This document shows, one piece after another, positions 1 to 64,000 of a stretch of DNA of 64,000 nucleotides. The notes under the pieces were generated by a model. It was not told the origin of the DNA and did no database searches. It was given only the letters and a program-made list of their open reading frames with translations. The position numbers and the translations under genes were made by a program. Every line of letters starts with the position of its first letter. Position 1 is the stretch's first letter. Source of the stretch: Mesonia phycicola (GTDB lineage Bacteria > Bacteroidota > Bacteroidia > Flavobacteriales > Flavobacteriaceae); NCBI RefSeq assembly GCF_900141885.1, contig NZ_FQYY01000002.1:62001-126000 (forward strand), given 5' to 3'.

Positions 1-169
1 AGCGTTTTCTAAACTGCCAAATATCTACAATATCTCCGTTTAAAATTAATTTTTTAGGCTTTACACTATCTAAATACAGCAATAACTCTTTTGCATGACA
101 ACCAAATGTACCTAAGTGTACATCAGATATTACTACTAAATCTACTTTTCTTTTTTTTTGTCCTTGCAA
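1..169 (-). CDS. UDP-2,3-diacylglucosamine diphosphatase-like metallophosphoesterase (N-terminal fragment)
   Basis: The gene runs off the left edge and only about 55 N-terminal residues are visible. The reading carries the two first metallophosphoesterase motifs, ISDVHLG (Asp-x-His) and LNGDIVDIW (Gly-Asp-x-x-Asp), separated by a GCHAKELLLYL helix. This is the LpxH-like arrangement common in Bacteroidetes, where the enzyme is thought to cleave a UDP-sugar lipid in lipid A synthesis or a related phosphoester. The start is uncertain: no ATG lies between the upstream stop (218-220) and the first motif. I take the TTG at 167-169, but a TTG at 188-190 is also possible. Family assignment is firm; exact substrate is inference. 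Confidence 0.75.
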   Translation of the reverse strand, partial: MQGQKKRKVDLVVISDVHLGTFGCHAKELLLYLDSVKPKKLILNGDIVDIWQFRKR

Positions 170-461
170 AATAAATCTTGTTTTATACAAAGTAAAGAAA
201 GCAATTACAAAAACATATTAATTTGATTTTAAGCAAAGTTGAAGTTATTGTTACTCAAAATAAATATAGTTAGTTACAAAAACGGCATTTCAAAATATAA
301 ATCTAAAAGTAGATAGTTGTTCTATTGACAAAAAAATAATTTTAGAGCCAAGTATTTTATTTATTTAACGATTAAGAGTAAATTATTGAAGATTTGTTAT
401 TGCTTCTCGATTAAAACCAATCTTTCTTAAAAATCCATTTTTAAATGTAACCCTAAAAAAT
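170..461. other. Intergenic region between divergent lpxH-like gene and aroC
   Basis: About 300 bases of AT-rich sequence with no ORF, hairpin or RNA gene that I can support. It must hold the promoter of the leftward phosphoesterase gene, but I find no clean TAnnTTTG box for it; TTATTTTG and TTACTTTG near the start are one-base mismatches. Confidence 0.5.
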
Positions 462-469
462 TACATTTG
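462..469 (+). promoter_or_regulatory. -7 box of aroC (TACATTTG)
   Basis: Perfect match to the Bacteroidetes -7 consensus TAnnTTTG, 14 bases before the aroC ATG, implying a very short leader. The final G and the next TG form a GTG in frame with aroC, which should not be taken as the start. No convincing TTG -33 element is visible. Confidence 0.6.
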
Positions 470-483
470 TGGAAAATCGTATT

Positions 484-1545
484 ATGGCAGGAAATTCCTT
501 CGGAACAATTTTTAAGCTAACTACTTTTGGTGAATCTCACGGGAAAGCACTAGGAGGTATTATTGATGGTTGCCCAGCAGGTATTGATATTGATTTAGAA
601 CAAATTCAACTTGAACTTAACCGTAGAAAACCTGGCCAATCTGCCATTGTTACTCAACGTAAAGAACCAGACACGGTTCAATTTCTATCTGGTATTTTTG
701 AAGGAAAAACTACCGGTACTTCTATAGGTTTTGTAATTGAAAATACCAACCAAAAATCTAAAGATTACGGACATATAAAAGACGTGTACAGACCTAGTCA
801 CGCAGATTTTACCTATACAGAAAAATACGGAGTAAGAGATTATCGTGGTGGCGGAAGAAGCTCTGCAAGAGAAACAGCAAGTAGAGTAGTTGCAGGTGCA
901 ATTGCTAAACAATTTTTAAAGAATATAGAATTTTACGCTTACGTAACCTCTGTAGGAAAAATTGAATTAGAAGAAAACGATACTATAGATTTTACAGAAA
1001 TTGAAAAAAATCCTGTACGCTGCCCAAATGCTCAAAAAGCTGCAGCAATGGAAGATTATATCAAACAAATAAGAAAAGAAGGGGATACCGTTGGCGGTAC
1101 AGTTGCTTGCGTAATTAAAAATGTACCAGTTGGCTTAGGCGAACCTGTTTTTGATAAACTACATGCAGAATTAGGGAAAGCTATGCTTTCTATTAATGCT
1201 GTTAAAGGTTTTGAGTACGGTAGTGGCTTTAAAGGCACTCAAATGAAAGGAAGTGAGCATAATGATGCTTTTAATTCTGACGGAAGTACTAAAACTAATT
1301 ATAGCGGAGGTATACAAGGAGGTATATCTAACGGTATGGATATTTACTTTAATGTAGCTTTTAAACCTGTAGCTACAATTATGCAAAAACAAGAAACCAT
1401 AAACAGTGAAGGAGAAAAGGTAGAGATGCAAGGGAAAGGGCGTCACGACCCCTGCGTAGTACCTAGAGCGGTGCCAATTGTAGAGGCTATGGCAGCACTC
1501 ACTATTGCAGACTTTTTCTTAATAAACCGAACAACTAAAGCGTAA
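484..1545 (+). CDS. aroC: Chorismate synthase
   Basis: Converts 5-enolpyruvylshikimate 3-phosphate to chorismate, the last common step to aromatic amino acids, folate and quinones; the family needs reduced FMN. The 353-residue protein starts [20 protein letters not shown], with signature GESHG at residues 16-20, the [16 protein letters not shown] signature near 120 and [14 protein letters not shown] near the C-terminus, all diagnostic. I chose ATG 484 because MAGNSFG is the usual N-terminus and the in-frame GTG at 469 overlaps the -7 box. The symporter gene follows 16 bases later on the same strand, so co-transcription is likely. Confidence 0.97.
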
Positions 1546-1561
1546 AGAACTAAACTTATAT

Positions 1562-2866
1562 ATGAAGAAACTTGCACTACACTGGCAAATATTAATAGGA
1601 ATGGCACTAGGGGTAATTTTTGCCCTTATTATGACTAATTTTTCTTGGGGAGCAGATTTTGTTGCAGACTGGATAAAACCTTTTGGTACTATTTTTATTA
1701 ATGCTTTAAAACTTATTGCAGTACCATTAATATTAGCTTCGTTAATTAAAGGAGTTTCAGATTTAAAAGATATTTCTAAATTATCTAAAATGGGATTTAG
1801 AACTATTGGTACTTATATTTTAACTACGGTTATTGCTGTAAGTATTGGTTTAGTAGTAGTTAATTTAGTAAAACCAGGTTCTTCCATTTCTGAAGAAACT
1901 CGTACAGAATTAGTAGAAAACTATGGGGGAGATGCAGAATTAAAACGTCAAGATGCAGAAAAGCAAAAAAAAGCGGGTCCCTTACAAGCATTAGTAGATA
2001 TAGTACCTAGCAATATTGTAGGTGCCTCTTCTAGTAATGCTAATATGTTACAAGTAATTTTCTTTGCAATTTTCTTCGGAATAGGATTAATATTAATACC
2101 TGAAGAAAAATCTAAACCTGTAAAAGCTTTTTTTGATGGTTTTAATGAGGTAATTCTCAAAATGATAGATATTATAATGCTAGCAGCTCCATATGGTGTA
2201 TTTGCTTTACTTGCAGCTTTAGTTGTTGAAGCTCCAAGTGCAGATTTATTTGCCGCCCTTGGTATGTATGCGCTTTGTGTAATAGGTGGACTTTTATTAA
2301 TGATTGGTGTTTACATACTACTAGTTTGGGTTTTCACTAAAAAAACACCTTCTTTTTTTATAAATGGTATTTCACCAGCGCAATTATTAGCATTTTCTAC
2401 AAGTTCTAGCGCAGCTACACTTCCTGTTACTATGGAAAGGGTAGAAGAGCATTTAGGTGTAGAAAAAGAAGTCTCTAGCTTTGTTTTACCAATTGGTGCT
2501 ACCATAAATATGGACGGTACAAGTCTTTACCAAGCAGTAGCTGCCGTATTTATAGCACAAGCTTTTGGTATGGAATTAGATTTTGCAACTCAATTAGGTA
2601 TTATTGCTACCGCTACATTAGCGTCTATTGGTTCTGCTGCCGTACCTGGTGCTGGTATGGTAATGCTTGTTATTGTTTTAGCACAAGCAGGAATCCCAGA
2701 AGCTGGATTAGCATTAATTTTTGCAATAGATAGACCTTTAGATATGTGTAGAACTACTGTAAATGTAACTGGAGATGCTTCTGTATCTATGCTAGTAGCA
2801 AAAGCAGTGGGTAAATTAAGAGAGAAACCACTAGTTAAAAATTGGGACGACTCTTATAAGAAATAG
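1562..2866 (+). CDS. Dicarboxylate/amino acid:cation symporter (DAACS family)
   Basis: Inner-membrane secondary transporter of the glutamate/aspartate/C4-dicarboxylate:Na+ or H+ symporter family. At 434 residues it has the usual length and multiple hydrophobic segments. The family's re-entrant loop motifs are visible: a serine-rich AFSTSSSAATLPVTM near residue 275, then GATINMDGTSLYQAV (the NMDGT unwound segment), and DRPLDMCRTTVNVTGD in the last helix, where the Asp and Arg contact substrate. The Arg in the last motif favours acidic amino acids or dicarboxylates, but the exact substrate and coupling ion cannot be read from sequence. It lies close behind aroC and ends at a strong terminator. 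Confidence 0.93.
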   Translation: MKKLALHWQILIGMALGVIFALIMTNFSWGADFVADWIKPFGTIFINALKLIAVPLILASLIKGVSDLKDISKLSKMGFRTIGTYILTTVIAVSIGLVVVNLVKPGSSISEETRTELVENYGGDAELKRQDAEKQKKAGPLQALVDIVPSNIVGASSSNANMLQVIFFAIFFGIGLILIPEEKSKPVKAFFDGFNEVILKMIDIIMLAAPYGVFALLAALVVEAPSADLFAALGMYALCVIGGLLLMIGVYILLVWVFTKKTPSFFINGISPAQLLAFSTSSSAATLPVTMERVEEHLGVEKEVSSFVLPIGATINMDGTSLYQAVAAVFIAQAFGMELDFATQLGIIATATLASIGSAAVPGAGMVMLVIVLAQAGIPEAGLALIFAIDRPLDMCRTTVNVTGDASVSMLVAKAVGKLREKPLVKNWDDSYKK

Positions 2867-2871
2867 TAGAA

Positions 2872-2908
2872 AAAGGGACTTTAATTTTTAATCTAAAGTC
2901 TCTTTTTT
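2872..2908. terminator. Bidirectional terminator between symporter and DCC gene
   Basis: A 12-bp stem (AAAGGGACTTTA with TAAAGTCTCTTT, one G-U pair) is followed by a T run. It sits between convergent genes and slightly overlaps the end of the DCC gene. Confidence 0.8.
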
Positions 2909-3324
2909 TATTCTATAAATTTCTCTTTTAATTCTGGGGTAGGGATACGGCAGTTATCTTCTTTACCAAACCATTTGTATCTATTTTTAGCTATAAAATC
3001 ATAAATCATATTTCTAAATCCTTCCGGAATAAAAAGAAAATAACTTGCTAATTTATATATACCAGATAAATGTTTAGCAATTTGTAAAGCTGCGGTAGAT
3101 TTTAGGTAATAAGCATTACCTGGATCTATTAAAATCATAGAATCTACTTCTGTGGTATCAATACCACGTTCTTCAGCTAATTGAATACCCAAAGAACTTT
3201 GTAAAGAAGCAAACCTAAATACATCATTCTTGTCGTGATCTATAATTTTGTTCACAGCGTTATTGCATAGGTTACAAACGCCATCAAACAAAATGATTTT
3301 TTTATTTTGGGGTATAGTACTCAT
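2908..3324 (-). CDS. DCC family (DUF393) thiol-disulfide oxidoreductase-like protein
   Basis: 138 residues beginning with a short basic region and then ILFDGVCNLCNNAV, the DxxCxxC hallmark of the DCC/DUF393 family, which has a thioredoxin-like fold. Later FRFASLQS and SMILIDPGNAYYLKSTAAL match the conserved parts of the family. The biochemical role is unknown. The start codon overlaps by one base the end of the mutS2-like gene (both share base 3324), so the pair is almost certainly one operon. No signal peptide is seen, so it is likely cytosolic. Confidence 0.88.
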   Translation of the reverse strand: MSTIPQNKKIILFDGVCNLCNNAVNKIIDHDKNDVFRFASLQSSLGIQLAEERGIDTTEVDSMILIDPGNAYYLKSTAALQIAKHLSGIYKLASYFLFIPEGFRNMIYDFIAKNRYKWFGKEDNCRIPTPELKEKFIE

Positions 3325-5507
3325 TATTTTTTAGCTCGTTGTACCAATTCTAATCTATCTAAAGCTACTTCTGTGGTAAACATACCATAGTTAATAATTG
3401 CTTTTCCTTTTTCAATTTTATCTATAGTACCAACAGAGCGACTATCTTCTAATCTCACTTTATCATTAATTTTAAAAGATACAATTTTCTTTTCTGTAGC
3501 TTTCTTTTCTTGTTCTGCCTGCTTTTCTTTTTCTATTTTTTTCTTTTGTCGAATAACTTCTATCTTCTTTTCAGCTTCTTTCTTAATTTTTTGAACTTGT
3601 GCTTTTTTTGCTTCAGCTTTTTTCTTGGTTTCTTTTTTTCTTTTAGAATTCTCTATAGCTACAAATTTTAAAAACTCACCAATTAAAAGCTTCTTGTCTT
3701 TATTATTAAAAAACTTTTCACTTAAGTCATCTATTTTTTGACCTATATAAATCATTCTCTGGTTACTATCATATAACTCCTGAAAACCTTCTAATTTTTG
3801 CTGAACTTTTGCATTAATTTCATCTAAACGTTTTTTCTCTTCTGCTGCTTTTTGTTCTTTTTCTTTTAAGCTAGAAGTAGTTTTAGAAAGTTTAGAGCGT
3901 TCTTGCTGAAGTTTAGCTATACTTTTATCAAATCTAATTTTGCCGCGCTCTACTTTCTTTTTAGAACGATTAATTAAACTATAAGGTATTCCGTTTTTTT
4001 GAGCTACTTCAAAAGTAAAAGAGCTACCAGCTTCACCTAAATGAAGTTTGTAAATAGGTTCTAAAGTTTTAGAGTCAAAAAGCATATTTGCATTAGAAAT
4101 TGCTTCTGTTTCTTGTGCCATTTTCTTTAAATTGGCATAATGTGTAGTAATTATTCCGTAAGATTCTTTTTCATAAAATACCTCTAAAAAAGTTTCTGCT
4201 AAAGCGCCTCCCAATTCTGGATCACTACCAGTACCAAATTCATCTATTAAAAATAAGGTCTTATCATCACATTGTCTTAAAAAATACTTCATATTTTTAA
4301 GACGGTAAGAATAAGTGCTTAAATGATTTTCTATACTTTGATTATCTCCAATATCTGTTAATACTTTCGTGAAAAAACAAACTCTACTATATTCATGCAC
4401 AGGTATTAGCATACCACTTTGTAGCATAACTTGTAGTAAACCTATGGTTTTAAGTGTAATACTTTTACCACCTGCATTAGGTCCAGAAATAACAATAATT
4501 CTATTATCTGGTGCTAAAGATATATCTTGAGGAAACGTTTTTTTATTACTTTTTTTATTGGTTAAATAAAGAAGAGGGTGGTAGGCCTCTTTAACATCTA
4601 ACTCTCTACTTTTTGTAATAGTTGGTAAAACTGCATTTAACTCTTCTGCATACCTCACTTTTGCAGCAATTACATCTATCTCGCTTAATAGTTCTTGGTA
4701 TTGAATTAATAAAGGTCTAGAAGGTCTAATGTACTCTGTAAGGTATTTTAAAATACGCTTAACTTCTTCTTTTTCTTCGTATTGAAGATTATTGAGCTCT
4801 CTTGCATATTGTAATGTAGTTTCTGGTTGTATGTAAACAATACTTCCTGTTTTAGAGCTTCCTAATATAGAACCTTTTACTTTTCTGCGGTACATAGCAG
4901 TAACTGCCAATACTCTAATATTTTCTACTACAGTTTCTTTAATATCATCTAAATAACCAGCGCTGTGGTATTTAGATAATGCACTAGAAAAACTAGAGTT
5001 AATTTGCCCTCTAACTAAATTAATAGCTCTTCTTGTATTTTGTAATAGAGGAGAGGCTTCATCTTTAACTTCTCCAAATTGATTAATTATTTCTTCAATT
5101 TTTTCAACTAAATGCTTTGTATACTCTACCTCATTAGTAGTTTCATACAAGCTTGGGTAAATTTCTTTATATTTTCTAAAATAAAGTATGTGTGTATTTA
5201 CCGTGTTAGAAAGAGATGCAATTTTTCTAATACCAGAAACATCTAAAATACTATCTTCTATATTTAAAAATCTTAGCTCATTATCTATCACATCAAAACC
5301 ATGATTTGGTATTCTTGTTTCTTGTAAAGCAGAAGATTTGTATTCATTAGTTTGATGTAATGAAAATAAAATGTCTGAAACCTTTTGAAAAGGTTTGATG
5401 TTTAATGATTTTTCTATCCCTTTGTCTGTGATACAATAATCACTTATTTGTTGACAAACGGTTGGAAACTCTAAATCTTTAAGTGTTTTTTCTGTAATTT
5501 TTATCAT
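3324..5507 (-). CDS. MutS2-like DNA-binding ATPase without Smr domain
   Basis: 727-residue protein of the MutS superfamily. The N-terminal half resembles the MutS core/clamp region. The ATPase has Walker A ISGPNAGGKS near residue 340 and Walker B TLFLIDEFGTGSDPELGGA, with the MutS2-type STYSYRLKN signature before it. After the ATPase there is a long charged coiled coil rich in Lys and Glu, then a short KOW-like end (NDKVRLEDSRSVGTIDKI). The C-terminal Smr nuclease domain of classical MutS2 is not visible. MutS2 proteins act in ribosome collision rescue or suppress recombination; which applies here is unknown. Likely operon with the downstream DCC gene. Confidence 0.88.
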   Translation of the reverse strand: MIKITEKTLKDLEFPTVCQQISDYCITDKGIEKSLNIKPFQKVSDILFSLHQTNEYKSSALQETRIPNHGFDVIDNELRFLNIEDSILDVSGIRKIASLSNTVNTHILYFRKYKEIYPSLYETTNEVEYTKHLVEKIEEIINQFGEVKDEASPLLQNTRRAINLVRGQINSSFSSALSKYHSAGYLDDIKETVVENIRVLAVTAMYRRKVKGSILGSSKTGSIVYIQPETTLQYARELNNLQYEEKEEVKRILKYLTEYIRPSRPLLIQYQELLSEIDVIAAKVRYAEELNAVLPTITKSRELDVKEAYHPLLYLTNKKSNKKTFPQDISLAPDNRIIVISGPNAGGKSITLKTIGLLQVMLQSGMLIPVHEYSRVCFFTKVLTDIGDNQSIENHLSTYSYRLKNMKYFLRQCDDKTLFLIDEFGTGSDPELGGALAETFLEVFYEKESYGIITTHYANLKKMAQETEAISNANMLFDSKTLEPIYKLHLGEAGSSFTFEVAQKNGIPYSLINRSKKKVERGKIRFDKSIAKLQQERSKLSKTTSSLKEKEQKAAEEKKRLDEINAKVQQKLEGFQELYDSNQRMIYIGQKIDDLSEKFFNNKDKKLLIGEFLKFVAIENSKRKKETKKKAEAKKAQVQKIKKEAEKKIEVIRQKKKIEKEKQAEQEKKATEKKIVSFKINDKVRLEDSRSVGTIDKIEKGKAIINYGMFTTEVALDRLELVQRAKK

Positions 5508-5532
5508 AGCAATATCTACTTTCGTAGTACGA

Positions 5533-5540
5533 CAAACTTA
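5533..5540 (-). promoter_or_regulatory. -7 box of mutS2-like gene (TAAGTTTG on minus strand)
   Basis: Perfect TAnnTTTG on the minus strand, about 26 bases before the MutS2-like ATG. On the plus strand TACTTTCG (5517-5524), one mismatch from the same consensus, may serve ung, so two divergent promoters overlap in about 45 bases. Confidence 0.55.
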
Positions 5541-5551
5541 ATGAATATTTT

Positions 5552-6217
5552 ATGAAGGTGAACATTCACAATAGCTGGAAAAAACAATTAAATGATGAAT
5601 TTGATAAACCTTATTTTAAAGAGTTAACCTCTTTTGTTAAAACAGAATATGCCGAGCATACTTGCTACCCACAGGGTAAAGATATTTTTGCCGCTTTTGA
5701 TTATTGCCATTTTAATGATTTAAAAGTAGTTATACTGGGCCAAGACCCTTATCACGGAGTAGATCAAGCTAATGGATTGTGTTTTTCTGTAAAAGACCAT
5801 ATTAAAACACCGCCTTCTTTAATTAATATTTTTAAAGAAATTGAGCAAGACTTAAATATTACTGTTCCAGAAAATGGAAATTTAGAACGTTGGGCAAAAC
5901 AAGGAGTGTTATTATTAAATGCAACATTAACGGTTAGAGCACATGAAGCAGGAAGTCATCAAAAAAAGGGATGGGAAAAATTTACAGACAAAGTAATTTC
6001 TACAATTTCTAAAAATAAAAGTAATGTTGTGTTTTTATTATGGGGAGGTTTTGCTAAAAAGAAAATTAAATTAATAGACCAAGAGAAACATTTGGTTTTA
6101 ACATCTGGTCACCCATCTCCATTAAGTGCAAATAGAGGTTACTGGTTTGGTAATAAACATTTTAGCAAAACAAACGATTATTTAAAATCTAAGACTCTTG
6201 TACCTGTGGAGTGGTAG
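5552..6217 (+). CDS. ung: Uracil-DNA glycosylase
   Basis: Removes uracil from DNA by cleaving the N-glycosidic bond, starting base-excision repair. The 221-residue protein has normal family-1 length. GQDPYHG at residues 63-69 is the water-activating loop with catalytic Asp65; LLLNATLTV follows in the middle; HPSPLS near the C-terminus contains the catalytic His and the DNA-intercalating loop. The ATG start is preceded by an A/T-rich leader after a possible TACTTTCG -7 box. Its last 29 bases are overlapped by a small membrane-protein ORF on the opposite strand. Confidence 0.97.
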   Translation: MKVNIHNSWKKQLNDEFDKPYFKELTSFVKTEYAEHTCYPQGKDIFAAFDYCHFNDLKVVILGQDPYHGVDQANGLCFSVKDHIKTPPSLINIFKEIEQDLNITVPENGNLERWAKQGVLLLNATLTVRAHEAGSHQKKGWEKFTDKVISTISKNKSNVVFLLWGGFAKKKIKLIDQEKHLVLTSGHPSPLSANRGYWFGNKHFSKTNDYLKSKTLVPVEW

Positions 6218-6362
6218 TGTGAGATACATTTCTAGCTCCTTTTTTATAAAATACTTTTTTATAATTAGAAGTATTTTTAGGTTCTATTTTATTTCTACTG
6301 AATATAAATAGTAAAACATTAATTACTAATAGCGCTGCTAATACACTAAGAAAAATAATCAT
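6189..6362 (-). CDS. Small single-span membrane protein (57 aa), unknown function
   Basis: An ATG at 6362 opens a 57-codon frame ending at TAG 6189-6191. Residues 2-21 (IIFLSVLAALLVINVLLFIF) form one clear membrane segment, followed by SRNK and a short hydrophilic tail with several Lys, Thr and Ser. It fills what would otherwise be the gap between ung and the downstream gene, and overlaps the ung 3' end by 29 bases. Hydrophobic N-terminus followed by a positively charged stretch predicts tail-in orientation. I do not recognise a family. Reality is supported by composition only. Confidence 0.5.
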   Translation of the reverse strand: MIIFLSVLAALLVINVLLFIFSRNKIEPKNTSNYKKVFYKKGARNVSHTTTPQVQES

Positions 6363-6440
6363 ACAAAGGTTTTATTGGGTTTTCTACATAGTAGATACCC
6401 AAAGAACGAAAAGGTTGCGTAAATTATTTTAAAATAATTT

Positions 6441-7289
6441 TTAAATAGTAATAAAATCTAGAAAAGGGAGCTTTTTATTAATTAAATCTAGATCAAACAG
6501 CTGGTTTTGAGTTTCTTCTATAGTTTCTTCTTTTATTTGCTCTTGATCCCATTCTGTCTTTTGCAGCCACAATTTTATGTCTTCCTCTTTTTGATGATAT
6601 CTGTCTGCTAAAATTTCTGCTAAATTATCTAATTTTTTAAAGTCTCTAGTAATAGAGTTTAATATTTCTAAAACTGTAGTAATGTCTTTATTAAAATTTT
6701 GAGTGAATTTTTGTGTAGAAGCAATAACAAAACAAGGCCAAGGACTTGGGCAATCGCCCAATCTTCTAAAAGTACCATCATCTACCAAAGGTTTGGTTGT
6801 AAAATGCTCCCACATAAAATATTGAGCATCGTCGTTTGGTAATGCTTTTACAGCGCCAGACAAATCATTTACTACTTCAAAATTTAGGTTAGAAGTATCC
6901 CAACCATGGTTTTTGGCATTAATATATGCTAATAGGTGAGACCCAGAGCCAAATCTACTAATTGCTGCAGTAGTATTTTCTAATTCATTTACGTGGTTAA
7001 ATTTAGAATTTGCTGCTACGTGAATACCCCAGATTAAAGGACTAGCAATATAATTTTGTAGTATTTTAAAATCACTGCCCTCAATAATTTTTTTTACAAC
7101 CCCTTCTGTAAGCATTAAAGCAATATCTATTTCTCCATTACTTAAAGCTTCACTTAACTCACCAGTGCCTCCGTAAAAATCTGTCCACTCAATATTAATA
7201 CCTGCTTCTTCAAATTTCTTTTCTTCAATAGCAATATGCCACGGATAGTTAAAATGCTCTGGAACACCTCCTACTTTAATAGTTGTCAT
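6441..7289 (-). CDS. Solo NMT1/SsuA-like substrate-binding-fold protein
   Basis: 282 residues resembling ABC-type sulfonate/nitrate/thiamine-precursor binding proteins: IKVGGVPEHFNYPWHIAIEEKKFEEAGINIEW at the start is the usual first strand-helix of that fold, followed by GGTGELSEALSNGEIDIALMLTEG. Unlike transported binding proteins it begins directly with MTTIKVGG and has no signal peptide or lipobox, so it should be cytosolic. No permease or ATPase gene is near. Its start overlaps the end of ppk1 by one base, so the two are translationally coupled. The family suggests binding of a small heterocycle or anion; the ligand is unknown. Confidence 0.75.
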   Translation of the reverse strand: MTTIKVGGVPEHFNYPWHIAIEEKKFEEAGINIEWTDFYGGTGELSEALSNGEIDIALMLTEGVVKKIIEGSDFKILQNYIASPLIWGIHVAANSKFNHVNELENTTAAISRFGSGSHLLAYINAKNHGWDTSNLNFEVVNDLSGAVKALPNDDAQYFMWEHFTTKPLVDDGTFRRLGDCPSPWPCFVIASTQKFTQNFNKDITTVLEILNSITRDFKKLDNLAEILADRYHQKEEDIKLWLQKTEWDQEQIKEETIEETQNQLFDLDLINKKLPFLDFITI

Positions 7290-9337
7290 TAAGAATGTTT
7301 TTTCTGTAAGTAATTGTAAATTTCATATTGAGAACGAATTGTTTTTGTAGAACTATGTTTTACATATTCATTCTTTTGGGTATAATCTTGTATTCTTGCT
7401 TTTACATTATCATTTAACTGAATTTGTAAAATATCTTTTAATTCTTCCTTTAAATCTTCATCAAAAATAGGTGCTAAAACTTCTATTCTTCTATCTAAAT
7501 TTCTATTCATCCAATCTGCGCTTCCTATAAAAATTCTTTCATCTCCTGCGTTATGAAACATATAAATTCTACCGTGTTCTAAAAAACGGTCAATAATGCT
7601 GGTAATATAAATATTTTCACTCAAACCATCTACACCCGCTATAAGACTGGTAAAACCTCTTACTAACATTCTTATATTTACACCGCTATTATTAGCTCTG
7701 TAGAGTAAATCTATAATTTCTTCATCTTCAAGACTATTAATTTTAGCTGTAATTTTAGCTTTTCTGCCTGCTTCTGCTTCATCTATTTCTTTTAAAATCA
7801 TAGATGTAAATTCTCTTCTAGTATCAAAAGGGGAAACTAAAAGGTTTTTTGCTCGAGGTATAATTAACTCACCTTCTAACACTTTAAATACTCTATCTAG
7901 CTCTTTTGTTATTTTTTTATGAGCAGTAAATAGGGCGTGATCACAATAAATTTTACTGGTTTCTGCATTAAAATTACCAGTACCTATATAAGCGTATTTT
8001 ACACTTTCTCCAGATTCTATTCTGTCAATTAAAAATATTTTTGAATGGACCTTAATTTTTGGATAGCTATATATTACGTGCGCTCCTTTTTCTTCAAATT
8101 TACGCCCCCAAGAAATATTGTTTTCTTCGTCAAATCTTGCTTTTGCTTCAATAAAAACGGTAACTTCTTTTCCTTTTTCTAGTGCTTTAAGTAGAGAAGA
8201 GGTTAATGCTGATTTATCTGCTACTCGATAGAGAGATATTTTTATAGAAATTACATCGTTATCTACAGCAGCTTGTTCTATAAAATTTTCTATGTAATTA
8301 AAAGACATATATGGAAAGTGCAGTAATTGGTCTTTTGCTTTAATTACTTCAAAATAATCTTTATTAGCTTCAAATGCTTTATGCGGAATAGGAGCGAGCG
8401 GTTGATGTTTTAACTCTGGATTGTTAGTTGGGTCTGGAAATGCAAAAAAATCACTAAAATTATGATATTTACCGCCAGGCATCATATCTATTTTACCTAA
8501 ACCTAAATGTTTACGTAACAATTTTCTTAGTTCTTTTGGCATTTCTGCATCATACAACAATCTGGTAGGTTGGCCATCTGTACGTTGTGCCAAAGAATCG
8601 TAAATTTTTTCTGCTAAAACACCATTATATTGATCGTCTATATAAAGCTCTGCATCTCTAGACATTTTAATTTCAAAAATACCTTCTATAGTTTGGTTAG
8701 GAAAAACCTGATGCATTTCTGCTCTTATTAAATCGTCTAAAAAAGTAATATAATGCTCTTCCTTTTCTTTGTTTAGAGTTATAAATCTTCCTAATTTCTC
8801 TACAGGTATATTTACTAAACCTGCATTATTAGAGTTTTTGAAAGAAACAAAAAAGTAAATTGTATTGTTTTCTAAAAAAAACTGATTTTTTTCTTCAAGA
8901 TTTACTAATTGCGGCTCTAATTGTGGTTTTAATTTTTCGGTGTAATATACAGAAGCTTCTTTTAATTGATCTTCGTTAAAATCTTTGTATTGAATTAAGT
9001 GTATATGATGATTTGCTAATTCTGGTAAAATTTGATCTCTAAATATTTCACCAAATTGAATTTGCTGTTGTGCTACGTCTTTTACAATTTGCTTTATTTT
9101 TTTTGTAGGTCTTAAAGCAAGTTTTTTGCGTAAGCTTTTTTTAATTTTTTTAATTTGTCTTAGCTGAGAAACCCTTACTCTGTAATATTCATCTAAATTA
9201 GATGAGAATATTGCCAAAAATTTTAACCGCTCATAAACAGGGTTAGATTGGTCTGCTGCTTCTTGTAAAACTCTTTTGTTAAAGTTAAGCCAGTCTATAT
9301 CCCTATGTTGAAATTTTTTATCTTGGGGTTCTGTCAT
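7289..9337 (-). CDS. ppk1: Polyphosphate kinase 1
   Basis: Transfers the gamma-phosphate of ATP to growing polyphosphate at the membrane face. The 682-residue product has the full PPK1 layout: N-terminal helical domain (RDIDWLNFNKRVLQEA, LKFLAIFSSNLDEYYRVRV), head domain, and two phospholipase-D-like C-terminal domains. The catalytic His of the first is in KVHSKIFLIDR, the second site is near EHGRIYMFHNAGDERIFIGSADWMNRN. I use ATG 9337, since the earlier in-frame TTG (9355) is the end of the -7 box. A solute-binding-like gene is coupled downstream. Confidence 0.96.
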   Translation of the reverse strand: MTEPQDKKFQHRDIDWLNFNKRVLQEAADQSNPVYERLKFLAIFSSNLDEYYRVRVSQLRQIKKIKKSLRKKLALRPTKKIKQIVKDVAQQQIQFGEIFRDQILPELANHHIHLIQYKDFNEDQLKEASVYYTEKLKPQLEPQLVNLEEKNQFFLENNTIYFFVSFKNSNNAGLVNIPVEKLGRFITLNKEKEEHYITFLDDLIRAEMHQVFPNQTIEGIFEIKMSRDAELYIDDQYNGVLAEKIYDSLAQRTDGQPTRLLYDAEMPKELRKLLRKHLGLGKIDMMPGGKYHNFSDFFAFPDPTNNPELKHQPLAPIPHKAFEANKDYFEVIKAKDQLLHFPYMSFNYIENFIEQAAVDNDVISIKISLYRVADKSALTSSLLKALEKGKEVTVFIEAKARFDEENNISWGRKFEEKGAHVIYSYPKIKVHSKIFLIDRIESGESVKYAYIGTGNFNAETSKIYCDHALFTAHKKITKELDRVFKVLEGELIIPRAKNLLVSPFDTRREFTSMILKEIDEAEAGRKAKITAKINSLEDEEIIDLLYRANNSGVNIRMLVRGFTSLIAGVDGLSENIYITSIIDRFLEHGRIYMFHNAGDERIFIGSADWMNRNLDRRIEVLAPIFDEDLKEELKDILQIQLNDNVKARIQDYTQKNEYVKHSSTKTIRSQYEIYNYLQKKHS

Positions 9338-9352
9338 GTAGTTTAATTTCTT

Positions 9353-9360
9353 CAAAATTA
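9353..9360 (-). promoter_or_regulatory. -7 box of ppk1 (TAATTTTG on minus strand)
   Basis: Perfect TAnnTTTG ending 15 bases before the ppk1 ATG at 9337. Its last three bases (TTG) are in frame with ppk1 and mimic a start codon. Confidence 0.6.
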
Positions 9361-9404
9361 CAAATAAGCCTGAGTAGGTATTTCTAAAGTTCTGTTAAAT
9401 AAAC

Positions 9405-10277
9405 CTAGAGGTCTAAGAGCTTTTCTAGAGTAAGTTTAATGAGGTTATCTACTATTTTTTCAGGAGTTTTACTAAATTCTCCTGTAATTCTATTGGCTAA
9501 AATTGCATTTAAAGAAATAGCTCTATGGCCTAATAATTTTGCCATTCCATAAATACCACTGGTTTCCATTTCTAAATTTGTAATCTTTAATTTTTGGTAT
9601 TTAAAATTACTAAGCTTATCCATAAACTTTTCATCTTGAAGCGGCGCCCTTAAAACTCTACCTTGCGGAGCATAAAATCCTACGTTAGTAGCAGTAAAAC
9701 CTGTAGTAATTTCTCCAGATGAAGTAAAATGTTTTAATAGTTTTTTAGAACCATTAACTACATATGGTTTAGATTTAGAATTGGTAAGAGCCAATTGCTG
9801 ATAAACCTCTAGAGCTACTTTAGTTTCTTGTATGGTTTCACTTTTATAAAAATGCAGTAAACTATCAAAACCAATAGCTGTTTCTGTTGCTATTAAAGAA
9901 TTTATAGGAATGTTTTTCTGAATAGCTCCAGAAGTACCAATTCTTATAAATTTTAATTTTTTAAGCTTTTTATTTACTTGTCTTGTTTTAAGATTAATAT
10001 TTGCTAATGCATCAATTTCATTAAAAACAATATCTATATTATCTGTGCCTATACCTGTAGAGATAACGGTTAAGCGTTTACCTTTATAAGTACCTGTTTG
10101 CGTATGAAATTCACGTTTTCTTACAATAAATTCTACCTCATCAAAATATTTTGTTACTTTTTCTACCCGTTCTGGATCTCCTACAGTAATGATTGTATCT
10201 GCTATTTGATTAGGTTGTAAATGAAGGTGATAAATACTACCATCTTTATTTAAGATTAACTCAGATTCTTTAATCAT
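9405..10277 (-). CDS. Nucleoside phosphorylase (PNP/UDP family)
   Basis: 290-residue member of the PNP_UDP_1 family, which cleaves nucleosides with phosphate to base and ribose 1-phosphate. ITVGDPERVEKV holds the phosphate-binding GDPxR motif, STGIGTDNIDIVFNEIDAL the GxG helix, and TNLEMETSGIYGMAKLLGH the Glu-Met-Glu ribose-binding motif. LIRIGTSGAIQ-type sequence (FIRIGTSGAIQKNIP) supports uridine/purine phosphorylase rather than MTA nucleosidase. Base preference is not decided. Last gene of a tightly packed leftward run beginning at 12518. Confidence 0.9.
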   Translation of the reverse strand: MIKESELILNKDGSIYHLHLQPNQIADTIITVGDPERVEKVTKYFDEVEFIVRKREFHTQTGTYKGKRLTVISTGIGTDNIDIVFNEIDALANINLKTRQVNKKLKKLKFIRIGTSGAIQKNIPINSLIATETAIGFDSLLHFYKSETIQETKVALEVYQQLALTNSKSKPYVVNGSKKLLKHFTSSGEITTGFTATNVGFYAPQGRVLRAPLQDEKFMDKLSNFKYQKLKITNLEMETSGIYGMAKLLGHRAISLNAILANRITGEFSKTPEKIVDNLIKLTLEKLLDL

Positions 10278-10283
10278 TGTGAA

Positions 10284-11216
10284 TTAAAGTTTTAATAATT
10301 GATGTGATTCTTGATTGTATAAAAAATCGTATTTTTTTGCACCGCCGTAATATAAATCGTCTTTAAGTTCTTGATAAAAATTTTGCGATTTATTGATAGC
10401 CATTTTGCCTTCTTCTGTTAAGCTAAATTTTGCGTTATTGAAGTAATAAAATGGCTGAAGCTTATTTATAACTCTAAGCATCTGCATATCTCCATAACCA
10501 TAGTAACCTTGATACTCTAATGCATAACCCAATAATTGATTATCACTTGTAATAGTATTGTTAACTATTAGTTTTAAAATATTATTTTCTAGAGAATTTA
10601 GTCCAGACTCCATATTAGGAAAACGCTCTATATGAGCTCTTAAACAACTTGATAAATATTCAAAATTAGAGTTTTTCTTAATTTCTGGTTTTAAACGCAA
10701 CGGATTGTTTCCGCAGTAAAAACTCCAAACTAGTTGAGCTAACTCTAAATCATCTTTGTTTAATAAAATTTTATGGGTAAAATGATTGAGTAGTTCTTTA
10801 TCTGTTAATAGAGAGAGTCCTTGTAATTTTTCTTCTCCTTTTAAACGTTTACTACATACTAAATATATAGGCTTTTCAATTTTTTGCTGAAATAAAAACT
10901 GAATAGCGGCAATCATATTAAAATGGCAAAATAAATCAAACTCAAACCATAAAATTATTTCTTCATAATTTTTAGCTAAACACAGGTTATTAAGTTCTTT
11001 TACAAATTTATCTTCATAATCACTCGGCGGGATATGGTAATAAAATTCTAAAAATTGTTTGCGTGTTTCTATAAAATCTAAACTTCCAATTTCTTGAATA
11101 GTTTTGCCTTCACATAGCATCTCTCGCCATGTGATTATTTGACCAGAAATATTTAAATTTTCAATTCTTTGAGTTAAATTATCTCCGTTAGTGATATGTA
11201 GTTGTTTTTTGCTCAT
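10284..11216 (-). CDS. DUF1835 domain-containing protein
   Basis: 310 residues, starting KKQLHITNGDNLTQRIENLNISGQIITWREMLCEG, the recognisable N-terminus of DUF1835 (LHITNGDS...G.I..WRDxLxEGP). The middle is helical with EEIILWFEFDLFCHFNMIAAIQFL, also typical of the family. The role of DUF1835 is unknown. It lies 6 bases upstream of the nucleoside phosphorylase gene and 3 bases after the SUI1 gene, so it is part of one operon with them. No signal peptide or membrane segment. Confidence 0.8.
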   Translation of the reverse strand: MSKKQLHITNGDNLTQRIENLNISGQIITWREMLCEGKTIQEIGSLDFIETRKQFLEFYYHIPPSDYEDKFVKELNNLCLAKNYEEIILWFEFDLFCHFNMIAAIQFLFQQKIEKPIYLVCSKRLKGEEKLQGLSLLTDKELLNHFTHKILLNKDDLELAQLVWSFYCGNNPLRLKPEIKKNSNFEYLSSCLRAHIERFPNMESGLNSLENNILKLIVNNTITSDNQLLGYALEYQGYYGYGDMQMLRVINKLQPFYYFNNAKFSLTEEGKMAINKSQNFYQELKDDLYYGGAKKYDFLYNQESHQLLKL

Positions 11217-11219
11217 TTA

Positions 11220-11549
11220 CTAACCACCAACACGTTTCACCTTAAAACCCTTATCTTGAAGTATTTCCATTATTTGCGGTCGGTAATCTCCTTGAACAAT
11301 AATTTTTTCATTTTTAAAGCTACCACCAACACCTAAAGTTGTTTTAATTTCTTTAGCTAGTTTTTTAAAATCGTCATCTGCTCCCGTGTAGCCTTCAATT
11401 ATTGTAATGGGTTTACCTTTTCTTTTTTCATATTTACAGATTAACGGATCGTCTTGTAACCATAAATTATCTTCTGTATTTTCTTCTACAGGCGTTTCTT
11501 CTGGTTCGTGATCTGGAAATAAATTTTTAAGCTGATCTTGTAAATCCAT
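11220..11549 (-). CDS. SUI1/eIF1-family translation factor (YciH-like)
   Basis: 109 residues. The C-terminal 70 residues are the SUI1 fold: KPITIIEGYTGADDDFKKLAKEIKTTLGVGGSFKNEKIIVQGD followed by QIMEILQDKGFKVKRVGG. The conserved basic/Gly pattern (GVGGS, QGD, KGF) is complete. Bacterial members such as YciH bind the small ribosomal subunit and influence start-codon fidelity or stress translation; that is known only from other bacteria. The N-terminal 40 residues are acidic and variable. Sits between the dioxygenase and DUF1835 genes with gaps of 6 and 3 bases. Confidence 0.9.
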   Translation of the reverse strand: MDLQDQLKNLFPDHEPEETPVEENTEDNLWLQDDPLICKYEKRKGKPITIIEGYTGADDDFKKLAKEIKTTLGVGGSFKNEKIIVQGDYRPQIMEILQDKGFKVKRVGG

Positions 11550-11555
11550 TTTAGC

Positions 11556-12518
11556 TTATTTATCTTCTTTAATTAAACCTATTTCTACTAAACGTTGGTG
11601 TAAAAATTGACCTGCTGTTATATCTTCAAAATGTTTAGGGTTTTCTTTATCTATACATTCTTCTAAACAATTTAAAGGCATTTCACTTCTTGGGTGCATA
11701 AAAAACGGAATAGAATATCTTGGTTCTCCCCATTGTTCTTTTGGTGGATTAATCACTCTATGTACAGTTGAGCGTAATTTGTTATTGGTATGTCTTTCTA
11801 ACATATCTCCAACGTTAATTACTAACTCATCTTCTTGAGGAATAGCATCTATCCATTCTCCATCTTTTCTTAATACTTGAAGACCTCCAGTAGAAGCTCC
11901 CATAAGAAGTGTGATTAAATTAATATCACCGTGAGCTCCAGCTCTAACAGCACCTTTTGGTTCTTCTGTGATAGGAGGGTAGTGTATTGGTCTTAAAATA
12001 CTATTTCCATTACTTGCCCAATGATCAAAATAATGTTCTTCTAAACCTATGTATAATGCTAGTGCTCGTAAAACGTAAATTCCTGTTTTTTCTAACATTC
12101 TATAGGCTTCCATCCCAGTATGGTTAAAATCTTTTAACTCTTCTACTTGAACATTTTCTGGATATTCTTCAATTAAATTTGCATCTTCAGAAGGTTCTTG
12201 TCCAAAATGCCAAAATTCTTTTAAATCTCCTTCTTTTTTACCTTTGGCGTGCTCTTTCCCAAAGCTAATATAACCACGTTGGCCACCTAGACCTTCAATT
12301 TCATACTTTTTTTTAGTCTCTAGAGGTAGTGCGAAAAAAGAAGTTACTTCTTTATATAATTCATCTACCAAATCATCACTTAAAAAGTGATTTTTTAAAG
12401 AAACAAATCCAATTTCTTCATAAGCTTTCCCTATTTCATCAACAAATTTTTGTTTTCGTTTAGCATCGTCAGACAGAAAGTCTGCTAAATTTACACTAGG
12501 GATATTATTTATAGACAT
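11556..12518 (-). CDS. Isopenicillin N synthase-like 2-oxoglutarate/Fe(II) dioxygenase
   Basis: 320-residue soluble oxygenase. The N-terminal DIOX_N region (IPSVNLADFL, YEEIGFVSLKNHFL) is followed by the double-stranded beta helix with iron ligands His-x-Asp in GAHGDINLITLL and the distal His in STVHRVINPP; Arg and Ser of RYSIPFF would bind 2-oxoglutarate. Length and motifs match the 2OG-FeII_Oxy family that includes plant-type and bacterial small-molecule oxidases. The substrate is unknown. First gene of the leftward operon that continues to the nucleoside phosphorylase. Confidence 0.9.
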   Translation of the reverse strand: MSINNIPSVNLADFLSDDAKRKQKFVDEIGKAYEEIGFVSLKNHFLSDDLVDELYKEVTSFFALPLETKKKYEIEGLGGQRGYISFGKEHAKGKKEGDLKEFWHFGQEPSEDANLIEEYPENVQVEELKDFNHTGMEAYRMLEKTGIYVLRALALYIGLEEHYFDHWASNGNSILRPIHYPPITEEPKGAVRAGAHGDINLITLLMGASTGGLQVLRKDGEWIDAIPQEDELVINVGDMLERHTNNKLRSTVHRVINPPKEQWGEPRYSIPFFMHPRSEMPLNCLEECIDKENPKHFEDITAGQFLHQRLVEIGLIKEDK

Positions 12519-12547
12519 GATTTATGTTTTTTATATTAAGCTTAAAA

Positions 12548-12555
12548 CAAAGCTA
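12548..12555 (-). promoter_or_regulatory. -7 box of the dioxygenase operon (TAGCTTTG on minus strand)
   Basis: Perfect TAnnTTTG on the minus strand 29 bases before the dioxygenase ATG; likely drives the whole run down to 9405. Confidence 0.5.
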
Positions 12556-12615
12556 ATGATTTTCTTTAATTTAATATTAATCAGAATTATTTATATTAAC
12601 TAAAAAGATTTATAA

Positions 12616-12623
12616 TAAATTTG
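12616..12623 (+). promoter_or_regulatory. -7 box of the E1 fusion gene (TAAATTTG)
   Basis: Perfect TAnnTTTG 22 bases before the ATG at 12646. Divergent from the dioxygenase promoter about 60 bases away. Confidence 0.55.
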
Positions 12624-12645
12624 ATATTAAACAATCTTATAATTT

Positions 12646-14655
12646 ATGAACTCTGCAAACACTACAGAAGATACTATTGCTAGTTTTTATTCACAAAACG
12701 TTTCTAATTCAGTAAAATTACTTTTGTATAAACGTTTATTGAAACCTAGGCTAGTAGAAGAAAAAATGCTAGTGTTGCTAAGGCAAGGTAAAATCTCTAA
12801 ATGGTTTAGCGGTATTGGTCAAGAAGCAATCTCTGTGGGAGTTACATCTGTGCTTACAAAAGATGAATACATTCTTCCTATGCATAGAAATTTAGGAGTA
12901 TTTACAACTAGAGAGATACCTCTACATCGGTTGTTTGCGCAATGGCAAGGTAAACTAAGTGGTTTTACTAAAGGAAGAGATAGAAGTTTTCATTTTGGTA
13001 CGCAAGAATTCAAGATTATAGGAATGATTTCTCATTTGGGACCACAACTAGGTGTTGCAGATGGTATTGCTTTAGCCCATAAACTAAGAAAAGAAAAGAA
13101 AGTTACTGCTGTCTTCTCTGGAGAAGGAGGTACTAGTGAAGGTGATTTTCACGAAGCTTTAAATGTAGCAGCTGTATGGAGTTTACCTGTTTTATTTTGT
13201 ATTGAAAATAATGGTTACGGTTTATCTACGCCAATTAACGAGCAATTTAGATGTGAAAATATAGTAGATAAAGGCAAAGGGTATGGTATGGAAGCTCATT
13301 TAATAGATGGCAATAATATTCTAGAAGTTTATTATCGCTTATCTAAAATAGTGGAGAGCGTGAGAGAAAATCCTCGTCCTGTTTTAATAGAATTTAAAAC
13401 CTTTAGAATGCGCGGCCATGAAGAAGCTAGTGGTACTAAATATGTACCTCAAAACTTACTTGATAATTGGGCTAAAAAAGATCCTGTAGAATTATTAAAA
13501 AAACACCTAATTGCAGAAAACTTACTCACACCAGCTGAAGATAAAAAAATAAAAGACGACATTATTGAAGAAATTAACCATCATCTTAAAATAGCTAATA
13601 CAGAAGAAGAAATACAAGCAAATTTAGATGATGAATTATATGATGTTTATTCTCCTTTTACTTTAAAACAAACAAAACCATCTTCTAATAAACAAGAACT
13701 AAGGTTTATAGATGCTATTTCAGATGGCCTAAAACAATCGCTAGAAAAATTTGACCAGCTTGTAGTTATGGGGCAAGATATTGCCGATTATGGTGGTGTT
13801 TTTAAAATCACGGAAGGTTTTGTAGAAAAATTTGGTAAATCACGTATAAGAAATACTCCTATATGTGAATCGGCTATAATTTCTACCGCAATGGGTCTAT
13901 CTATTAATAAAATGAAAGCGGTGGTAGAAATGCAGTTTGCAGATTTTGTTTCTAGTGGCTTTAACCCTATAGTTAATTATTTAGCAAAGGTAAACTATCG
14001 TTGGGGGCAATCTGCAGAGGTAGTAGTAAGAATGCCTTGTGGAGCAGGAGTTGGAGCTGGCCCATTTCATAGTCAAACTAACGAAGCTTGGTTTACCAAA
14101 ACTCCAGGCTTAAAAGTTGTTTATCCAGCATTTCCGCAAGATGCAAAAGGCTTACTATGTACTTCTATAGAAGACCCAAATCCTGTATTATTTTTCGAGC
14201 ATAAAGCTTTATATAGAAGCATACGCCAAGAAGTTTCTAAAAATTACTTCACTATTCCTTTAGGTAAAGCTTCCCTTTTAAAAGAAGGTAAGAGCATTAG
14301 TATTATTACTTATGGTGCTGGGGTGCATTGGGCTTTAGATTATTTAGATCAACATTCAAAGGTAGATGCAGATCTTATAGATTTGAGAACCCTTCAGCCA
14401 TTAGATAAAGACACTATATACGCTTCAGTAAAAAAAACAGGTAAAGTAGTTTTATTGCAAGAAGATTCTATGTTTGGAGGTATAATGTCTGATATTTCTG
14501 CTTTAATTATGGAAAATTGTTTCGAATATTTAGATGCTCCTGTAAAAAGGGTTGCTAGCCTAGAAACTCCTATTCCTTTTGCTAAAAATTTAGAAATACA
14601 GTATTTAGCTAAACATAGATTACAACAGACTATAGAAGCATTACTTCAATACTAA
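12646..14655 (+). CDS. 2-oxoacid dehydrogenase E1, alpha-beta fusion (branched-chain type)
   Basis: Thiamine-diphosphate decarboxylase subunit of a 2-oxoacid dehydrogenase complex, most likely for branched-chain 2-oxoacids from Val, Leu and Ile. In 669 residues it joins an alpha half (about 1-330) and a beta half (about 350-669), separate proteins in many bacteria. The alpha half has the ThDP motif from GEGGTSEGDFHEA to ENNGYGLS (residues about 160-190). The beta half has VVMGQDIADYGGVFKIT, PICESAIISTAMGLS and QTNEAWFTKTPGLKVVYP. No E2 or E3 gene lies alongside, so partners must be elsewhere. Branched-chain preference is inferred from the similarity pattern. Confidence 0.9.
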   Translation: MNSANTTEDTIASFYSQNVSNSVKLLLYKRLLKPRLVEEKMLVLLRQGKISKWFSGIGQEAISVGVTSVLTKDEYILPMHRNLGVFTTREIPLHRLFAQWQGKLSGFTKGRDRSFHFGTQEFKIIGMISHLGPQLGVADGIALAHKLRKEKKVTAVFSGEGGTSEGDFHEALNVAAVWSLPVLFCIENNGYGLSTPINEQFRCENIVDKGKGYGMEAHLIDGNNILEVYYRLSKIVESVRENPRPVLIEFKTFRMRGHEEASGTKYVPQNLLDNWAKKDPVELLKKHLIAENLLTPAEDKKIKDDIIEEINHHLKIANTEEEIQANLDDELYDVYSPFTLKQTKPSSNKQELRFIDAISDGLKQSLEKFDQLVVMGQDIADYGGVFKITEGFVEKFGKSRIRNTPICESAIISTAMGLSINKMKAVVEMQFADFVSSGFNPIVNYLAKVNYRWGQSAEVVVRMPCGAGVGAGPFHSQTNEAWFTKTPGLKVVYPAFPQDAKGLLCTSIEDPNPVLFFEHKALYRSIRQEVSKNYFTIPLGKASLLKEGKSISIITYGAGVHWALDYLDQHSKVDADLIDLRTLQPLDKDTIYASVKKTGKVVLLQEDSMFGGIMSDISALIMENCFEYLDAPVKRVASLETPIPFAKNLEIQYLAKHRLQQTIEALLQY

Positions 14656-14728
14656 TTATTCTTAGCTATATTTTAACAATTCATAGTTAAACATTCTTAA
14701 CATTTTCGGCTAAAAAGAAAGCACCCTT

Positions 14729-14736
14729 TAAATTTG
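14729..14736 (+). promoter_or_regulatory. -7 box of lipocalin-like lipoprotein gene (TAAATTTG)
   Basis: Perfect TAnnTTTG 30 bases before ATG 14767. The TTG at its end is in frame with the gene but lies in the promoter. Confidence 0.55.
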
Positions 14737-14766
14737 ATTGAAATAGATAACCAATCATTTTTAATT

Positions 14767-15252
14767 ATGAAAAAAATTATTGCATTAGTTACTGTAAGTT
14801 TATTATTATTTGCTTGCGGAACAACCAAAATTGAAAGACAAGCCGAAAGAACGTTTAAAGGCTCTTGGACTTTAAATAATGTTACTTACCCAAATAGTGA
14901 TGGGTTTGTAGATGTTACTTTATTTCAAGATGCCTCTGCCAATTGCTTTAGAAACTCTCAATGGAATTTTATTAGTAATAACAACAAAGGCACTTATACT
15001 TTATCTGGCGCAAATTGTAATGAAGGTACTAGAAATTTTATTTGGGCTGTACAAGAAGAAAATGCAGATAGTGGTTTATATGATTTTACCTTAAAACCTA
15101 TTAATGACGGAGAAAATGCTAGAAAAATAAACACGGGATTTAGATTAAATCTTGTATCTCTATCTGAAACAAATATGGTTTGGGAGCAAACCGTATCTTA
15201 TGAAGGACAACCTTTTATTATTAGAATGAATTTTTCTAAATCAAATTATTAA
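14767..15252 (+). CDS. Lipocalin-like lipoprotein
   Basis: 161 residues with a lipoprotein signal peptide: MKKIIALVTVSLLLFACGTT, lipobox LFAC with Cys18 as the lipidation site. The mature part is beta-rich (FKGSWTLNNVTYP, WNFISNNNKGTYTLSG, FTLKPI, GFRLNLVSLSETNMVWEQTV), the pattern of small Bacteroidetes lipocalin-family lipoproteins whose ligands are unknown. Start at ATG 14767 puts the signal peptide directly at the N-terminus. It lies 20 bases before the OmpA-family lipoprotein gene, so the two are probably one transcription unit ended by the terminator near 16,000. Confidence 0.85.
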   Translation: MKKIIALVTVSLLLFACGTTKIERQAERTFKGSWTLNNVTYPNSDGFVDVTLFQDASANCFRNSQWNFISNNNKGTYTLSGANCNEGTRNFIWAVQEENADSGLYDFTLKPINDGENARKINTGFRLNLVSLSETNMVWEQTVSYEGQPFIIRMNFSKSNY

Positions 15253-15272
15253 TCAAATCAAAAAAATATATT

Positions 15273-15968
15273 ATGAAAAAGATAGCTAGTAAATCAATAA
15301 TTTTAATAATGTCATTAACTCTTGTATTAACAGGTTGTGATGCCATTAAAAATGCAAACAATACACAAAAGGGAGGTGCCGTTGGTGCTACAGGCGGAGC
15401 TGTAATTGGCGGTGTAATTGGTAATAATATAGGTGATGGTAACAATACTGCTTTAGGTGCCATTATTGGTGGTGTAGTTGGTGGTGCTACTGGTGCATAT
15501 ATTGGTAACCGTATGGATAAACAAGCGCAAGAAATAGAACAAGAAATACCTGGTGCAGAAGTAACTAGAGTAGGTGAAGGGATTAGTGTAACTTTTGATG
15601 AAAATAGTGGAGTTTATTTTGATACCAATAAATCTGATATCAATTCTAAATCTAAAGAAACTTTAGAAAAACTAGTTGCCATATTTAAAGAGTACCCTAA
15701 CACAAATGTTTTAGTTGAAGGTCACACAGATAATACAGGAGCAGAAGATTATAATATGACCCTTTCTAAAAAAAGAGCTAATTCTGTAACCAATTATTTA
15801 ACTAGTCAGGGTTTATCTAACGGAAGATTTACCACCAATTGGTACGGAGAAACTCAACCTAAATATGACAATAATACTGCAGAGGGAAGGTCTAAAAATA
15901 GAAGAGTAGAGTTGGCTATTGTGGCAAACGAAGAAATGAAAGAAGAAGCTGCACAACAAACTAATTAA
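15273..15968 (+). CDS. OmpA-family lipoprotein with glycine zipper
   Basis: 231-residue outer-membrane lipoprotein. Signal peptide with lipobox LTGC (Cys22). Residues about 35-85 are a glycine-zipper region (GGAVGATGGAVIGGVIGNN and GAIIGGVVGGATGAYIGNR), expected to insert in or cross the membrane. The C-terminal 110 residues are an OmpA peptidoglycan-binding domain: YFDTNKSDIN, VLVEGHTDNTGAEDYN, LSKKRANSVTNYL and NRRVELAI, with the Asp and Arg that hold diaminopimelate. It likely anchors the outer membrane to the cell wall. Follows the lipocalin gene closely and ends at a strong terminator. Confidence 0.95.
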   Translation: MKKIASKSIILIMSLTLVLTGCDAIKNANNTQKGGAVGATGGAVIGGVIGNNIGDGNNTALGAIIGGVVGGATGAYIGNRMDKQAQEIEQEIPGAEVTRVGEGISVTFDENSGVYFDTNKSDINSKSKETLEKLVAIFKEYPNTNVLVEGHTDNTGAEDYNMTLSKKRANSVTNYLTSQGLSNGRFTTNWYGETQPKYDNNTAEGRSKNRRVELAIVANEEMKEEAAQQTN

Positions 15969-15990
15969 TAGTGTTATTGTTAGCACACAA

Positions 15991-16018
15991 AAAAGCCGCT
16001 AATTTAGCGGCTTTTTTT
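15991..16018 (+). terminator. Rho-independent terminator after OmpA lipoprotein
   Basis: Stem AAAAGCCGCT/AGCGGCTTTT with a 5-base loop followed by T run. Flanking A and T runs make it usable for the convergent gene too. Confidence 0.9.
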
Positions 16019-16037
16019 ATTAAAATAATTTAAGAGA

Positions 16038-16340
16038 TTAATGGGTTTGCATTTTCTCTTTCTTTTTTTGTAGTTGTGTTTTTAAATCGTTAATAGTTTT
16101 AGAAACAGCTATTTCAAAATTCTCTTCATTAGAAGAAGCAAAAATTCTTGGTCCAGGTACACTTAACTGTATTTCTGCAATTCTTCCTTTATCTTTAGAG
16201 GTAGAATTTTCTGTTTTAAAAAATACTTCAGCACTAATTAAAAATTCATATCTATCTTTTAATTTGTCAAGTTTAGTTTTTGTAAATTCTTCTAAACGCT
16301 CGCTAGCACTTACGTGAACATAATTAAAATTGGTATCCAT
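16038..16340 (-). CDS. Ribosome hibernation factor, HPF/RaiA family (short form)
   Basis: 100-residue single-domain protein of the HPF/YfiA fold: MDTNFNYVHVSASERLEEFTKTKLDKL, AEVFFKTENSTSKDKGRIAEIQLSV, and IFASSNEENFEIAVSKTINDLKTQLQKKKEK, matching the beta-alpha-beta-beta-beta-alpha pattern. It lacks the long-form C-terminal dimerisation domain. The family binds the decoding centre of 30S and inactivates or protects ribosomes in stationary phase. Transcribed alone, convergent with the OmpA lipoprotein gene. Confidence 0.9.
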   Translation of the reverse strand: MDTNFNYVHVSASERLEEFTKTKLDKLKDRYEFLISAEVFFKTENSTSKDKGRIAEIQLSVPGPRIFASSNEENFEIAVSKTINDLKTQLQKKKEKMQTH

Positions 16341-16521
16341 AGTTATTTATTTAAGTTTATTGAAAGATACAATTTACAATGCTGTAAACCTATTTTTTTA
16401 ATATGCTTTTAGCAATTTTCTCTTTAAAAACCCGTAAACCTAAAAGCTTGTTAAACTCCCTGTAATTGCTGATAAGATTTTTTAAATTAAAAGAAAAAAT
16501 TAACTAAAAACTAAAAGAAAA

Positions 16522-18489
16522 ATGTCAGCCTTAAACGTTACTCAAAAACTTATTAAAGATCATTTAGTAGAAGGAGAGCTAATTCCTGGTAAAGAAATAG
16601 GAATAAAAATAGATCAAGCTCTATTACAAGATGCAACAGGTACCTTAGTGCAGTTAGAATTAGAAGCTATGGGGCTCGATAGAGCTAAAACCGAAGTAGC
16701 TGTACAATATGTAGATCATAACTTATTACAAACAGATTTTAAAAATGCAGATGACCATTTATTTTTAAAATCTGCAGCTCAACGATTTGGTTTATGGTTT
16801 AGCAGACCCGGTAACGGTGTAAGTCACCCCGTACATATGGAACGTTTTGGCAAACCCGGTAAAACCCTAGTAGGGTCCGATAGTCATAGTTGTGCTGCTG
16901 GTTCTTTAGGTATGTTGGCTATTGGTACAGGTGGTTTAGATGTTGCTTCTGCTATAGCAGGTCAGCCTTACTACGTAAAAATGCCAAAAGTAATGGGCGT
17001 GAAACTAACTGGTAAATTACCAGATTGGGTAAGTGCTAAAGATATTATTTTAGAAATGCTTCGTCGTCATGATGTAAAAGGTGGTGTGGGCAAAATTATT
17101 GAATACTATGGTGAAGGTTTACAACATTTAAGCGCGATGGATCGTCACGTGATCGCCAATATGGGAGCAGAATTAGGTGCAACTACCACCGTTTTCCCAA
17201 GTGATGAAGAAACTAAACGCTTTTTAAAATCGCAAACCAGAGAAGATGATTGGGTAGAGTTAAAAGCAGATGAAGGTTGTGAATATGATTTGCACGACGA
17301 AATTATTTTAGATGAATTGGTGCCATTAATTGCTTTGCCAACTAGTCCAGGTAATGTTGTGCCTGTGAGTGAAGTTGCTGGTAAAAAAATAAGTCAATGT
17401 GTGGTAGGTTCTTCTGCTAATCCTGGTTTAAGAGATTTTTGGATTGTGGGTGAGATTGTAAAAGGAAAATCTGTAAATGCAGAAGTAAGTTTAGATATAA
17501 ATCCTACTTCTAGACAGATTATTCAGAATATGATAGATATTAAAACCTTCGGAAATTTAATTACCGCAGGAGCACGTTTTCATCAAAGTGGTTGTATGGG
17601 TTGTATTGGTATGGGGCAAGCACCCGCAAGCGGAACGATTAGTTTAAGAACGATGCCAAGAAATTTCCCAGATCGTAGCGGTACTAAAGATGATCAAGTA
17701 CATTTATGTAGTCCAGAAACTGCAGCAGCTTCAGCATTAACAGGAAAAATTACCGATCCTAGAGATTTAGAAAAATTGTATGATATGAAGTATCCTGAGT
17801 ACGTAGATCCAGAAATTCATATTATCAATACAGATATGCTAGTGGCTCCGTTAGAAGATAATAAAAGTGTAGAATTACAAAAAGGACCTAATATTAAGTC
17901 GCTTCCGCATATAGATAAATTAAAAGATTCAGCAGAAGTTCCTGTTTTACTAAAAATGGGAGATAATATTTCTACCGATGAAATTCTAAAAGCAGGAGCA
18001 GAGGTTTTACCTTTTAGAAGTAACCTTCCAGAAATTAGTAAGTATGCCTTTACGGTAATAGATGAAACTTACTACGATAGAGCTATGCAAACCAAAGATC
18101 AATTTGGCGGACATATAGTGGTTGCGGCAGATAATTACGCACAAGGTTCTAGTAGAGAGCACGCTGCTATTGCGCCAAAATACTTAGGTCAAATTGCGGT
18201 AATAGCTAAAAGTTATGCCAGAATTGCTTGGCAAAATTTAGTGAACTTCGGAATACTACCTCTAGAGTTTGAAAATAACGATGATTATGAAAAATTTGAA
18301 CAAGGAGATACAATTAAGCTGAAAAATCTTCGTGATGCCGTAAAAAATAGAGAAACAATTCAAGTGGAAATTGTTAAAGAAAATGGCGATTCTGTAACTA
18401 TCCCAACCAAACATACCTTAAGTGATAGACAAATTAGAGTTTTATTGAAAGGAGGAATTATTAATGAATTTAAAGAAAAGTTGAGCTAA
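16522..18489 (+). CDS. Aconitate hydratase, Aquifex-type
   Basis: 655-residue [4Fe-4S] hydro-lyase interconverting citrate and isocitrate in the TCA cycle. SDSHSCAAGSLGMLAIG and GCMGCIGMGQAPASGT supply the three cluster cysteines, and GDNISTDEILKAGAEVLPFR begins the swivel domain with DNYAQGSSREHAA. It is clearly shorter than the roughly 750-residue flavobacterial mitochondrial-type aconitase and fits the shorter Aquifex-type subfamily. It could be a second aconitase or act on a related tricarboxylate; the sequence does not decide. Single gene with a good terminator behind it. Confidence 0.88.
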   Translation: MSALNVTQKLIKDHLVEGELIPGKEIGIKIDQALLQDATGTLVQLELEAMGLDRAKTEVAVQYVDHNLLQTDFKNADDHLFLKSAAQRFGLWFSRPGNGVSHPVHMERFGKPGKTLVGSDSHSCAAGSLGMLAIGTGGLDVASAIAGQPYYVKMPKVMGVKLTGKLPDWVSAKDIILEMLRRHDVKGGVGKIIEYYGEGLQHLSAMDRHVIANMGAELGATTTVFPSDEETKRFLKSQTREDDWVELKADEGCEYDLHDEIILDELVPLIALPTSPGNVVPVSEVAGKKISQCVVGSSANPGLRDFWIVGEIVKGKSVNAEVSLDINPTSRQIIQNMIDIKTFGNLITAGARFHQSGCMGCIGMGQAPASGTISLRTMPRNFPDRSGTKDDQVHLCSPETAAASALTGKITDPRDLEKLYDMKYPEYVDPEIHIINTDMLVAPLEDNKSVELQKGPNIKSLPHIDKLKDSAEVPVLLKMGDNISTDEILKAGAEVLPFRSNLPEISKYAFTVIDETYYDRAMQTKDQFGGHIVVAADNYAQGSSREHAAIAPKYLGQIAVIAKSYARIAWQNLVNFGILPLEFENNDDYEKFEQGDTIKLKNLRDAVKNRETIQVEIVKENGDSVTIPTKHTLSDRQIRVLLKGGIINEFKEKLS

Positions 18490-18510
18490 TCTGAATTTCT
18501 TTAAATTAAT

Positions 18511-18541
18511 AAAGCCTGAATATAATATTCAGGCTTTTTTT
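18511..18541 (+). terminator. Rho-independent terminator after aconitase
   Basis: Stem AAAGCCTGAA/TTCAGGCTTT with a 7-base loop and T run. Confidence 0.9.
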
Positions 18542-18558
18542 AGGATTCAATTTGTTAT

Positions 18559-18963
18559 TTATGGTTGTGGTATTTCCCCTGTATCGGTATCAAATAAAGG
18601 GTTTAAATCGCTCAACAATTTTACTTGCACAGCTCTGTTACCTCTTACGCCAATAGGGAAAACTAAAGTTTCTGGATTTTTAACAAGTACTTTAATAGCA
18701 CTATTTTCATCAAAATCTACCGGATCATCACCATACAACTCTTTAAAAATAGGATGGTCTTGATTAATCAATTTATCTACAGTAACCCCTAACATTTCTG
18801 CAAGTTCTGTCCATTCTGTTCCTGTAAGATTACTTTTCAGTAAATCTACAGGTAAGACTTTCAAGTCAGATGATTCTGCTCTCGCTCTAATCTTCTTACC
18901 AAGTTCACTTTTAGAATCGTAATATACGGTTAGCTGTCTTTCATTTTTGGCTAGTACTGACAT
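18559..18963 (-). CDS. ArsC/Spx-like thioredoxin-fold protein
   Basis: 134 residues resembling the arsenate reductase/Spx fold: a beta strand ERQLTVYYDSKSELGKKIRARAE, then LPVDLLKSNLTGTEWTELAEMLGV and the C-terminal VKNPETLVFPIGVRGNRAV, similar to the ArsC-family pattern of helix, strand and glycine turn. The catalytic Cys of true ArsC (CxxS/CxxC after the first strand) is absent: the place reads YYDSKSELG, so redox catalysis is unlikely. I chose ATG 18963 because it follows an A-rich leader; an ATG at 18987 would add 8 residues. Function unknown. Confidence 0.65.
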   Translation of the reverse strand: MSVLAKNERQLTVYYDSKSELGKKIRARAESSDLKVLPVDLLKSNLTGTEWTELAEMLGVTVDKLINQDHPIFKELYGDDPVDFDENSAIKVLVKNPETLVFPIGVRGNRAVQVKLLSDLNPLFDTDTGEIPQP

Positions 18964-19121
18964 ATTTTTTCTTTTAAATTTTAGCATTTACTATAAAGTA
19001 AACTCAATAGTTTTACATAGAAAAGTTTTTATCATTTATTTAGCACGTTAGAGAAGTTGTTATATTTTTTCTAACCTTAGTAATTATAAGCGTAACTTAG
19101 CAGCCTAGAAAAAAAGAATTT

Positions 19122-20234
19122 ATGAGTACTTTCCAAAAATTAGGAATTAGTAAAGATTTTATAAAAGGTTTAAATGAGTTAGGTATTGTAGAACCTACTC
19201 AAATTCAGAATGAAACTATTCCTGTTTTATTAGACAAGCCAACAGATTTTATTGGTATTGCACCTACAGGAACAGGTAAAACTGCGGCATATGGGCTACC
19301 TATTCTTCAGCAAATAGATATAGAAAATAAAGTAATACAAGCACTTATTTTATCTCCTACTAGAGAATTGGCTCAGCAAATTAAAAAACAGCTGTTTAAG
19401 TTTACCAAATACATAGATGGTAAAATTTTTACGGAAGAGGTTTATGGGGGTGAGAAAATTAATATTCAGATTAATAATCTAAAAAGACCTACGCATATTG
19501 TAGTGGCTACTCCTGGTAGATTATTAGATTTAATTGAAAGAGGCTCATTAGACCTAAAGCATATAAAAACACTTGTGCTAGATGAAGCAGACGAAATGCT
19601 AAGCATGGGCTTTAAAGAGGATTTAGACAAGATTTTAAAATATACCGGACAAACAAAAAATACGTGGTTATTTTCTGCTACTATGCCAGCTGAACTAAAT
19701 CAGCTTATTAAAAAATACATGTCTAACAAGGCTATTAAAATTGAGCCTAACAAAAACTTGGTGAACACCAATATTACTCACCAATACATTAATACTAGCT
19801 TAAAAGATAAAGATGATGCGTTGATCCAATTGTTAGATGGAAGAAAACAAGAACGTGGTATTATTTTTACTAGAACTAAGGCTGGAGCTCAAAAACTGAC
19901 TAAAACCTTGAAAGAAGAAGGTTTTTCTGTTGAAGCGTTAGAAGGAAATATGCAGCAACGTGACCGAGAAAAAGTAATGCGTGGCTTTAAAAAGGGAATT
20001 ACTCAATTTTTAGTTTCTACAGATGTTTCTGCAAGAGGTATTGATGTAAATAATTTGGCTTTTGTAATACATTACCAATTACCAGAATCTTTAGCTTATT
20101 ACACACACCGAAGTGGTAGAACAGCAAGAGGAGGGAAGTCTGGCGTTTCTATTGCTTTAATTTTACCACAAGAAATTGCTCAGATTAAAGAATTACAAAA
20201 AGAATTAGGCATTACTTTTATTGAAAAGAAATAA
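19122..20234 (+). CDS. DEAD-box RNA helicase (core only)
   Basis: 370-residue ATP-dependent RNA helicase with the two RecA-like domains and no C-terminal extension. Q motif region FIKGLNELGIVEPTQIQ, motif I APTGTGKTA, motif Ia PTRELAQQI, motif II VLDEADEML, motif III SATMP, motif V DVSARGIDVNN and motif VI HRSGRTARGG are all intact. It ends soon after motif VI (ELQKELGITFIEKK). It is one of five DEAD-family genes in the window. Convergent with the photolyase gene. Confidence 0.95.
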   Translation: MSTFQKLGISKDFIKGLNELGIVEPTQIQNETIPVLLDKPTDFIGIAPTGTGKTAAYGLPILQQIDIENKVIQALILSPTRELAQQIKKQLFKFTKYIDGKIFTEEVYGGEKINIQINNLKRPTHIVVATPGRLLDLIERGSLDLKHIKTLVLDEADEMLSMGFKEDLDKILKYTGQTKNTWLFSATMPAELNQLIKKYMSNKAIKIEPNKNLVNTNITHQYINTSLKDKDDALIQLLDGRKQERGIIFTRTKAGAQKLTKTLKEEGFSVEALEGNMQQRDREKVMRGFKKGITQFLVSTDVSARGIDVNNLAFVIHYQLPESLAYYTHRSGRTARGGKSGVSIALILPQEIAQIKELQKELGITFIEKK

Positions 20235-20236
20235 AC

Positions 20237-20272
20237 AAAAGCAGTAAGTAAACTAATTACTTACCGCTTTTT
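20237..20272. terminator. Bidirectional terminator between helicase and photolyase
   Basis: Hairpin AAAAGC-A-GTAAGTA/TACTTAC-C-GCTTTT with one mismatch. It overlaps the 3' end of the photolyase gene, with T runs on both sides. Confidence 0.75.
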
Positions 20273-21563
20273 TGTAGACAGACAAACAACGTTCCCGAGC
20301 TTCTTTATGGTCTACCATAGGCTCGGGATATTTATTGGTACCATATTCTGGTATCCATTTTTTTATATATTTTTCTTCTTTATCAAACTTTTCTTTTTGA
20401 GAAGTAGGGTTAAATATTCTAAAATAAGGAGCTGCATCTACACCGCTACCAGCAACCCATTGCCAGTTACCAACGTTAGAAGACATTTCATAATCTAGTA
20501 GTTTTTCAGCAAAATAAGCTTCTCCCCATCGCCAATCTATTAAAAGGTGTTTACATAAAAAACTCCCCACAACCATTCTTACACGGTTGTGCATTAATCC
20601 AGACTCGTTAAGTTGCCTCATTCCTGCATCTACTAAAGGGTATCCTGTTTTACCTTCTTTCCATTTTTTAAATTCTGCTTCTTTATTTCTCCATTCAATT
20701 CTATCATATTTTTTTTTAAAAGCTTCTGTTACCGTTTCTGGATAATGATAAAGAATTTGCATAAAAAACTCTCTCCAAATTAATTCTTCTAAAAAAGTTT
20801 CGTTTTTAACTTGAATGGCTTTTTTTATCATTTTTCTAATACTAACAGTACCAAACCTTAAGTGCGTACTTAAATATGAGGTAGCATCTTTAGCAGGCAA
20901 ATTTCTGTTTTCATCATACTCTTTCATTAAGGTTTTAGTTAGAGTATAATCTGGCACTTCTATAGAAGACTTTTTAAATTTTATGTCTGATAAACTTAAA
21001 TTAGGTAGTCTTGAGTTTTTTATTAAATTTTCTAAATAATCGTTGGTATAAAATATTTTGAGTTTATCTTCTTTAAAATTACTTTTCCAAGTTTTCATGT
21101 ATGGCGTGTAGACTAAATAAGGGTCTCCATCTTTTTTTACAACCTCGTCTTTTTCAAAAATAACTTGATCTTTGTAGGTATGCAATTCAATTTTTTCTTT
21201 TTCTAATAAATCTGAAATTTCTTGATCTCTATCTTTTGCATAGGGCTCGTAATCTCTATTAGTAAAAACTTCAGCAATAGAATAATCTTGAAGTAATTGT
21301 GCAAATATCTCTTTAGGTTTACCGTAATATATGGCAATAGAACTCTCATAGTTTTCTTGAAGTTCTTTGCGCATAGTCTGTAATTGTTGGTGTATAAAAT
21401 TTACCCTAGCATCATCTTCTGGTAAATCTTTTAAAATTTCACTATCAAAAATAAAAATAGGTATTACAGGGTAATCACTCTGTAATGCTTTATAAAAACC
21501 AATATTATCGTCTAGTCTTAAATCTCTTCTAAACCAAAAAATATTATATTTTTGAGTATTCAT
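20253..21563 (-). CDS. phrB: Deoxyribodipyrimidine photolyase
   Basis: Blue-light flavoenzyme that splits cyclobutane pyrimidine dimers. At 436 residues it has the class I layout: N-terminal alpha/beta photolyase domain (NIFWFRRDLRLDDNIG, TNRDYEPYAKDRD) and the helical FAD-binding domain with LSTHLRFGTVSIR, EFFMQILYHYP, GYPLVDAGMRQLNESG, HNRVRMVVGSFL and the Trp-rich MSSNVGNWQWVAGSG with PYFRIFNP. The Trp electron chain and FAD contacts look complete. Class I CPD repair is likely, though cryptochrome-like roles cannot be excluded. It follows the SDR gene with no gap. Confidence 0.95.
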   Translation of the reverse strand: MNTQKYNIFWFRRDLRLDDNIGFYKALQSDYPVIPIFIFDSEILKDLPEDDARVNFIHQQLQTMRKELQENYESSIAIYYGKPKEIFAQLLQDYSIAEVFTNRDYEPYAKDRDQEISDLLEKEKIELHTYKDQVIFEKDEVVKKDGDPYLVYTPYMKTWKSNFKEDKLKIFYTNDYLENLIKNSRLPNLSLSDIKFKKSSIEVPDYTLTKTLMKEYDENRNLPAKDATSYLSTHLRFGTVSIRKMIKKAIQVKNETFLEELIWREFFMQILYHYPETVTEAFKKKYDRIEWRNKEAEFKKWKEGKTGYPLVDAGMRQLNESGLMHNRVRMVVGSFLCKHLLIDWRWGEAYFAEKLLDYEMSSNVGNWQWVAGSGVDAAPYFRIFNPTSQKEKFDKEEKYIKKWIPEYGTNKYPEPMVDHKEARERCLSVYKKAVSN

Positions 21564-22262
21564 TTATTGTAAGTTTAAAGTAGACAAACCTCCGTCTATG
21601 CCTATTACTTGTCCGGTTATCCAACTACTTTCTTCTGTTAGTAAAAACTTTGTAAGTTTAGCTATATCTTCAGGTTCTCCTATTTTTTTTAATGGATGGC
21701 GTTGTGCCATTTTGGTGATTTTTTCTTCTTTATTTAATAATTTTTCTGCTAAAGATGTATTGGTTAGAGAAGGAGCTATTACATTCACACGTATTTTAGG
21801 AGCTAACTCTGCAGCTAGAGATTTAGCAAAACCCTCTATAGCACTTTTAGATGCTGCCACGCTAGTATGAAACGGCATACCTGTTTGTGCTGCAATGGTA
21901 CTAAAAAACACCAAACTAGCTTGATTAGATTTTTTTAATTTATCTAATAAACCTTGAACTACTTTAACTAAAGATATAAAATTGAGTTGTAAATCTGTCT
22001 CAAAATCTGTTGTTTTCAACATTTTAAAAGGCTTCAAATTTATACTTCCAGGAAAAAAAGCTAAACCATCAATTATTTCTGGTAAATCAAGAGTAGAAAT
22101 ATCGTCTTTTAGTACATCAAATTCTAAGTGCGTAACATTTATATTTTCTAAATCTCCTTTAGATCTCGATGCTACAATTACCTTGTATTCTTCATTTAAT
22201 AATTTAGCAGTTGCTAAGCCAATTCCTTTACTTCCGCCTATAAGTACTATATTTTTCATCAA
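21564..22262 (-). CDS. SDR-family protein lacking the catalytic Tyr
   Basis: 232 residues with a Rossmann fold: GGSKGIGLATAK at residues 8-19 is the TGxxxGIG-type cofactor loop, then LAFFPG replaces NNAG, and QVIGIDGGLSTL is the SDR end. The active-site region reads STIAAQTGMPFHTSVAASK: the Ser and Lys are present but the position four before Lys is Val, not Tyr. Similar Tyr-less SDRs sit next to photolyase genes in other bacteria; their reaction is unknown. It abuts phrB and is 3 bases downstream of the SRPBCC gene. Confidence 0.85.
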   Translation of the reverse strand: MMKNIVLIGGSKGIGLATAKLLNEEYKVIVASRSKGDLENINVTHLEFDVLKDDISTLDLPEIIDGLAFFPGSINLKPFKMLKTTDFETDLQLNFISLVKVVQGLLDKLKKSNQASLVFFSTIAAQTGMPFHTSVAASKSAIEGFAKSLAAELAPKIRVNVIAPSLTNTSLAEKLLNKEEKITKMAQRHPLKKIGEPEDIAKLTKFLLTEESSWITGQVIGIDGGLSTLNLQ

Positions 22263-22265
22263 TTT

Positions 22266-22730
22266 CTATTTATAATCTCCAAATAATTCAATTAACTTTT
22301 TTTGTCTATACGCAAATATTTCTTCTAGCTTATTTTTTACAATAATCGGGTGTGCAATTCTGCCTAACAAACCAAAAGGCAATTTGTAATGGATGATATC
22401 TTCCATTTCTATACCGCCCTCAATTTCTTTGATAAAATGCTTGTGATGCCATAATGCGTACGGACCAAAACGTTGCTCATCTACAAAATATTCTCCTTCT
22501 TTTACGTGTGTAATTTCTGTAACCCATTTTGTTTTAATACCTGCCACAGGAGTGACAATGTATTGTATTACTTGCCCTTGATACATTTTTCTGTCTGCTC
22601 CATCTAAAATATCAAACCCCATATAATTTGGAGTAATTACTTTTAAATTTGCCGGATCTGATAAAAACTCCCAAGCCTGAGCTTTTGTAATTGGCAGTTT
22701 TTGGTACTTATGTAGTTTATAAATTTTCAT
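22266..22730 (-). CDS. SRPBCC (START-like) ligand-binding protein
   Basis: 154 residues of the START/SRPBCC fold: KLHKYQKLPITKAQAWEFLSDPANLKVITPNYMGF is the usual opening, followed by VTPVAGIKTKWVTEITHVKEGEYFVDEQRFGPYALWHHKHFIKE and the C-terminal helix. This subfamily is often encoded beside photolyase and SDR genes. It probably binds a hydrophobic ligand in its cavity. First gene of the SRPBCC-SDR-phrB operon, so a light-stress role is inferred from neighbourhood only. Confidence 0.85.
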   Translation of the reverse strand: MKIYKLHKYQKLPITKAQAWEFLSDPANLKVITPNYMGFDILDGADRKMYQGQVIQYIVTPVAGIKTKWVTEITHVKEGEYFVDEQRFGPYALWHHKHFIKEIEGGIEMEDIIHYKLPFGLLGRIAHPIIVKNKLEEIFAYRQKKLIELFGDYK

Positions 22731-22871
22731 AAGTTAAAATTACAATATATTTTGTTTAATAAACTAGCTTAAAAGTTAAACAAAAGTTATTGTTTTGAAA
22801 AATATAATTTACAAAATAGGGGGAAATACATTATTTTTACTCACTAATTAAAAGATCAATATAATTCTATT

Positions 22872-23717
22872 ATGAAAAAAATTATTTCTTTATGTTTATT
22901 GCTTTTAGCAGTAATTACCCTACAGGCTCAAATTCAAACTCCACAGCCTAGTCCACAAGCTAAAATTTGGCAAAAAGTTGGTTTAACAGATTTTACGGTA
23001 GAATATTCTAGACCATCTATGAGAGGTCGTGAAGTTTTTGGAAATTTAATTCCGTTTGGTAAAACTTGGAGAACCGGAGCTAACGAAAATACAACCATTA
23101 CTTTCTCTACAGATGTTACTATAGACGGTAAAAACTTAACAAAAGGGACTTACGCTATCTACACCGTACCAACTGCAGCTAATTGGGAGGTGATATTTTA
23201 CAAAAAAACAGATAACTGGGGTTTACCTAAAGAATGGGATGCTTCACAAGTAGCACTTTCTATAAAAGTAGAAACTCAAAAAATGCCAATGACTATGGAA
23301 ACTTTTACTATAGTTATTGATGAGTTAACTAATGACTCTGCGATGGTAAACTTTCTTTGGGAAGAAACTGTAGCTGCTTTTAAAGTAAATGTACCAACAG
23401 ATGCTATTACTATGAAAAGTATTGAAGGTGCTATGAACGGACCTTCTGCTAGAGAATATTACAATGCAGCTAGTTATTATTATGCAGAAAATAAAGATTT
23501 AAAACAAGCTTTAACTTGGATGGAAAAAGCAATAGATATGCAAGAATCTGCTCCTTTTTACATGTTGCGTAAAAAATCTTTAATTGAAGCTAAATTAGGA
23601 AAGAAAAAAGATGCTATTAAATCTGCCAAGGCTTCTTTAGAGGCTGCAAAAAAAGCAGGAAATGCAGACTACGTGAAAATGAATGAAGATTCTTTAAAAG
23701 AATGGGGAGCTAAATAA
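22872..23717 (+). CDS. DUF2911 secreted protein with C-terminal TPR-like helices
   Basis: 281 residues with signal peptide MKKIISLCLLLLAVITLQAQ. Residues about 25-170 are DUF2911: PSPQAKIWQKVGLTDFTVEYSRPSMRGREVFG, then FGKTWRTGANENTTITFSTDVTIDGK and GTYAIYTVP. The C-terminal 100 residues contain helix pairs (YYNAASYYYAENKDLKQALTWMEKAID and later EAKLGKKKDAIKSAKASLEAAKKAG), resembling one to two TPR repeats. Predicted periplasmic; function unknown. Monocistronic, with a strong terminator right behind. Confidence 0.9.
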   Translation: MKKIISLCLLLLAVITLQAQIQTPQPSPQAKIWQKVGLTDFTVEYSRPSMRGREVFGNLIPFGKTWRTGANENTTITFSTDVTIDGKNLTKGTYAIYTVPTAANWEVIFYKKTDNWGLPKEWDASQVALSIKVETQKMPMTMETFTIVIDELTNDSAMVNFLWEETVAAFKVNVPTDAITMKSIEGAMNGPSAREYYNAASYYYAENKDLKQALTWMEKAIDMQESAPFYMLRKKSLIEAKLGKKKDAIKSAKASLEAAKKAGNADYVKMNEDSLKEWGAK

Positions 23718-23736
23718 TTATTTAACTTCTATATAC

Positions 23737-23770
23737 AAAAAAGGGAAAGCCATTGGCTTTCCCTTTTTTT
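23737..23770. terminator. Bidirectional terminator between DUF2911 and OmpA-family genes
   Basis: A roughly 15-bp stem, AAAGGGAAAGCC with GGCTTTCCCTTT, a short loop, and A/T runs on both sides. Sits between convergent genes. Confidence 0.92.
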
Positions 23771-23785
23771 ATTAACTATATAAAA

Positions 23786-24613
23786 TTACTCTTCTAACAT
23801 TGCCAAAAACTTATCTAAGTTTGGTAAAATTAAAATACGAGTTCTTCTGTTTTTTTCTCTTCCTGTAGCTGTAGAGTTGTCTTCTAAAGGCATATAACTA
23901 CTACGTCCAGAGGCAATTAATTGTTTACCATCTACACCATACTTATCTTGTAAAACTCTTACAATAGAAGTTGCACGACGTACACTTAAATCCCAGTTAT
24001 CTTCTAAATAAGATTCTTTTTTAATGGTTTGGTTATCTGTATGCCCTTCTACTAATATCTCCATAGATGGTTCAGATTTTACTACCTGTGCAATTTTACC
24101 TAATAATTTATGAGCTTTAGAGTTTACCCAGTAACTACCACTTTTAAACAATAATGCATCAGAAATAGTAATTTGCACTACCGTTTCTTCTACATTAATA
24201 TCAATTCCATCGTCGTCACCTTCATTTAAAGACTTAGTTAAATTATAAGAAACAGCTAAATTAATAGAGTCACTTAAAGTTTTTGCTCCACTTAATTTTT
24301 CTGAATCTACATTTTGAAGCGTTCTACGCATTGCTTCTTTAGACTTGGTAGACATTGCGGCAATGTTATCTACCATTTCTAATTTATTATCATTCTCTTC
24401 TTGTAGAGAGTTGATTTTAGAATAGTAATTAGAAACTTTTTCTTGAATTTGTGCATACTTATCTTCACATTCTTCTTTGTCTACTCTGGTTTGCATTAAC
24501 TCACTTCTGGTGTCATCTAATTGAGTTTCAATTTCTGTATACTTCTTTTTAGATACACAAGAACCTAGTAAAAGGCTTAAAGAAACTGCAGAAAGCATCA
24601 TTGCTTTTTTCAT
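23786..24613 (-). CDS. OmpA-family lipoprotein with coiled coil
   Basis: 275-residue lipoprotein: MKKAMMLSAVSLSLLLGSC gives lipobox LGSC, Cys19. Residues about 25-105 form a coiled coil of heptad-like Glu, Leu and Lys (TEIETQLDDTRSELMQTRVDKEECEDKYAQ). The C-terminal domain is OmpA: ALLFKSGSYWVNSKAH, EILVEGHTDNQTIKK, NWDLSVRRATSIVRVLQ and GREKNRRTRILIL, binding peptidoglycan through Asp and Arg. It likely tethers the outer membrane or spans part of the periplasm. Monocistronic. Confidence 0.93.
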   Translation of the reverse strand: MKKAMMLSAVSLSLLLGSCVSKKKYTEIETQLDDTRSELMQTRVDKEECEDKYAQIQEKVSNYYSKINSLQEENDNKLEMVDNIAAMSTKSKEAMRRTLQNVDSEKLSGAKTLSDSINLAVSYNLTKSLNEGDDDGIDINVEETVVQITISDALLFKSGSYWVNSKAHKLLGKIAQVVKSEPSMEILVEGHTDNQTIKKESYLEDNWDLSVRRATSIVRVLQDKYGVDGKQLIASGRSSYMPLEDNSTATGREKNRRTRILILPNLDKFLAMLEE

Positions 24614-24787
24614 AATTTATTTTTTTTGATTTATAAGAAGCGAAGTAATGGGTTTAGATTCTTAAATTTTGTTTGAGAAACCTTATTTTTTTGTTAAAAC
24701 TGTAATTTTAAAAAAAATTGGAAGTCTTTAAATTTAGGTGATGGCAAGATTATTGATTTTAAGATTCAATAATAAATTTAAAGTTAT

Positions 24788-24795
24788 TACTTTCG
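24788..24795 (+). promoter_or_regulatory. -7 box variant upstream of 24814 (TACTTTCG)
   Basis: TACTTTCG differs by one base from TAnnTTTG and lies 18 bases before the ATG at 24814; the same variant occurs before ung (5517-5524). Confidence 0.4.
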
Positions 24796-24813
24796 TTAAT
24801 ATATAGTTATTCT

Positions 24814-25461
24814 ATGAAAAACTTCTTTTTATTAATTTTCGGAATTTGTAGTATTTCAGCTTGGGCACAATTAGATAGTCCAACCACCACCACTACAGGA
24901 AATTCTATTAGCACCCCTAATGAAATTAGTACTACTTCTAGAACAGCACCTAGCTTAAGTCAAAAAAACAATAGTTTTTACAAAAGACCGCAAACTGCAA
25001 GATTAGAAGATAAAGAAGAGAAAATTGATATTACAGAGAACGAAGGTTTTATTGATCCAGAAATAAATTTTGATCCTAAATACTTAAAGCAGGAACCAGA
25101 AAATAAAATGGACGATAAGTTTAAAGAAAATCAATATTTAGGTGATTTTAAAACTACTAGCGGACAAATAAAAATTATATGTAGAGATCACCAAGCGGTA
25201 GATGGAGATATGGTAAAAGTTTACCAAGATGGGGAAGTAGTTGCTCCAAAAATTTACTTAGAAGGTAAATACAAAACGGTTTATTTAGAGCTAAAAAGTG
25301 GCTTTAATAAAATTGAAATAGAAGCTCTAAACCAAGGGCAATCTGGACCAAATACTGCAGAATTTAAGGTATTAGACGAAAGTGGAAATATTATAAGTTC
25401 TAATATTTGGAATCTAGCTACAGGATATAAAGCTTCTTTTATTGTAGTAAAAACAGAATAG
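24814..25461 (+). CDS. Secreted protein of unknown function
   Basis: 215 residues. Signal peptide MKNFFLLIFGICSISAWAQL ends before LDSPTT. Residues 20-70 are low-complexity Thr/Ser/Asn/Lys (STPNEISTTSRTAPS), probably disordered. The C-terminal half (DGDMVKVYQDGEVVAPKIYLEGKYKTVYLELKSGFNKIEIEALNQG) looks like a beta-sandwich domain, similar to Bacteroidetes proteins with Ig-like or carbohydrate-binding folds, but I do not recognise a named family. No operon partner; next gene is convergent. Confidence 0.75.
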   Translation: MKNFFLLIFGICSISAWAQLDSPTTTTTGNSISTPNEISTTSRTAPSLSQKNNSFYKRPQTARLEDKEEKIDITENEGFIDPEINFDPKYLKQEPENKMDDKFKENQYLGDFKTTSGQIKIICRDHQAVDGDMVKVYQDGEVVAPKIYLEGKYKTVYLELKSGFNKIEIEALNQGQSGPNTAEFKVLDESGNIISSNIWNLATGYKASFIVVKTE

Positions 25462-25478
25462 AGTAGTGGCTACCTTTT

Positions 25479-25733
25479 TTACTTTTTTTCACTTTTACTT
25501 CTAGTAATTACAAAGTAAGCTACGTAAAACCAGCTGAAAAAAGCATGAATAATTGCCCATAAAATAGACTTGTTTCTTTCCCAAGAAGCAATTGCAGCTA
25601 TTGTAGATCCAATCCCAATTCCGTTATTAATTATTGTAGATTTAGAATCATATTCTGTAGTGTGACAATACGCATCTATTGCTACAAATAGAACTAAAAT
25701 TATAGTTAAGTAGTATTTCTTTATATTTAACAT
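25479..25733 (-). CDS. Small secreted or membrane protein, unknown
   Basis: 84 residues. N-terminal hydrophobic stretch YYLTIILVLFVAIDAYC serves as signal peptide or first membrane helix; a second helix lies near ILWAIIHAFFSWFYVAYFVIT at the C-terminus, followed by basic SKSEKK. The SWERNKSILWAIIHAF pattern resembles small conserved membrane proteins seen in flavobacteria, but I know no function. Convergent with the gene at 24814. Confidence 0.6.
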   Translation of the reverse strand: MLNIKKYYLTIILVLFVAIDAYCHTTEYDSKSTIINNGIGIGSTIAAIASWERNKSILWAIIHAFFSWFYVAYFVITRSKSEKK

Positions 25734-25892
25734 TAGCCTTAAAATTATATGTTGATTAAGTATTTATCCTTGAATTACAACTAGTCTTATTGTTAAAAGA
25801 AAGAATAAAATTAGCTGTTTTTTGTTAATCTGAATACAAAAATATGTCTATAAATTATATTTAAGCTTATTTTAATGATTAAAAATCACGTT

Positions 25893-26402
25893 ATGGAGAA
25901 ATCTTTTTATAAAAATCTGTTTTTAATTTCTCTAATAGCTGCTTTTATATTTGGCTGCAGAAGTAGTAAAACCGAAGAGCAAAAAGTAAAAGAAAATACA
26001 GACCTACAACAACTAATTAATAAATCTCATTTTATCATTGAACACCAATGGATGAAACCTTTGCGTGTACAACAAATATCTATTACTAATAATGATAACT
26101 ATATTAAAATGTATGGTGATAGTATTAGTGTCTTTTTGCCATATTACGGCGTTAGACAATTTGGAAATAGCTACGGAAGTACTGGCGGAATTGAAATAAA
26201 CGGTACCTATAAAAACCTAAGCGTAAATTATGATAAAGAGAAAGAAATCAGCATTTCTTTTGAAGCTAAAAATCAATCTGAAGCATATCAATTTAACTTA
26301 ACCATTTATCACAACAAAAAAGTAAATACCTACGTAGTTTCTAACCAAAGAGACAACATTAGTTACCAAGGTTATATTTCTATGTTAGATTCTATTCAGT
26401 AG
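25893..26402 (+). CDS. DUF4251 lipoprotein
   Basis: 169 residues with lipoprotein signal peptide MEKSFYKNLFLISLIAAFIFGC, lipobox IFGC. The mature part contains LQQLINKSHFIIEHQWMKPLRVQQ, DSISVFLPYYGVRQFGNSYGSTGGIEI and YKNLSVNYDKEKEISISFEAK, the recognisable DUF4251 pattern (SxLPYxGxxQ and the following glycine strand). Function unknown. I prefer ATG 25893, which gives a compact signal peptide; ATG 25875 would add six residues. Confidence 0.85.
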   Translation: MEKSFYKNLFLISLIAAFIFGCRSSKTEEQKVKENTDLQQLINKSHFIIEHQWMKPLRVQQISITNNDNYIKMYGDSISVFLPYYGVRQFGNSYGSTGGIEINGTYKNLSVNYDKEKEISISFEAKNQSEAYQFNLTIYHNKKVNTYVVSNQRDNISYQGYISMLDSIQ

Positions 26403-26616
<214 letters not shown>

Positions 26617-26658
26617 AAAAAGCCACACAGAATGCATTTAACATTTGGTGGCTTTTTC
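26617..26658. terminator. Terminator before the DUF4437 gene end
   Basis: Hairpin AAAAAGCCAC/GTGGCTTTTT with a 21-base loop and T run on either strand. It would stop leftward transcription of the DUF4437 unit. Confidence 0.7.
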
Positions 26659-26689
26659 TGCTATTAATCAATCAAACTAAACTCAGGGT

Positions 26690-27523
26690 TTATTTTATTT
26701 TGAACTTCCCGTTTGAACGAATATAAATTACGGTCTCGATCTCTGTGCTTAATAAAGGTTCTGCACCTTCTTCCGCACCAAAATAAGAACCTATTTTTAA
26801 TATGTTTTCGTCATCTTTTTTAGAAAATTGATGAGTTACTTTGCCAGAAATAACAACAGCTCTAAAATTTGGACTTAAATTTTTAATTTTACCCTTGAAA
26901 CCAGCAGGTAATTTTAAAAGTGTGGCACGAAGTTGGTTTTTTTCGTGGCTTCCCCATAAAAATGCAGTTTTTACATTACTTTTTTCTGCAATCCATTCAA
27001 TATCGTTAGCATTTAACCAAACTAAATTGTTTTTATCTACATTTATTGGTCTTTCGCCATTATCAAAAGCTTCCGATGTTGGTTTCACTAAATATGGCCC
27101 TTCTTGTATATCTAAAAACGCCATATTATCTTCTGCATCTGCAGCTGTAATATGTGCTTCGCCAGCAGGTTGTTGCCAGTACGAACCGGCTGGCAACCAT
27201 TGTTTTTCGGCGTTTTCATCATCATTATGTAAAAATCCTTTAATCACGACACCACGATACGTGATGTTGTGAATATGTGGTGGCGAAGAAAATCCTTTTT
27301 TAAATTTCACTAAAAAACCTGCAGGCTCGTTTTTAGTTCGGTCGCCCCAGAGTTTTCCTGCAGCCGGACTTTTATCGCCTCTCAACGGATTTAACCAACC
27401 CCATTCTACATTTTCTGCAGTAACAACTTCGTTTATAGATTTTGCTGGATCTGTAGTTGGTGTTTGGGCACTGACTCTAATTGCTAAGAATAAGAAGACA
27501 ACCATTATAAATTTTTTCATCAC
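26690..27523 (-). CDS. DUF4437 double-cupin secreted protein
   Basis: 277 residues with signal peptide MMKKFIMVVFLFLAIRVSAQ. Two cupin-like halves: the first has PPHIHNITYRGVVIKGFLHNDD and LPAGSYWQQPAGEAHI, with metal-ligand His in HIH and EAH; the second (SNVKTAFLWGSHEKNQLRATLLKLPAGFKGKIKN) has the same start but lacks the His pairs. DUF4437 proteins resemble anti-sigma ChrR cupins; function unknown. GC looks higher than in the neighbours, in codon third positions. It lies 16 bases downstream of the nitroreductase gene, so they are one unit. Confidence 0.85.
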   Translation of the reverse strand: MMKKFIMVVFLFLAIRVSAQTPTTDPAKSINEVVTAENVEWGWLNPLRGDKSPAAGKLWGDRTKNEPAGFLVKFKKGFSSPPHIHNITYRGVVIKGFLHNDDENAEKQWLPAGSYWQQPAGEAHITAADAEDNMAFLDIQEGPYLVKPTSEAFDNGERPINVDKNNLVWLNANDIEWIAEKSNVKTAFLWGSHEKNQLRATLLKLPAGFKGKIKNLSPNFRAVVISGKVTHQFSKKDDENILKIGSYFGAEEGAEPLLSTEIETVIYIRSNGKFKIK

Positions 27524-27539
27524 TATGGATTAAAATGAT

Positions 27540-28199
27540 TTATATTTCAGTAAAAATTTCACTTTCCGGCAATCTAGATTTTGGTGTTTTATCTGTGGTG
27601 TTAAAGTCAGATTCTGCCCTGTAACCTATAGAAACTGCAACTAAAGCTGTAAATCCTTTTTCTCTTAACCCGAATTCATCATCTAAAGCTTTAACATCTA
27701 TACCTTCCATTGGTGTGGCATCAATACCTAAAGTTGCAACACCTAATAAAAAGCTTCCTATGTTAAGATATACTTGTTTTTCCATCCAATGATTTAAATC
27801 TTTTAAATCGTATTTATGAATACCTGCAAACGCTTTAACGGCACCTAAAAATCCGTTTTTAATGTCTTCGTTGGGAAATCTTCCATTTTTATCTTCGGTG
27901 TCCGCAATGTGTTGGTAATAATCTTCATCTGCATCTGTTTTTGCACAAAAAAGCACAACAGCTGAAGCATTGGTTACTTTAGGTTCATTAAAATGGAAAA
28001 AACCTTGTGTTCCTTTTGCTATACGTGCTTTTCCTTCTTCAGTTTCAGCAATAATAAAATGCCAAGGTTGTAGGTTGACACTTGATGGGCTCATTCTTAA
28101 TAGGTTTTTGACTTCAGCCATATCTGCTTCAGATATTTTTTTTGTTGGATCAAATTCTTTAGTAGTGTATCTCCAATTTAATGTTTCTTTTAAACTCAT
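27540..28199 (-). CDS. NAD(P)H nitroreductase-family flavoprotein
   Basis: 219-residue FMN-dependent oxidoreductase of the NfsB type. RYTTKEFDPTKKISEADMAEVKNLLRMSPSSVNLQPWHFIIA has the FMN-binding Arg, Ser and Gln-Pro-Trp; the middle HWMEKQVYLNIGSFLLGVATLGIDATPMEG and the end GFTALVAVSIGYRAESD carry the usual FMN and dimer regions. Such enzymes reduce nitroaromatics or quinones with two electrons, and act on dihydropteridine-like substrates in some members. Divergent HxlR regulator and shared palindromes predict control by an electrophile or quinone-like signal. Confidence 0.93.
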   Translation of the reverse strand: MSLKETLNWRYTTKEFDPTKKISEADMAEVKNLLRMSPSSVNLQPWHFIIAETEEGKARIAKGTQGFFHFNEPKVTNASAVVLFCAKTDADEDYYQHIADTEDKNGRFPNEDIKNGFLGAVKAFAGIHKYDLKDLNHWMEKQVYLNIGSFLLGVATLGIDATPMEGIDVKALDDEFGLREKGFTALVAVSIGYRAESDFNTTDKTPKSRLPESEIFTEI

Positions 28200-28232
28200 T
28201 TTTAATTGATTTTTATTATAGTTTTAATTTAT

Positions 28233-28249
28233 ACTATCAAAAGTATAGT
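28233..28249. promoter_or_regulatory. Operator palindrome on the nitroreductase promoter
   Basis: ACTAT-CAAAAGT-ATAGT, inverted arms with 7-bp spacer. It overlaps the minus-strand -7 box TACTTTTG (28245-28238), so a bound protein would block the nitroreductase promoter. An almost identical copy lies at 28372-28388. Confidence 0.65.
28238..28245 (-). promoter_or_regulatory. -7 box of nitroreductase operon (TACTTTTG)
   Basis: Perfect TAnnTTTG on the minus strand, 38 bases before the nitroreductase ATG, entirely within the palindrome 28233-28249. Confidence 0.55.
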
Positions 28250-28294
28250 TGCAAAAATATTGGTAGTTTACATTCTGTGCAATAACGGTCATAA

Positions 28295-28306
28295 ATGATA
28301 GTATAA
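28295..28306 (+). repeat. 12-base direct repeat ATGATAGTATAA, copy 1
   Basis: ATGATAGTATAA recurs exactly at 28399-28410. It contains an ATAGTAT half-site like the operator arms, so it may be a weaker binding site for the same regulator. Confidence 0.5.
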
Positions 28307-28371
28307 AATTTAATGGTTATAACATCTGATAATACCAGTGATAATAGGTATTTATACAAAATGTTAAATAA

Positions 28372-28388
28372 ACTATAAAAAGTATAGT
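28372..28388. promoter_or_regulatory. Operator palindrome on the hxlR promoter
   Basis: ACTAT-AAAAAGT-ATAGT, differing at one spacer base from the copy at 28233. Its right arm touches the -33 TTG (28388-28390) of the regulator promoter, which suggests autoregulation. Confidence 0.65.
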
Positions 28389-28418
28389 TGTGTAATTAAT
28401 GATAGTATAATACCTTTG
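28388..28418 (+). promoter_or_regulatory. hxlR-type regulator promoter: TTG (-33), 20 bp, TACCTTTG (-7)
   Basis: TTG at 28388-28390 and TACCTTTG at 28411-28418 are spaced 20 bases, the canonical Bacteroidetes spacing. Copy 2 of the 12-base repeat (28399-28410) fills the spacer. The ATG is 20 bases downstream. Confidence 0.65.
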
Positions 28419-28438
28419 TATAACTTAAAATTAAGTTT

Positions 28439-28771
28439 ATGTATAAATTTAAAGGTAAAGAGTATCCTTGTTGTGCTAGTTTAACAATGGGAGTTATTGG
28501 TGGTAAATGGAAAACGGTAATACTATTTCATTTAATTGATGGTCCGCTTAGGTATAACGAATTAAGAAAAGAAATGCCTACAGTGACAGAACGTACGTTA
28601 AGCTTACAATTAAAGACATTAGAAGAAGATGGTGTAATTAAAAGAAAAGTTTATACTACTAAGCCACCTTTGAAAGTAGAATACTCCTTAACTGAGTTTG
28701 GAAAAACACTAATACCTACCATTAAATCTATTGCAGACTGGGGTGTATTTGTAGTTAATAGCAAAAAATAA
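28439..28771 (+). CDS. HxlR-family transcriptional regulator
   Basis: 110-residue winged-helix regulator. CCASLTMGVIGGKWKTVILFHLIDGPLRYNELRKEMP is the HxlR opening with the conserved Cys and GxKWKxxIL; TVTERTLSLQLKTLEEDGVIKRK is the recognition helix and wing; PLKVEYSLTEFGKTLIPTIKSIADWG closes the domain. Family members often sense electrophiles or quinones through Cys. Divergent from the nitroreductase-cupin pair, with matching palindromes on both promoters, so it very probably represses both units. Confidence 0.95.
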   Translation: MYKFKGKEYPCCASLTMGVIGGKWKTVILFHLIDGPLRYNELRKEMPTVTERTLSLQLKTLEEDGVIKRKVYTTKPPLKVEYSLTEFGKTLIPTIKSIADWGVFVVNSKK

Positions 28772-28823
28772 ATCATAGTTTTAAATCATTTTTAATTTTA
28801 ACCTCTTTCTATTCTATTAAATA

Positions 28824-29438
28824 ATGAAAAAAATTACACTTTTAATATATATAATAGTTTTAGTGAGTAGCTGTTCTACTTCTAAAATAGAATCTAATTC
28901 ATGGGTTTCTGAAGATTTTAAACCAAAATCTGTAGAGCGCATGCTTATTTTTGCCAATACAGAAGATACTAGTTTACAAAGCGATTTTGAAAATAAAACT
29001 TCGGAAGTTTTAAGCAAAAAAGGTATTACTACGGTTACTATGCACGAGTTGTTTCCGCAGGTAAAATATCAAGAAGACAGATCTCCAGAAGAGATTAATG
29101 CTTTTATTGTAGAATGTAAAAATAAGAATATAGATAAAATCTTATTTGCATCTCAAAAATCAATTACCGTAGATACGGTTTTAACTAAGTCTCTTCATAA
29201 TTACATGAATTCTTTAAAACCATTAGAATTAGGTAAAACTACGTCTAATGAAAAAGTAGAATACGATACTAAAAAAATTACAACCTATACTATTGAAGTA
29301 GCGGTTTACAATATTAATACTACTATTAATCACCAACCCATAGCTAAAACCGAAGTAAAAGCTACCAATCCAAAATCTGTAAAAAAATTAAAAGAATATA
29401 TTATTAGTGATATTTCTAAATTATTTGATTTTAAATAA
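28824..29438 (+). CDS. Lipoprotein of unknown function
   Basis: 204 residues. Signal peptide MKKITLLIYIIVLVSSC with lipobox VSSC, Cys17. The mature region has alternating strands and helices (KSVERMLIFANTEDTSLQSDFENKTSEVLSKKGITTVTMHELFP, VECKNKNIDKILFASQKS) resembling the small periplasmic domain of lipoproteins that collect with LptE/CsgG-like folds, but I do not recognise a family. No operon partner; next gene is convergent across a hairpin. Confidence 0.7.
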   Translation: MKKITLLIYIIVLVSSCSTSKIESNSWVSEDFKPKSVERMLIFANTEDTSLQSDFENKTSEVLSKKGITTVTMHELFPQVKYQEDRSPEEINAFIVECKNKNIDKILFASQKSITVDTVLTKSLHNYMNSLKPLELGKTTSNEKVEYDTKKITTYTIEVAVYNINTTINHQPIAKTEVKATNPKSVKKLKEYIISDISKLFDFK

Positions 29439-29528
29439 TTTGACTCAAGCAATATAAATAATTACTTTAAGTGTAATTTGGTTTTTATTTTTTAAGGAAG
29501 GTTAGTTTATTCTAATAGATATACTAAA

Positions 29529-29566
29529 AAATGTAGGTAAAAGCATTTTCACTTATACCTACATTT
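29529..29566. terminator. Inverted repeat between convergent genes (putative terminator)
   Basis: AAATGTAGGTA/TACCTACATTT, 11-bp perfect stem and a loop of about 16 bases with partial extra pairing. No long T run, so termination strength is uncertain. Confidence 0.5.
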
Positions 29567-29598
29567 ATCAATTATATGTAAGTAATTAAAATGAAAGT

Positions 29599-30567
29599 TT
29601 ATTTACTTTCAAACTTTTGTAATAACACTGCAAAAATTATAATTACCCCTTTTACTACTTGTTGCGGATAAGATGGTACATTTAATAAATTAAGAATATT
29701 ACCTATTAAACCTAAAATTAGTACTCCCATTAGCGTGTTTATAGCTGTACCTTTACCTCCATTTAAACTAGCACCACCAATTACTACTGCGGCAATCGCA
29801 TCTAGCTCCCAAGCCATTCCCATATTTGGAGAACCTAAATTAGTTCTAGAAGCTACAATAATTGCTGCAGTTGCAGCCAATGCACCAGAGATAGCATATA
29901 CTAAAAACTTATACTTATTTACTTTAATACCAGATAGTCTAGAGGCTTCTTCGTTACTTCCTATAGCTATAATTAATCTACCAAAAACATTGTAACGCAA
30001 CATTACCATTGCCATAATTACGATTATAAAAAACACAATAGCGATATTAGGTATACCCAAGGTAGAGTTATTGGCAAAATTAGACATAAACTGTCCGCCA
30101 ACGGTGGTAAATGTTACTGGAGAACCTTTAGAGTAGATAAAACTCATACCTCTAGCTACCGTCATTAATGCTAGAGTAGCTACAAATGGAGCCATTTTTT
30201 GGTAAGCTACCAAATAGCCAGAAATACTACCCAAACCAAAACCTAGTAATAATGTAAATAAAATTGCCACGGGCAAAATAAAGATGTTAACTAAAATAGC
30301 AAACATTACCGCCAAAAGGGCAACCATAGAGCCTACAGATAAGTCTATACCTCCTGTTAAAATTACAAGAAGCATCCCAATACTAATAATACCAATACCA
30401 GAAACTTGTTTTAGTAGGTTAGATAAATTAACAGATGTAAAAAATACATCAGATATAAATGCTGAAAATATTACTAATAGTATAAATATAAATATAGTAT
30501 TGTATTTTACTAGAAACTTAAGAATGCCTCCTGGACTGCTTAATTGTTGTTTTATTGTTAAAGCCAT
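29599..30567 (-). CDS. Sugar-type ABC importer permease (RbsC-like)
   Basis: 322-residue inner-membrane permease of the ribose/galactose/xylose (CUT2-type) family. Many hydrophobic helices, GIISIGMLLVILTGGIDLSVGSMVAL near residue 55, FVATLALMTVARGMSFIYSKGSPVTF with the conserved Arg-Gly, and the cytoplasmic EEASRLSGIKVNKYKFLVYAISG loop that contacts the ATPase. Last gene of a four-gene leftward operon. The substrate is probably a pentose or related sugar, inferred from family only. Confidence 0.93.
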   Translation of the reverse strand: MALTIKQQLSSPGGILKFLVKYNTIFIFILLVIFSAFISDVFFTSVNLSNLLKQVSGIGIISIGMLLVILTGGIDLSVGSMVALLAVMFAILVNIFILPVAILFTLLLGFGLGSISGYLVAYQKMAPFVATLALMTVARGMSFIYSKGSPVTFTTVGGQFMSNFANNSTLGIPNIAIVFFIIVIMAMVMLRYNVFGRLIIAIGSNEEASRLSGIKVNKYKFLVYAISGALAATAAIIVASRTNLGSPNMGMAWELDAIAAVVIGGASLNGGKGTAINTLMGVLILGLIGNILNLLNVPSYPQQVVKGVIIIFAVLLQKFESK

Positions 30568-30586
30568 AACGCAAATGTTTTTTTAA

Positions 30587-32113
30587 TTAGATTGATACTT
30601 TTTTTAGAGGTTCACCTATAGATAGGCGTAAAATGTTTTCTTCAGAAAATTGCTCTTTAGCTAATTCGCCATAAACGGTACCTTCGTGCATAACTAAAAT
30701 TCGATCTGAAATACCCATAATTTCTGGCATATCTGAAGAGATTACTACAACCCCTACTCCTTTTTTAGCTACTTCATTAATTAGATTATAAATTTCAATT
30801 TTTGCTCCTACATCTACACCACGTGTAGGCTCATCTATAAAAATTACTTTACTATCTATGCTTAACCATTTGGCTAGAGCTACTTTTTGTTGATTACCAC
30901 CACTTAGGTTTTTTACATCAATTTCTGAATGTGGAGTTTTAATATTCAGTTTTTCTATTAACCCTAGTACTTTTTTGTATTCATTGTCTATGTTTATAAA
31001 ACCAAGTTTACTAGAAATAGAATCAAAACTGGTAACACTTATATTTCGTCTAATAGATAAAGGTAAAAACACCCCTTCTTCTTTTCTATCTTCAGAAACT
31101 AAACCTATTTTATATTCTGCAGCATCTACAGGAGAGTTAGTTTCTATTTCTTCTCCATTTAAAATTATTGTACCAGATTTTTTCTTATCTGCTCCAAAAA
31201 TAAGTTTAGCTGTTTCTGTTCTTCCGCTACCACCCAATCCTGCAATACCTAATACTTCTCCGGGTTTTACATCAAAAGAAACATTGTGAACTAGCGTATT
31301 TTTAGAAGTTAAATTTTTCACTTCAAAAACAGGTTTGTCTCCTATTTTTATATCTCTTTTAGGGTACAAATCATTTAATTCTCTACCTATCATTAAATGT
31401 ATAACTCCGTCTTTATCTGTATTTTCAATAGCCATTGTACCAGTATCTACACCATCTCTTAATACAGTTACAGAGTCTGCTATGGTAAAAATTTCATCTA
31501 AATGATGTGATATGTATATAATAGATACCCCAGATTTTTTTAATTGAGATAGTATATTAAATAGTTTTTTAACATCATTAGGATCAAATACTGTTGTAGG
31601 TTCATCTAGCACTAAAACTTTGGTGTCTTCTGCTATTGCTTTTGCTATTTCTACTACTTGTTTTTGAACAATACTTAAGGTTTTAACTTTTACAGAAGCA
31701 TCTATCGTAAAGCCTAAAGAATCTAGTAATTTTTGAGCATCTTGGGTTAAACTCTTCCAATTCATCCAGATTTTATTTGCACCTAATTTGTGTAAATAAA
31801 TATTTTCTGCAACCGATAAATCGTTAACTAAAGATAATTCTTGATATACTACATTAATACCCAATACTTGACCTTCATGCGTATTTTTAGGATTTATTTC
31901 TTGACCGTCTAAAACCACAGCACCAGCATCTTTTTGGTGTACTCCACTTAATATTTTAATTAATGTAGATTTTCCTGCTCCATTTTCTCCCAACAAAGCG
32001 TGAATTTCTCCAGCCTTAACTTTGAGGTTTACATCTTTAAGTACAGAAACAACCCCAAAACTTTTGGATATTCCTGTCATTTCTAAACGATATTCTATTT
32101 CTGAATTTTTCAT
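30587..32113 (-). CDS. Sugar-type ABC importer tandem ATPase (RbsA-like)
   Basis: 508 residues carrying two fused ATP-binding cassettes, as in RbsA, MglA and XylG. First: Walker A GENGAGKST and LVLDEPTTVFDP (note: the cassette signature is atypical). Second: degenerate Walker A GLGGSGRTE, signature LSGGNQQKVALAKWL and Walker B VIFIDEPTRGVDVG, with AKIEIYNLI. The second Walker A lacks the lysine (GSGRTE), as is usual for RbsA-type proteins. Spacing to the SBP gene is 15 bases. Confidence 0.95.
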   Translation of the reverse strand: MKNSEIEYRLEMTGISKSFGVVSVLKDVNLKVKAGEIHALLGENGAGKSTLIKILSGVHQKDAGAVVLDGQEINPKNTHEGQVLGINVVYQELSLVNDLSVAENIYLHKLGANKIWMNWKSLTQDAQKLLDSLGFTIDASVKVKTLSIVQKQVVEIAKAIAEDTKVLVLDEPTTVFDPNDVKKLFNILSQLKKSGVSIIYISHHLDEIFTIADSVTVLRDGVDTGTMAIENTDKDGVIHLMIGRELNDLYPKRDIKIGDKPVFEVKNLTSKNTLVHNVSFDVKPGEVLGIAGLGGSGRTETAKLIFGADKKKSGTIILNGEEIETNSPVDAAEYKIGLVSEDRKEEGVFLPLSIRRNISVTSFDSISSKLGFINIDNEYKKVLGLIEKLNIKTPHSEIDVKNLSGGNQQKVALAKWLSIDSKVIFIDEPTRGVDVGAKIEIYNLINEVAKKGVGVVVISSDMPEIMGISDRILVMHEGTVYGELAKEQFSEENILRLSIGEPLKKVSI

Positions 32114-32128
32114 GTTTACAATTTAAAA

Positions 32129-33196
32129 TTAGAAAATAGCGTTAGGGTTGTAATATTCTGCAGCATTCTCTTTAGTAATTAATAACGGAGCTGTGTAAGA
32201 TTTTTTATTGAAGTCTCTTTTTCCGTTCATATACTCTATGGCATATTGTACTGCATTTTTACCAATTTGCACAGGACTATTCATAGCTGTGCAGCCATAA
32301 AAATCAGTTTCCATAATATATTTAATAGCCTCTTTTTGTCCATCTGCTCCTGCTACAATTAAAATATCATCTGTTTTACCTGCTTGAGCTATTGCTTTAA
32401 TTGCACCTAATACACAAACATCAGATTCTGTAATTACTACATTAATATCTGGGTGAGCTACTAAAATATCTTCCATAGCTTGTAAACCACCTGCGTAAGA
32501 CCACTCAGTATATGCTTGAGTTTTTACATTTAAAGTGATTTTACCTTGTGCTCTTAATTGCTCTTCTGTAATACCTTGCAACAAACCTTGTTTACGTGTA
32601 CGACCCACTGGGTTACCAGCGTTACCACTTAAAAGTGCAATATTCATAGGTTTACTACCAAATTTTTTAGCTAACCACTCCCCTGCTAATTCTCCGTTTG
32701 CCAAATTGTTAGATTGAATTGTTGTTACAAAATCTGCCGTTGGATTAATAGAACTATCTATAATAAAAACAGGGATACCTGCGGCTTTTGCCATTTGCGT
32801 AACACCTACCAAAGCATCTGGATCTTTAGGGTTTAGTAGTAAAGCATCTACCCCTTTGGTAATTAAATCTTCTACCGCTGCAATTTGTTTGTTGATATCA
32901 TTTTGCCCATCTGCAGAAATAAATTCCATTCCGTTTTTTTCTGTAGTAGATTTTATACTTTGCCATAAGGCTTGGTAATACGGAGCGTTTAATGTTGGAG
33001 AACAATAGCCTATTTTTTTACCTTTTAAATCAATTTTACTCTCAAATACATCTTTTACTTCTTCTGTTGAAGTATTTTTAAGAGTTTTGGTTTTATCTAA
33101 TTGTTCTGCACAACCAATTAAACTACTTGTTAAAATGATGAAAAATAACAGTGATACTCCTTTAGCAAGTTTGTATGTAGAAAATTTTGTTTTCAT
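32129..33196 (-). CDS. Sugar-binding lipoprotein of ABC importer (RbsB-like)
   Basis: 355 residues with a lipoprotein signal peptide ending LIGCAEQ, Cys29. The mature part is the periplasmic-binding-protein-I fold: GKKIGYCSPTLNAPYYQALWQSIKSTTEKNGMEFI, DALLLNPKDPDALVGVTQMAKAAGIPVFIIDSSI, HPDINVVITESDVCVLGAIKAI and IVAGADGQKEAIKYI. Gly-Ala-Asp-Gly contact sugars in homologues. As it is lipidated, it may be held at the inner membrane. Ligand not decidable. Follows the outer-membrane gene at 33228 with a 31-base gap. Confidence 0.9.
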   Translation of the reverse strand: MKTKFSTYKLAKGVSLLFFIILTSSLIGCAEQLDKTKTLKNTSTEEVKDVFESKIDLKGKKIGYCSPTLNAPYYQALWQSIKSTTEKNGMEFISADGQNDINKQIAAVEDLITKGVDALLLNPKDPDALVGVTQMAKAAGIPVFIIDSSINPTADFVTTIQSNNLANGELAGEWLAKKFGSKPMNIALLSGNAGNPVGRTRKQGLLQGITEEQLRAQGKITLNVKTQAYTEWSYAGGLQAMEDILVAHPDINVVITESDVCVLGAIKAIAQAGKTDDILIVAGADGQKEAIKYIMETDFYGCTAMNSPVQIGKNAVQYAIEYMNGKRDFNKKSYTAPLLITKENAAEYYNPNAIF

Positions 33197-33227
33197 AATC
33201 TTAGATTTTTAAATAATTAATTACCGA

Positions 33228-34133
33228 TTAAAATAAAGTAAGATCAAATTGTAATACGGTTCTTTTCTGTTCTGGATTCCACATTAAGGTTACATCTACC
33301 GGAAGCGTATGTTTTAGTACTTCAAATTGTTTATTGTAAGTTACACCAACATTAATAATATTGCCAGTACCTTCTGTATAAAACGTTTTCGTAGTTAAAA
33401 AAGACCAAGCCCCACCAGCAAAAAGTGAAACACTAGAGTTTTCATTTTTCCAAACTTTACTACTCACTTCAAAATAATGTGTCCAAGAGTTTTTTAAATT
33501 TCCATTATCTTCTACTTCATAATCTCCAGAACCACCTCCAATAATAGTAGCTAAGTATAAAGATGTGCTTGGTAATACTTGGTAGCCAAAATTTAAATCT
33601 ACAAAGTTATAGCCTTGGGTTTTATCATAACTCCAGTAATTTAACTCGTCTCCTCTCTCTTCTACCCCTGTAAAATTGTTATGAGTTACTGCTTCTATAA
33701 AAAACTTATCTGAAAAACGATATTTCGTATAAATAGAAACCTCTTTGTAATAAGCACTTTCATTCTCTCCAGTAGTAATGTTTTTTACATCTACAGAAGA
33801 AAAACTTGCTCCCCCCCAAAATCCAAAAGTGAATTTTTCATTTTTAGAGTTATATTCAATATTGGTAGCAATCATAGCTCCAGGATGTACTACAAAACCA
33901 TGCCATGTATGCATATTTTTTAGGTGTGCACCAATACTTACAGGAGTATACTTTTTTTCTGCAGTAACTTCTTCACTCACTAGAGTATCATTTGTTACCT
34001 CTGCATATTGAGCAGTAATTACATTTGCAAAAAAGAACAATGCTATTTTAATGATTAATAAACTTCTTTTAGCATTCACTTTGCTGCTATAACCAAAGCT
34101 CTTTTTTAGTGGTGGGGTAAAATTTTTATTCAT
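33228..34133 (-). CDS. Predicted outer-membrane beta-barrel protein, unknown family
   Basis: 301 residues with a long basic N-region (NKNFTPPLKKSFGYSSKVNAKRS) before the hydrophobic signal core LLIIKIALFFFANVITAQ. The rest is a series of amphipathic strands with alternating aromatic and polar residues (MIATNIEYNSKNEKFTFGFWGGASF, SIYTKYRFSDKFFIEAVTHNNF, YNFVDLNFGYQVLPSTSLYLATIIGGGSGDY) and ends VLQFDLTLF with terminal Phe, a mark of outer-membrane barrels. First gene of the ABC import operon, so probably a porin-like or accessory entry for its substrate; inference. Start codon not certain. Confidence 0.7.
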   Translation of the reverse strand: MNKNFTPPLKKSFGYSSKVNAKRSLLIIKIALFFFANVITAQYAEVTNDTLVSEEVTAEKKYTPVSIGAHLKNMHTWHGFVVHPGAMIATNIEYNSKNEKFTFGFWGGASFSSVDVKNITTGENESAYYKEVSIYTKYRFSDKFFIEAVTHNNFTGVEERGDELNYWSYDKTQGYNFVDLNFGYQVLPSTSLYLATIIGGGSGDYEVEDNGNLKNSWTHYFEVSSKVWKNENSSVSLFAGGAWSFLTTKTFYTEGTGNIINVGVTYNKQFEVLKHTLPVDVTLMWNPEQKRTVLQFDLTLF

Positions 34134-34161
34134 TATTAAATATTTTTAGATAACATTTTAT

Positions 34162-34180
34162 AAACGTCATCTTTACGTTT
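34162..34180. promoter_or_regulatory. Operator palindrome downstream of the ABC-operon promoter
   Basis: AAACGT-CATCTTT-ACGTTT, 7-bp spacer, matching in core (AACGT-N7-ACGTT) the palindrome at 34310-34326. It lies just after the minus-strand -7 box (34194-34187), over the expected transcript start, a repressor-like position. Confidence 0.7.
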
Positions 34181-34186
34181 GTTTTT

Positions 34187-34194
34187 CAAATATA
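34187..34194 (-). promoter_or_regulatory. -7 box of the ABC import operon (TATATTTG)
   Basis: Perfect TAnnTTTG on the minus strand, 53 bases before the ATG of the outer-membrane gene; no clear -33 TTG. Confidence 0.6.
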
Positions 34195-34309
34195 TCTTAA
34201 TTTTTTTATAAAAACCTAATTATTCAAAATAAAATACAGAAATAAATGCGCTATCCTTAATTTTATTAGCGTTTATATAGGTTATTATTAATAATTAATT
34301 ACATTTACT

Positions 34310-34326
34310 AACGTTTTTAAAACGTT
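34310..34326. promoter_or_regulatory. Operator palindrome on the Nudix-like regulator promoter
   Basis: AACGTTTTTAAAACGTT, a 17-base palindrome with core AACGT-N7-ACGTT, the same core as at 34162-34180. It ends 5 bases before the -7 box of the regulator gene. Confidence 0.75.
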
Positions 34327-34331
34327 TAATC

Positions 34332-34339
34332 TATATTTG
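34332..34339 (+). promoter_or_regulatory. -7 box of the Nudix-like regulator gene (TATATTTG)
   Basis: TATATTTG, identical to the one serving the divergent operon, 25 bases before ATG 34365. No -33 TTG at the usual distance. Confidence 0.6.
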
Positions 34340-34364
34340 AAAAATATTCAACATACAACTATTT

Positions 34365-35096
34365 ATGAAAAACGAGAAAATATTAAATGTATCTGTAGAT
34401 TGTGTTGTGTTTGGGTACGATGTTGCTACAAAATCTTTAAACGTATTAGTAATAAAACGTTTTTTAGAATCTGAAAAAGAAGTTTTAGTAGATGATTATG
34501 TATTAACAGGGTACCACGTTTACCAACACGAAACCTTAGATGATACTGCTACTAGAGTATTAAAAGAATTAACTGGATTAACCAACCAATACAAGAAACA
34601 ATTTAAGGCTTTTGGTAATCCTGACCGTTTGACTAATGAAAAGGATTTAATTTGGATTAAAAATGAAGAATTTAATACCAGAACCTTTACCATAGCTTAC
34701 TACTTTTTATTAAAAACAGATGATGTTGATTTAAATAAAAATGAACACCAAGCAAAATGGTTTCCTGTTAATAATTTACCAGAACTAGGATTTGATCATA
34801 AAAAAATAATTACAGAAGCTTATGAAGATTTAAAGACAAAATGTTTGTCTGAACCTATTATTTTTAAACTATTACCAGATAAATTTACCATTAATGATGT
34901 GCAAGATTTATACGAATCTATACTAGGTATAAAAATAGATAATAGAAATTTTAGAAGAAAATTGATTAATAAAAAATACATCATAGCTTTAGATGAAAAA
35001 CAAGTTGGAGTATCTAAAAAACCAGCTCAATTATATATATTTAGTAAAGATGTATATGACAAAATGTTTCAAAAAAACTATTTAATTAATATTTAA
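34365..35096 (+). CDS. Nudix-like transcriptional regulator with degenerate catalytic box
   Basis: 243 residues: Nudix domain (1-150) plus a C-terminal winged helix (about 160-235, YESILGIKIDNRNFRRKLINKKYI and KPAQLYIFSKDVYDKM), the layout of NrtR/AraR-type regulators. The Nudix box is degraded: Tyr50 for the first Gly, Val65 and Leu69 in place of two of the metal-binding Glu, with Glu56, Arg64 and Glu68 kept. Hydrolysis is therefore unlikely; in Bacteroides the related AraR binds a sugar. It is divergent from a sugar ABC operon with a shared palindrome, so it probably controls it. Confidence 0.85.
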   Translation: MKNEKILNVSVDCVVFGYDVATKSLNVLVIKRFLESEKEVLVDDYVLTGYHVYQHETLDDTATRVLKELTGLTNQYKKQFKAFGNPDRLTNEKDLIWIKNEEFNTRTFTIAYYFLLKTDDVDLNKNEHQAKWFPVNNLPELGFDHKKIITEAYEDLKTKCLSEPIIFKLLPDKFTINDVQDLYESILGIKIDNRNFRRKLINKKYIIALDEKQVGVSKKPAQLYIFSKDVYDKMFQKNYLINI

Positions 35097-35195
35097 AATT
35101 TCTATAAGTAGCTCACTTTAAAACTGCTAAAAATTTATACTTCAAATTGTGAATATCTATCTTCTGTTTTAAGGCATTTGCTAGTAGCTAAACCT

Positions 35196-35203
35196 TATTT
35201 TTG
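35196..35203 (+). promoter_or_regulatory. -7 box of DUF4494 gene (TATTTTTG)
   Basis: TATTTTTG fits TAnnTTTG, 21 bases before ATG 35225. The TTG at its end is in frame and mimics an earlier start. Confidence 0.55.
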
Positions 35204-35224
35204 GCATCCTTAAAACAAAAAGAT

Positions 35225-35785
35225 ATGAGTGCAACTTGGTATGAATGTAAAGTAAAATATAGAAAATTTGACGAAGCCTCTGGTACGCAAAAAGTAAAAA
35301 CAGAAGCTTTTTTGGTAGATGCTATTTCTTATACAGAAGCAGAAACTAGAATTACAGAAGAGATGGCTGCTTATTTGATGGAAGGTGAAGAAATTAAAAT
35401 TACCAATATCAAAGTAGCTAATTACGCTGAAATACATCCGTTTGAAAACTCTGATAGATGGTTTAAATCTAAAATATCCCTTATTGCTTTTGATGAAGAA
35501 AGCGGTAAAGAGCGTAAGACCAATTTATACTTGTTAGTACAAGCTAATGATGTAAAAGAAGCTTTTGAAAATACCATCACCACAATGAAAGATACCATGG
35601 GTGAATATAGCATACCTGCCGTATCAGAATCTCCTATTATGGATGTTTTTCCCTATTTTTCTGATGAAGAAGATCAAGCAGAACTTGCAGAAGAGTTTAC
35701 CAGACTAAAAAACTCTGTACCTGTAAATAATGATGAAAATGAAGAGTTAGCAATGGAAGACTCTTTTATCTCTGAAGCAGAGTAA
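35225..35785 (+). CDS. DUF4494 protein
   Basis: 186 residues: MSATWYECKVKYRKFDEASGTQKVKTEAFLVDAISYTEAETRITEEM, then IKITNIKVANYAEIHP and DRWFKSKISLIAFDEESGKERKTNLYLLVQANDVKEAFENT, the recognisable DUF4494 pattern, common in Bacteroidetes. The C-terminal 45 residues are acidic and probably disordered. Function unknown. Single gene followed by a long hairpin terminator. Confidence 0.88.
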   Translation: MSATWYECKVKYRKFDEASGTQKVKTEAFLVDAISYTEAETRITEEMAAYLMEGEEIKITNIKVANYAEIHPFENSDRWFKSKISLIAFDEESGKERKTNLYLLVQANDVKEAFENTITTMKDTMGEYSIPAVSESPIMDVFPYFSDEEDQAELAEEFTRLKNSVPVNNDENEELAMEDSFISEAE

Positions 35786-35790
35786 ATTAA

Positions 35791-35838
35791 AAAATAGAAG
35801 TTGTTTACAGTAATAATGGTGTAAATAACTTCTATTTT
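35791..35838 (+). terminator. Long-stem terminator after DUF4494
   Basis: About 18 paired positions (AAAATAGAAGTT.TTTAC with GTAAA.AACTTCTATTTT, one mismatch) around a 12-base loop, then a weak T/C run. Confidence 0.7.
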
Positions 35839-35893
35839 TCACTATCACTTACAGAAAAAACCACATCACTCTCTTTAATTGGGTATACCTAAG

Positions 35894-35901
35894 TATATTT
35901 G
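35894..35901 (+). promoter_or_regulatory. -7 box of half-helicase gene (TATATTTG)
   Basis: Perfect TAnnTTTG, 39 bases before ATG 35941. Likely drives the half-helicase and thiE-like genes. Confidence 0.5.
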
Positions 35902-35940
35902 TAACCTATTATAAATTAACTGAAAAAATTATCTATTTCT

Positions 35941-36564
35941 ATGTTTCCCAAGCCTTTTAAAAAATTACACGATCATCTGAAAGAAACATTAGAAAATCGA
36001 GAAATTACCACCCCAAATTCTCTGCAAATTAACAGTATACCAGTAATTAAAAGTGGTATTAATACATTTTGTATAGCCCCAGCAGGTAGTGGTAAAACTA
36101 CAACACTTATACTTACCACTTTACAAGCGTTACAATGTGAAGCGGTTGGAGAAGCACCTAGAGCTGTTGTTTTGGTAGAAAATAAAGAAAAAGCATTAGA
36201 AATGCAAGATGCATTTATGCCATTTACCAGACGTACTTCTTTGCGTTTGTATGTAGCTCACGAAAAAATGCACATAGATTTGCAAAAATCTGAAATTTTA
36301 GCTGGTATAGATATACTTATTTCTACACCTAAAAATTTAAATAAATTATTTTTACTGAATGGTGTACATACTTCTCAAATAAAAATCTTTAGTGTAGATG
36401 ATGCAGATTTTCTTGCTCAACAATCAGACTATGCAGCGCTTTTATCTATAAGTCAAAGTATAATAAAAAGTCAATACGTTTTATATTCTGAAAAGTTAGA
36501 TGCTAAACTAAAACGTTTTGAATCTTATTTTATGGAGTATTCTAAAAAAGTTAGTGATCAATAA
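35941..36564 (+). CDS. Half DEAD-box protein: RecA1 domain only
   Basis: 207 residues. Q-motif-like TPNSLQINSIPVIKSG, Walker A APAGSGKTT (46-54), motif Ia-like VVLVENKEKALEMQDAF, ILISTPKNLNKLF (motif Ib-like) and SVDDADFLA in place of DEAD, then an end near residue 207. The whole second RecA domain with motifs IV-VI is absent and the next ORF starts 20 bases on in an unrelated gene. Asp-Asp-Ala-Asp replaces Asp-Glu-Ala-Asp. ATP binding is plausible, unwinding is not. Its job is unknown. Probably cotranscribed with the thiE-like gene. Confidence 0.85.
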   Translation: MFPKPFKKLHDHLKETLENREITTPNSLQINSIPVIKSGINTFCIAPAGSGKTTTLILTTLQALQCEAVGEAPRAVVLVENKEKALEMQDAFMPFTRRTSLRLYVAHEKMHIDLQKSEILAGIDILISTPKNLNKLFLLNGVHTSQIKIFSVDDADFLAQQSDYAALLSISQSIIKSQYVLYSEKLDAKLKRFESYFMEYSKKVSDQ

Positions 36565-36584
36565 ACAAGTAAATACTTCACTAA

Positions 36585-37226
36585 ATGATACCAAAATTAC
36601 ACTATATAACCGAAGGAGATTCTGCTAAAATACACCTAGAGAATCTTCAAAATGCGTGTACTTCTGGTGCCGAGTTGGTTTTATTAAATTTAGATCACCT
36701 TTCTGATAAAAAATTTTTAAAATATGCTCTTGAAGCTAGAGAAATAACAAGTCATTTTCAAACAAGACTAATTATTAGAAATCGTTATAAAGTTGCTAAA
36801 GAAATAAAAGCTGATGGAGTACATTTAGAGAAATCTAACACCTCTCCTTCTCTATTAAGTAAAGAGTTATTTACTTGGCAAACCATTGGCGCAACTGCCA
36901 ATAATCTAGAAGAGTGTGAAACTTTAATTAAAGAGGAAGTAGATTATTTATACTTAGCTCCTTTTCAAAAAAAATCATCTTCTGAGAATCTTGATTTAGC
37001 CTTAGGGTTAAACGGATATACCTTAATTTTAGAAGCATTAAATACTACTACGCCAATACTTGGTTATGGAGAAATTACTCTACCAGAAGTAACTGCTATT
37101 TTAGCTACCGGTATTTCTGGCGTAGCAGTAGACCGAGCTATTACTGCTAATTTTAATAGTACAAGAGACTTTAATTTGTTATTAAATGCCTCTTCTACCC
37201 AAGAGCAGCGTCATAGTTTTAAATAA
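36585..37226 (+). CDS. Thiamine phosphate synthase-like protein (TenI/ThiE family)
   Basis: 213-residue TIM barrel of the ThiE/TenI family. LHYITEGDSA, TRLIIRNRYKVAKEIKADGVHLEKSN (the GADGVHLG loop with Gly and His) and the C-terminal TPILGYGEITLPEVTAILATGISGVAVDRAI (phosphate-binding region) support it. In the middle, LYLAPFQKKSSS replaces the usual GP(V/I)F.T.TK, so substrate pyrophosphate contacts may differ. Could be a true ThiE or a TenI-like relative; no other thiamine genes are nearby. Twenty bases after the half-helicase. Confidence 0.75.
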   Translation: MIPKLHYITEGDSAKIHLENLQNACTSGAELVLLNLDHLSDKKFLKYALEAREITSHFQTRLIIRNRYKVAKEIKADGVHLEKSNTSPSLLSKELFTWQTIGATANNLEECETLIKEEVDYLYLAPFQKKSSSENLDLALGLNGYTLILEALNTTTPILGYGEITLPEVTAILATGISGVAVDRAITANFNSTRDFNLLLNASSTQEQRHSFK

Positions 37227-37248
37227 ACTGCACCGCTTTATAAATATT

Positions 37249-37288
37249 AAAAGCCTCCAAATTTTTTAGCAAATAATGGAGGCCTTTT
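37249..37288. terminator. Terminator between thiE-like gene and prs
   Basis: Hairpin AAAAG-CCTCCA/TGGAGG-C-CTTTT with a single bulge and an 18-base loop; convergent genes on both sides. Confidence 0.75.
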
Positions 37289-37293
37289 AGTTT

Positions 37294-38064
37294 TTAAAGA
37301 ATACCTTCTAATTTATACTGAGTAACATAATCACTAGTTATCTCTTTAAAACTATTGGTACAATAAATATGGTCTATAGTTTCTTTTAATTCTTCAAACC
37401 CGTAATTAAATTGGCCGTGCGTAACATATAAATTCACTTTAGTAGCTCCTTGTTTTTTAAGAGCTTCGGCTAAAAATTTAAAGGTTCTTCCGCCATCAGC
37501 TAAATCATCTACAATTAAACATTCTTTGCCTTTCACATCTCCTTGAATACTAATTATAGGAGCTCCATTTACCCTTACTTTGTTAGATGGAACTAAATCT
37601 GCATTTAGTTTTTCTGCAATTTCATGTGTAGTTTTATAAGCTCCTGCATCTGGACTTACCAATACTGGATTTCCTATTGTGTGAAATGCTTTTTCTACGA
37701 AACTGAAATGTGATATTTTTTCTGAATTGTTAATTAAAGCCAATGAAATAGGGCTATGCGGATGCAGAATATAAACTTTATCAAAATTCATAGAATTAAT
37801 AAAATTGCATATTACTTTTAAATCAAACGACTCTCCCTTATTAAAACGCCTGTCTGAACGTTGACCTATTAAACAAAATATAGTTAATTGGGCTACTCCA
37901 AGTTTGTTAGTAGTATTTTCAGCATCCCAAGCCTCTTTTATGGAGGCCACTTTAAATAAATCTTTATAACTATTTCCTCTAATTTTTATATGAAGGTCTC
38001 CACTTTCTACTATTTTAGCAGCAATTTGGCCATCATTAAAATCTTTTATTTCATATTTCATCAT
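37294..38064 (-). CDS. Short PRPP synthetase for NAD salvage
   Basis: 256 residues, about 60 shorter than housekeeping Prs. LIVDDLADGGRTFKFLAEALKKQGA is the PRPP-binding signature; GQRSDRRFNKGESFDLKVICNFINS and DKVYILHPHSPISLAL replace the first flexible loop and ATP region, and DAGAYKTTHEIAEKL the ribose-phosphate site. It would make PRPP for the neighbouring nicotinamide phosphoribosyltransferase. The same Prs-NadV pairing occurs in bacteriophage NAD-salvage cassettes, so a phage-related origin is possible (inference). Seven bases downstream of nadV. Confidence 0.85.
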   Translation of the reverse strand: MMKYEIKDFNDGQIAAKIVESGDLHIKIRGNSYKDLFKVASIKEAWDAENTTNKLGVAQLTIFCLIGQRSDRRFNKGESFDLKVICNFINSMNFDKVYILHPHSPISLALINNSEKISHFSFVEKAFHTIGNPVLVSPDAGAYKTTHEIAEKLNADLVPSNKVRVNGAPIISIQGDVKGKECLIVDDLADGGRTFKFLAEALKKQGATKVNLYVTHGQFNYGFEELKETIDHIYCTNSFKEITSDYVTQYKLEGIL

Positions 38065-38071
38065 ACTTAGT

Positions 38072-39526
38072 TTAAAGATTTTGATTAATGCGATCTCTAA
38101 TTTCTTGTATATTCACTTGATTTAAAAATTTACCATTTTCGTAAATAACTTGTAAAGCACCTTTATTCTCTTGCTCTGGTGTTACTTGGTCTACTAGTGT
38201 AAATTCCCCATCTACTAAGTCTACCTTTATTAATCCTTTTGCAGATTTTTTTACACCATTATCTGTAATTGGATCTTTAAAAATTTCTCTTCGTTCTCCA
38301 TTAACTACTACAGAAGTTGCTTTCATTGCAAAACCAAAAGTATCTCTAGTATTATATTGATAAGTAAATGAACCAATCCCTAAAACAACATTCGTTGTAG
38401 CAAAGCCTTTATCACTTAACCGTTGACAAATATTTTCTGCTCTTTCTGTAGTTATACTATCTCCATAAATAGCACCTATATGGCTATCTAAAACTTTATA
38501 ACCTTGTTGGTTAATAGAGCCTCCAAAAATATCCCACAATAACTCCACAACTCCTTTATCTTTTGGATTTTTGCCTCCTAGTTCTTTAGTTTCCCCACAA
38601 ATAATATCTACAGGATCTCCACTATCTGGTCTTATAACTAATTTACCATCTCTAGCTAAAACTTCTTCTTTCAATTTTGGTAAATACTCTGTTAGTACTT
38701 TCCACAAATCCCAAGTATCACTTACTACAGATAGAATTCCTGTTGGGTATGTATTCATTAACGCTTTAAAAGTACCTATTTCATCATCTTTCGTACCAGC
38801 ACACATCACAGAGTGTTCTGTTGCATTTACAGAGCCTACTACAAAGCCTTCTGCTTTATAATATTTACGCAAGCTACTAATTACTGGTAACGTATCTGAA
38901 CCTAAAAATACAGCAGCATGTCCCATACCAGAAGAAATAGCACTTTGTAAACCACCCATACCTCTCATAGAAAAATCGTGACCTTGAAAATCTATAAATG
39001 CTAAATTATCTTTATCTGTTTTTAGTGTCCAATCTTTAAATATTCTTTTATAACGTAAAGCTATAGAAGCAGACGTCATAGGTTGCCAAAGCATGGTAGA
39101 TAAAATAGTTTCTAAAAAATTAGTTATCCAATAGAACTTTTTACTTGTATTTACTACCGTTACCATAGGCACTCTAATAGGCACCTCTACTCCTTCTGGT
39201 AAAGATTTTACTTTAATTGGTAAATATTGTAAATCGTGTAAATCTTCAAAATGAGTAACATCATAATCTGTATTTAAATACAAGGATAATTCTTCTTTTA
39301 GCTCATTGCAAACTTCACCTTTTGGCTTAGAAAAAAAATTCGCTTCAAAATAATCATGCAACCATTGAAAAACATATTGTTGCCCAAATGACACTACTTT
39401 ATCACAGCCTTTAGGTGCATAACTATTGCTTCTTGGTGTCCAGTTAGAATATACCTCTTCTGTACCTTTTGGGTATTGTTGGTGGTGTCCTGTTTTATAT
39501 CCGTCTGTTAAAAATAATCCGTTCAT
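38072..39526 (-). CDS. nadV: Nicotinamide phosphoribosyltransferase
   Basis: Joins nicotinamide and PRPP to nicotinamide mononucleotide, the one-step salvage of NAD precursors. 484 residues, matching the NAMPT family. Start MNGLFLTDGYKTGHHQQYPKGTEEVYSNWTPR is diagnostic; IDFQGHDFSMRGMGG, NATEHSVMCAG (with the phosphorylated His) and VIRPDSGDPVDIICG hold the catalytic and PRPP/nicotinamide-binding residues. ATG 39526 is chosen; further upstream lie the -7 box and operator. It leads the nadV-prs operon behind nrtR. Confidence 0.96.
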   Translation of the reverse strand: MNGLFLTDGYKTGHHQQYPKGTEEVYSNWTPRSNSYAPKGCDKVVSFGQQYVFQWLHDYFEANFFSKPKGEVCNELKEELSLYLNTDYDVTHFEDLHDLQYLPIKVKSLPEGVEVPIRVPMVTVVNTSKKFYWITNFLETILSTMLWQPMTSASIALRYKRIFKDWTLKTDKDNLAFIDFQGHDFSMRGMGGLQSAISSGMGHAAVFLGSDTLPVISSLRKYYKAEGFVVGSVNATEHSVMCAGTKDDEIGTFKALMNTYPTGILSVVSDTWDLWKVLTEYLPKLKEEVLARDGKLVIRPDSGDPVDIICGETKELGGKNPKDKGVVELLWDIFGGSINQQGYKVLDSHIGAIYGDSITTERAENICQRLSDKGFATTNVVLGIGSFTYQYNTRDTFGFAMKATSVVVNGERREIFKDPITDNGVKKSAKGLIKVDLVDGEFTLVDQVTPEQENKGALQVIYENGKFLNQVNIQEIRDRINQNL

Positions 39527-39536
39527 AATATTTGTA

Positions 39537-39557
39537 TTTGTGTAATTATAACACAAA
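39537..39557. promoter_or_regulatory. NrtR-type operator 1 on nadV promoter
   Basis: TTTGTGT-AATTATA-ACACAAA, 21 bases, 7-bp spacer. It overlaps the nadV -7 box (39554-39561) and the transcript start, a repressor position. Confidence 0.75.
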
Positions 39558-39584
39558 CTTAAATTAGTTGTAGTTATTAAGCAA
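39554..39584 (-). promoter_or_regulatory. nadV-prs promoter: TTG (-33), 20 bp, TAAGTTTG (-7)
   Basis: On the minus strand TTG (39584-39582), 20-base spacer and TAAGTTTG (39561-39554), canonical for Bacteroidetes. One operator overlaps the -7, a second flanks the -33. Confidence 0.65.
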
Positions 39585-39589
39585 GTTTA

Positions 39590-39610
39590 TTTGTGTTAAT
39601 TTTACACAAA
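39590..39610. promoter_or_regulatory. NrtR-type operator 2 upstream of nadV promoter
   Basis: TTTGTGT-TAATTTT-ACACAAA; arms identical to operator 1, centred 53 bases away, about five helical turns, 5 bases upstream of the -33 TTG. Confidence 0.75.
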
Positions 39611-39626
39611 CTATAAAATTTTAAAA

Positions 39627-40307
39627 TTATATTTCAAAAATGATACCTTCGTTTTTTAATTGAAAATACCTTTCTTTATTGAATTTAAATAAGTTAGCTG
39701 GTCTACCAGAACCTCTAGAAATTTTTTCGTCTAATTCATCTAAAATATTTAAACTCAATATTTTCTTTCTGAAATTACGTCTATCTATGGTTCTACCAAG
39801 AAGCGTGGTATATAATTTTTCTAAATCTGAAAAAGGGAATTTATTATCTAGCAATTGAAAACCAATAGGCTCATAAGTTATTTTTCCTTTTAATCTCGCA
39901 ATTGCGAGTTTTAGTATTTTATCGTGATCAAATGAAAGTTTAGGAAGCTCGGTAGTTTTAAACCATTGTACATCTTCTGCATCTGTAGCTGCAGCAATTT
40001 TAAAATTACTAGGTTTTATAAGACCAAAATAAGCTACAGAAACTACCCTACTTCTTGGGTCTCTTTCTGGTTGTCCAAAAGTATAGAGTTGCTCTAAATA
40101 ATTAATTTGCAAACCAGTTTCTTCATTAAGCTCCCTTTCTACAGCATCTTCTAAAGATTCTTCTTGTAAAACAAAACCACCAGGTAGTGCCCATTTACCT
40201 TGAAATGGTTTATATTTTCTTTTAACGAGTAATACTGAAATAGTTTCTGTTTTAGCTTCATAGCCAAAAACCACAGCGTCTACAGTAAGTTTGATGGACT
40301 GTTTCAT
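39627..40307 (-). CDS. nrtR: NrtR-type Nudix transcriptional regulator of NAD salvage
   Basis: 226 residues: Nudix domain plus C-terminal winged helix (LLGRTIDRRNFRKKILSLNILDELDE, GRPANLFKFNKERYFQ). The Nudix box from Gly44 to Leu66 is intact (Glu50, Arg58, Glu59, Glu62, Glu63), unlike the paralogue at 34365. NrtR proteins in other bacteria bind ADP-ribose and repress NAD genes; here it lies directly upstream of nadV-prs with matching operators, so the role is likely the same. If it also hydrolyses ADP-ribose is open. Own promoter carries the third operator. Confidence 0.9.
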   Translation of the reverse strand: MKQSIKLTVDAVVFGYEAKTETISVLLVKRKYKPFQGKWALPGGFVLQEESLEDAVERELNEETGLQINYLEQLYTFGQPERDPRSRVVSVAYFGLIKPSNFKIAAATDAEDVQWFKTTELPKLSFDHDKILKLAIARLKGKITYEPIGFQLLDNKFPFSDLEKLYTTLLGRTIDRRNFRKKILSLNILDELDEKISRGSGRPANLFKFNKERYFQLKNEGIIFEI

Positions 40308-40332
40308 ATTAGCGTATTTTATACGCTAATAT
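40306..40332. promoter_or_regulatory. Inverted repeat at the nrtR start (autoregulatory operator)
   Basis: Perfect 12-bp arms (ATATTAGCGTAT and ATACGCTAATAT) around TTT; the inner core TTAGCGT-N7-ACGCTAA (40309-40329) fits the pattern TTNGYGT-N7-ACRCNAA shared with the two nadV operators. It touches the ATG of nrtR. A further half-site ATACGC lies at 40341-40346. Confidence 0.65.
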
Positions 40333-40363
40333 ATAAAATAATACGCATAAAAAATTAGAAATG

Positions 40364-40399
40364 AAAAGAGGGCAATTAACTTAATAACTACCCTCTTTT
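40364..40399 (-). terminator. Terminator after DUF6515-like gene
   Basis: Stem AAAAGAGGG/CCCTCTTTT with an 18-base loop, between the leftward DUF6515-like gene and nrtR. Confidence 0.65.
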
Positions 40400-40433
40400 A
40401 CTAACCAATCAATCAATAATCAAACAATTATTT

Positions 40434-41021
40434 TCATTCTACGTCTATAATACCTACTACTTCGTAAGCTCTAGTACCGTTAACTTGTATTTTTTCATAT
40501 AATACATTTGCATATTCATAGTAAGTAAGACCATCTATAGTTACTTTTTCATAATCTGCAGGAAGTTCTGACACTACTGTACCTATTTCTGGTTCTACAA
40601 CTTCATAAGTATTATTCACTTGTATGTAAAATATACCATTTGCGTTATAAAATGTTCTATTATTATAATTTATGCGGATAAAATTATTTGGTAATGTATT
40701 TACTCTAAACCCTACCTTTGGTGCTATAGATATGTAACGCCCTCCAGAATATGTATAGTACTTTTGATTAGTGTAATAGTAGTTATTACCATTATGTTTT
40801 ATTACTGTTTTATTAGGTAAATTACGTACACTTTTAATTTTTTTAGATTCTTTTTTGTAAGTTACCTTACTTCTTGAAACGTGATTTGTAGTATTTCTTG
40901 TAGAAATAACTTTAGTAGTTTTAGTGTTTTTATTACTCCTGGTTGTTTGTGCAGATATATCTAAACTAGTAACAAATACAAGTATAGCAACGAAGGTAAA
41001 TGCTTTAATATATAGTTTCAT
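40434..41021 (-). CDS. DUF6515-like secreted protein
   Basis: 195 residues with signal peptide MKLYIKAFTFVAILVFVTSLDISAQ. After a basic, Thr/Asn/Lys-rich linker come aromatic repeats: GNNYYYTNQKYYTYSGGRYISIAPKVGFRVNTLP, NNRTFYNANGIFYIQVNNTYEVVEPEIGTVVSELP and GLTYYEYANVLYEKI, i.e. two or three copies of Y-x-Y/NGxFY...P..G..V..LP. This is the pattern of DUF6515. Probably periplasmic or outer-membrane-associated; function unknown. Monocistronic. Confidence 0.75.
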   Translation of the reverse strand: MKLYIKAFTFVAILVFVTSLDISAQTTRSNKNTKTTKVISTRNTTNHVSRSKVTYKKESKKIKSVRNLPNKTVIKHNGNNYYYTNQKYYTYSGGRYISIAPKVGFRVNTLPNNFIRINYNNRTFYNANGIFYIQVNNTYEVVEPEIGTVVSELPADYEKVTIDGLTYYEYANVLYEKIQVNGTRAYEVVGIIDVE

Positions 41022-41183
41022 AACTCTTTTTAATTACGTTAAACTTCTATTATAAATTAGATGATGTAATCTCTAATTATGATATAAAGATATAGTAGAT
41101 AAGAGTTTTTGTAAACTAAAATAGACCAACAGGTAAAATTTATCTACCAGAAATATTATTTTCTAGATATAAATAATAACAAA

Positions 41184-41215
41184 AAAAGAGCATACTCATA
41201 AAAGTATGCTCTTTT
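41184..41215 (-). terminator. Terminator after EF-hand lipoprotein gene
   Basis: 12-bp stem AAAGAGCATACT/AGTATGCTCTTT, 6-base loop, A and T runs. Confidence 0.9.
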
Positions 41216-41238
41216 AAAAACCAACCTATTAATTTATC

Positions 41239-41532
41239 TTATAATAAATCTAATAAACCTGTTAATTCTGATAGGTTTAAACTAGAATTGTTATTTGTAT
41301 CTAATACATCAAAATTTTCTGATACAGAACCAATAGCTTCTGAAGAACTTATTTCTTCATTATTATCTGTATCTAGTAAATTAAATAATGTTGTAATTTG
41401 TTGTACTGTAGAGTTAGAACTTAAAGAACCTAATAAGCTTGCAGCAGTAGATGCTTGTGAAGTTAAACCTGATGTGCTATCACAGCTAACTAAAGTAGCA
41501 GCAAATATTAAAGCTAGTATTGTTTTTTTCAT
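41239..41532 (-). CDS. Small EF-hand lipoprotein
   Basis: 97 residues. Signal peptide MKKTILALIFAATLVSC, lipobox LVSC with Cys17. After a Ser/Thr/Ala region, two calcium-binding loops follow: DTDNNEEISSSE (residues about 58-69) and DTNNNSSLNLSE (about 80-91), each with Asp, Asp/Asn and Glu at ligand positions, the dockerin/EF-hand style. Likely binds Ca2+ at the cell surface or periplasm. I use ATG 41532; an upstream ATG would put 15 residues before the signal peptide. Confidence 0.8.
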   Translation of the reverse strand: MKKTILALIFAATLVSCDSTSGLTSQASTAASLLGSLSSNSTVQQITTLFNLLDTDNNEEISSSEAIGSVSENFDVLDTNNNSSLNLSELTGLLDLL

Positions 41533-41655
41533 AATATTGGTTATTTCTATTTTAATGTACGGCAAAAATATTGTCATTCTTGTTTAGTAAGAATTAAATT
41601 AGACCATTTCCCTATATCTATCTACAAAATGACTTAATCTATAGATGAATGTAAA

Positions 41656-42393
41656 TTATAAGTTTAATGAGTTATTGTTTACAAATTCTAAAAATTTAGG
41701 CTTATAATTTTCTGAAACAGTGATTCTTTGCTGATTGATAATAATTTGGCTTCGCTCTATAACTTCAATATTTTTTAAAGAAACAATAAATGAACGGTGT
41801 ATACGCATAAATTGAGTTTCTGGTAATTCTTCTTCTAAAGATTTTAAACTCATCAAAGTCAAAATTGGTTTAGGATTGTCTTTTAACCAAATTTTAATAT
41901 AATCTTTTAAACCCTCAAAATACAATACATCTGCCAGTTTAATACGTAATTGTTTGTATTCAGATTTTACAAATAGAAATTCTTTTTCTTCAGAAATTAT
42001 GTTTTGTTTATTTCCATTTTTAACTAGTTTAAACCACGTATTTGCCTTATTTGCTGCCACTAAAAATTCTGCATAATCAAATGGTTTTAAAAGATAATCT
42101 AACGCTTCTACTTTAAAACCCTCTAAAGCATATTGATCAAAAGCGGTGGTAAATATAATACGTGTTTCTTTAGGTATCATTTTAGAAAATTCTATTCCTG
42201 TTAAATCTGGCATTTGAATATCTAAAAACAATAAGTCTACGGGATTATCTTTAATAAACTCCATAGCATCAATAGCACTATTACACTTCTTTTTTAGAAT
42301 TAAAAACGGGGTTTTTTCTACATAACTTTCTACTAAATTAAGAGCCATTGGCTCATCATCTACTATAACGCATGATATTTTTATATTACTCAT
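41656..42393 (-). CDS. LytTR response regulator
   Basis: 245 residues: receiver domain with CVIVDDEPMAL and LFLDIQMPDLTGIEF (phospho-Asp in FLDIQ), TTAFDQYALEGF and LKPF (conserved Lys), then LytTR DNA-binding domain LFVKSEYKQLRIKLADVLYFEGLKDYIKI, MRIHRSFIVSL. It overlaps neither but lies 3 bases after the sensor kinase gene, so the pair is one operon. Target genes unknown; the efflux operon upstream is an obvious candidate by position only. Confidence 0.95.
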   Translation of the reverse strand: MSNIKISCVIVDDEPMALNLVESYVEKTPFLILKKKCNSAIDAMEFIKDNPVDLLFLDIQMPDLTGIEFSKMIPKETRIIFTTAFDQYALEGFKVEALDYLLKPFDYAEFLVAANKANTWFKLVKNGNKQNIISEEKEFLFVKSEYKQLRIKLADVLYFEGLKDYIKIWLKDNPKPILTLMSLKSLEEELPETQFMRIHRSFIVSLKNIEVIERSQIIINQQRITVSENYKPKFLEFVNNNSLNL

Positions 42394-42396
42394 AAT

Positions 42397-43431
42397 TTAG
42401 TTGATTTTTAGTTCTAATACTGCTATAAAACGATTATTATCTACAAATGTTTTAAAATTGTTTTTATGCGGATACAATAATTCTAATCGTTTTTTAATAT
42501 TAATTATTCCAATACCAGAACCACTTTTATCTTCTACTTTTTTTGGGAAATTATTGTTTTCAATTTTAAACATTATGGTATCTCCTGAATAAGTCATATT
42601 AATATCTATAGTACTTTCTTTACTAGCAGAAACCCCATGCTTAAAAGCGTTTTCTATTAAAGATATAAATAATAATGGAGCTATTTTTACAGTGTTTACT
42701 TGTTCTGGAAAAGAATAACTAACGCTTGTTTTATCTGATACTCTTAATTTCATTAAATCTATATATTTTTTCATGAAATCAATTTCTTTATTTAAAGGTA
42801 CCAACTCAACATTTGTTTCATATAGCATATAACGCATAAGTTTACTTAAACTATGAATAGATGCTTTTGCTTCATTTGGAGATATATCTACCAATGCATA
42901 AATATTATTTAAAGAATTGAAAAAGAAATGCGGTTGTAATTGATAATGTAAATGTTGTAACTCTGACTGTAGTTTAAAATTTGCCGCTTCTTTACGTTCT
43001 GCTTCTGTTTTCACCCATCTTTTTGTGGTTTTTACTGCAATAGCGAAGAATAAAGGTGCCATATAAGATACCATTTGCACGTATACAAACATCTTGAAAG
43101 GAGGACCTGTATTGTCATTTTCATTTTTCTTTCTTATTAAATCTTCATAGAAAGTATTTTCTATGTACTCTTTTAAAAAAATGAATAATGCTATAATTAT
43201 CACATTAATTAGTACGTAAACAAATGCTTTTTTAGTAAATAAAAAACGATCTATAATTACTAAGTAATTGACGTAAAATACAATTACTGAAAAAAATAAA
43301 GGAATCCAGAAATGTGCAATTACTCTATTAATTTCTTGTTCTTGCCCGTAAGATAATAAATAGGGCATACTGAATAATACAAACCATACTAAGGTATGTG
43401 ATAAAATAGTAACTTTTGTATTTCTATGCAT
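42397..43431 (-). CDS. LytS-type sensor histidine kinase
   Basis: 344 residues. Four predicted membrane segments in the first 135 residues (LSHTLVWFVLFSMPYLL, HFWIPLFFSVIVFYVNYL, FVYVLINVIIIALFIFLK, MVSYMAPLFFAIAV), then a short coiled coil and the His-kinase domain with LQPHFFFNSLNNIYALVD, the phospho-His motif, and ATPase lid SGSGIGIINIKKRLELLYP with N-box IENAFKHGVS. No sensor domain outside the membrane, so the stimulus is sensed in or near the bilayer. Partner is the regulator 3 bases downstream. Confidence 0.94.
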   Translation of the reverse strand: MHRNTKVTILSHTLVWFVLFSMPYLLSYGQEQEINRVIAHFWIPLFFSVIVFYVNYLVIIDRFLFTKKAFVYVLINVIIIALFIFLKEYIENTFYEDLIRKKNENDNTGPPFKMFVYVQMVSYMAPLFFAIAVKTTKRWVKTEAERKEAANFKLQSELQHLHYQLQPHFFFNSLNNIYALVDISPNEAKASIHSLSKLMRYMLYETNVELVPLNKEIDFMKKYIDLMKLRVSDKTSVSYSFPEQVNTVKIAPLLFISLIENAFKHGVSASKESTIDINMTYSGDTIMFKIENNNFPKKVEDKSGSGIGIINIKKRLELLYPHKNNFKTFVDNNRFIAVLELKIN

Positions 43432-43570
43432 ATTACTTTAATTTGAATTATTGATTTTACATTTTATAAAATCAATAATTCAAATATAAATTTATTTATA
43501 ATTTTCTCTTGTTTTAATAGATGATTAGGTATATAAACTATATGAATATTATAATTATATCGATATAATT

Positions 43571-43681
43571 TTATTGCCACCCTCCTCCAAGTGCTCTGTA
43601 TAGTTGAATTACTGCTTGTTTTACTTTATAATGTAAGAATATTTTCTCAAAATAGTAAAGAAACACTGGGTTAACTGCTAC
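43571..43681 (-). pseudogene. C-terminal remnant of an efflux outer-membrane factor (NodT/CusC-like)
   Basis: A 36-codon frame open from an upstream TGA ends in QLYRALGGGWQ and a stop. L(Y/L).ALGGGW is the C-terminal hallmark of RND efflux outer-membrane lipoproteins. There is no ATG and only the last 20 or so codons look like the family; the rest has been lost. It lies in the 316-base gap between the efflux permease and the LytS gene. I infer deletion of a second efflux system here. Confidence 0.5.
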
Positions 43682-43704
43682 TCAGTTTAGAAAAAGAAAG
43701 ATAT

Positions 43705-43740
43705 AATAAAGAGAGCAAAAATATTTTTGCTCTCTTTATT
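43705..43740 (-). terminator. 36-base perfect palindrome, terminator of the efflux operon
   Basis: Two 18-base arms are exact reverse complements (starts AATAAAGAGAGC, ends GCTCTCTTTATT). With A/T ends it forms a strong hairpin, 8 bases after the efflux permease stop on the minus strand. Confidence 0.85.
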
Positions 43741-43747
43741 ACAAATA

Positions 43748-44965
43748 TTACTCATAACGTAATGCCGTAATAGGGTCTAATGCGGCGGCTTTTTTTGCAG
43801 GGTACCATCCAAAGAATATACCTGTAATTGCACATACTGCAAAAGATACAATAATAGAATATAAAGCTACACTAGTTGGCCAGTGCAAGAAATTTTCTAT
43901 AAAAACGGTAGCTGTAAGTCCCAGTAAAACTCCTAACAACCCACCTGTTATACTTATTAAAATAGCTTCTATTAAAAACTGCATTAATATATCTGAACCT
44001 TTACCACCAACTGCCATACGCAAACCAATTTCTTTGGTACGCTCTTTAACAGAAACATACATAATATTCATAATACCAATACCACCAATTAATAAAGAAA
44101 TACTTGCTACTGCAACTAATAAAATAGTGAGCATTTCACTGGTTGAACTAAATGTTGAAATTAATTCTTCCATAGAACGTACCGTAAAATCATCATCTTC
44201 ACTATCTAATAATTTGTGTTGTGAACGTAAAATTTCTGTAACTTGCTCTACAACTTCTGAGGCATCATCTTCACTAACTGCAGATGCCATTATTTGATTT
44301 AGATAATCTATTGCTAGAATACGTTTTTGTACGGTTGTATATGGTGCAATTACTACATCATCTTGATCTTGACCAAAAGTATTTTCTCCTTTTTCTTCTA
44401 AAACTCCAATAACTTTAAATGGAATATTATTAAAACGAATCATTTTACCTACTGGTTCTTCATCTGGAAAAACATTATCTACTACCGTTTGCCCAAGCAA
44501 CACTACTTTAGATGCAGACTGTACTTCAGCATCTGTAAACATGCTTCCGCTTTGTAGGCCAACTACTTTAATATTTAAGTAATCTGGATTTACACCATAA
44601 ATAGTACTTGGCCAGTTATTAGAACCATTAATTACTTGTCCGCCGCCATTTACTACTGGAGTTATGTAATTAATTAAGCTTACTTCTTCTTTTATTTTTT
44701 CGTAATCTTTATAAATAAGAGTTTGTACATCTCCTCCACTTCCTCTTGCTGGACCTCTATCATCTGCTCCAGGTCTAACAGTAACCATATTAGAACCCAT
44801 AGCAGAAATAGTTTCTCTAATACTTGCTTTAGAGCCTTCTCCAATAGCTAACATTGCAATAACAGAAGCTACACCAATAATAATCCCTAGCATGGTAAGC
44901 AAAGTTCTCATTTTATTAAGAACAATTGCTTTAAAGGCTATCTTTAATAAATTTAATATTCTCAT
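43748..44965 (-). CDS. MacB-type ABC exporter permease
   Basis: 405-residue permease, separate from its ATPase. N-terminal transmembrane helix with NKMRTLLTMLGIIIGVASVIAMLAIGEGSKAS, a large periplasmic MacB_PCD domain (about 45-240), then three helices ending KAAALDPITALRYE, all characteristic. Works with the ATPase at 44968, the adaptor at 45718 and TolC-like protein at 46960 as tripartite export machinery for peptides, macrolides or lipids; substrate unknown. Last gene of the efflux operon. Confidence 0.94.
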   Translation of the reverse strand: MRILNLLKIAFKAIVLNKMRTLLTMLGIIIGVASVIAMLAIGEGSKASIRETISAMGSNMVTVRPGADDRGPARGSGGDVQTLIYKDYEKIKEEVSLINYITPVVNGGGQVINGSNNWPSTIYGVNPDYLNIKVVGLQSGSMFTDAEVQSASKVVLLGQTVVDNVFPDEEPVGKMIRFNNIPFKVIGVLEEKGENTFGQDQDDVVIAPYTTVQKRILAIDYLNQIMASAVSEDDASEVVEQVTEILRSQHKLLDSEDDDFTVRSMEELISTFSSTSEMLTILLVAVASISLLIGGIGIMNIMYVSVKERTKEIGLRMAVGGKGSDILMQFLIEAILISITGGLLGVLLGLTATVFIENFLHWPTSVALYSIIVSFAVCAITGIFFGWYPAKKAAALDPITALRYE

Positions 44966-44967
44966 AA

Positions 44968-45711
44968 TTAATGATCTTCTTTAGGTAAATTGGCCAGTTG
45001 TTGTGCAGCAGACTGAATATTTGAATTTATTTTATCTTGAATAATATTACCATCTTTTAAAATGACGGTTCTATTACTAAATACTGCAATATCTGGCTCG
45101 TGAGTAACAAATGCTATGGTAATACCTTTACTATTAAGCTCTTGAAATAAAGACATAATTTCATAAGAGGTACGCGTATCTAAGTTACCAGTTGCCTCAT
45201 CTGCTAATATTAGTACTGGTTTATTTACCAGTGATCTTGCTATTGCTACTCTTTGTTGTTGCCCTCCAGAGAGTTGGGAAGGAGTATGATGTAATCTTTC
45301 TCCTAGCCCAACCATTTTTAAAGCTTCAATAGCTCTTCTTCTTCTCTCTTCTGTAGATACTTTACTATTGTATAATAATGGTAATTCTACATTTTCTATA
45401 GCAGAGGTTCTTGCTAATAAATTATAAGATTGAAAAATAAAACCAATTTTCTCGTTTCTTATATTTGCTAATTGATTTCTATTAAGATCTTTTACACGTA
45501 CTCCATCAATTTCATATGTACCTGAAGAGGGTTGGTCTAAGCATCCTAAGATATTTAACATTGTACTTTTACCAGAACCACTAGAACCCATAATAGTTAC
45601 AAACTCCCCTTCATGTATGGTAAATGAAATTCCTTTTAAGGCGTGAACAGTTTCACTACCCATAGTAAACTCTCTTTTTAAGTTTTCTATTTTTATTATT
45701 TCTTTACTCAT
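44968..45711 (-). CDS. ABC exporter ATPase (MacB/LolD-like)
   Basis: 247 residues: Walker [11 protein letters not shown]-loop [12 protein letters not shown], signature [18 protein letters not shown], Walker [13 protein letters not shown] (Glu to Ala-Asp-Glu retained), H-loop VTHE. The Ala in [10 protein letters not shown] is normal in this subfamily. 2 bases ahead of the permease gene and 6 bases after the adaptor gene. Confidence 0.96.
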
Positions 45712-45717
45712 CTCTTT

Positions 45718-46947
45718 TTATTTTTTTTTGGCTCCAGGTGGTTTTGGCATAAATGGACTTTCACCAGCTCCTGATTGACCTGAAACTACATTTGCAGCTC
45801 CACTTAAATCGTAAACTAATTTTTCACCTTCTTTTATACCACTCAATATCTGCACGTTAACCCCATCACTTGCACCTAAAGTTACTTTTCTTGGAGTTAT
45901 AGCTCCATTACTTTCTAACACCCAAAGGGTAGTTTCTTCTTCTTCATTTTCTGTTGGAGGAGCTGGACGATTTTGAGAATTTCCTTCTGCTTGAAGGTTT
46001 TCTTGTTCATTATAAGCCATTAATACGGGCGGAGAAGGCTTGAAATTAACTGCTTTTGCTTCTGTTGTTAATACATCTTTCAGCTCTAAAGTGTAAATAG
46101 ATATGGTGGTAGTTAAACCTGGTTTTAATTTTAAATTAGGATTATCTGCTTTTATGATAACCGTATAAGTAATCACGTTAGATGATTCTGTATAATCTAA
46201 ACGTACTTGCGTTACTGTACCTTTAAATATTTCACCTATATAAGCATCTACTGTAAAATCTACATGTTGACCTTCTACTACGTTTCCTATATCTGCTTCA
46301 TCAACATCTGCCTCTACTTGCATTTCTTTTAAGTCTTGTGCAATAGTAAATAATGTTGGTGTACTATAACTTGCTGCTACTGTTTGGCCTTCTTCTATAT
46401 CTTTAGATAGTACTACCCCATCAATAGGAGAATATATATTTGCGTAGCCTAAGTTAGTTCTTGCAGACTCTAAATCTGAATAACGTTGTATTACGGTTCC
46501 TTTTGCTGTTTCGTAATTATAAGTAGCATCATCAAAATCTGACTTGCTAATTACTTTATTATCGTATAATGTTTTTTGTCTATCATAGATAGTTTTCATG
46601 TAATTTCTTTGGCTAACAGCATTATCGTAAGATGCTTGTGCTTGTGTAAGGGCAGCTTTAAGGTTAGTTTTATCTAATTCTGCAATTAGCTGCCCTTCTT
46701 TTACTTCACTATTATAGTCTACGTAAATTTTCTCTACTACTCCAGATACTTGTGTACCTACATCTACTTGATTAATAGGTTCTATTGTTCCTGTTGCTGT
46801 TACCAGTGTGGTAATTTCTCCCTTTTGAGCTGTTATAGTTTTTGCTTCAATAGGTATTGCATCATCTGGTTTTAAAAAGCTATATGCTACAACTGCTATA
46901 ACTACTATAACAATGATGGATATAATAATATTCTTTTTATTTTTCAT
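45718..46947 (-). CDS. MacA-type periplasmic adaptor
   Basis: 409-residue membrane-fusion protein with an N-terminal signal anchor (NIIISIIVIVVIAVVAYSFL). GTIEPINQVDVGTQVSGVVEKIYVDYNSEVKEGQ is the lipoyl-like domain, the coiled-coil hairpin spans about 95-155, followed by YSPIDGVVLSKDIEEGQTV and beta-barrel region. C-terminal Pro/Gly/Lys-rich tail. Bridges the inner-membrane exporter and the outer-membrane channel. Confidence 0.94.
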   Translation of the reverse strand: MKNKKNIIISIIVIVVIAVVAYSFLKPDDAIPIEAKTITAQKGEITTLVTATGTIEPINQVDVGTQVSGVVEKIYVDYNSEVKEGQLIAELDKTNLKAALTQAQASYDNAVSQRNYMKTIYDRQKTLYDNKVISKSDFDDATYNYETAKGTVIQRYSDLESARTNLGYANIYSPIDGVVLSKDIEEGQTVAASYSTPTLFTIAQDLKEMQVEADVDEADIGNVVEGQHVDFTVDAYIGEIFKGTVTQVRLDYTESSNVITYTVIIKADNPNLKLKPGLTTTISIYTLELKDVLTTEAKAVNFKPSPPVLMAYNEQENLQAEGNSQNRPAPPTENEEEETTLWVLESNGAITPRKVTLGASDGVNVQILSGIKEGEKLVYDLSGAANVVSGQSGAGESPFMPKPPGAKKK

Positions 46948-46959
46948 TTTATTTATAGA

Positions 46960-48291
46960 TTAAAGTTTGATATCGTTTCCTTGGTAAAATTGTAATAATT
47001 GATAGTATAAAATGTTTAAATACTTAGACTGTAAATAATTTTGCTGAGCATTGGTATAGGTATTTTGGCTAATTACTAAGTCTGTTGTACTTAAATCTCC
47101 TAATTCATATTTCTTTTGAGCAAGTAAATAACTTTGTTCTGCAGCTATTTTTGATGCTTCTGATGCTATTACTTGTTCTTGTGCAGATAGAGCGTTTTGG
47201 TAAGCTGTTTCTACCTTTTTATAAATTTCTTTTTCTGTAATTTGCTTTTGAATTTTAGCTTTCTCAATGTTTAGTGTAGCTGTTTTTACTACCGCTTTGG
47301 TTTCATTTCTATTAAATATTGGAATTGTTAGAGATAAACCTACACGTTGATTAAAATTGATGTCAAATTGATCTGAAAATGTTTCGTCATCTATACTGGT
47401 GTACCCTGTACCTAAACTACCTGTTAAAGATAAAGTTGGTAAATACCCTCCCTTAGCTATGTCTAATTGTTTTTCGTTAGAAGCAATACTTAAATCGTTT
47501 ACTTTAACTTCTGGTAAAGTTTCTATTGCACTACTGTATAATTCTGTTTTATCTAATGCTTGACTTATTAAACCTGGCGTATCATCTACTTTCTCTATTT
47601 CTAATTCTTCAGATAATGGTAGTTCTAATAACTGTTTTAATGTAATTAAGTATTGTTGGTAATCATTTTTAGCTGCAATAACATTATATTTATTAGTAGC
47701 TAGTTGACTTTGAGCTTCTGTATAATCATTTAAAGCAATAGTACCTGCATCTAATCTTGCTTTTGCTCTTTCTACTTCTTTTTCTGAAGCTTCTAAATTA
47801 TTGTTAGCTATAGTAATACTTTCTTTGCTATAAAGCGTTTGTAAGTAGGTTTCTAATAAGTTTAAAACTATATTATTTTTTTCTACTTCTTCTTGAAATA
47901 TACTTTGCTCTGTTAATAATTTATTTTGCTTTATTTGGTTAGTAATTTGGCTACCTTGAAATAAGGTTACCGCTGTATTTAATCCTACATTAGTACTATG
48001 TATTTGATCTGTAACATAATCACTTGTAATAGGGTCTATCGTATTACCACTAGAAAAACTTTGAGAACCGCTACCATATAAATTAGGCAACCTAGAAGAT
48101 TTTGCTTGATAATAATCTACCTCTGCAATGTTTTTATTTAAAGTGGCTTCTTTTACTGTTATATTATTTGCTAATGCATAATCAATACAGTCTTGTAAAG
48201 ACCAAACTTTAGAAACTTTATTTGTTTCTTCTTCTTGTGAAAAAGTTAGCTGAACAAATAAAAAACTTGCTATGATAATATATAGTTTCAT
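46960..48291 (-). CDS. TolC-family outer-membrane channel
   Basis: 443 residues with signal peptide MKLYIIIASFLFVQLTFSQ. Two repeated TolC halves: SLQDCIDYALANNITVKEATLNKNIAEVDYYQAKSSRLPNL, AKARLDAGTIALNDYTEAQSQLATNKYNVI and later LSLTIPIFNRNETKAVVKTATLNIEKAK, LLAQKKYELGDLSTTDLVISQNTY. First gene of the efflux operon (12-base gap to the adaptor). Confidence 0.95.
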   Translation of the reverse strand: MKLYIIIASFLFVQLTFSQEEETNKVSKVWSLQDCIDYALANNITVKEATLNKNIAEVDYYQAKSSRLPNLYGSGSQSFSSGNTIDPITSDYVTDQIHSTNVGLNTAVTLFQGSQITNQIKQNKLLTEQSIFQEEVEKNNIVLNLLETYLQTLYSKESITIANNNLEASEKEVERAKARLDAGTIALNDYTEAQSQLATNKYNVIAAKNDYQQYLITLKQLLELPLSEELEIEKVDDTPGLISQALDKTELYSSAIETLPEVKVNDLSIASNEKQLDIAKGGYLPTLSLTGSLGTGYTSIDDETFSDQFDINFNQRVGLSLTIPIFNRNETKAVVKTATLNIEKAKIQKQITEKEIYKKVETAYQNALSAQEQVIASEASKIAAEQSYLLAQKKYELGDLSTTDLVISQNTYTNAQQNYLQSKYLNILYYQLLQFYQGNDIKL

Positions 48292-48448
48292 TGATGAAGT
48301 GTTTTTAATTTACATATCAAATATGTGACTATATTGTACCTTATAAAATAGTAATAGATGTTTGAGAGAATTGCCTATACAAAGCATTCTATTTTATCGA
48401 TGAAATTTTTTATAAATAGAAGAAATAGTGAGGTATTTTATATATATA

Positions 48449-48483
48449 AAAACCTCTCTAAAACTAGTTTTTAGAGAGGTTTT
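48449..48483 (-). terminator. Terminator after the DnaJ-KTSC gene
   Basis: 15-bp stem AAAACCTCTCTAAAA/TTTTAGAGAGGTTTT around CTAGT, no ORF needed; 31 bases after the J-domain gene stop on the minus strand. A frame across it (48394-48582) is an artefact of the hairpin. Confidence 0.85.
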
Positions 48484-48514
48484 GAGATTAAAAATATTTA
48501 GATAAAAGCTTATT

Positions 48515-48964
48515 TTATGCTTCTTCCATTGTTCTTTTTGATTTTCTATAAAGGTAATTAGGGTAAATAGATCTTTTAGCAAAACGGTTAAGTTTATTAC
48601 TATTAATCATTTTTATATATACTTGTTTTGTAACACCAAAATACTCGTAAGTAGTACCATCTAAAAAAGTAATTTCTAATAACAAACCTTTATGCTGGTA
48701 ATCTGCTATACCAGAATTTGTGATGGTTTCTGTATATGCCTCTAGATTATCTGCTATTGTTTCTGGAGCAATACTCACTAAAAAATGATAACCATCTATA
48801 ATTTGTCTACTCTTTAACTCTGCTTCTGCTTGTAAAGCGTCTCCATTTTGAAATTTATCTGGGTGCCATTCTTTAACTAAATTACGGTAACTCTTTTTTA
48901 GAGCTTTTAATTCAATTTCTTTTTCTACCCCAAAGAGTTTTTTGTATTCGTTAATACGCTTCAT
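48515..48964 (-). CDS. DnaJ-like protein with KTSC domain
   Basis: 149 residues. Residues 1-60 form a J domain (LKALKKSYRNLVKEWHPDKFQN, with the His-Pro-Asp motif needed to stimulate DnaK), followed from about 110 by a KTSC domain (LLEITFLDGTTYEYFGVTKQVYIKMINSNKLNRFAKRSIYPNY). The combination is common in Bacteroidetes; the KTSC domain is thought to bind RNA or protein, untested. Single gene with a terminator. Confidence 0.88.
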   Translation of the reverse strand: MKRINEYKKLFGVEKEIELKALKKSYRNLVKEWHPDKFQNGDALQAEAELKSRQIIDGYHFLVSIAPETIADNLEAYTETITNSGIADYQHKGLLLEITFLDGTTYEYFGVTKQVYIKMINSNKLNRFAKRSIYPNYLYRKSKRTMEEA

Positions 48965-49072
48965 ATTGCATTTTTATTTGAAGGCGCGAAAGTAAGCGAT
49001 ATTATGTTACAAATTACATTCTTACAACATTAAAGTTATAATTAACAGTAAAATATATTATTAGTTCTAGAT

Positions 49073-49291
49073 TTACTTTTTTGTTTTTAAGTAGAGGTTT
49101 TCTACTTTAGTTCTTGCCCAAGGTGTTTTTCTTAAAAAATTTAGGCTCGATTTTAAAGTAGGATTTGATTTAAAACAATTAATATTAATACGCTGAGCTA
49201 AACCATCCCAACCATAATAATCTATTAAAAATTCAAGTATATCTTTAAGTTTTACGCCGTGTAACGGGTTGTTAGGTTGTATTTCACTCAT
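49073..49291 (-). CDS. VF530-family DNA-binding protein
   Basis: 72-residue protein of the VF530/DUF2132 family: [61 protein letters not shown] is the whole domain (GxxLxxIL..LV..YGW.EL...I...[17 protein letters not shown]). The family structure suggests DNA binding. Convergent or isolated; no operon partner identified. Confidence 0.93.
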
Positions 49292-49339
49292 TTTAATAGT
49301 GCTGTATAAATTTTAAATAGAAAAGAAATAGTAAATCTA

Positions 49340-49564
49340 CTAATCTTCCCAACCACAAAGGGTTCTATTTAGGCTTTTGGCTTTTTCTTTGGTTACGCTA
49401 TAAATATCTGTAGAACAATTAGAGAGTCCTCTACAATTCTTTTTTAAATGGTATTTTTTACTGGATGGACCTTTACATATATACACATTTTCTGTAACAG
49501 GATAGGTAAAAGCACTTAAAGATATTACTAATCCTACAAATAATACGTTTAATTTTGTTTTCAA
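49340..49564 (-). CDS. Small secreted Cys-rich protein, unknown
   Basis: 74 residues. Signal peptide MKTKLNVLFVGLVISLSAFT, then VTENVYICKGPSSKKYHLKKNCRGLSNCSTDIYSVTKEKAKSLNRTLCGWED. Four Cys (C-x13-C-x5-C-x20-C) and a His resemble the Ada-type metal-binding or zinc-ribbon patterns found in small phage and plasmid proteins. Start codon looks like TTG, as no ATG is near; the -7-like TAAGTTTTG has one extra base. Lies 26 bases behind the DEAD gene (probably cotranscribed). Confidence 0.7.
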   Translation of the reverse strand: MKTKLNVLFVGLVISLSAFTYPVTENVYICKGPSSKKYHLKKNCRGLSNCSTDIYSVTKEKAKSLNRTLCGWED

Positions 49565-49589
49565 AACTTACAGTGAATCAATTAAATAA

Positions 49590-50921
49590 TTATTTTTTGT
49601 TTAAATTTTCTGAAGGAAGGTGACTTGTGTTATTTTGTGCTATGTAATGCGCCAATACTTTTTCTATAAGCTCATCTTTAGTAAGGTGATGAAAAACTGT
49701 TTTTACTTTCGTTTTAAATTCCTCAGAAATTTCACGATTGGGTTTTGTTTTAAATATTTTTTTAGCCCACAACAGAGTGTTATTTTCTTCAATACTTTGA
49801 GCATCTGCTTTTTTTAGAGGTTTAAAAACAATACCTAATTCTTGCTCAAAATCTGCTATTTCTGGCACTTCTTCTTCTTGTAATATTGTCAAAGAAAAAC
49901 CTTTGGCTCCTGCTCTAGCCGTTCTACCACTTCTATGTACATATGCATCGTAAGTATCTGGCAAATGGTAATTTACTACATAACTAATATCTTTTACATC
50001 TATACCTCTTGCAGCTAAATCTGTAGCAACTAAAATATCTATATGCCCTTCTCTAAACTGCCCCATAATACGGTCTCTAATTGCTTGAGTTAAGCTACCG
50101 TGAATAGAACCGGATGAGAATTTATTAATAGCTAATTTTTTTGCTAATTTGTTTACTGCAGCTTTTGTTTTGCAAAAAATAATACCACGCTCCCCTTCTC
50201 TTGTACTTAAAAAATGTAGTAATACTTCCAGCTTTTCAATAGGTTCTACTACTACGTATTGGTGATCTATACCTTGATGACCTATAGTCTGCATATCTGC
50301 CTCTAGGTGAATTACCTTTTTGGCTAAATAATTTTGAACTAATTGTTTAATGTAACCTGGCATGGTTGCTGTAAACAAAAATGTTCTTTTGGTTTTAGGT
50401 ATTTCTTTTAAAATAGTTTCTACCTCTTCTTTTAAAGCGCTCAACATTTCATCTGCTTCATCTAAAACTAGATATTTCAAGCTTTTTAAATCAAGAGCAT
50501 TTCTTTTATGTAAATCTATTAATCTACCAGGAGTAGCAATCACAATATGCGTTTTGCTTTTAAGCTGCTCAATCTGTGGTTTAATTGGCGTACCACCACA
50601 AATAGAAACAATTTCTACTGCAGAATTCTCTCCTGCAAAAGCAAGTAAATTAGTATAAATTTGTTGCCCTAATTCTCTAGTAGGTGCTAAAATAAGCGCT
50701 TGTATATCTTCATTTGCTGCACTTACTAGCTGTAATAATGGTAAACCAAATGCTGCTGTTTTACCTGTACCGGTTTTTGCTAAAACAACCACATCTTCTT
50801 TTTGATTTAGAATGGCAGGAATAGCTTTTTTCTGAATTTCTGTTGGTTCAGAAATTTGTAAATTCACTAAACTTTTCTGTAATTCTTCTTTAACTCCTAA
50901 GGCTGAAAATTGTTTTAACAT
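49590..50921 (-). CDS. DEAD-box RNA helicase
   Basis: 443 residues. Q motif SALGVKEELQKSLVNLQISEPTEIQ, APTRELGQQI, VLAKTGTGKTAAF (Walker A), VLDEADEMLS, TATMPGYI, DLAARGIDVKD and HRSGRTARAG all intact. C-terminal 80 residues are a charged extension with no clear RNA-binding fold. ATG 50921 is chosen; the in-frame TTG at 50939 is the end of the -7 box TATCTTTG (50937-50944). Upstream of a small secreted-protein gene. Confidence 0.95.
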   Translation of the reverse strand: MLKQFSALGVKEELQKSLVNLQISEPTEIQKKAIPAILNQKEDVVVLAKTGTGKTAAFGLPLLQLVSAANEDIQALILAPTRELGQQIYTNLLAFAGENSAVEIVSICGGTPIKPQIEQLKSKTHIVIATPGRLIDLHKRNALDLKSLKYLVLDEADEMLSALKEEVETILKEIPKTKRTFLFTATMPGYIKQLVQNYLAKKVIHLEADMQTIGHQGIDHQYVVVEPIEKLEVLLHFLSTREGERGIIFCKTKAAVNKLAKKLAINKFSSGSIHGSLTQAIRDRIMGQFREGHIDILVATDLAARGIDVKDISYVVNYHLPDTYDAYVHRSGRTARAGAKGFSLTILQEEEVPEIADFEQELGIVFKPLKKADAQSIEENNTLLWAKKIFKTKPNREISEEFKTKVKTVFHHLTKDELIEKVLAHYIAQNNTSHLPSENLNKK

Positions 50922-50936
50922 TTTCTGTTTTTTTAG

Positions 50937-50944
50937 CAAAGATA
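50937..50944 (-). promoter_or_regulatory. -7 box of DEAD gene (TATCTTTG on minus strand)
   Basis: Perfect TAnnTTTG ending 16 bases before ATG 50921; its last TTG is in frame with the gene. Confidence 0.6.
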
Positions 50945-51091
50945 ACTACACTTTTCTTCTAAATACTATAAATTGAAATTCTTATTTTTTTAATATCCTT
51001 CTAGAAAAATTCAGCAATTTTGTTAATCAATCTCTATTTATTAAAGTTGATTTCTGTTAATTTGTAAGAAAAGAACTTTTAAACTAGAAAA

Positions 51092-51769
51092 ATGAAGTAT
51101 AACTGTATAATTGTTGATGACGAAGAATTAGCAAGAACTTTATTAGAAAGTTATATAAAGAAAATTGACTTTTTAGAGTTATTAAATTCTTTTGAAAGCC
51201 CAATTGAAGCTTTGCCTACCTTAAAATCTAACCAAGTAGATCTTCTGTTTTTAGATATACAAATGCCAGATTTAAATGGTACAGATTTCGCAAAAATGAT
51301 TTCTCCAGAAACTAGGGTTATTTTTACTACTGCGTACTCTGAATATGCTTTAAAAGGATTTGAACTAAATGCTTTAGATTATTTACTTAAACCTATTACT
51401 TTTGAGCGATTTTTAACTGCCGTAAATAAACTAAAAGCTAATAAACAAAGTAATACTCCCCCTTCTGATATGGTTACGGTTAAATCTGGATATGATTTAC
51501 ACCGATTAAAAACAGATGATATTACTCATATTGAAAGCGATAGTGAATATGTTGTTTTTCATTACTTAGGAAAAAAATTAATGAGTCACCAAAGCTTGAA
51601 ATCTTTAGAAAAAACGCTTAACAGCCAACAATTTTTAAGAGTGCATAGATCTTTTATTATTAACAAATCTAAAGTTACAGGGTTAAAAGGCCGAGATTTA
51701 CTTTTGGGTAATTTAAAAATACCTGTAAGCGACTCTTATTATGAACGAGTAAAAAAAGATTTATTTTAA
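51092..51769 (+). CDS. LytTR response regulator, orphan
   Basis: 225 residues: receiver with IIVDDEELART and LFLDIQMPDLNGTDF, TTAYSEYALKGF, LKPI; then LytTR domain MVTVKSGYDLHRLKTDDITHIESDSEYVVF, LRVHRSFIINKSKVTGLKG. Resembles the regulator at 41656 but has no kinase gene beside it. Convergent with the Y4yA-family gene, stops one base apart. Confidence 0.94.
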   Translation: MKYNCIIVDDEELARTLLESYIKKIDFLELLNSFESPIEALPTLKSNQVDLLFLDIQMPDLNGTDFAKMISPETRVIFTTAYSEYALKGFELNALDYLLKPITFERFLTAVNKLKANKQSNTPPSDMVTVKSGYDLHRLKTDDITHIESDSEYVVFHYLGKKLMSHQSLKSLEKTLNSQQFLRVHRSFIINKSKVTGLKGRDLLLGNLKIPVSDSYYERVKKDLF

Positions 51770-51770
51770 A

Positions 51771-53228
51771 TTATAAATTATCATCGTTAATAAAATCTTT
51801 TGTGGTAGGTGCTTTATTTACATCTAATTTTTTGTAAATTAAATTGGTAGACAATTCAAATAAGTGAGCTTCTGTTTCAAAAAAATGCATCATATACCCT
51901 GCTGTATTTACAAACATTACTAAATCACCTATTTCTGGTAATTTTGGTAGTTTAATACTTCTTTTTAAAAGTATATCACGCTCTAAGCAGTAAGCTCCTG
52001 TAAAATACAAACTCACAGCCTCATCGTTACTTGTTACATCTTCTTGATAAACTACAAACGGATCTAATAAAAAATCTGCACTACTACTAAGCATTTGACT
52101 CATATTCATTTCTAACCCAACAAGCCATTGCCCTTTTGCATCTTGCTTACGATGTGCTACTTTTGCTACAGTTACCCCGACTTGATTTAATAAAGATCTT
52201 CCTGGTTCTATTCTTAGTTGAATATTATTTTCTATAGCTCTTTCTGAATTACTTAAACTACTGTCTTTAAAATCATTAACCAGCACTTCTTCAAGAAAAG
52301 ATTCACTATTAACTTTATTGAAATACGGATAGGTTTTTAGGCTTCCCTGTAGTTTCCCTTCAATCATTTCATAACCTAAACCTGTACCATTAAATGTTAA
52401 ACTTTCTTCTTTATTTTTTACAGAATCTTGTAGTTTTTTGTTAAACTGAATCCATTCATTTTCATCGGCTAAATAGTTAATTAAAATTCCGCCTCCCATA
52501 TCTATAAACTCTATATTAATTTGATACTGATGTAGTTCTTCTACTAAATCTATACAAGTTTGTAGTGCTATGGCTCTTTGCTTGGTAGAATAACCATCTA
52601 AATGAAAATGTAAACCTTTTAATTTTAAGTTTTTGCATTTATTAGTAGTCACAAAATTCTCTACAATATATTCTTTAACTTTTTCTATATCAAAACCAAA
52701 CCTACTATACAGTTTTTTATTATCTACCAAAAAACCACTAACTCTTAAAGCAATTAATGCATTTTTATTGATGCTCTCTGCAATTTGCTGAGTTAACTCT
52801 ACCTCGTCATTATTATCTAACACAATGGGTATTTGTTTTTTTACAGCTAACGTAATTTGATCTTTTGTTTTTATAGCGCTAGTAAGTACTAAACTGTCTG
52901 TTTTACCTCCTAAAGAAATACTTTGTTGCAACTCTTTAAAGCTTGCTGTATCTACTCCAATCCCTGTATTTAAAGCCTCTTTTACCAAACCTTTACACTT
53001 GTTAGCTTTTCTAGCATAAAAAATTTGAGCGTCTACTTTTTTAGCTCTAAATACTTGCTGAAATTTTTTAATATTTTTATTAAAACTTGGAAGGTGATGA
53101 ATATTTATAGGAGACCCATAATTATCTAATAAAGAATGTAAAAGGGAGCTATTTTGTAGAAGTTCTAACATCCAAGGGGATGTAATTGGGGTTAATCCTT
53201 CTGTTTTATTTCCTTTATAATAGTTCAT
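51771..53228 (-). CDS. Y4yA-family PLP-dependent decarboxylase-like enzyme
   Basis: 485 residues of the fold-III (alanine racemase-like TIM barrel) decarboxylase group. PLP Lys74 in IFYARKANKC; TGIGVDTASFKELQQSI; FHLDGYSTKQRAI; DMGGGILINYL (phosphate-binding Gly loop); EPGRSLLNQVG and AYCLERD, where the Cys contacts substrate. This pattern fits diaminopimelate/ornithine/carboxynorspermidine-type decarboxylases and the Y4yA family; the real substrate is unknown. Last gene of the SbnA-FAD-Y4yA operon, 15 bases after the FAD gene. Confidence 0.85.
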   Translation of the reverse strand: MNYYKGNKTEGLTPITSPWMLELLQNSSLLHSLLDNYGSPINIHHLPSFNKNIKKFQQVFRAKKVDAQIFYARKANKCKGLVKEALNTGIGVDTASFKELQQSISLGGKTDSLVLTSAIKTKDQITLAVKKQIPIVLDNNDEVELTQQIAESINKNALIALRVSGFLVDNKKLYSRFGFDIEKVKEYIVENFVTTNKCKNLKLKGLHFHLDGYSTKQRAIALQTCIDLVEELHQYQINIEFIDMGGGILINYLADENEWIQFNKKLQDSVKNKEESLTFNGTGLGYEMIEGKLQGSLKTYPYFNKVNSESFLEEVLVNDFKDSSLSNSERAIENNIQLRIEPGRSLLNQVGVTVAKVAHRKQDAKGQWLVGLEMNMSQMLSSSADFLLDPFVVYQEDVTSNDEAVSLYFTGAYCLERDILLKRSIKLPKLPEIGDLVMFVNTAGYMMHFFETEAHLFELSTNLIYKKLDVNKAPTTKDFINDDNL

Positions 53229-53243
53229 TTTAGTTATGTTTTG

Positions 53244-55007
53244 TTAGTTGAGTTGCTCTGTTATATGCTTTGCCCAGTAAATACTAAAGTTGTTTTTACG
53301 GTTAGATAAAGTATCGTTATCAAAAGTAATTCCTTCTGTGGGTGTGCCGTAACAGCTTATATGTTTATTAATTTTCCCTTGATTATCTATAACTTGACCT
53401 TTTTTATTAATTGCCACTGCTCCTGTAGCATAAGACGTGCCGTTTGTATTTACAAATTCTGAAATAATACCTCGATTTAATATTTTACCAAATAAACCAT
53501 CACGCTTTTGATTTTTTGCCGCTCTAGGAATTGTGGCATTTATATGAATATCTACATAATTAGTAGATTTTTTGTTGAAAATGGAGAAACTTCCATTTAT
53601 ATTCTCTTTAATTTTTGAACCACGAGCATAACTAAAATCTAAGATTTTACTTTTTATTAAGGCTTCTATTTTTCTCATATTTTGTACAGGCGGGCCGTAA
53701 GCTAACCTATTTAATAAACCAAAATACTGTGAATCAAATTTTTGATGTGACATTGCAGAAAGCCCTCCAAAACGGTATATCTTACTAAATAAAACGCTCA
53801 TATTTCTTAAAGAAGAAATAACTGCTAACCAAGGGGAAGTTTCTTCATTTTCTTCTACTAAATCACAAATAAAATTTATATAAGGTAAAATATCTTTGTT
53901 AGAAAGGGTTTCTTTATTTGAAAATGGATTTATAAAAAAATTGCAATCAAATTTTTGTGCCTCTGGATATTGTTGATGAAATTTTTCAATTTGTAATTTA
54001 AAGGGAAATAAATCATCTGATAATTCAACATCAAAATTGTAATTACGAAAGTTCGTTTGATAAAAAATGAATAAACTCTCTTTTTTTATAACTGGTAAAA
54101 TATCTTTCTGAAAATCAATAGATTTTTTACAAAGAAGTTGCTGCACAAAATCTTCTGTAAAAAATTTAAATTCAGTTACTTTGTCTGTATTTCCTTTTCT
54201 AGGAATCATGGGTAAACCACTTCTAGAATACGGATAGATAACTTTAGGTTCTCTACCAGAGGCTATGTATTTTATAGTATTATTTGATTTAATAAATTTT
54301 CCTCCTCTACCTTCTGTTAATGCTAGTACGACGTCTATAAAAGTTAACCCAATTCCTTTAATTGCTACAGTTTCTGTATTTAAAATATGCTGAAGTTTTT
54401 CTTGTACTGGATATACAAAATCAATATATTTTTTTGAATTGGTACTTGGTTTTATTTGATGTCTGTTCCAAAAGTGTCCTGTAGTTAACATTATTTCTTT
54501 AACGACAGAGTTTTCTTCTACTTTATCTGTATTAATTTGATATTCATTTTTAGTAGGGATAATATCTACAACGGTTGCTATATGCTTAGTTACACGTATA
54601 TTATCTGGTAAATTAGATAAAAGCATAGACAAACAATACTCTAAATATTCTCCCACGGTTTTTCTAGATGAGTATGTATATTCTATTTCTTCAAGAGTTT
54701 TATTGGTTTTATTGGTTAACCAAGGTAAAAATTCTTGCAATTGTGGTAACTGCAGGTGAGGTATTTCTTTATTTTTAAAAGAGATATTATAATTAGCATA
54801 ATTCATTAATAAATAATCTGGTTGGTCTGTTCTATAAACATCACCAGAGCCAAAAAAAGAGGTTCTATTATAGATATGAATATGTACTCTTTTTTTACTT
54901 TTTGTAGATTGTAAATTAGCTATTAAACGCTCTAAAGCAAATAAACCTTTGGGACCAAACCCAATAATAGCAATGGTTAAAAAAGTATTTTGTATTTTTT
55001 TTTCCAT
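53244..55007 (-). CDS. Large FAD/NAD(P)-binding protein
   Basis: 587 residues. TIAIIGFGPKGLFALERL near residue 15 is a Rossmann FAD loop of the NAD_binding_9 type; NYANYNISF and TTGHFWNRHQI follow, and GSVAIKGIGLTFIDVVLALTEGRGG (approx.) the second nucleotide-binding region. The domain layout resembles lysine/ornithine N-hydroxylase-like proteins of unknown substrate. C-terminal end MRKIEALIKSKILDFSYARGSKIKENINGSF also occurs in the family. Abuts the SbnA-like gene with no gap. Function unknown; an N-oxidation or amine-oxidation role is inference. Confidence 0.78.
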   Translation of the reverse strand: MEKKIQNTFLTIAIIGFGPKGLFALERLIANLQSTKSKKRVHIHIYNRTSFFGSGDVYRTDQPDYLLMNYANYNISFKNKEIPHLQLPQLQEFLPWLTNKTNKTLEEIEYTYSSRKTVGEYLEYCLSMLLSNLPDNIRVTKHIATVVDIIPTKNEYQINTDKVEENSVVKEIMLTTGHFWNRHQIKPSTNSKKYIDFVYPVQEKLQHILNTETVAIKGIGLTFIDVVLALTEGRGGKFIKSNNTIKYIASGREPKVIYPYSRSGLPMIPRKGNTDKVTEFKFFTEDFVQQLLCKKSIDFQKDILPVIKKESLFIFYQTNFRNYNFDVELSDDLFPFKLQIEKFHQQYPEAQKFDCNFFINPFSNKETLSNKDILPYINFICDLVEENEETSPWLAVISSLRNMSVLFSKIYRFGGLSAMSHQKFDSQYFGLLNRLAYGPPVQNMRKIEALIKSKILDFSYARGSKIKENINGSFSIFNKKSTNYVDIHINATIPRAAKNQKRDGLFGKILNRGIISEFVNTNGTSYATGAVAINKKGQVIDNQGKINKHISCYGTPTEGITFDNDTLSNRKNNFSIYWAKHITEQLN

Positions 55008-56012
55008 TTATTTAGTTCTAAACTGAACAAAATTATTAGCTTTCGGTATATTTTTATTTATCCAATCTTTATTATAAATTGTATCTAAATATCGCTCTCC
55101 ACGATCACAAAGCATCATTACGCAATTACTATTTTTAGGTATTTTATATGCATATTGTTGTATAGCTTGTACTACACCTCCTGTACTACCTCCACACAAA
55201 ATAGCTTCGTTACTTAAAAGAGACCAACAGCCTTTAATACAATCTAAATCACTTACTTCTACGTGGTCATACAATTTTGAAGTATCTAAAAATTGAGAGG
55301 GTACTGCCGCTCCGTGTCCCGGTACAATTCTTTTTTTAGATTCACCACCAAACAAAACACTACCTTTAGCATCTACTGCTATAATTTTTGTTGGTAATTG
55401 GTGCTTATGTATATAATTTGCACAACCCATAATAGTACCGCAAGTACTTGTAGCCATAAAAAGATAATCTACTTTTCTGTTTAAATCTTTAAAAATCTCT
55501 TCCATTGTTTGATGATGTGCTAACGGATTTGCTTGATTGCCGTATTGGTTAGTCCAGTAACTATTTGGTATATTATGTAATAGTTCTTGAATTTTAGCAA
55601 GTCTAGCTCCTAAAAAACCACCATCATCTAGTGGTTGCTCAACTTTAATAATTTTTACTTGATAGGTTTCTAACAGTTTTTGTGTATGCAGGTTAATTTT
55701 AGGGTCTACCACTACAATTAATTTTAAACCTAAGTACAGGCAAGCTTGCGCTAATCCTAAAGCCATATTACCTGAGCTAGATTCTACAATAGTGCTATTT
55801 TCATTAATAAGTCCTTTATTTAAAGCATCTTTTAATATACTTAATGCGGTTCTATCTTTTATACTTCCGCTTGGATTATTGTATTCTGATTTGCCGTAAA
55901 CTTTAAAATCTTGGGCTATAAATAATTTAGAAAGTTGTACTAATGAAGTATTTCCTACAGTCTGAAGAATATTGGAAGCAATAGTACTCGGCTTGGTTTG
56001 TATGTTGATCAT
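55008..56012 (-). CDS. SbnA-like PLP synthase (2,3-diaminopropionate-type)
   Basis: 334-residue fold-II PLP enzyme of the cysteine synthase group. PLP Lys52 in NPSGSIKDRTALSI; VESSSGNMALGLAQAC; FMATSTCGTIMGCANYI (phosphate-binding loop); NEAILCGGSTGGVVQA. It resembles SbnA, which joins O-phosphoserine with glutamate toward 2,3-diaminopropionate in staphyloferrin B synthesis. The SbnB dehydrogenase partner is absent; a FAD protein follows instead. First gene of the operon. Confidence 0.8.
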   Translation of the reverse strand: MINIQTKPSTIASNILQTVGNTSLVQLSKLFIAQDFKVYGKSEYNNPSGSIKDRTALSILKDALNKGLINENSTIVESSSGNMALGLAQACLYLGLKLIVVVDPKINLHTQKLLETYQVKIIKVEQPLDDGGFLGARLAKIQELLHNIPNSYWTNQYGNQANPLAHHQTMEEIFKDLNRKVDYLFMATSTCGTIMGCANYIHKHQLPTKIIAVDAKGSVLFGGESKKRIVPGHGAAVPSQFLDTSKLYDHVEVSDLDCIKGCWSLLSNEAILCGGSTGGVVQAIQQYAYKIPKNSNCVMMLCDRGERYLDTIYNKDWINKNIPKANNFVQFRTK

Positions 56013-56185
56013 CTTTCTATTATTTAGTTTTAAGTTAAAAGCAATTCAAGAGATGAAAAGCCCAAAAATTATAATAAACCTAAATTATAGTTTAGAAAAT
56101 ATACCGAGTAAGAAGGAAATCATAAATTTTTACTAAGTAGGTGTTAACATATAAACCGTACTACTTGTAAAAATTAGGCATAAAA

Positions 56186-56212
56186 AAACCCATCTTAAAA
56201 AGATGGGTTTTA
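56186..56212 (-). terminator. Terminator after cold-shock gene
   Basis: AAAACCCATCTT/AAGATGGGTTTT with a 3-base loop and flanking A run; about 25 bases behind the csp stop. Confidence 0.9.
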
Positions 56213-56236
56213 CTGAAATCTTTAAAGATATATGAA

Positions 56237-56428
56237 TTACAGTACTCTTACGTTTACTGCATTTAAACCTTTTTTACCTTCTTGTAAATCAAACTCAACT
56301 TCGTCACCTTCGCGAACTTCGTCGATTAATCCAGATACGTGTACAAAATGATCTTTGTTCACCCCTTCTTCAGTGATAAATCCAAAACCTTTAGTGTCAT
56401 TGAAGAATTTTACTGTTCCTTTATTCAT
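56237..56428 (-). CDS. Cold-shock (CspA-family) protein
   Basis: 63-residue single OB-fold: GTVKFFNDTKGFGFITEEG holds RNP1-like KGFGFI, HFVHVSGL RNP2-like FVHVS, then EGDEVEFDLQEGKKGLNAVNVRVL. Binds single-stranded RNA/DNA and acts as an RNA chaperone. 140-base 5' region without another ORF may contain a structured leader, as known for csp mRNAs; nothing definite seen. Confidence 0.95.
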   Translation of the reverse strand: MNKGTVKFFNDTKGFGFITEEGVNKDHFVHVSGLIDEVREGDEVEFDLQEGKKGLNAVNVRVL

Positions 56429-56571
56429 TGTAATGTAATTAAAAAAATTGTTATTTATAATACTACAAATATCAAGTTTATATTTGGATAAAACCGTTAA
56501 ATAAATGTTTATTTTAAAAAAAAGTCAAATTAAATTTTAAATACTTGATATTCAATTATTTATAAGGTAAA

Positions 56572-57927
56572 TTATTTATTCTTATTTCTCTTATTGTAGT
56601 TTTTATCTCCTCTAGTTTTAGGTTTTTTGTATTTCTTTTCTAGTTTTCTTCTATAAGAACCTCCTAAATTCTCTTTTCTGTTTTTTTCTTTTTTCTCATG
56701 AAACGCTGGACCAGGTGCATCTTCATCTTTAATCTTTGTTGGATTATCAATTTCTTTTTCTCTAGGTCGCTCTTCTGGAGTAAGTTGCTTAGAAATTTCT
56801 ACTTGTTCTGGCATTTCTAACTCTTTTATAGAAGTACCCATTAATTCTTCTATTGCTTCTTTAGCTTCTCTCTCTTTTTCTGTATATAACAAAATAGAAC
56901 TCCCCTGCTCTTCTGCACGACCGGTTCTACCAATTCTATGCATATAATTTTCTGGGTAACGCGGTGTATCAAAATTTATAACGTGTGTAATTTTATGTAA
57001 ATCTAAACCTCTAGACATTACATCACTGGTAACTAATACTCGTGTTTTTTCTTTATTAAAATTCTCTATAGATCTTAATCTGTAATTTTGAGTTTTGTTA
57101 GAGTGAATAACGGCTACCTCATAAGAAAAACGCTCTTCTAATAAATTGAAAACTAAATCTGCACTCTTTTTGTTTGGTACAAAAACTAATACTTTTTGAA
57201 AAGTGTCTTTATCTTTTAATAAATCTAATAGTAAATTTACTTTGGTATAAAAGTTAGGTACAGCATAACAAACTTGATCTATATTTTCTAAAGGTGTACC
57301 GCTTACTGCTACAGAAATAGTAGTTGGACTTTTAAAAAAGTCTTGAATAAATAAATTTACATCTTCTGTCATTGTTGCAGAAAACATAATATTTTGCCTA
57401 CGTGGAGGTAAAATTTCTAAAATATTAGTTAGCTGAAACCTAAAGCCTAAATCTAACATAACATCTACTTCATCTATCACCAACTGTTTAATCTGTTTTA
57501 ATTGTAAGGCTCTACTCAAAGTTAAATCATACAATCTACCTGGTGTTGCAACTACAATATCACAGCCTTGTGCTACTAATTGGTGGTGAGTATTCATATT
57601 TACACCTCCGTAAACAGCAGCTACTCTAAGATTTAAATATTTAGCAAATTTATTAATCTCTTGCTCTACTTGAATTACAAGCTCTCTTGTAGGAACCATC
57701 ACTAATACTCTAGGGTGCTTCTGCTCTGAGTATTTAAGATTTTGTAAAATAGGTAACATATAAGCAAAAGTCTTACCTGTACCTGTTTGTGCAATACCAA
57801 CTACATCTTTACCACTCATTATTACAGGGAAAGATTTAGATTGAATTGGTGTAGGTTTTTTAAAACCTAAGTCTTCAATACCGTATTGTAGTTGATTATT
57901 TATTTTAAAATCTTCAAATAATTCCAT
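56572..57927 (-). CDS. DEAD-box RNA helicase with basic tail
   Basis: 451 residues. Q motif NNQLQYGIEDLGFKKPTPIQ, Walker A AQTGTGKTFAY, PTRELVIQVE, VIDEVDVMLD (note Asp-Glu-Val-Asp instead of DEAD), SATMTEDVN, DVMSRGLDLHK and HRIGRTGRAEE. C-terminal 80 residues highly basic and charged (KEKNRKENLGGSYRRKLEKKYKKPK), likely disordered RNA-binding. Close to the cold-shock gene, same strand. The DEVD motif is a known variant. Confidence 0.94.
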   Translation of the reverse strand: MELFEDFKINNQLQYGIEDLGFKKPTPIQSKSFPVIMSGKDVVGIAQTGTGKTFAYMLPILQNLKYSEQKHPRVLVMVPTRELVIQVEQEINKFAKYLNLRVAAVYGGVNMNTHHQLVAQGCDIVVATPGRLYDLTLSRALQLKQIKQLVIDEVDVMLDLGFRFQLTNILEILPPRRQNIMFSATMTEDVNLFIQDFFKSPTTISVAVSGTPLENIDQVCYAVPNFYTKVNLLLDLLKDKDTFQKVLVFVPNKKSADLVFNLLEERFSYEVAVIHSNKTQNYRLRSIENFNKEKTRVLVTSDVMSRGLDLHKITHVINFDTPRYPENYMHRIGRTGRAEEQGSSILLYTEKEREAKEAIEELMGTSIKELEMPEQVEISKQLTPEERPREKEIDNPTKIKDEDAPGPAFHEKKEKNRKENLGGSYRRKLEKKYKKPKTRGDKNYNKRNKNK

Positions 57928-58090
57928 ACTTTATAAATTACTCACAAGGTGAGATTTGAGAAAATCCGAAATAAATTCGGAATAAAAAATTAAGACTAAT
58001 TCCAGAAAAATTTCTAAAAATTAGCAATTGCAAAAATAGAGTTTATTTTTTAAGAAAACTGGTGAGCTTAAAAAACTTAAAAAAAACATT

Positions 58091-59632
58091 TTACCAATCT
58101 ATAGGAAAATAGTCTTTTAAAAATTTACCACTCCAGTGTTTTCCTGTATTAATTCCATCTATTAACGGATCCATAACTCGTGCTGCTCCATCTACAATAT
58201 CTAATGGTGGCTGAAAATCATGAATTTCTGTTTTACGTTTAGAAAGTTCTGCTGGATCTTCATCTGTCACCCAACCAGTGTCTACAGCATTCATATAAAT
58301 ACCAGATTTAGCTAAAGTTGCTGCAGAAGTATGTGTTAACATATTTAATGCTGCTTTTGCCATATTGGTGTGTGGGTGACGGTCTTCTTTTTTAAATCTA
58401 TGAAACTTCCCTTCCATCGCAGATACGTTAATAATATGCTTTTTACCCGTATCTTCTTTCAGCATTAATTGTGATAAACGATTACACAAAACAAAAGGAG
58501 CTACAGAGTTTACTAATTGTACTTCTACCATTTCTGTAGTTTCAATCTCCCCTAATTTTAATCTCCAACTATTTGTTTTTCTTAAATCTACTTGTTGTAA
58601 ATCTGCATCTAACTCACCCTCCGGAAATACTTCTGAAGCTTGTAACGAGTTATCAAAACTATAAGGTATTTGACTTAATTTTGCTGAAGAACGTAAACCT
58701 ATACCTGGTTCTGGACCGTGCCAAGTTACAGGTAATACGTTGTTTTTACTTGTTTTTTGCGTAGTTACGCTTAAACTATTTAATTCTTCTAGACAAGAAT
58801 GATGGTCTTTTAAAAGTTTTTGAGCCAATATTGGTAACTCTGTTAATGGTTTTTCTTCATTCTCCATTAAGTGAGCGTAAAAACCAGCTGGTCTTCTTAC
58901 TGTTTGTGCTGCATTGTTAATTAGTATGTCTAATCTATCGTACTTCTGCTCAATATAGTTACAAAAAATTTCTACACTAGGTATATGTCTTAAATCTAAC
59001 CCGTGAATATGCAATCTATTACTCCATTGAGAGTAATCTTCTTCTTTTGCAAAACGAATTGCAGAATCTGCAGGGAAACGCGTAGTAGCAATAACCGTTG
59101 CTCCTGCACGTAATAACATTAAAGTAATATGATAACCTATTTTTAAACGAGACCCCGTCATTACTGCAACTTGATCTGTTAAATCTGCTGTTTGAAAACG
59201 CTTTAAATAGTTTAAATCACCACACTCTGTACACATACTATCATAAAAATGGTGTAGTTTGGTGTAAACTTTTTTACATACATAGCAGTTTCTTGGTGAC
59301 TCTAGCTCTGGAGTTTCTTTATTTAAATTTTCTTGTGCTACGGCTAATAATTTAGGTGCTACAAAGACGTTAGCTTCTCTTGCAGATCTTATTCCTGTAG
59401 TTTTACGAGCGTGTTTATCACGTGCTATCATTTTACGTTTAGCCGCCTTTTTAGCATCTTTTCTTCTACGCTGAAATTCTTCTCTATTAGGTCTAGTTAA
59501 CGCTCCTGCTACTTTTAATAATTCTATACGTTTTTCTTCTGGAAGCTCAAAAAGTTGATTAGTATCTTCCAGTAAATCTTGTATTGTTTTAATGCAAGCA
59601 TCTATATCTGCAATTAGATTTTTTTCTGTCAT
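58091..59632 (-). CDS. Zinc-finger SDR-family protein lacking the catalytic Tyr
   Basis: 513 residues. A helical N-terminal region ([26 protein letters not shown], basic) is followed by a Cys4 cluster CYVCKKVYT and [10 protein letters not shown] (residues about 115-140), then an [26 protein letters not shown] and [15 protein letters not shown], the Ser in NVSAMEGKF, and Lys in NMAKAALN. The residue four before this Lys is Thr, not Tyr. Other flavobacterial and fungal proteins share the layout; reaction unknown. 4 bases after the DbpA-like gene, so cotranscribed. Confidence 0.75.
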
Positions 59633-59636
59633 AAAC

Positions 59637-60938
59637 TTATATCACGCTAATGCGTACTTTCTTTTTCTTTAATCTAGTATTGTTTGTTTTTTCTATCACT
59701 TTTTTAGCCTTTGCTTGAGGCACTGCTACAAAAGCACAATCTTGTTTTAATTCAATTAATCCTAATTCTTCTTTAGATAAGTTTCCTTGTTTTAAAAGCA
59801 ATCCTGCTATATCTCCTTTAGAAATTTTATCTTTTCTTCCACCAGAAATAAATAAAGTGGTCCAAATTGTTCCTAATTTTTCTTTGGCTTCTGTTAATTT
59901 AGCTATTTCTGAAGTTTTTATAAACTCAGGTAAATACTCTTCTTCCCATTGTAACACATAGGCAGTTCCTGCAGTATTCATTCTAGCTGTTCTACCATTT
60001 CTGTGAGTAAACTCCTCTACTTTTAAAGGTAATTGGTAATGTATAATAAAATGAAGTTCTGGTATATCTAAACCTCTAGCCGCTAAATCTGTAGCTATAA
60101 TTAGTTGGTGAGTACCATTTCTAAATTTAATTAAAGCTCTTTCACGTTCTATTTGCTCCATACCACCATAAAAACAACCGTGTGGTATTTTGTTTACTTT
60201 TAGATAATCACTTACGTATTGAATAGTATCTTTAAAATTGCAGAAAATAATACCAGGTTGATTACCCACGTGGTGCAACACATCTAGTAATGCTTGTAGT
60301 TTATTCTTTTCTGTAGCAATTACTTTTTTTATACTTAATTGATTTATTTTATCTCCTAAATAGTTAATTACTAACTCCTTTTTTAAACCAACAAAATCTG
60401 GCACTTCTATTTCTTGAGTAGCAGAAGTAAGTATACGCTTATTTAAATTTCGCAAACCTTCTATAATCTGCTTCATCTCTGCTTCAAAACCTACTTCTAA
60501 AGATTTGTCAAATTCATCTAAAACTAAAGATTGCAATTTTTCTGTAGAAAAAGTTTCTCTACGCAAATGATCTGCAATTCTTCCTGGAGTACCTATTAAT
60601 ATAGTTGGCGGATGTGCTAGTTCTATTTTATCTTTAGAAAATGGCCTACCTCCATAAACAGCATTGGTTTTAAATCCAGCACCCATTTCTCTTATAACTT
60701 GCTCTATTTGTATTGCTAATTCTCTAGAAGGTACCAAAATTAATAATTGCACCTCTTCTAAATCTGCTTGAAGAGTTTCTATTAATGGTAGTAAAAATGC
60801 AATGGTTTTACCAGTACCTGTTGGTGATAGTAAAATTATATTATTTGTAGATGAAATTGCTAAAGATGCTTCTTCTTGCATTGCATTTAATTGATTAATA
60901 TTCAGCTTTGCTAAAATATCTTTTTGTGATTTCATCAT
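59637..60938 (-). CDS. dbpA: DbpA-like DEAD-box RNA helicase
   Basis: 433 residues: Q motif [17 protein letters not shown], Walker [37 protein letters not shown] (DEFD instead of DEAD), [31 protein letters not shown], then a C-terminal DbpA RNA-binding domain ([48 protein letters not shown]). The latter binds hairpin 92 of 23S rRNA in E. coli, so ribosome assembly is the likely role. Leads a pair with the SDR gene. Confidence 0.92.
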
Positions 60939-61279
60939 TCTATATTGCTTCTTGGATAACCGGTAAATTATACCTTTATATTTTTTGCAAATATAGTTAC
61001 AGTTTTACTCTTAAATTATTAAAAATCAAATGTTATTTAAAAATAAATTTAATAGATTAACTCTACTTGTATGGTTTAATAAAATTATAGCTTCTAAAAG
61101 TTTAAAACCTCTACAATTACCTCTTTTATACCATTATAATCTTTAAAATATTTGTAATTTCATAAGTATTATCAGAAAAAAATTGAAAAAATATAATTTT
61201 TTAATAACTGAAAATCAAACTTTTAAACAAATACTACGATAAAATAAATTATACTTCTTTAAAATTAACTTTTATCATT
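60939..61279. other. Intergenic region between divergent dbpA and SRPBCC genes
   Basis: About 340 bases, very AT-rich, with no ORF, tRNA or repeat that I can support. It holds promoters for both sides; only the rightward TATATTTG is clear. Confidence 0.6.
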
Positions 61280-61287
61280 TATATTTG
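61280..61287 (+). promoter_or_regulatory. -7 box of SRPBCC gene (TATATTTG)
   Basis: TATATTTG fits TAnnTTTG, 35 bases before ATG 61323; no clear -33 TTG. Confidence 0.5.
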
Positions 61288-61322
61288 AAAATATAACATT
61301 TAAAAATCTCTTACATTTAATC

Positions 61323-61742
61323 ATGGAGTCTATTACCGTAGAAACTTCCCTTAACGTACCAGTACATCAAGTTTGGGAATCTTGGACTAACCCTAAACAC
61401 ATTAAGCAATGGAATTTTCCTTCGTCTGAATGGAAATGTTCTCAAGTAACTCAACAATTAGAACCTGGTGGAGAATTTTCATTTAAAATAGAAGCTAAAG
61501 ACAAAAGTAAAACTATTGCAGTAGATGGGGTATATGAAATTATAATACCTAAAGACGAAATTGTTTATCTATTAGAAGACGGAAGTAAAGTAAGTATTCT
61601 TTTTACAGAAGAAGGAGAAGAAACTTTTGTAACTAAAACTTTTGATGCAGACGAAGATGAAAGCACTTTAGATGAATTAGAAGAATTTCACCAAGCTATT
61701 TTAGATAATTTTAAAGCACATACAGAAGCCTATTTTAAATAA
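61323..61742 (+). CDS. SRPBCC/AHSA1-domain protein
   Basis: 139 residues: ITVETSLNVPVHQVWESWTNPKHIKQWNFPSSEWKC, LEPGGEFSFKIEAKD, GVYEIIIPKDEIVYLLEDGSKVSILFTEEGEETFVTKTFDADEDESTLDELEEFHQAILDNF is a complete AHSA1/YndB START-like fold. Ligand unknown. Acidic, soluble. 14 bases before the GT90 gene, so probably transcribed together. Confidence 0.9.
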   Translation: MESITVETSLNVPVHQVWESWTNPKHIKQWNFPSSEWKCSQVTQQLEPGGEFSFKIEAKDKSKTIAVDGVYEIIIPKDEIVYLLEDGSKVSILFTEEGEETFVTKTFDADEDESTLDELEEFHQAILDNFKAHTEAYFK

Positions 61743-61756
61743 ATAGACTCTTTGTT

Positions 61757-62746
61757 ATGGATTTAAAACGTTTGTCTGGTAAACATAAAAATAATAAGAT
61801 GGCTTATTATTTTAAAAACTACTGGAGTTATTTTGTTGGAAATAAACTACAAAATTTTCAGCTAGATAAAAAACTACATCAGCTTGATCAACTAGACAAA
61901 GAATATGTTTTTAAACGTGTAAACTATTATTACCAATTAGATAAAAATCATGAAATTAGTAATGATAGCAAACCTTTAAATTCTATTCCCTTAAAAAAAG
62001 GAGGTAAAACTTATTTTTTTGATTTTTTAGAACACCATAAATATTTTTCACAAAAGTTTAAAGTAGACTACCTTTTTGGAGATATCACTCACACGCCTAA
62101 TTACCCAACTTTATTAAAAAGTAGACCTATATCTGGTCAAAATAAAAATTCTATTTTAATGAAATGGAATAAAATTAGGCACTTTCTTTTTATAAAAAAG
62201 CATCCTAAAAAATACCTAGATAAACAAGACTTATTGGTATGGAGAGGTAAAGTGCACCCTACTCAACCTCATAGAATCAACTTTGTTCAAAAATTTATAG
62301 ATCATCCGCTTTGTGATATTGGTAAAGTAAACACTAATCAATTAAATAGTAATTGGGTAAAACCAAGAATGACTATAGAAGAGCAATTAAACTATAAATT
62401 TATTATGAGTATAGAGGGTAATGATGTTGCTAGTAATTTAAAATGGGTTATGTCTTCTAATTCTATTGCAGTAATGCCAAAACCAAAATTTGAAACCTGG
62501 TTTATGGAAGGTTCTTTAAAACCAGACTATCACTATATTGCTATAAAAGATGATTTTTCTGATCTAGAAGAAAAATTGAACTTTTACATAAACCATCCAG
62601 AAAAAGCCAAAACTATTATTAAAAATGCCAACCAATATGTGAAGCAGTTTCAAAATAAAGAGAGAGAAGACATTATTTCTTTATTAATTCTAGAAAAATA
62701 CTTTGCTAAAACACAGCAAAAAACAAGTAAATATTTCTCTAATTAA
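61757..62746 (+). CDS. GT90-family glycosyltransferase (CAP10/LPS-modifying)
   Basis: 329 residues of the CAP10/GT90 type. FFDFLEHHKYFS, VDYLFGDITHTPNYPTLLKSRPI, LLVWRGKVHPTQPHRINFVQKF, then MTIEEQLNYKFIMSIEGNDVASNLKWVMSSNSIAVMPKPKFETWFMEGSLKPDYHYIAIKDDFSDLEEKL is the conserved donor- and acceptor-site region (EGND, NLKW, SNS, E.W). It probably adds a sugar to lipopolysaccharide or another surface glycan; substrate unknown. No secretion signal, so cytosolic face. Confidence 0.87.
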   Translation: MDLKRLSGKHKNNKMAYYFKNYWSYFVGNKLQNFQLDKKLHQLDQLDKEYVFKRVNYYYQLDKNHEISNDSKPLNSIPLKKGGKTYFFDFLEHHKYFSQKFKVDYLFGDITHTPNYPTLLKSRPISGQNKNSILMKWNKIRHFLFIKKHPKKYLDKQDLLVWRGKVHPTQPHRINFVQKFIDHPLCDIGKVNTNQLNSNWVKPRMTIEEQLNYKFIMSIEGNDVASNLKWVMSSNSIAVMPKPKFETWFMEGSLKPDYHYIAIKDDFSDLEEKLNFYINHPEKAKTIIKNANQYVKQFQNKEREDIISLLILEKYFAKTQQKTSKYFSN

Positions 62747-62833
62747 CCTACTAATTGCCTAGTGTTAAAATAGATTTAAACTAGGTCGTTTCTTCTTTTA
62801 AGCCTTCTAATAATTGTAATTTTATTAAAAAAA

Positions 62834-63829
62834 ATGAAAAATACAATTCTATTAAATAGCAGACCAGAAGGAAAACCACAAGAGTCTGATTTTAAATTTG
62901 TTAATCAAGAAGTTGGCACTCCCTCAAATAATGAAATTTTAATTGAAAGTAAATATGTTTCTGTAGATCCCTATCTAAGAGGAAGAATGAGTGATGCTAA
63001 ATCTTACGTACCTCCATTTAAATTAAATGAGCCTATCACTTCTGGAATTGTTGCAGAAGTTTTACAATCTGAAAATAGTTATTTTAAAAAAGGTGATTTT
63101 GTAACAGGTAATTTGCCTTGGAAAAAACAACAAGTTGTAAATCCAGAAAATTTACAGAAAGTAGATCCAGAAAAAGCCCCACTATCTACTTATCTAGGTA
63201 TTTTAGGTCTTACTGGATTAACAGCCTATTTAGGTTTAACCGAAATTGGTAAACCTAAAAAAGGAGAAACCTTAGTAGTTTCTGGCGCAGCAGGTGCTGT
63301 TGGTAGCGTTGTTGGGCAAATTGGTAAAATACTAGGTTTACACGTAGTTGGTGTTGCGGGAAGTGATGAGAAAGTAGAAATGCTTACCAGCAAGTTTGGT
63401 TTTGATAAAGGTATTAATTACAAAACTACAGACAATATGGCTAAAGCCATAGCAGATGCTTGCCCTAACGGTGTAGATGTTTATTTTGACAATGTAGGTG
63501 GTGAAATTTCTGATGGTGTTTTAGTCAATATCAATAAATTTGCTAGAATAGCCATATGTGGTGCAATTGCCGTTTATAACAAAACTTCTATCCCAAAAGC
63601 CCTTGCAGTACAACCATTTCTGGTTAAAAATAGCGCTTTAATGCAAGGGTTTATTGTAAGTAATTATCAAGATAAGTTTGGTGAAGCATCTAAGCAGCTA
63701 GCTCAATGGCTTCAAGAAGATAAACTTGTTTATGAAGAAACCATGGTAAAAGGCTTTGAGAATATACCACAAGCATTTCTAGATTTGTTTGAAGGTAAAA
63801 ATAAAGGTAAAATGGTAGTGCAAGTATAA
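62834..63829 (+). CDS. NADP-dependent MDR oxidoreductase (prostaglandin/LTB4 reductase-like)
   Basis: 331 residues of the medium-chain MDR family without structural Zn. ILLNSRPEGKPQESDFKFV, YVSVDPYLRGRMSD, LGLTGLTAYLGLTEIGKPKKGETLVVSGAAGAVGSVVGQIGKILG is the AxxGxxG nucleotide loop; DVYFDNVGGEISDGVL and YNKTSIPKAL follow, and EDIPQAF-like FENIPQAFLDLFEGKNKGKMVVQV closes. Reduces alpha,beta-unsaturated carbonyls in homologues. Single gene with a terminator. Confidence 0.94.
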   Translation: MKNTILLNSRPEGKPQESDFKFVNQEVGTPSNNEILIESKYVSVDPYLRGRMSDAKSYVPPFKLNEPITSGIVAEVLQSENSYFKKGDFVTGNLPWKKQQVVNPENLQKVDPEKAPLSTYLGILGLTGLTAYLGLTEIGKPKKGETLVVSGAAGAVGSVVGQIGKILGLHVVGVAGSDEKVEMLTSKFGFDKGINYKTTDNMAKAIADACPNGVDVYFDNVGGEISDGVLVNINKFARIAICGAIAVYNKTSIPKALAVQPFLVKNSALMQGFIVSNYQDKFGEASKQLAQWLQEDKLVYEETMVKGFENIPQAFLDLFEGKNKGKMVVQV

Positions 63830-63855
63830 AATACTTTACAACTAACTATTAATCC

Positions 63856-63891
63856 ATCCCCTTTGTAAATTAAATTATAAAGGGGGATTTT
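63856..63891 (+). terminator. Terminator after MDR reductase
   Basis: Stem ATCCCCTTT/AAAGGGGGAT (one G bulge) and a T-rich tail, loop about 14 bases. Confidence 0.7.
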
Positions 63892-64000
63892 ATTTTTAGA
63901 TAGATTTATAGTTTAAAGAGAATTATTATATTTTTAAAGTTCTATTATCAACCTTTTGTGACAAATTTTCTAAAACCTAATATTTACTTAATTTGATTAC

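Follow-up and report, generated by a model that had tools for sequence, protein, structure and literature searches.

A likely mannitol-catabolism repressor of marine flavobacteria from a functionally new NrtR-family branch

The presence, next to a sugar-type ABC importer, of a divergently transcribed NrtR-family gene whose Nudix domain appears to have lost its catalytic signature raises the question of what such a protein senses and which genes it controls. We addressed this question for one gene in a 64 kb stretch of Mesonia phycicola DNA (hereafter, the window; Table 1) and for 40 flavobacterial loci that harbor related regulators, with one genome per species scanned.

Table 1. The regulator gene, the facing importer operon and the predicted control sites in the window
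Feature	Position	Strand	Basis or remark
NrtR-family regulator gene	34365..35096	+	Pfam domains, AlphaFold2 model, 40 related loci at 74-88% identity
Operator 1, AACGTCATCTTTACGTT (predicted)	34163..34179	.	exact AACGT-N7-ACGTT; immediately downstream of the operon -7 box
Operator 2, AACGTTTTTAAAACGTT (predicted)	34310..34326	.	exact AACGT-N7-ACGTT; immediately upstream of the regulator's -7 box
ABC-operon -7 box, TATATTTG	34187..34194	-	TACATTTG in most orthologues
Regulator-gene -7 box (putative), TATATTTG	34332..34339	+	less conserved among orthologues
Exported 301-aa protein, first gene of the target operon	33228..34133	-	no Pfam or NCBIfam family; same cluster in 33/40 orthologous loci
Periplasmic sugar/polyol-binding protein, RbsB-like	32129..33196	-	PF13407, 187 bits; best PDB match 4ry9, E 5e-78
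ABC ATPase, RbsA/XylG/AraG type	30587..32113	-	Pfam and NCBIfam matches
ABC permease, RbsC type	29599..30567	-	mannitol 2-dehydrogenase gene next in orthologues, absent here

The regulator, a protein of 243 residues, combines a winged helix with a degraded Nudix box and is matched above the respective cut-offs by three Pfam families, namely, PF21906 (NrtR_WHD, 82.4 bits), PF19368 (AraR_C, 45.6 bits) and PF00293 (NUDIX, 26.1 bits). The top PDB match of its AlphaFold2 model (pLDDT 87.6, pTM 0.86) is BtAraR (5bs6; E 7e-22, 36-37% identity), with the arabinose-bound form 5deq in the sixth place and SoNrtR (3gz6) coming after BtAraR. The Nudix-like N-terminal domain, the NrtR-type winged helix and the fold matches to 5bs6 and 3gz6 place the protein in the NrtR family, and within a tree of 69 proteins the regulator group comprises a clade of its own (support 100/99), separate from the clades of the AraR proteins (100/100) and of the NAD-type regulators (100/99). 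When the Nudix box is aligned with the signature of the active hydrolases, GX5EX7REUXEEXGU, the glycine is found to be replaced with Tyr50 and two glutamates with Val65 and Leu69, all three losses that the first-pass annotation had reported, and E56, R64, E68 and G71 are retained. Given that Val65 and Leu69 match V63 and L67 of BtAraR, these losses are common to that sugar sensor; Tyr50, present in 39 of the 40 aligned regulators, and His51, present in all 40, are distinctive. The state of the box, together with the kinship to AraR, suggests, as had been proposed, that the degraded Nudix domain serves as a sensor, in which case the protein would have no hydrolase activity; presumably, it would act as a dimer.

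The kinship itself, likewise part of the first-pass annotation, is borne out by the AraR_C domain, the best fold match, the shared Val/Leu pair and the polar residues of the pocket. In all 40 rows of the alignment, R32, R88, F143 and H145 occupy the positions of R34, R86, F129 and H131 of BtAraR, so the polar arabinose-binding residues R34, R86 and H131 have their counterparts, although these are kept widely across the NrtR family. By contrast, the hydrophobic pocket of AraR is not preserved: Phe36, Phe49 and Val92 give way to Leu34, His51 and Thr107 in 40 of 40 rows, Gly48 is replaced with Tyr50, and approximately 13 residues are inserted after R88 relative to BtAraR. F36 is variable among the AraR orthologues themselves, with Met in Prevotella (PMC4666351). 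With the hydrogen-bonding residues kept, the lining changed and approximately 13 residues inserted, the sequence is most naturally read to mean that the ligand would be not arabinose but another free sugar or a free polyol.

The two operators, with centres 147 bp apart, are the only exact palindromes in the window, and each is found, as previously claimed, beside a TATATTTG box, site 1 downstream and site 2 upstream of the respective -7 box; the operon box we take to be a promoter element by its agreement with the Bacteroidetes consensus, and that of the regulator is putative. The palindrome alone proves nothing because its frequency is that of chance, both in the window, where 25 matches with at most two mismatches compare with 24.7 expected, and in the whole genome, where six exact sites compare with eight for the reversed control pattern, so that a genome-wide enriched motif is ruled out; it is the promoter context and the conservation that carry weight. 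Two of the six exact sites, on contigs C15 and C22, were rejected as targets: each is inside or on the border of an unrelated open reading frame, one homoserine-dehydrogenase-like and the other rnc-like (names read from the translations).

At the orthologous loci, where absence of the palindrome would have refuted the proposal of the first-pass annotation, the motif holds up: an exact copy is present in 33 of 39 promoters, compared with 0.08 expected from dinucleotide shuffles, and 38 of 39 have a copy if one mismatch is allowed, compared with 0.6 expected; 32 of the 39 carry two copies with at most one mismatch each. Outside the promoters, these loci contain a single exact palindrome in 607,732 bp. 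In 38 of the 39 promoters, a -7 box is followed, at a distance of 5-9 bases, by an operator half-site. The fortieth locus, L050, is broken, has no sites and was left out of the promoter set: at L050:7181-8630, a shortened fructokinase frame adjoins a match to the regulator that begins at residue 34, and the operon between them is absent, apparently, through a natural deletion.

The importer that had been named as the target is indeed the operon with the operators at its promoter, conserved among the orthologues, and the composition of the divergent operon across the 40 loci points to its substrate. Genes for a long-chain mannitol 2-dehydrogenase are found in 38, for a PfkB fructokinase in 34 and for the exported protein in 33 of these; the binding protein, the ABC ATPase and the permease occur together in 28 and a different permease in 8, some of the absences being contig ends. 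Thus, in place of the arabinose genes with which AraR clusters, there are mannitol genes, and no NAD gene is among the recurring genes of the 40 operons. In locus L014, the best PDB match of the dehydrogenase is the mannitol dehydrogenase 1lj8 (E 1e-131) and that of the kinase is the fructokinase 2qhp. The structure that is the best PDB relative of the binding protein, 4ry9, was reportedly solved with talitol, and the importer could carry another polyol. The exported protein contains numerous invariant aromatic and charged residues; that it is an outer-membrane channel is a guess. In six loci, a gene for a HAD phosphatase lies behind the regulator, and the one that was scanned passes the cut-off for the hexitol phosphatase HxpB.

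In the window, neither a dehydrogenase gene nor a kinase gene comes after that of the permease. The sole orthologous mannitol 2-dehydrogenase of the genome (57% identity) and one close fructokinase (51%) are encoded on contig C21, in an operon of the order permease, mannitol 2-dehydrogenase, fructokinase (locus L064). This operon has no regulator gene beside it and is preceded by two exact palindromes, 131 bp apart, which are two of the four exact palindromes that the genome contains outside the window. Given that such a pair of predicted operators stands before enzyme genes that are located on a different contig, we predict that the regulon operates in trans. Predicted operators thus accompany the mannitol dehydrogenase and fructokinase genes either in cis or in trans, with the exception of one genome, G376, that is considered below. 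Across the genus (16 genomes), the regulator has an orthologue in this genome alone, the others reaching at best 36-39% identity over the matched stretch, and the orthologous dehydrogenase is likewise confined to this genome, four others having a 27-28% relative. A gene of the phage integrase family (L064:3086-4411) adjoins the enzyme operon on C21, and a mobile element may have brought this operon in.

The association of regulator and dehydrogenase extends across the family. The regulator was detected at E 1e-60 or better in 14 of 299 family genomes and the dehydrogenase, at 1e-120, in 36, of which 17 have it at 57% identity or more; all 14 regulator genomes are among these 17 (Fisher p 2e-21; against all 36, p 1e-14), p values that serve as a guide only, given that the 57% line was chosen with the list already in view and that the genomes, being related, are not independent. 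A second draw, of 397 genomes, returned 21 regulator genomes, 14 of them repeats, and each of the seven additions carries the dehydrogenase (68-79% identity). Conversely, an operator with at most one mismatch is absent near each of five dehydrogenase/permease operons without a listed regulator, two with a 60-64% dehydrogenase (L083, L084) and three with the more distant one, of about 50% (L087, L088, L089); these five control genomes were taken as part of the 299-genome draw, given the same group and number in both scans. In L089, two sites with at most one mismatch lie more than 3 kb from the operon, within other genes. At the loci of the main regulator for which the promoter is covered, two promoter sites were found in L080, L085, L086, L161 and L162 and one in L163; a few further matches to the palindrome lie inside genes of these loci, for example, an exact one at L081:1294.

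At L080, L081, L082 and L157-L160, a second gene resembling mannitol dehydrogenase (47-52% identity) stands beside a more divergent relative of the regulator (45-51%). This arrangement occurs in genomes G167, G187, G250, G446, G458, G471 and G493, and the second dehydrogenase with its regulator relative probably constitutes a second polyol branch. All seven regulators of this subgroup share the recognition helix DNRNFR, and a one-mismatch site is located immediately upstream of three of the seven genes (L082, L157, L159), the other four having none. Genome G167 has no main regulator at 1e-60 and yet carries two exact operators, 146 bp apart, at its importer operon (L081); in L082, one exact site precedes the operon, at the edge of the compared stretch, and the importer promoters of G446, G458, G471 and G493 lie outside that stretch.

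We consider it highly probable that the regulator is a homodimeric repressor of mannitol catabolism that represents a branch of the NrtR family and is induced by a free sugar of the pathway. In this scheme, when no inducer is present, the winged helices of the dimer would occupy the AACGT-N7-ACGTT sites, site 1 overlying the predicted transcription start of the importer operon and site 2 the regulator's own promoter, with autoregulation as the outcome. Mannitol that has entered the cell would be converted to fructose by mannitol 2-dehydrogenase, and either D-fructose or D-mannitol would bind to the former Nudix pocket, rotate the winged helices and free the DNA, in the manner in which L-arabinose rotates those of BtAraR (PMC4666351). 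In this genome, such a repressor would serve two unlinked targets, the operon for the putative outer-membrane protein and the ABC importer in the window and the permease, mannitol 2-dehydrogenase and fructokinase operon on C21. Repression, as opposed to activation, is suggested by the position of the sites and by AraR. The effector, then, is expected to be free D-fructose or D-mannitol. We rejected a sugar-phosphate or pentose regulon, the target genes serving a free hexitol, and instead of the pentoses and sugar phosphates that the first-pass annotation had suggested as the ligand panel, hexitols and ketohexoses fit better.

Bearing on the choice between the two candidate effectors is the orthologue in G376 (72% identity), which faces genes for a LamB-type porin, a putative ketose 3-epimerase, a kinase resembling fructokinase (59%) and a symporter of the FucP type (L156:9056-13669), with an exact operator (L156:8713) between the regulator and this divergent operon. 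The TIM-barrel epimerase has D-tagatose 3-epimerase as its best PDB match (E 8e-52) and scores 149 with the NCBIfam psicose epimerase model, below the cut-off of 300; the transporter passes the L-fucose symporter model, so that this is, apparently, a rare-ketose operon. Since no mannitol 2-dehydrogenase was detected at 1e-60 in the G376 genome and the operon is a different one, the designation "mannitol" is not universal for the regulator. That the protein senses D-mannitol itself, the imported substrate, and not fructose is quite possible, if short of probable: most of the target operons combine a mannitol-type dehydrogenase with an importer or a permease, BtAraR senses the substrate and not a product (PMC4666351), and the changed pocket lining with its inserted segment is what a different ligand would require. 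Fructose, however, is the metabolite common to the G376 operon and the mannitol operon, and for this reason we slightly favor it as the effector, although the argument comes from a single genome, in which the specificity may have drifted.

The spacing of the paired sites suggests a further feature of the mechanism. In 35 rows, the window and 34 loci, the two operators are 147-152 bp apart (sd 1.4), whereas the distance to the start codon of the regulator in the same rows ranges between 39 and 132 bp (sd 15). This contrast, along with the retention of both sites at the operons of L064 and L081 (131 and 146 bp apart, respectively), neither of which has a regulator gene next to it, would be accounted for if the paired sites acted jointly, via a DNA loop, and not independently. 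We offer this idea tentatively and would not call it probable. Of the six loci that fall outside the count, five have other spacings (L041, 178 bp; L043, 200 bp; L044, 180 bp; L046, 134 bp; L048, 87 bp) and a genuine site is missing from the broken L050; the second site contains two mismatches in L019, L020, L029 and L052, four of the 35 rows; 131 bp and 147-152 bp differ in helical phase; and part of the sequence between the sites is conserved as well.

The geometry of the operator is that of the family. In the DNA complex of BtAraR (5DDG), the operator is GTGT-N7-ACAC (PMC4666351, Table 2), and the site described here, ACGT-N7-ACGT, retains this arrangement with A for G in the first and C for T in the second base of the half-site. 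The 7-bp spacer, presented as new in the first-pass annotation, is therefore not so: it is favored across the family, being found in 18 of 79 regions upstream of NrtR-family genes in the phylum, compared with 1, 0, 2, 3, 1 and 2 regions for spacers of 4, 5, 6, 8, 9 and 10 (strict palindromes). Accordingly, palindromic operators with half-sites 7 bp apart, upstream of the targets, are what is seen here as in the NrtR family. In this survey, 61 of the 79 regions have no strict palindrome, and six of the 18 that do belong to the regulator's own clade; the palindrome of L082B (at -275) resembles a chance match. L098, L103 and L128 were dropped as they gave no usable protein, and two contig-end matches of 75 aa in G407 were left out. 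Short sequences make up at least five rows (L091, L094, L097, L101 and L107), so that the region taken as upstream does not represent the genuine promoter; L108_2 codes for a Nudix protein that has no helix; and a few genes are represented twice, L115 being the gene from the window and L120/L092 and L121/L096 being further such pairs.

The residues that meet the DNA differ from those of AraR. In BtAraR, Lys179 contacts the first G of the GTGT half-site, and the contacts K179, R180, N181, K184, K204 and R205 are described as "absolutely conserved" in AraR (PMC4666351); the regulator has N193, R194, N195, R198, K218 and K219 at these positions, so that three of the six are kept, and Asn193 is invariant in 40 of 40 rows. 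Across the family, Asn at position 179 (BtAraR numbering) combined with Arg183 goes with ACGT, in one clade, and Lys with Arg183 goes with GTGT (L093, L100, L104); Arg goes with GCGT (the NAD-type paralogue in the window and L114) or GTGT (L116); if position 183 is Ile or Thr, Lys goes with ATGT (L109, L112), and Thr at 179 goes with TTGT (L123); Ile with Lys180 goes with GTGT (L145, at -303), and Arg with Asn180 goes with TTGT (L149). These few independent cases are suggestive of a half-site that follows the recognition residue, although L149 and the ATGT pair indicate that the base depends on more than residue 179. If the proposed reading is right, the Asn and Arg paralogues with the respective ACGT and GCGT half-sites in one genome would make such a recognition rule testable by single swaps.

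These data also bear on the possibility that the regulator is an activator or that the palindromes belong to another factor that travels with the operon. The location of site 2 upstream of the regulator's promoter could be taken to favor this alternative; however, the position of site 1, 5-9 bases behind the -7 box in 38 of 39 promoters, is that of a repressor, the half-site tends to shift with the recognition residue across the family (in few cases), and the operators are missing from all five operons without a listed regulator, so we consider it very improbable. Control by a nucleotide, ADP-ribose or NAD, that would place the sugar operon under redox or NAD regulation is hardly credible: the family kinship, the genome's NAD-type NrtR 4.5 kb away and the spatial counterparts that R86 and H131 of BtAraR have in SoNrtR (PMC4666351) speak for it, but we rejected an identity as NAD regulator given that the protein lies outside the NAD clade and scores 91.6 bits with the NAD-NrtR equivalog NF050029, against a cut-off of 400 (a strict model, as the likely NAD-type paralogue in the window also fails it, with 144.6), and, moreover, the recurring operon genes include no NAD gene and the paralogue has its own palindrome, with GCGT half-sites.

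Repression of mannitol catabolism by a dimer that is induced by a free pathway sugar thus remains the preferred reading. A more elaborate version, in which a dead Nudix domain senses free D-fructose or D-mannitol and so adds a further class of effectors to the NrtR family, the operator pair, approximately 14 helical turns apart, forms a loop, and Asn, Lys or Arg sets the first base of the half-site (Asn reading A, Lys and Arg reading G), so that operators would be predictable from the protein, is an attractive conjecture that, taken as a whole, we regard as rather unlikely. If the preferred reading is true, the switch, the operator and the regulon for mannitol use would be named in many genera, and the regulator would be seen to work also with enzyme genes elsewhere in the genome.

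Mannitol is a sugar alcohol that is abundant in brown algae and makes up a large share of their biomass. The regulon, described as a novel sugar regulon in the first-pass annotation, resembles the mannitol operon of Zobellia galactanivorans, the enzymes of which, together with induction by mannitol, were reportedly characterized by Groisillier et al. in 2015; its gene order is reported to be ABC importer, mannitol 2-dehydrogenase, fructokinase. The two systems share these components and differ in that, to our knowledge, no regulator or operator has been defined for that of Zobellia. A literature search, which did not extend to most subscription papers, retrieved, among the matches listed, no mannitol or fructose regulator of the NrtR/Nudix family, as judged by title or the opening of the abstract, and no named regulator of mannitol use in marine flavobacteria. 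Growth of Z. galactanivorans on mannitol is mentioned, with citation of the 2015 work, in two further reports (PMC6298971, PMC9296495).

Within the NrtR family, three comparisons are most relevant. The first is with the NAD-type regulators, which share with the protein described here the fold and the winged helix but have NAD genes as targets, the effector of SoNrtR being ADP-ribose (PMC4666351). The window contains a second NrtR-family gene (39627-40307, minus strand), the Nudix box of which is intact; this gene has a perfect palindrome with the N7 spacer, TTAGCGTATTTTATACGCTAA, just upstream (40309-40329) and is itself located upstream of genes resembling those for nicotinamide phosphoribosyltransferase and PRPP synthetase (names read from the translations; window 37294-40329); it is likely an NAD-salvage NrtR with its own predicted operator, unlike the regulator in both its box and its GCGT half-sites. 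A third paralogue, L067:4402-5154 (G000:C37:282401-283153), which has relatives in another four genomes within the genus, contains neither an equivalent of Arg34 nor the intercalating Arg, and no N7 palindrome was found in its upstream region. The second comparison, by description only, is with BtXylR (BT0791), which is a predicted xylose regulator of the NrtR family in Bacteroidota (PMC3878776): it too controls a sugar operon in this phylum but, unlike the regulator, has xylose genes as targets. The closest comparison is with BtAraR (BT0354), the L-arabinose repressor of Bacteroides, with which the regulator shares the Nudix-like sensor joined to a winged helix, the operator with half-sites separated by N7 and the intercalating Arg180, present here as R194, and from which it differs by its separate clade, ACGT and not GTGT half-sites, Asn193 in place of Lys179 and mannitol and not arabinose targets. 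The best reading is that it is AraR-like but not AraR, a separate and functionally new branch of the known NrtR family and, likely, the repressor of mannitol catabolism in marine flavobacteria.
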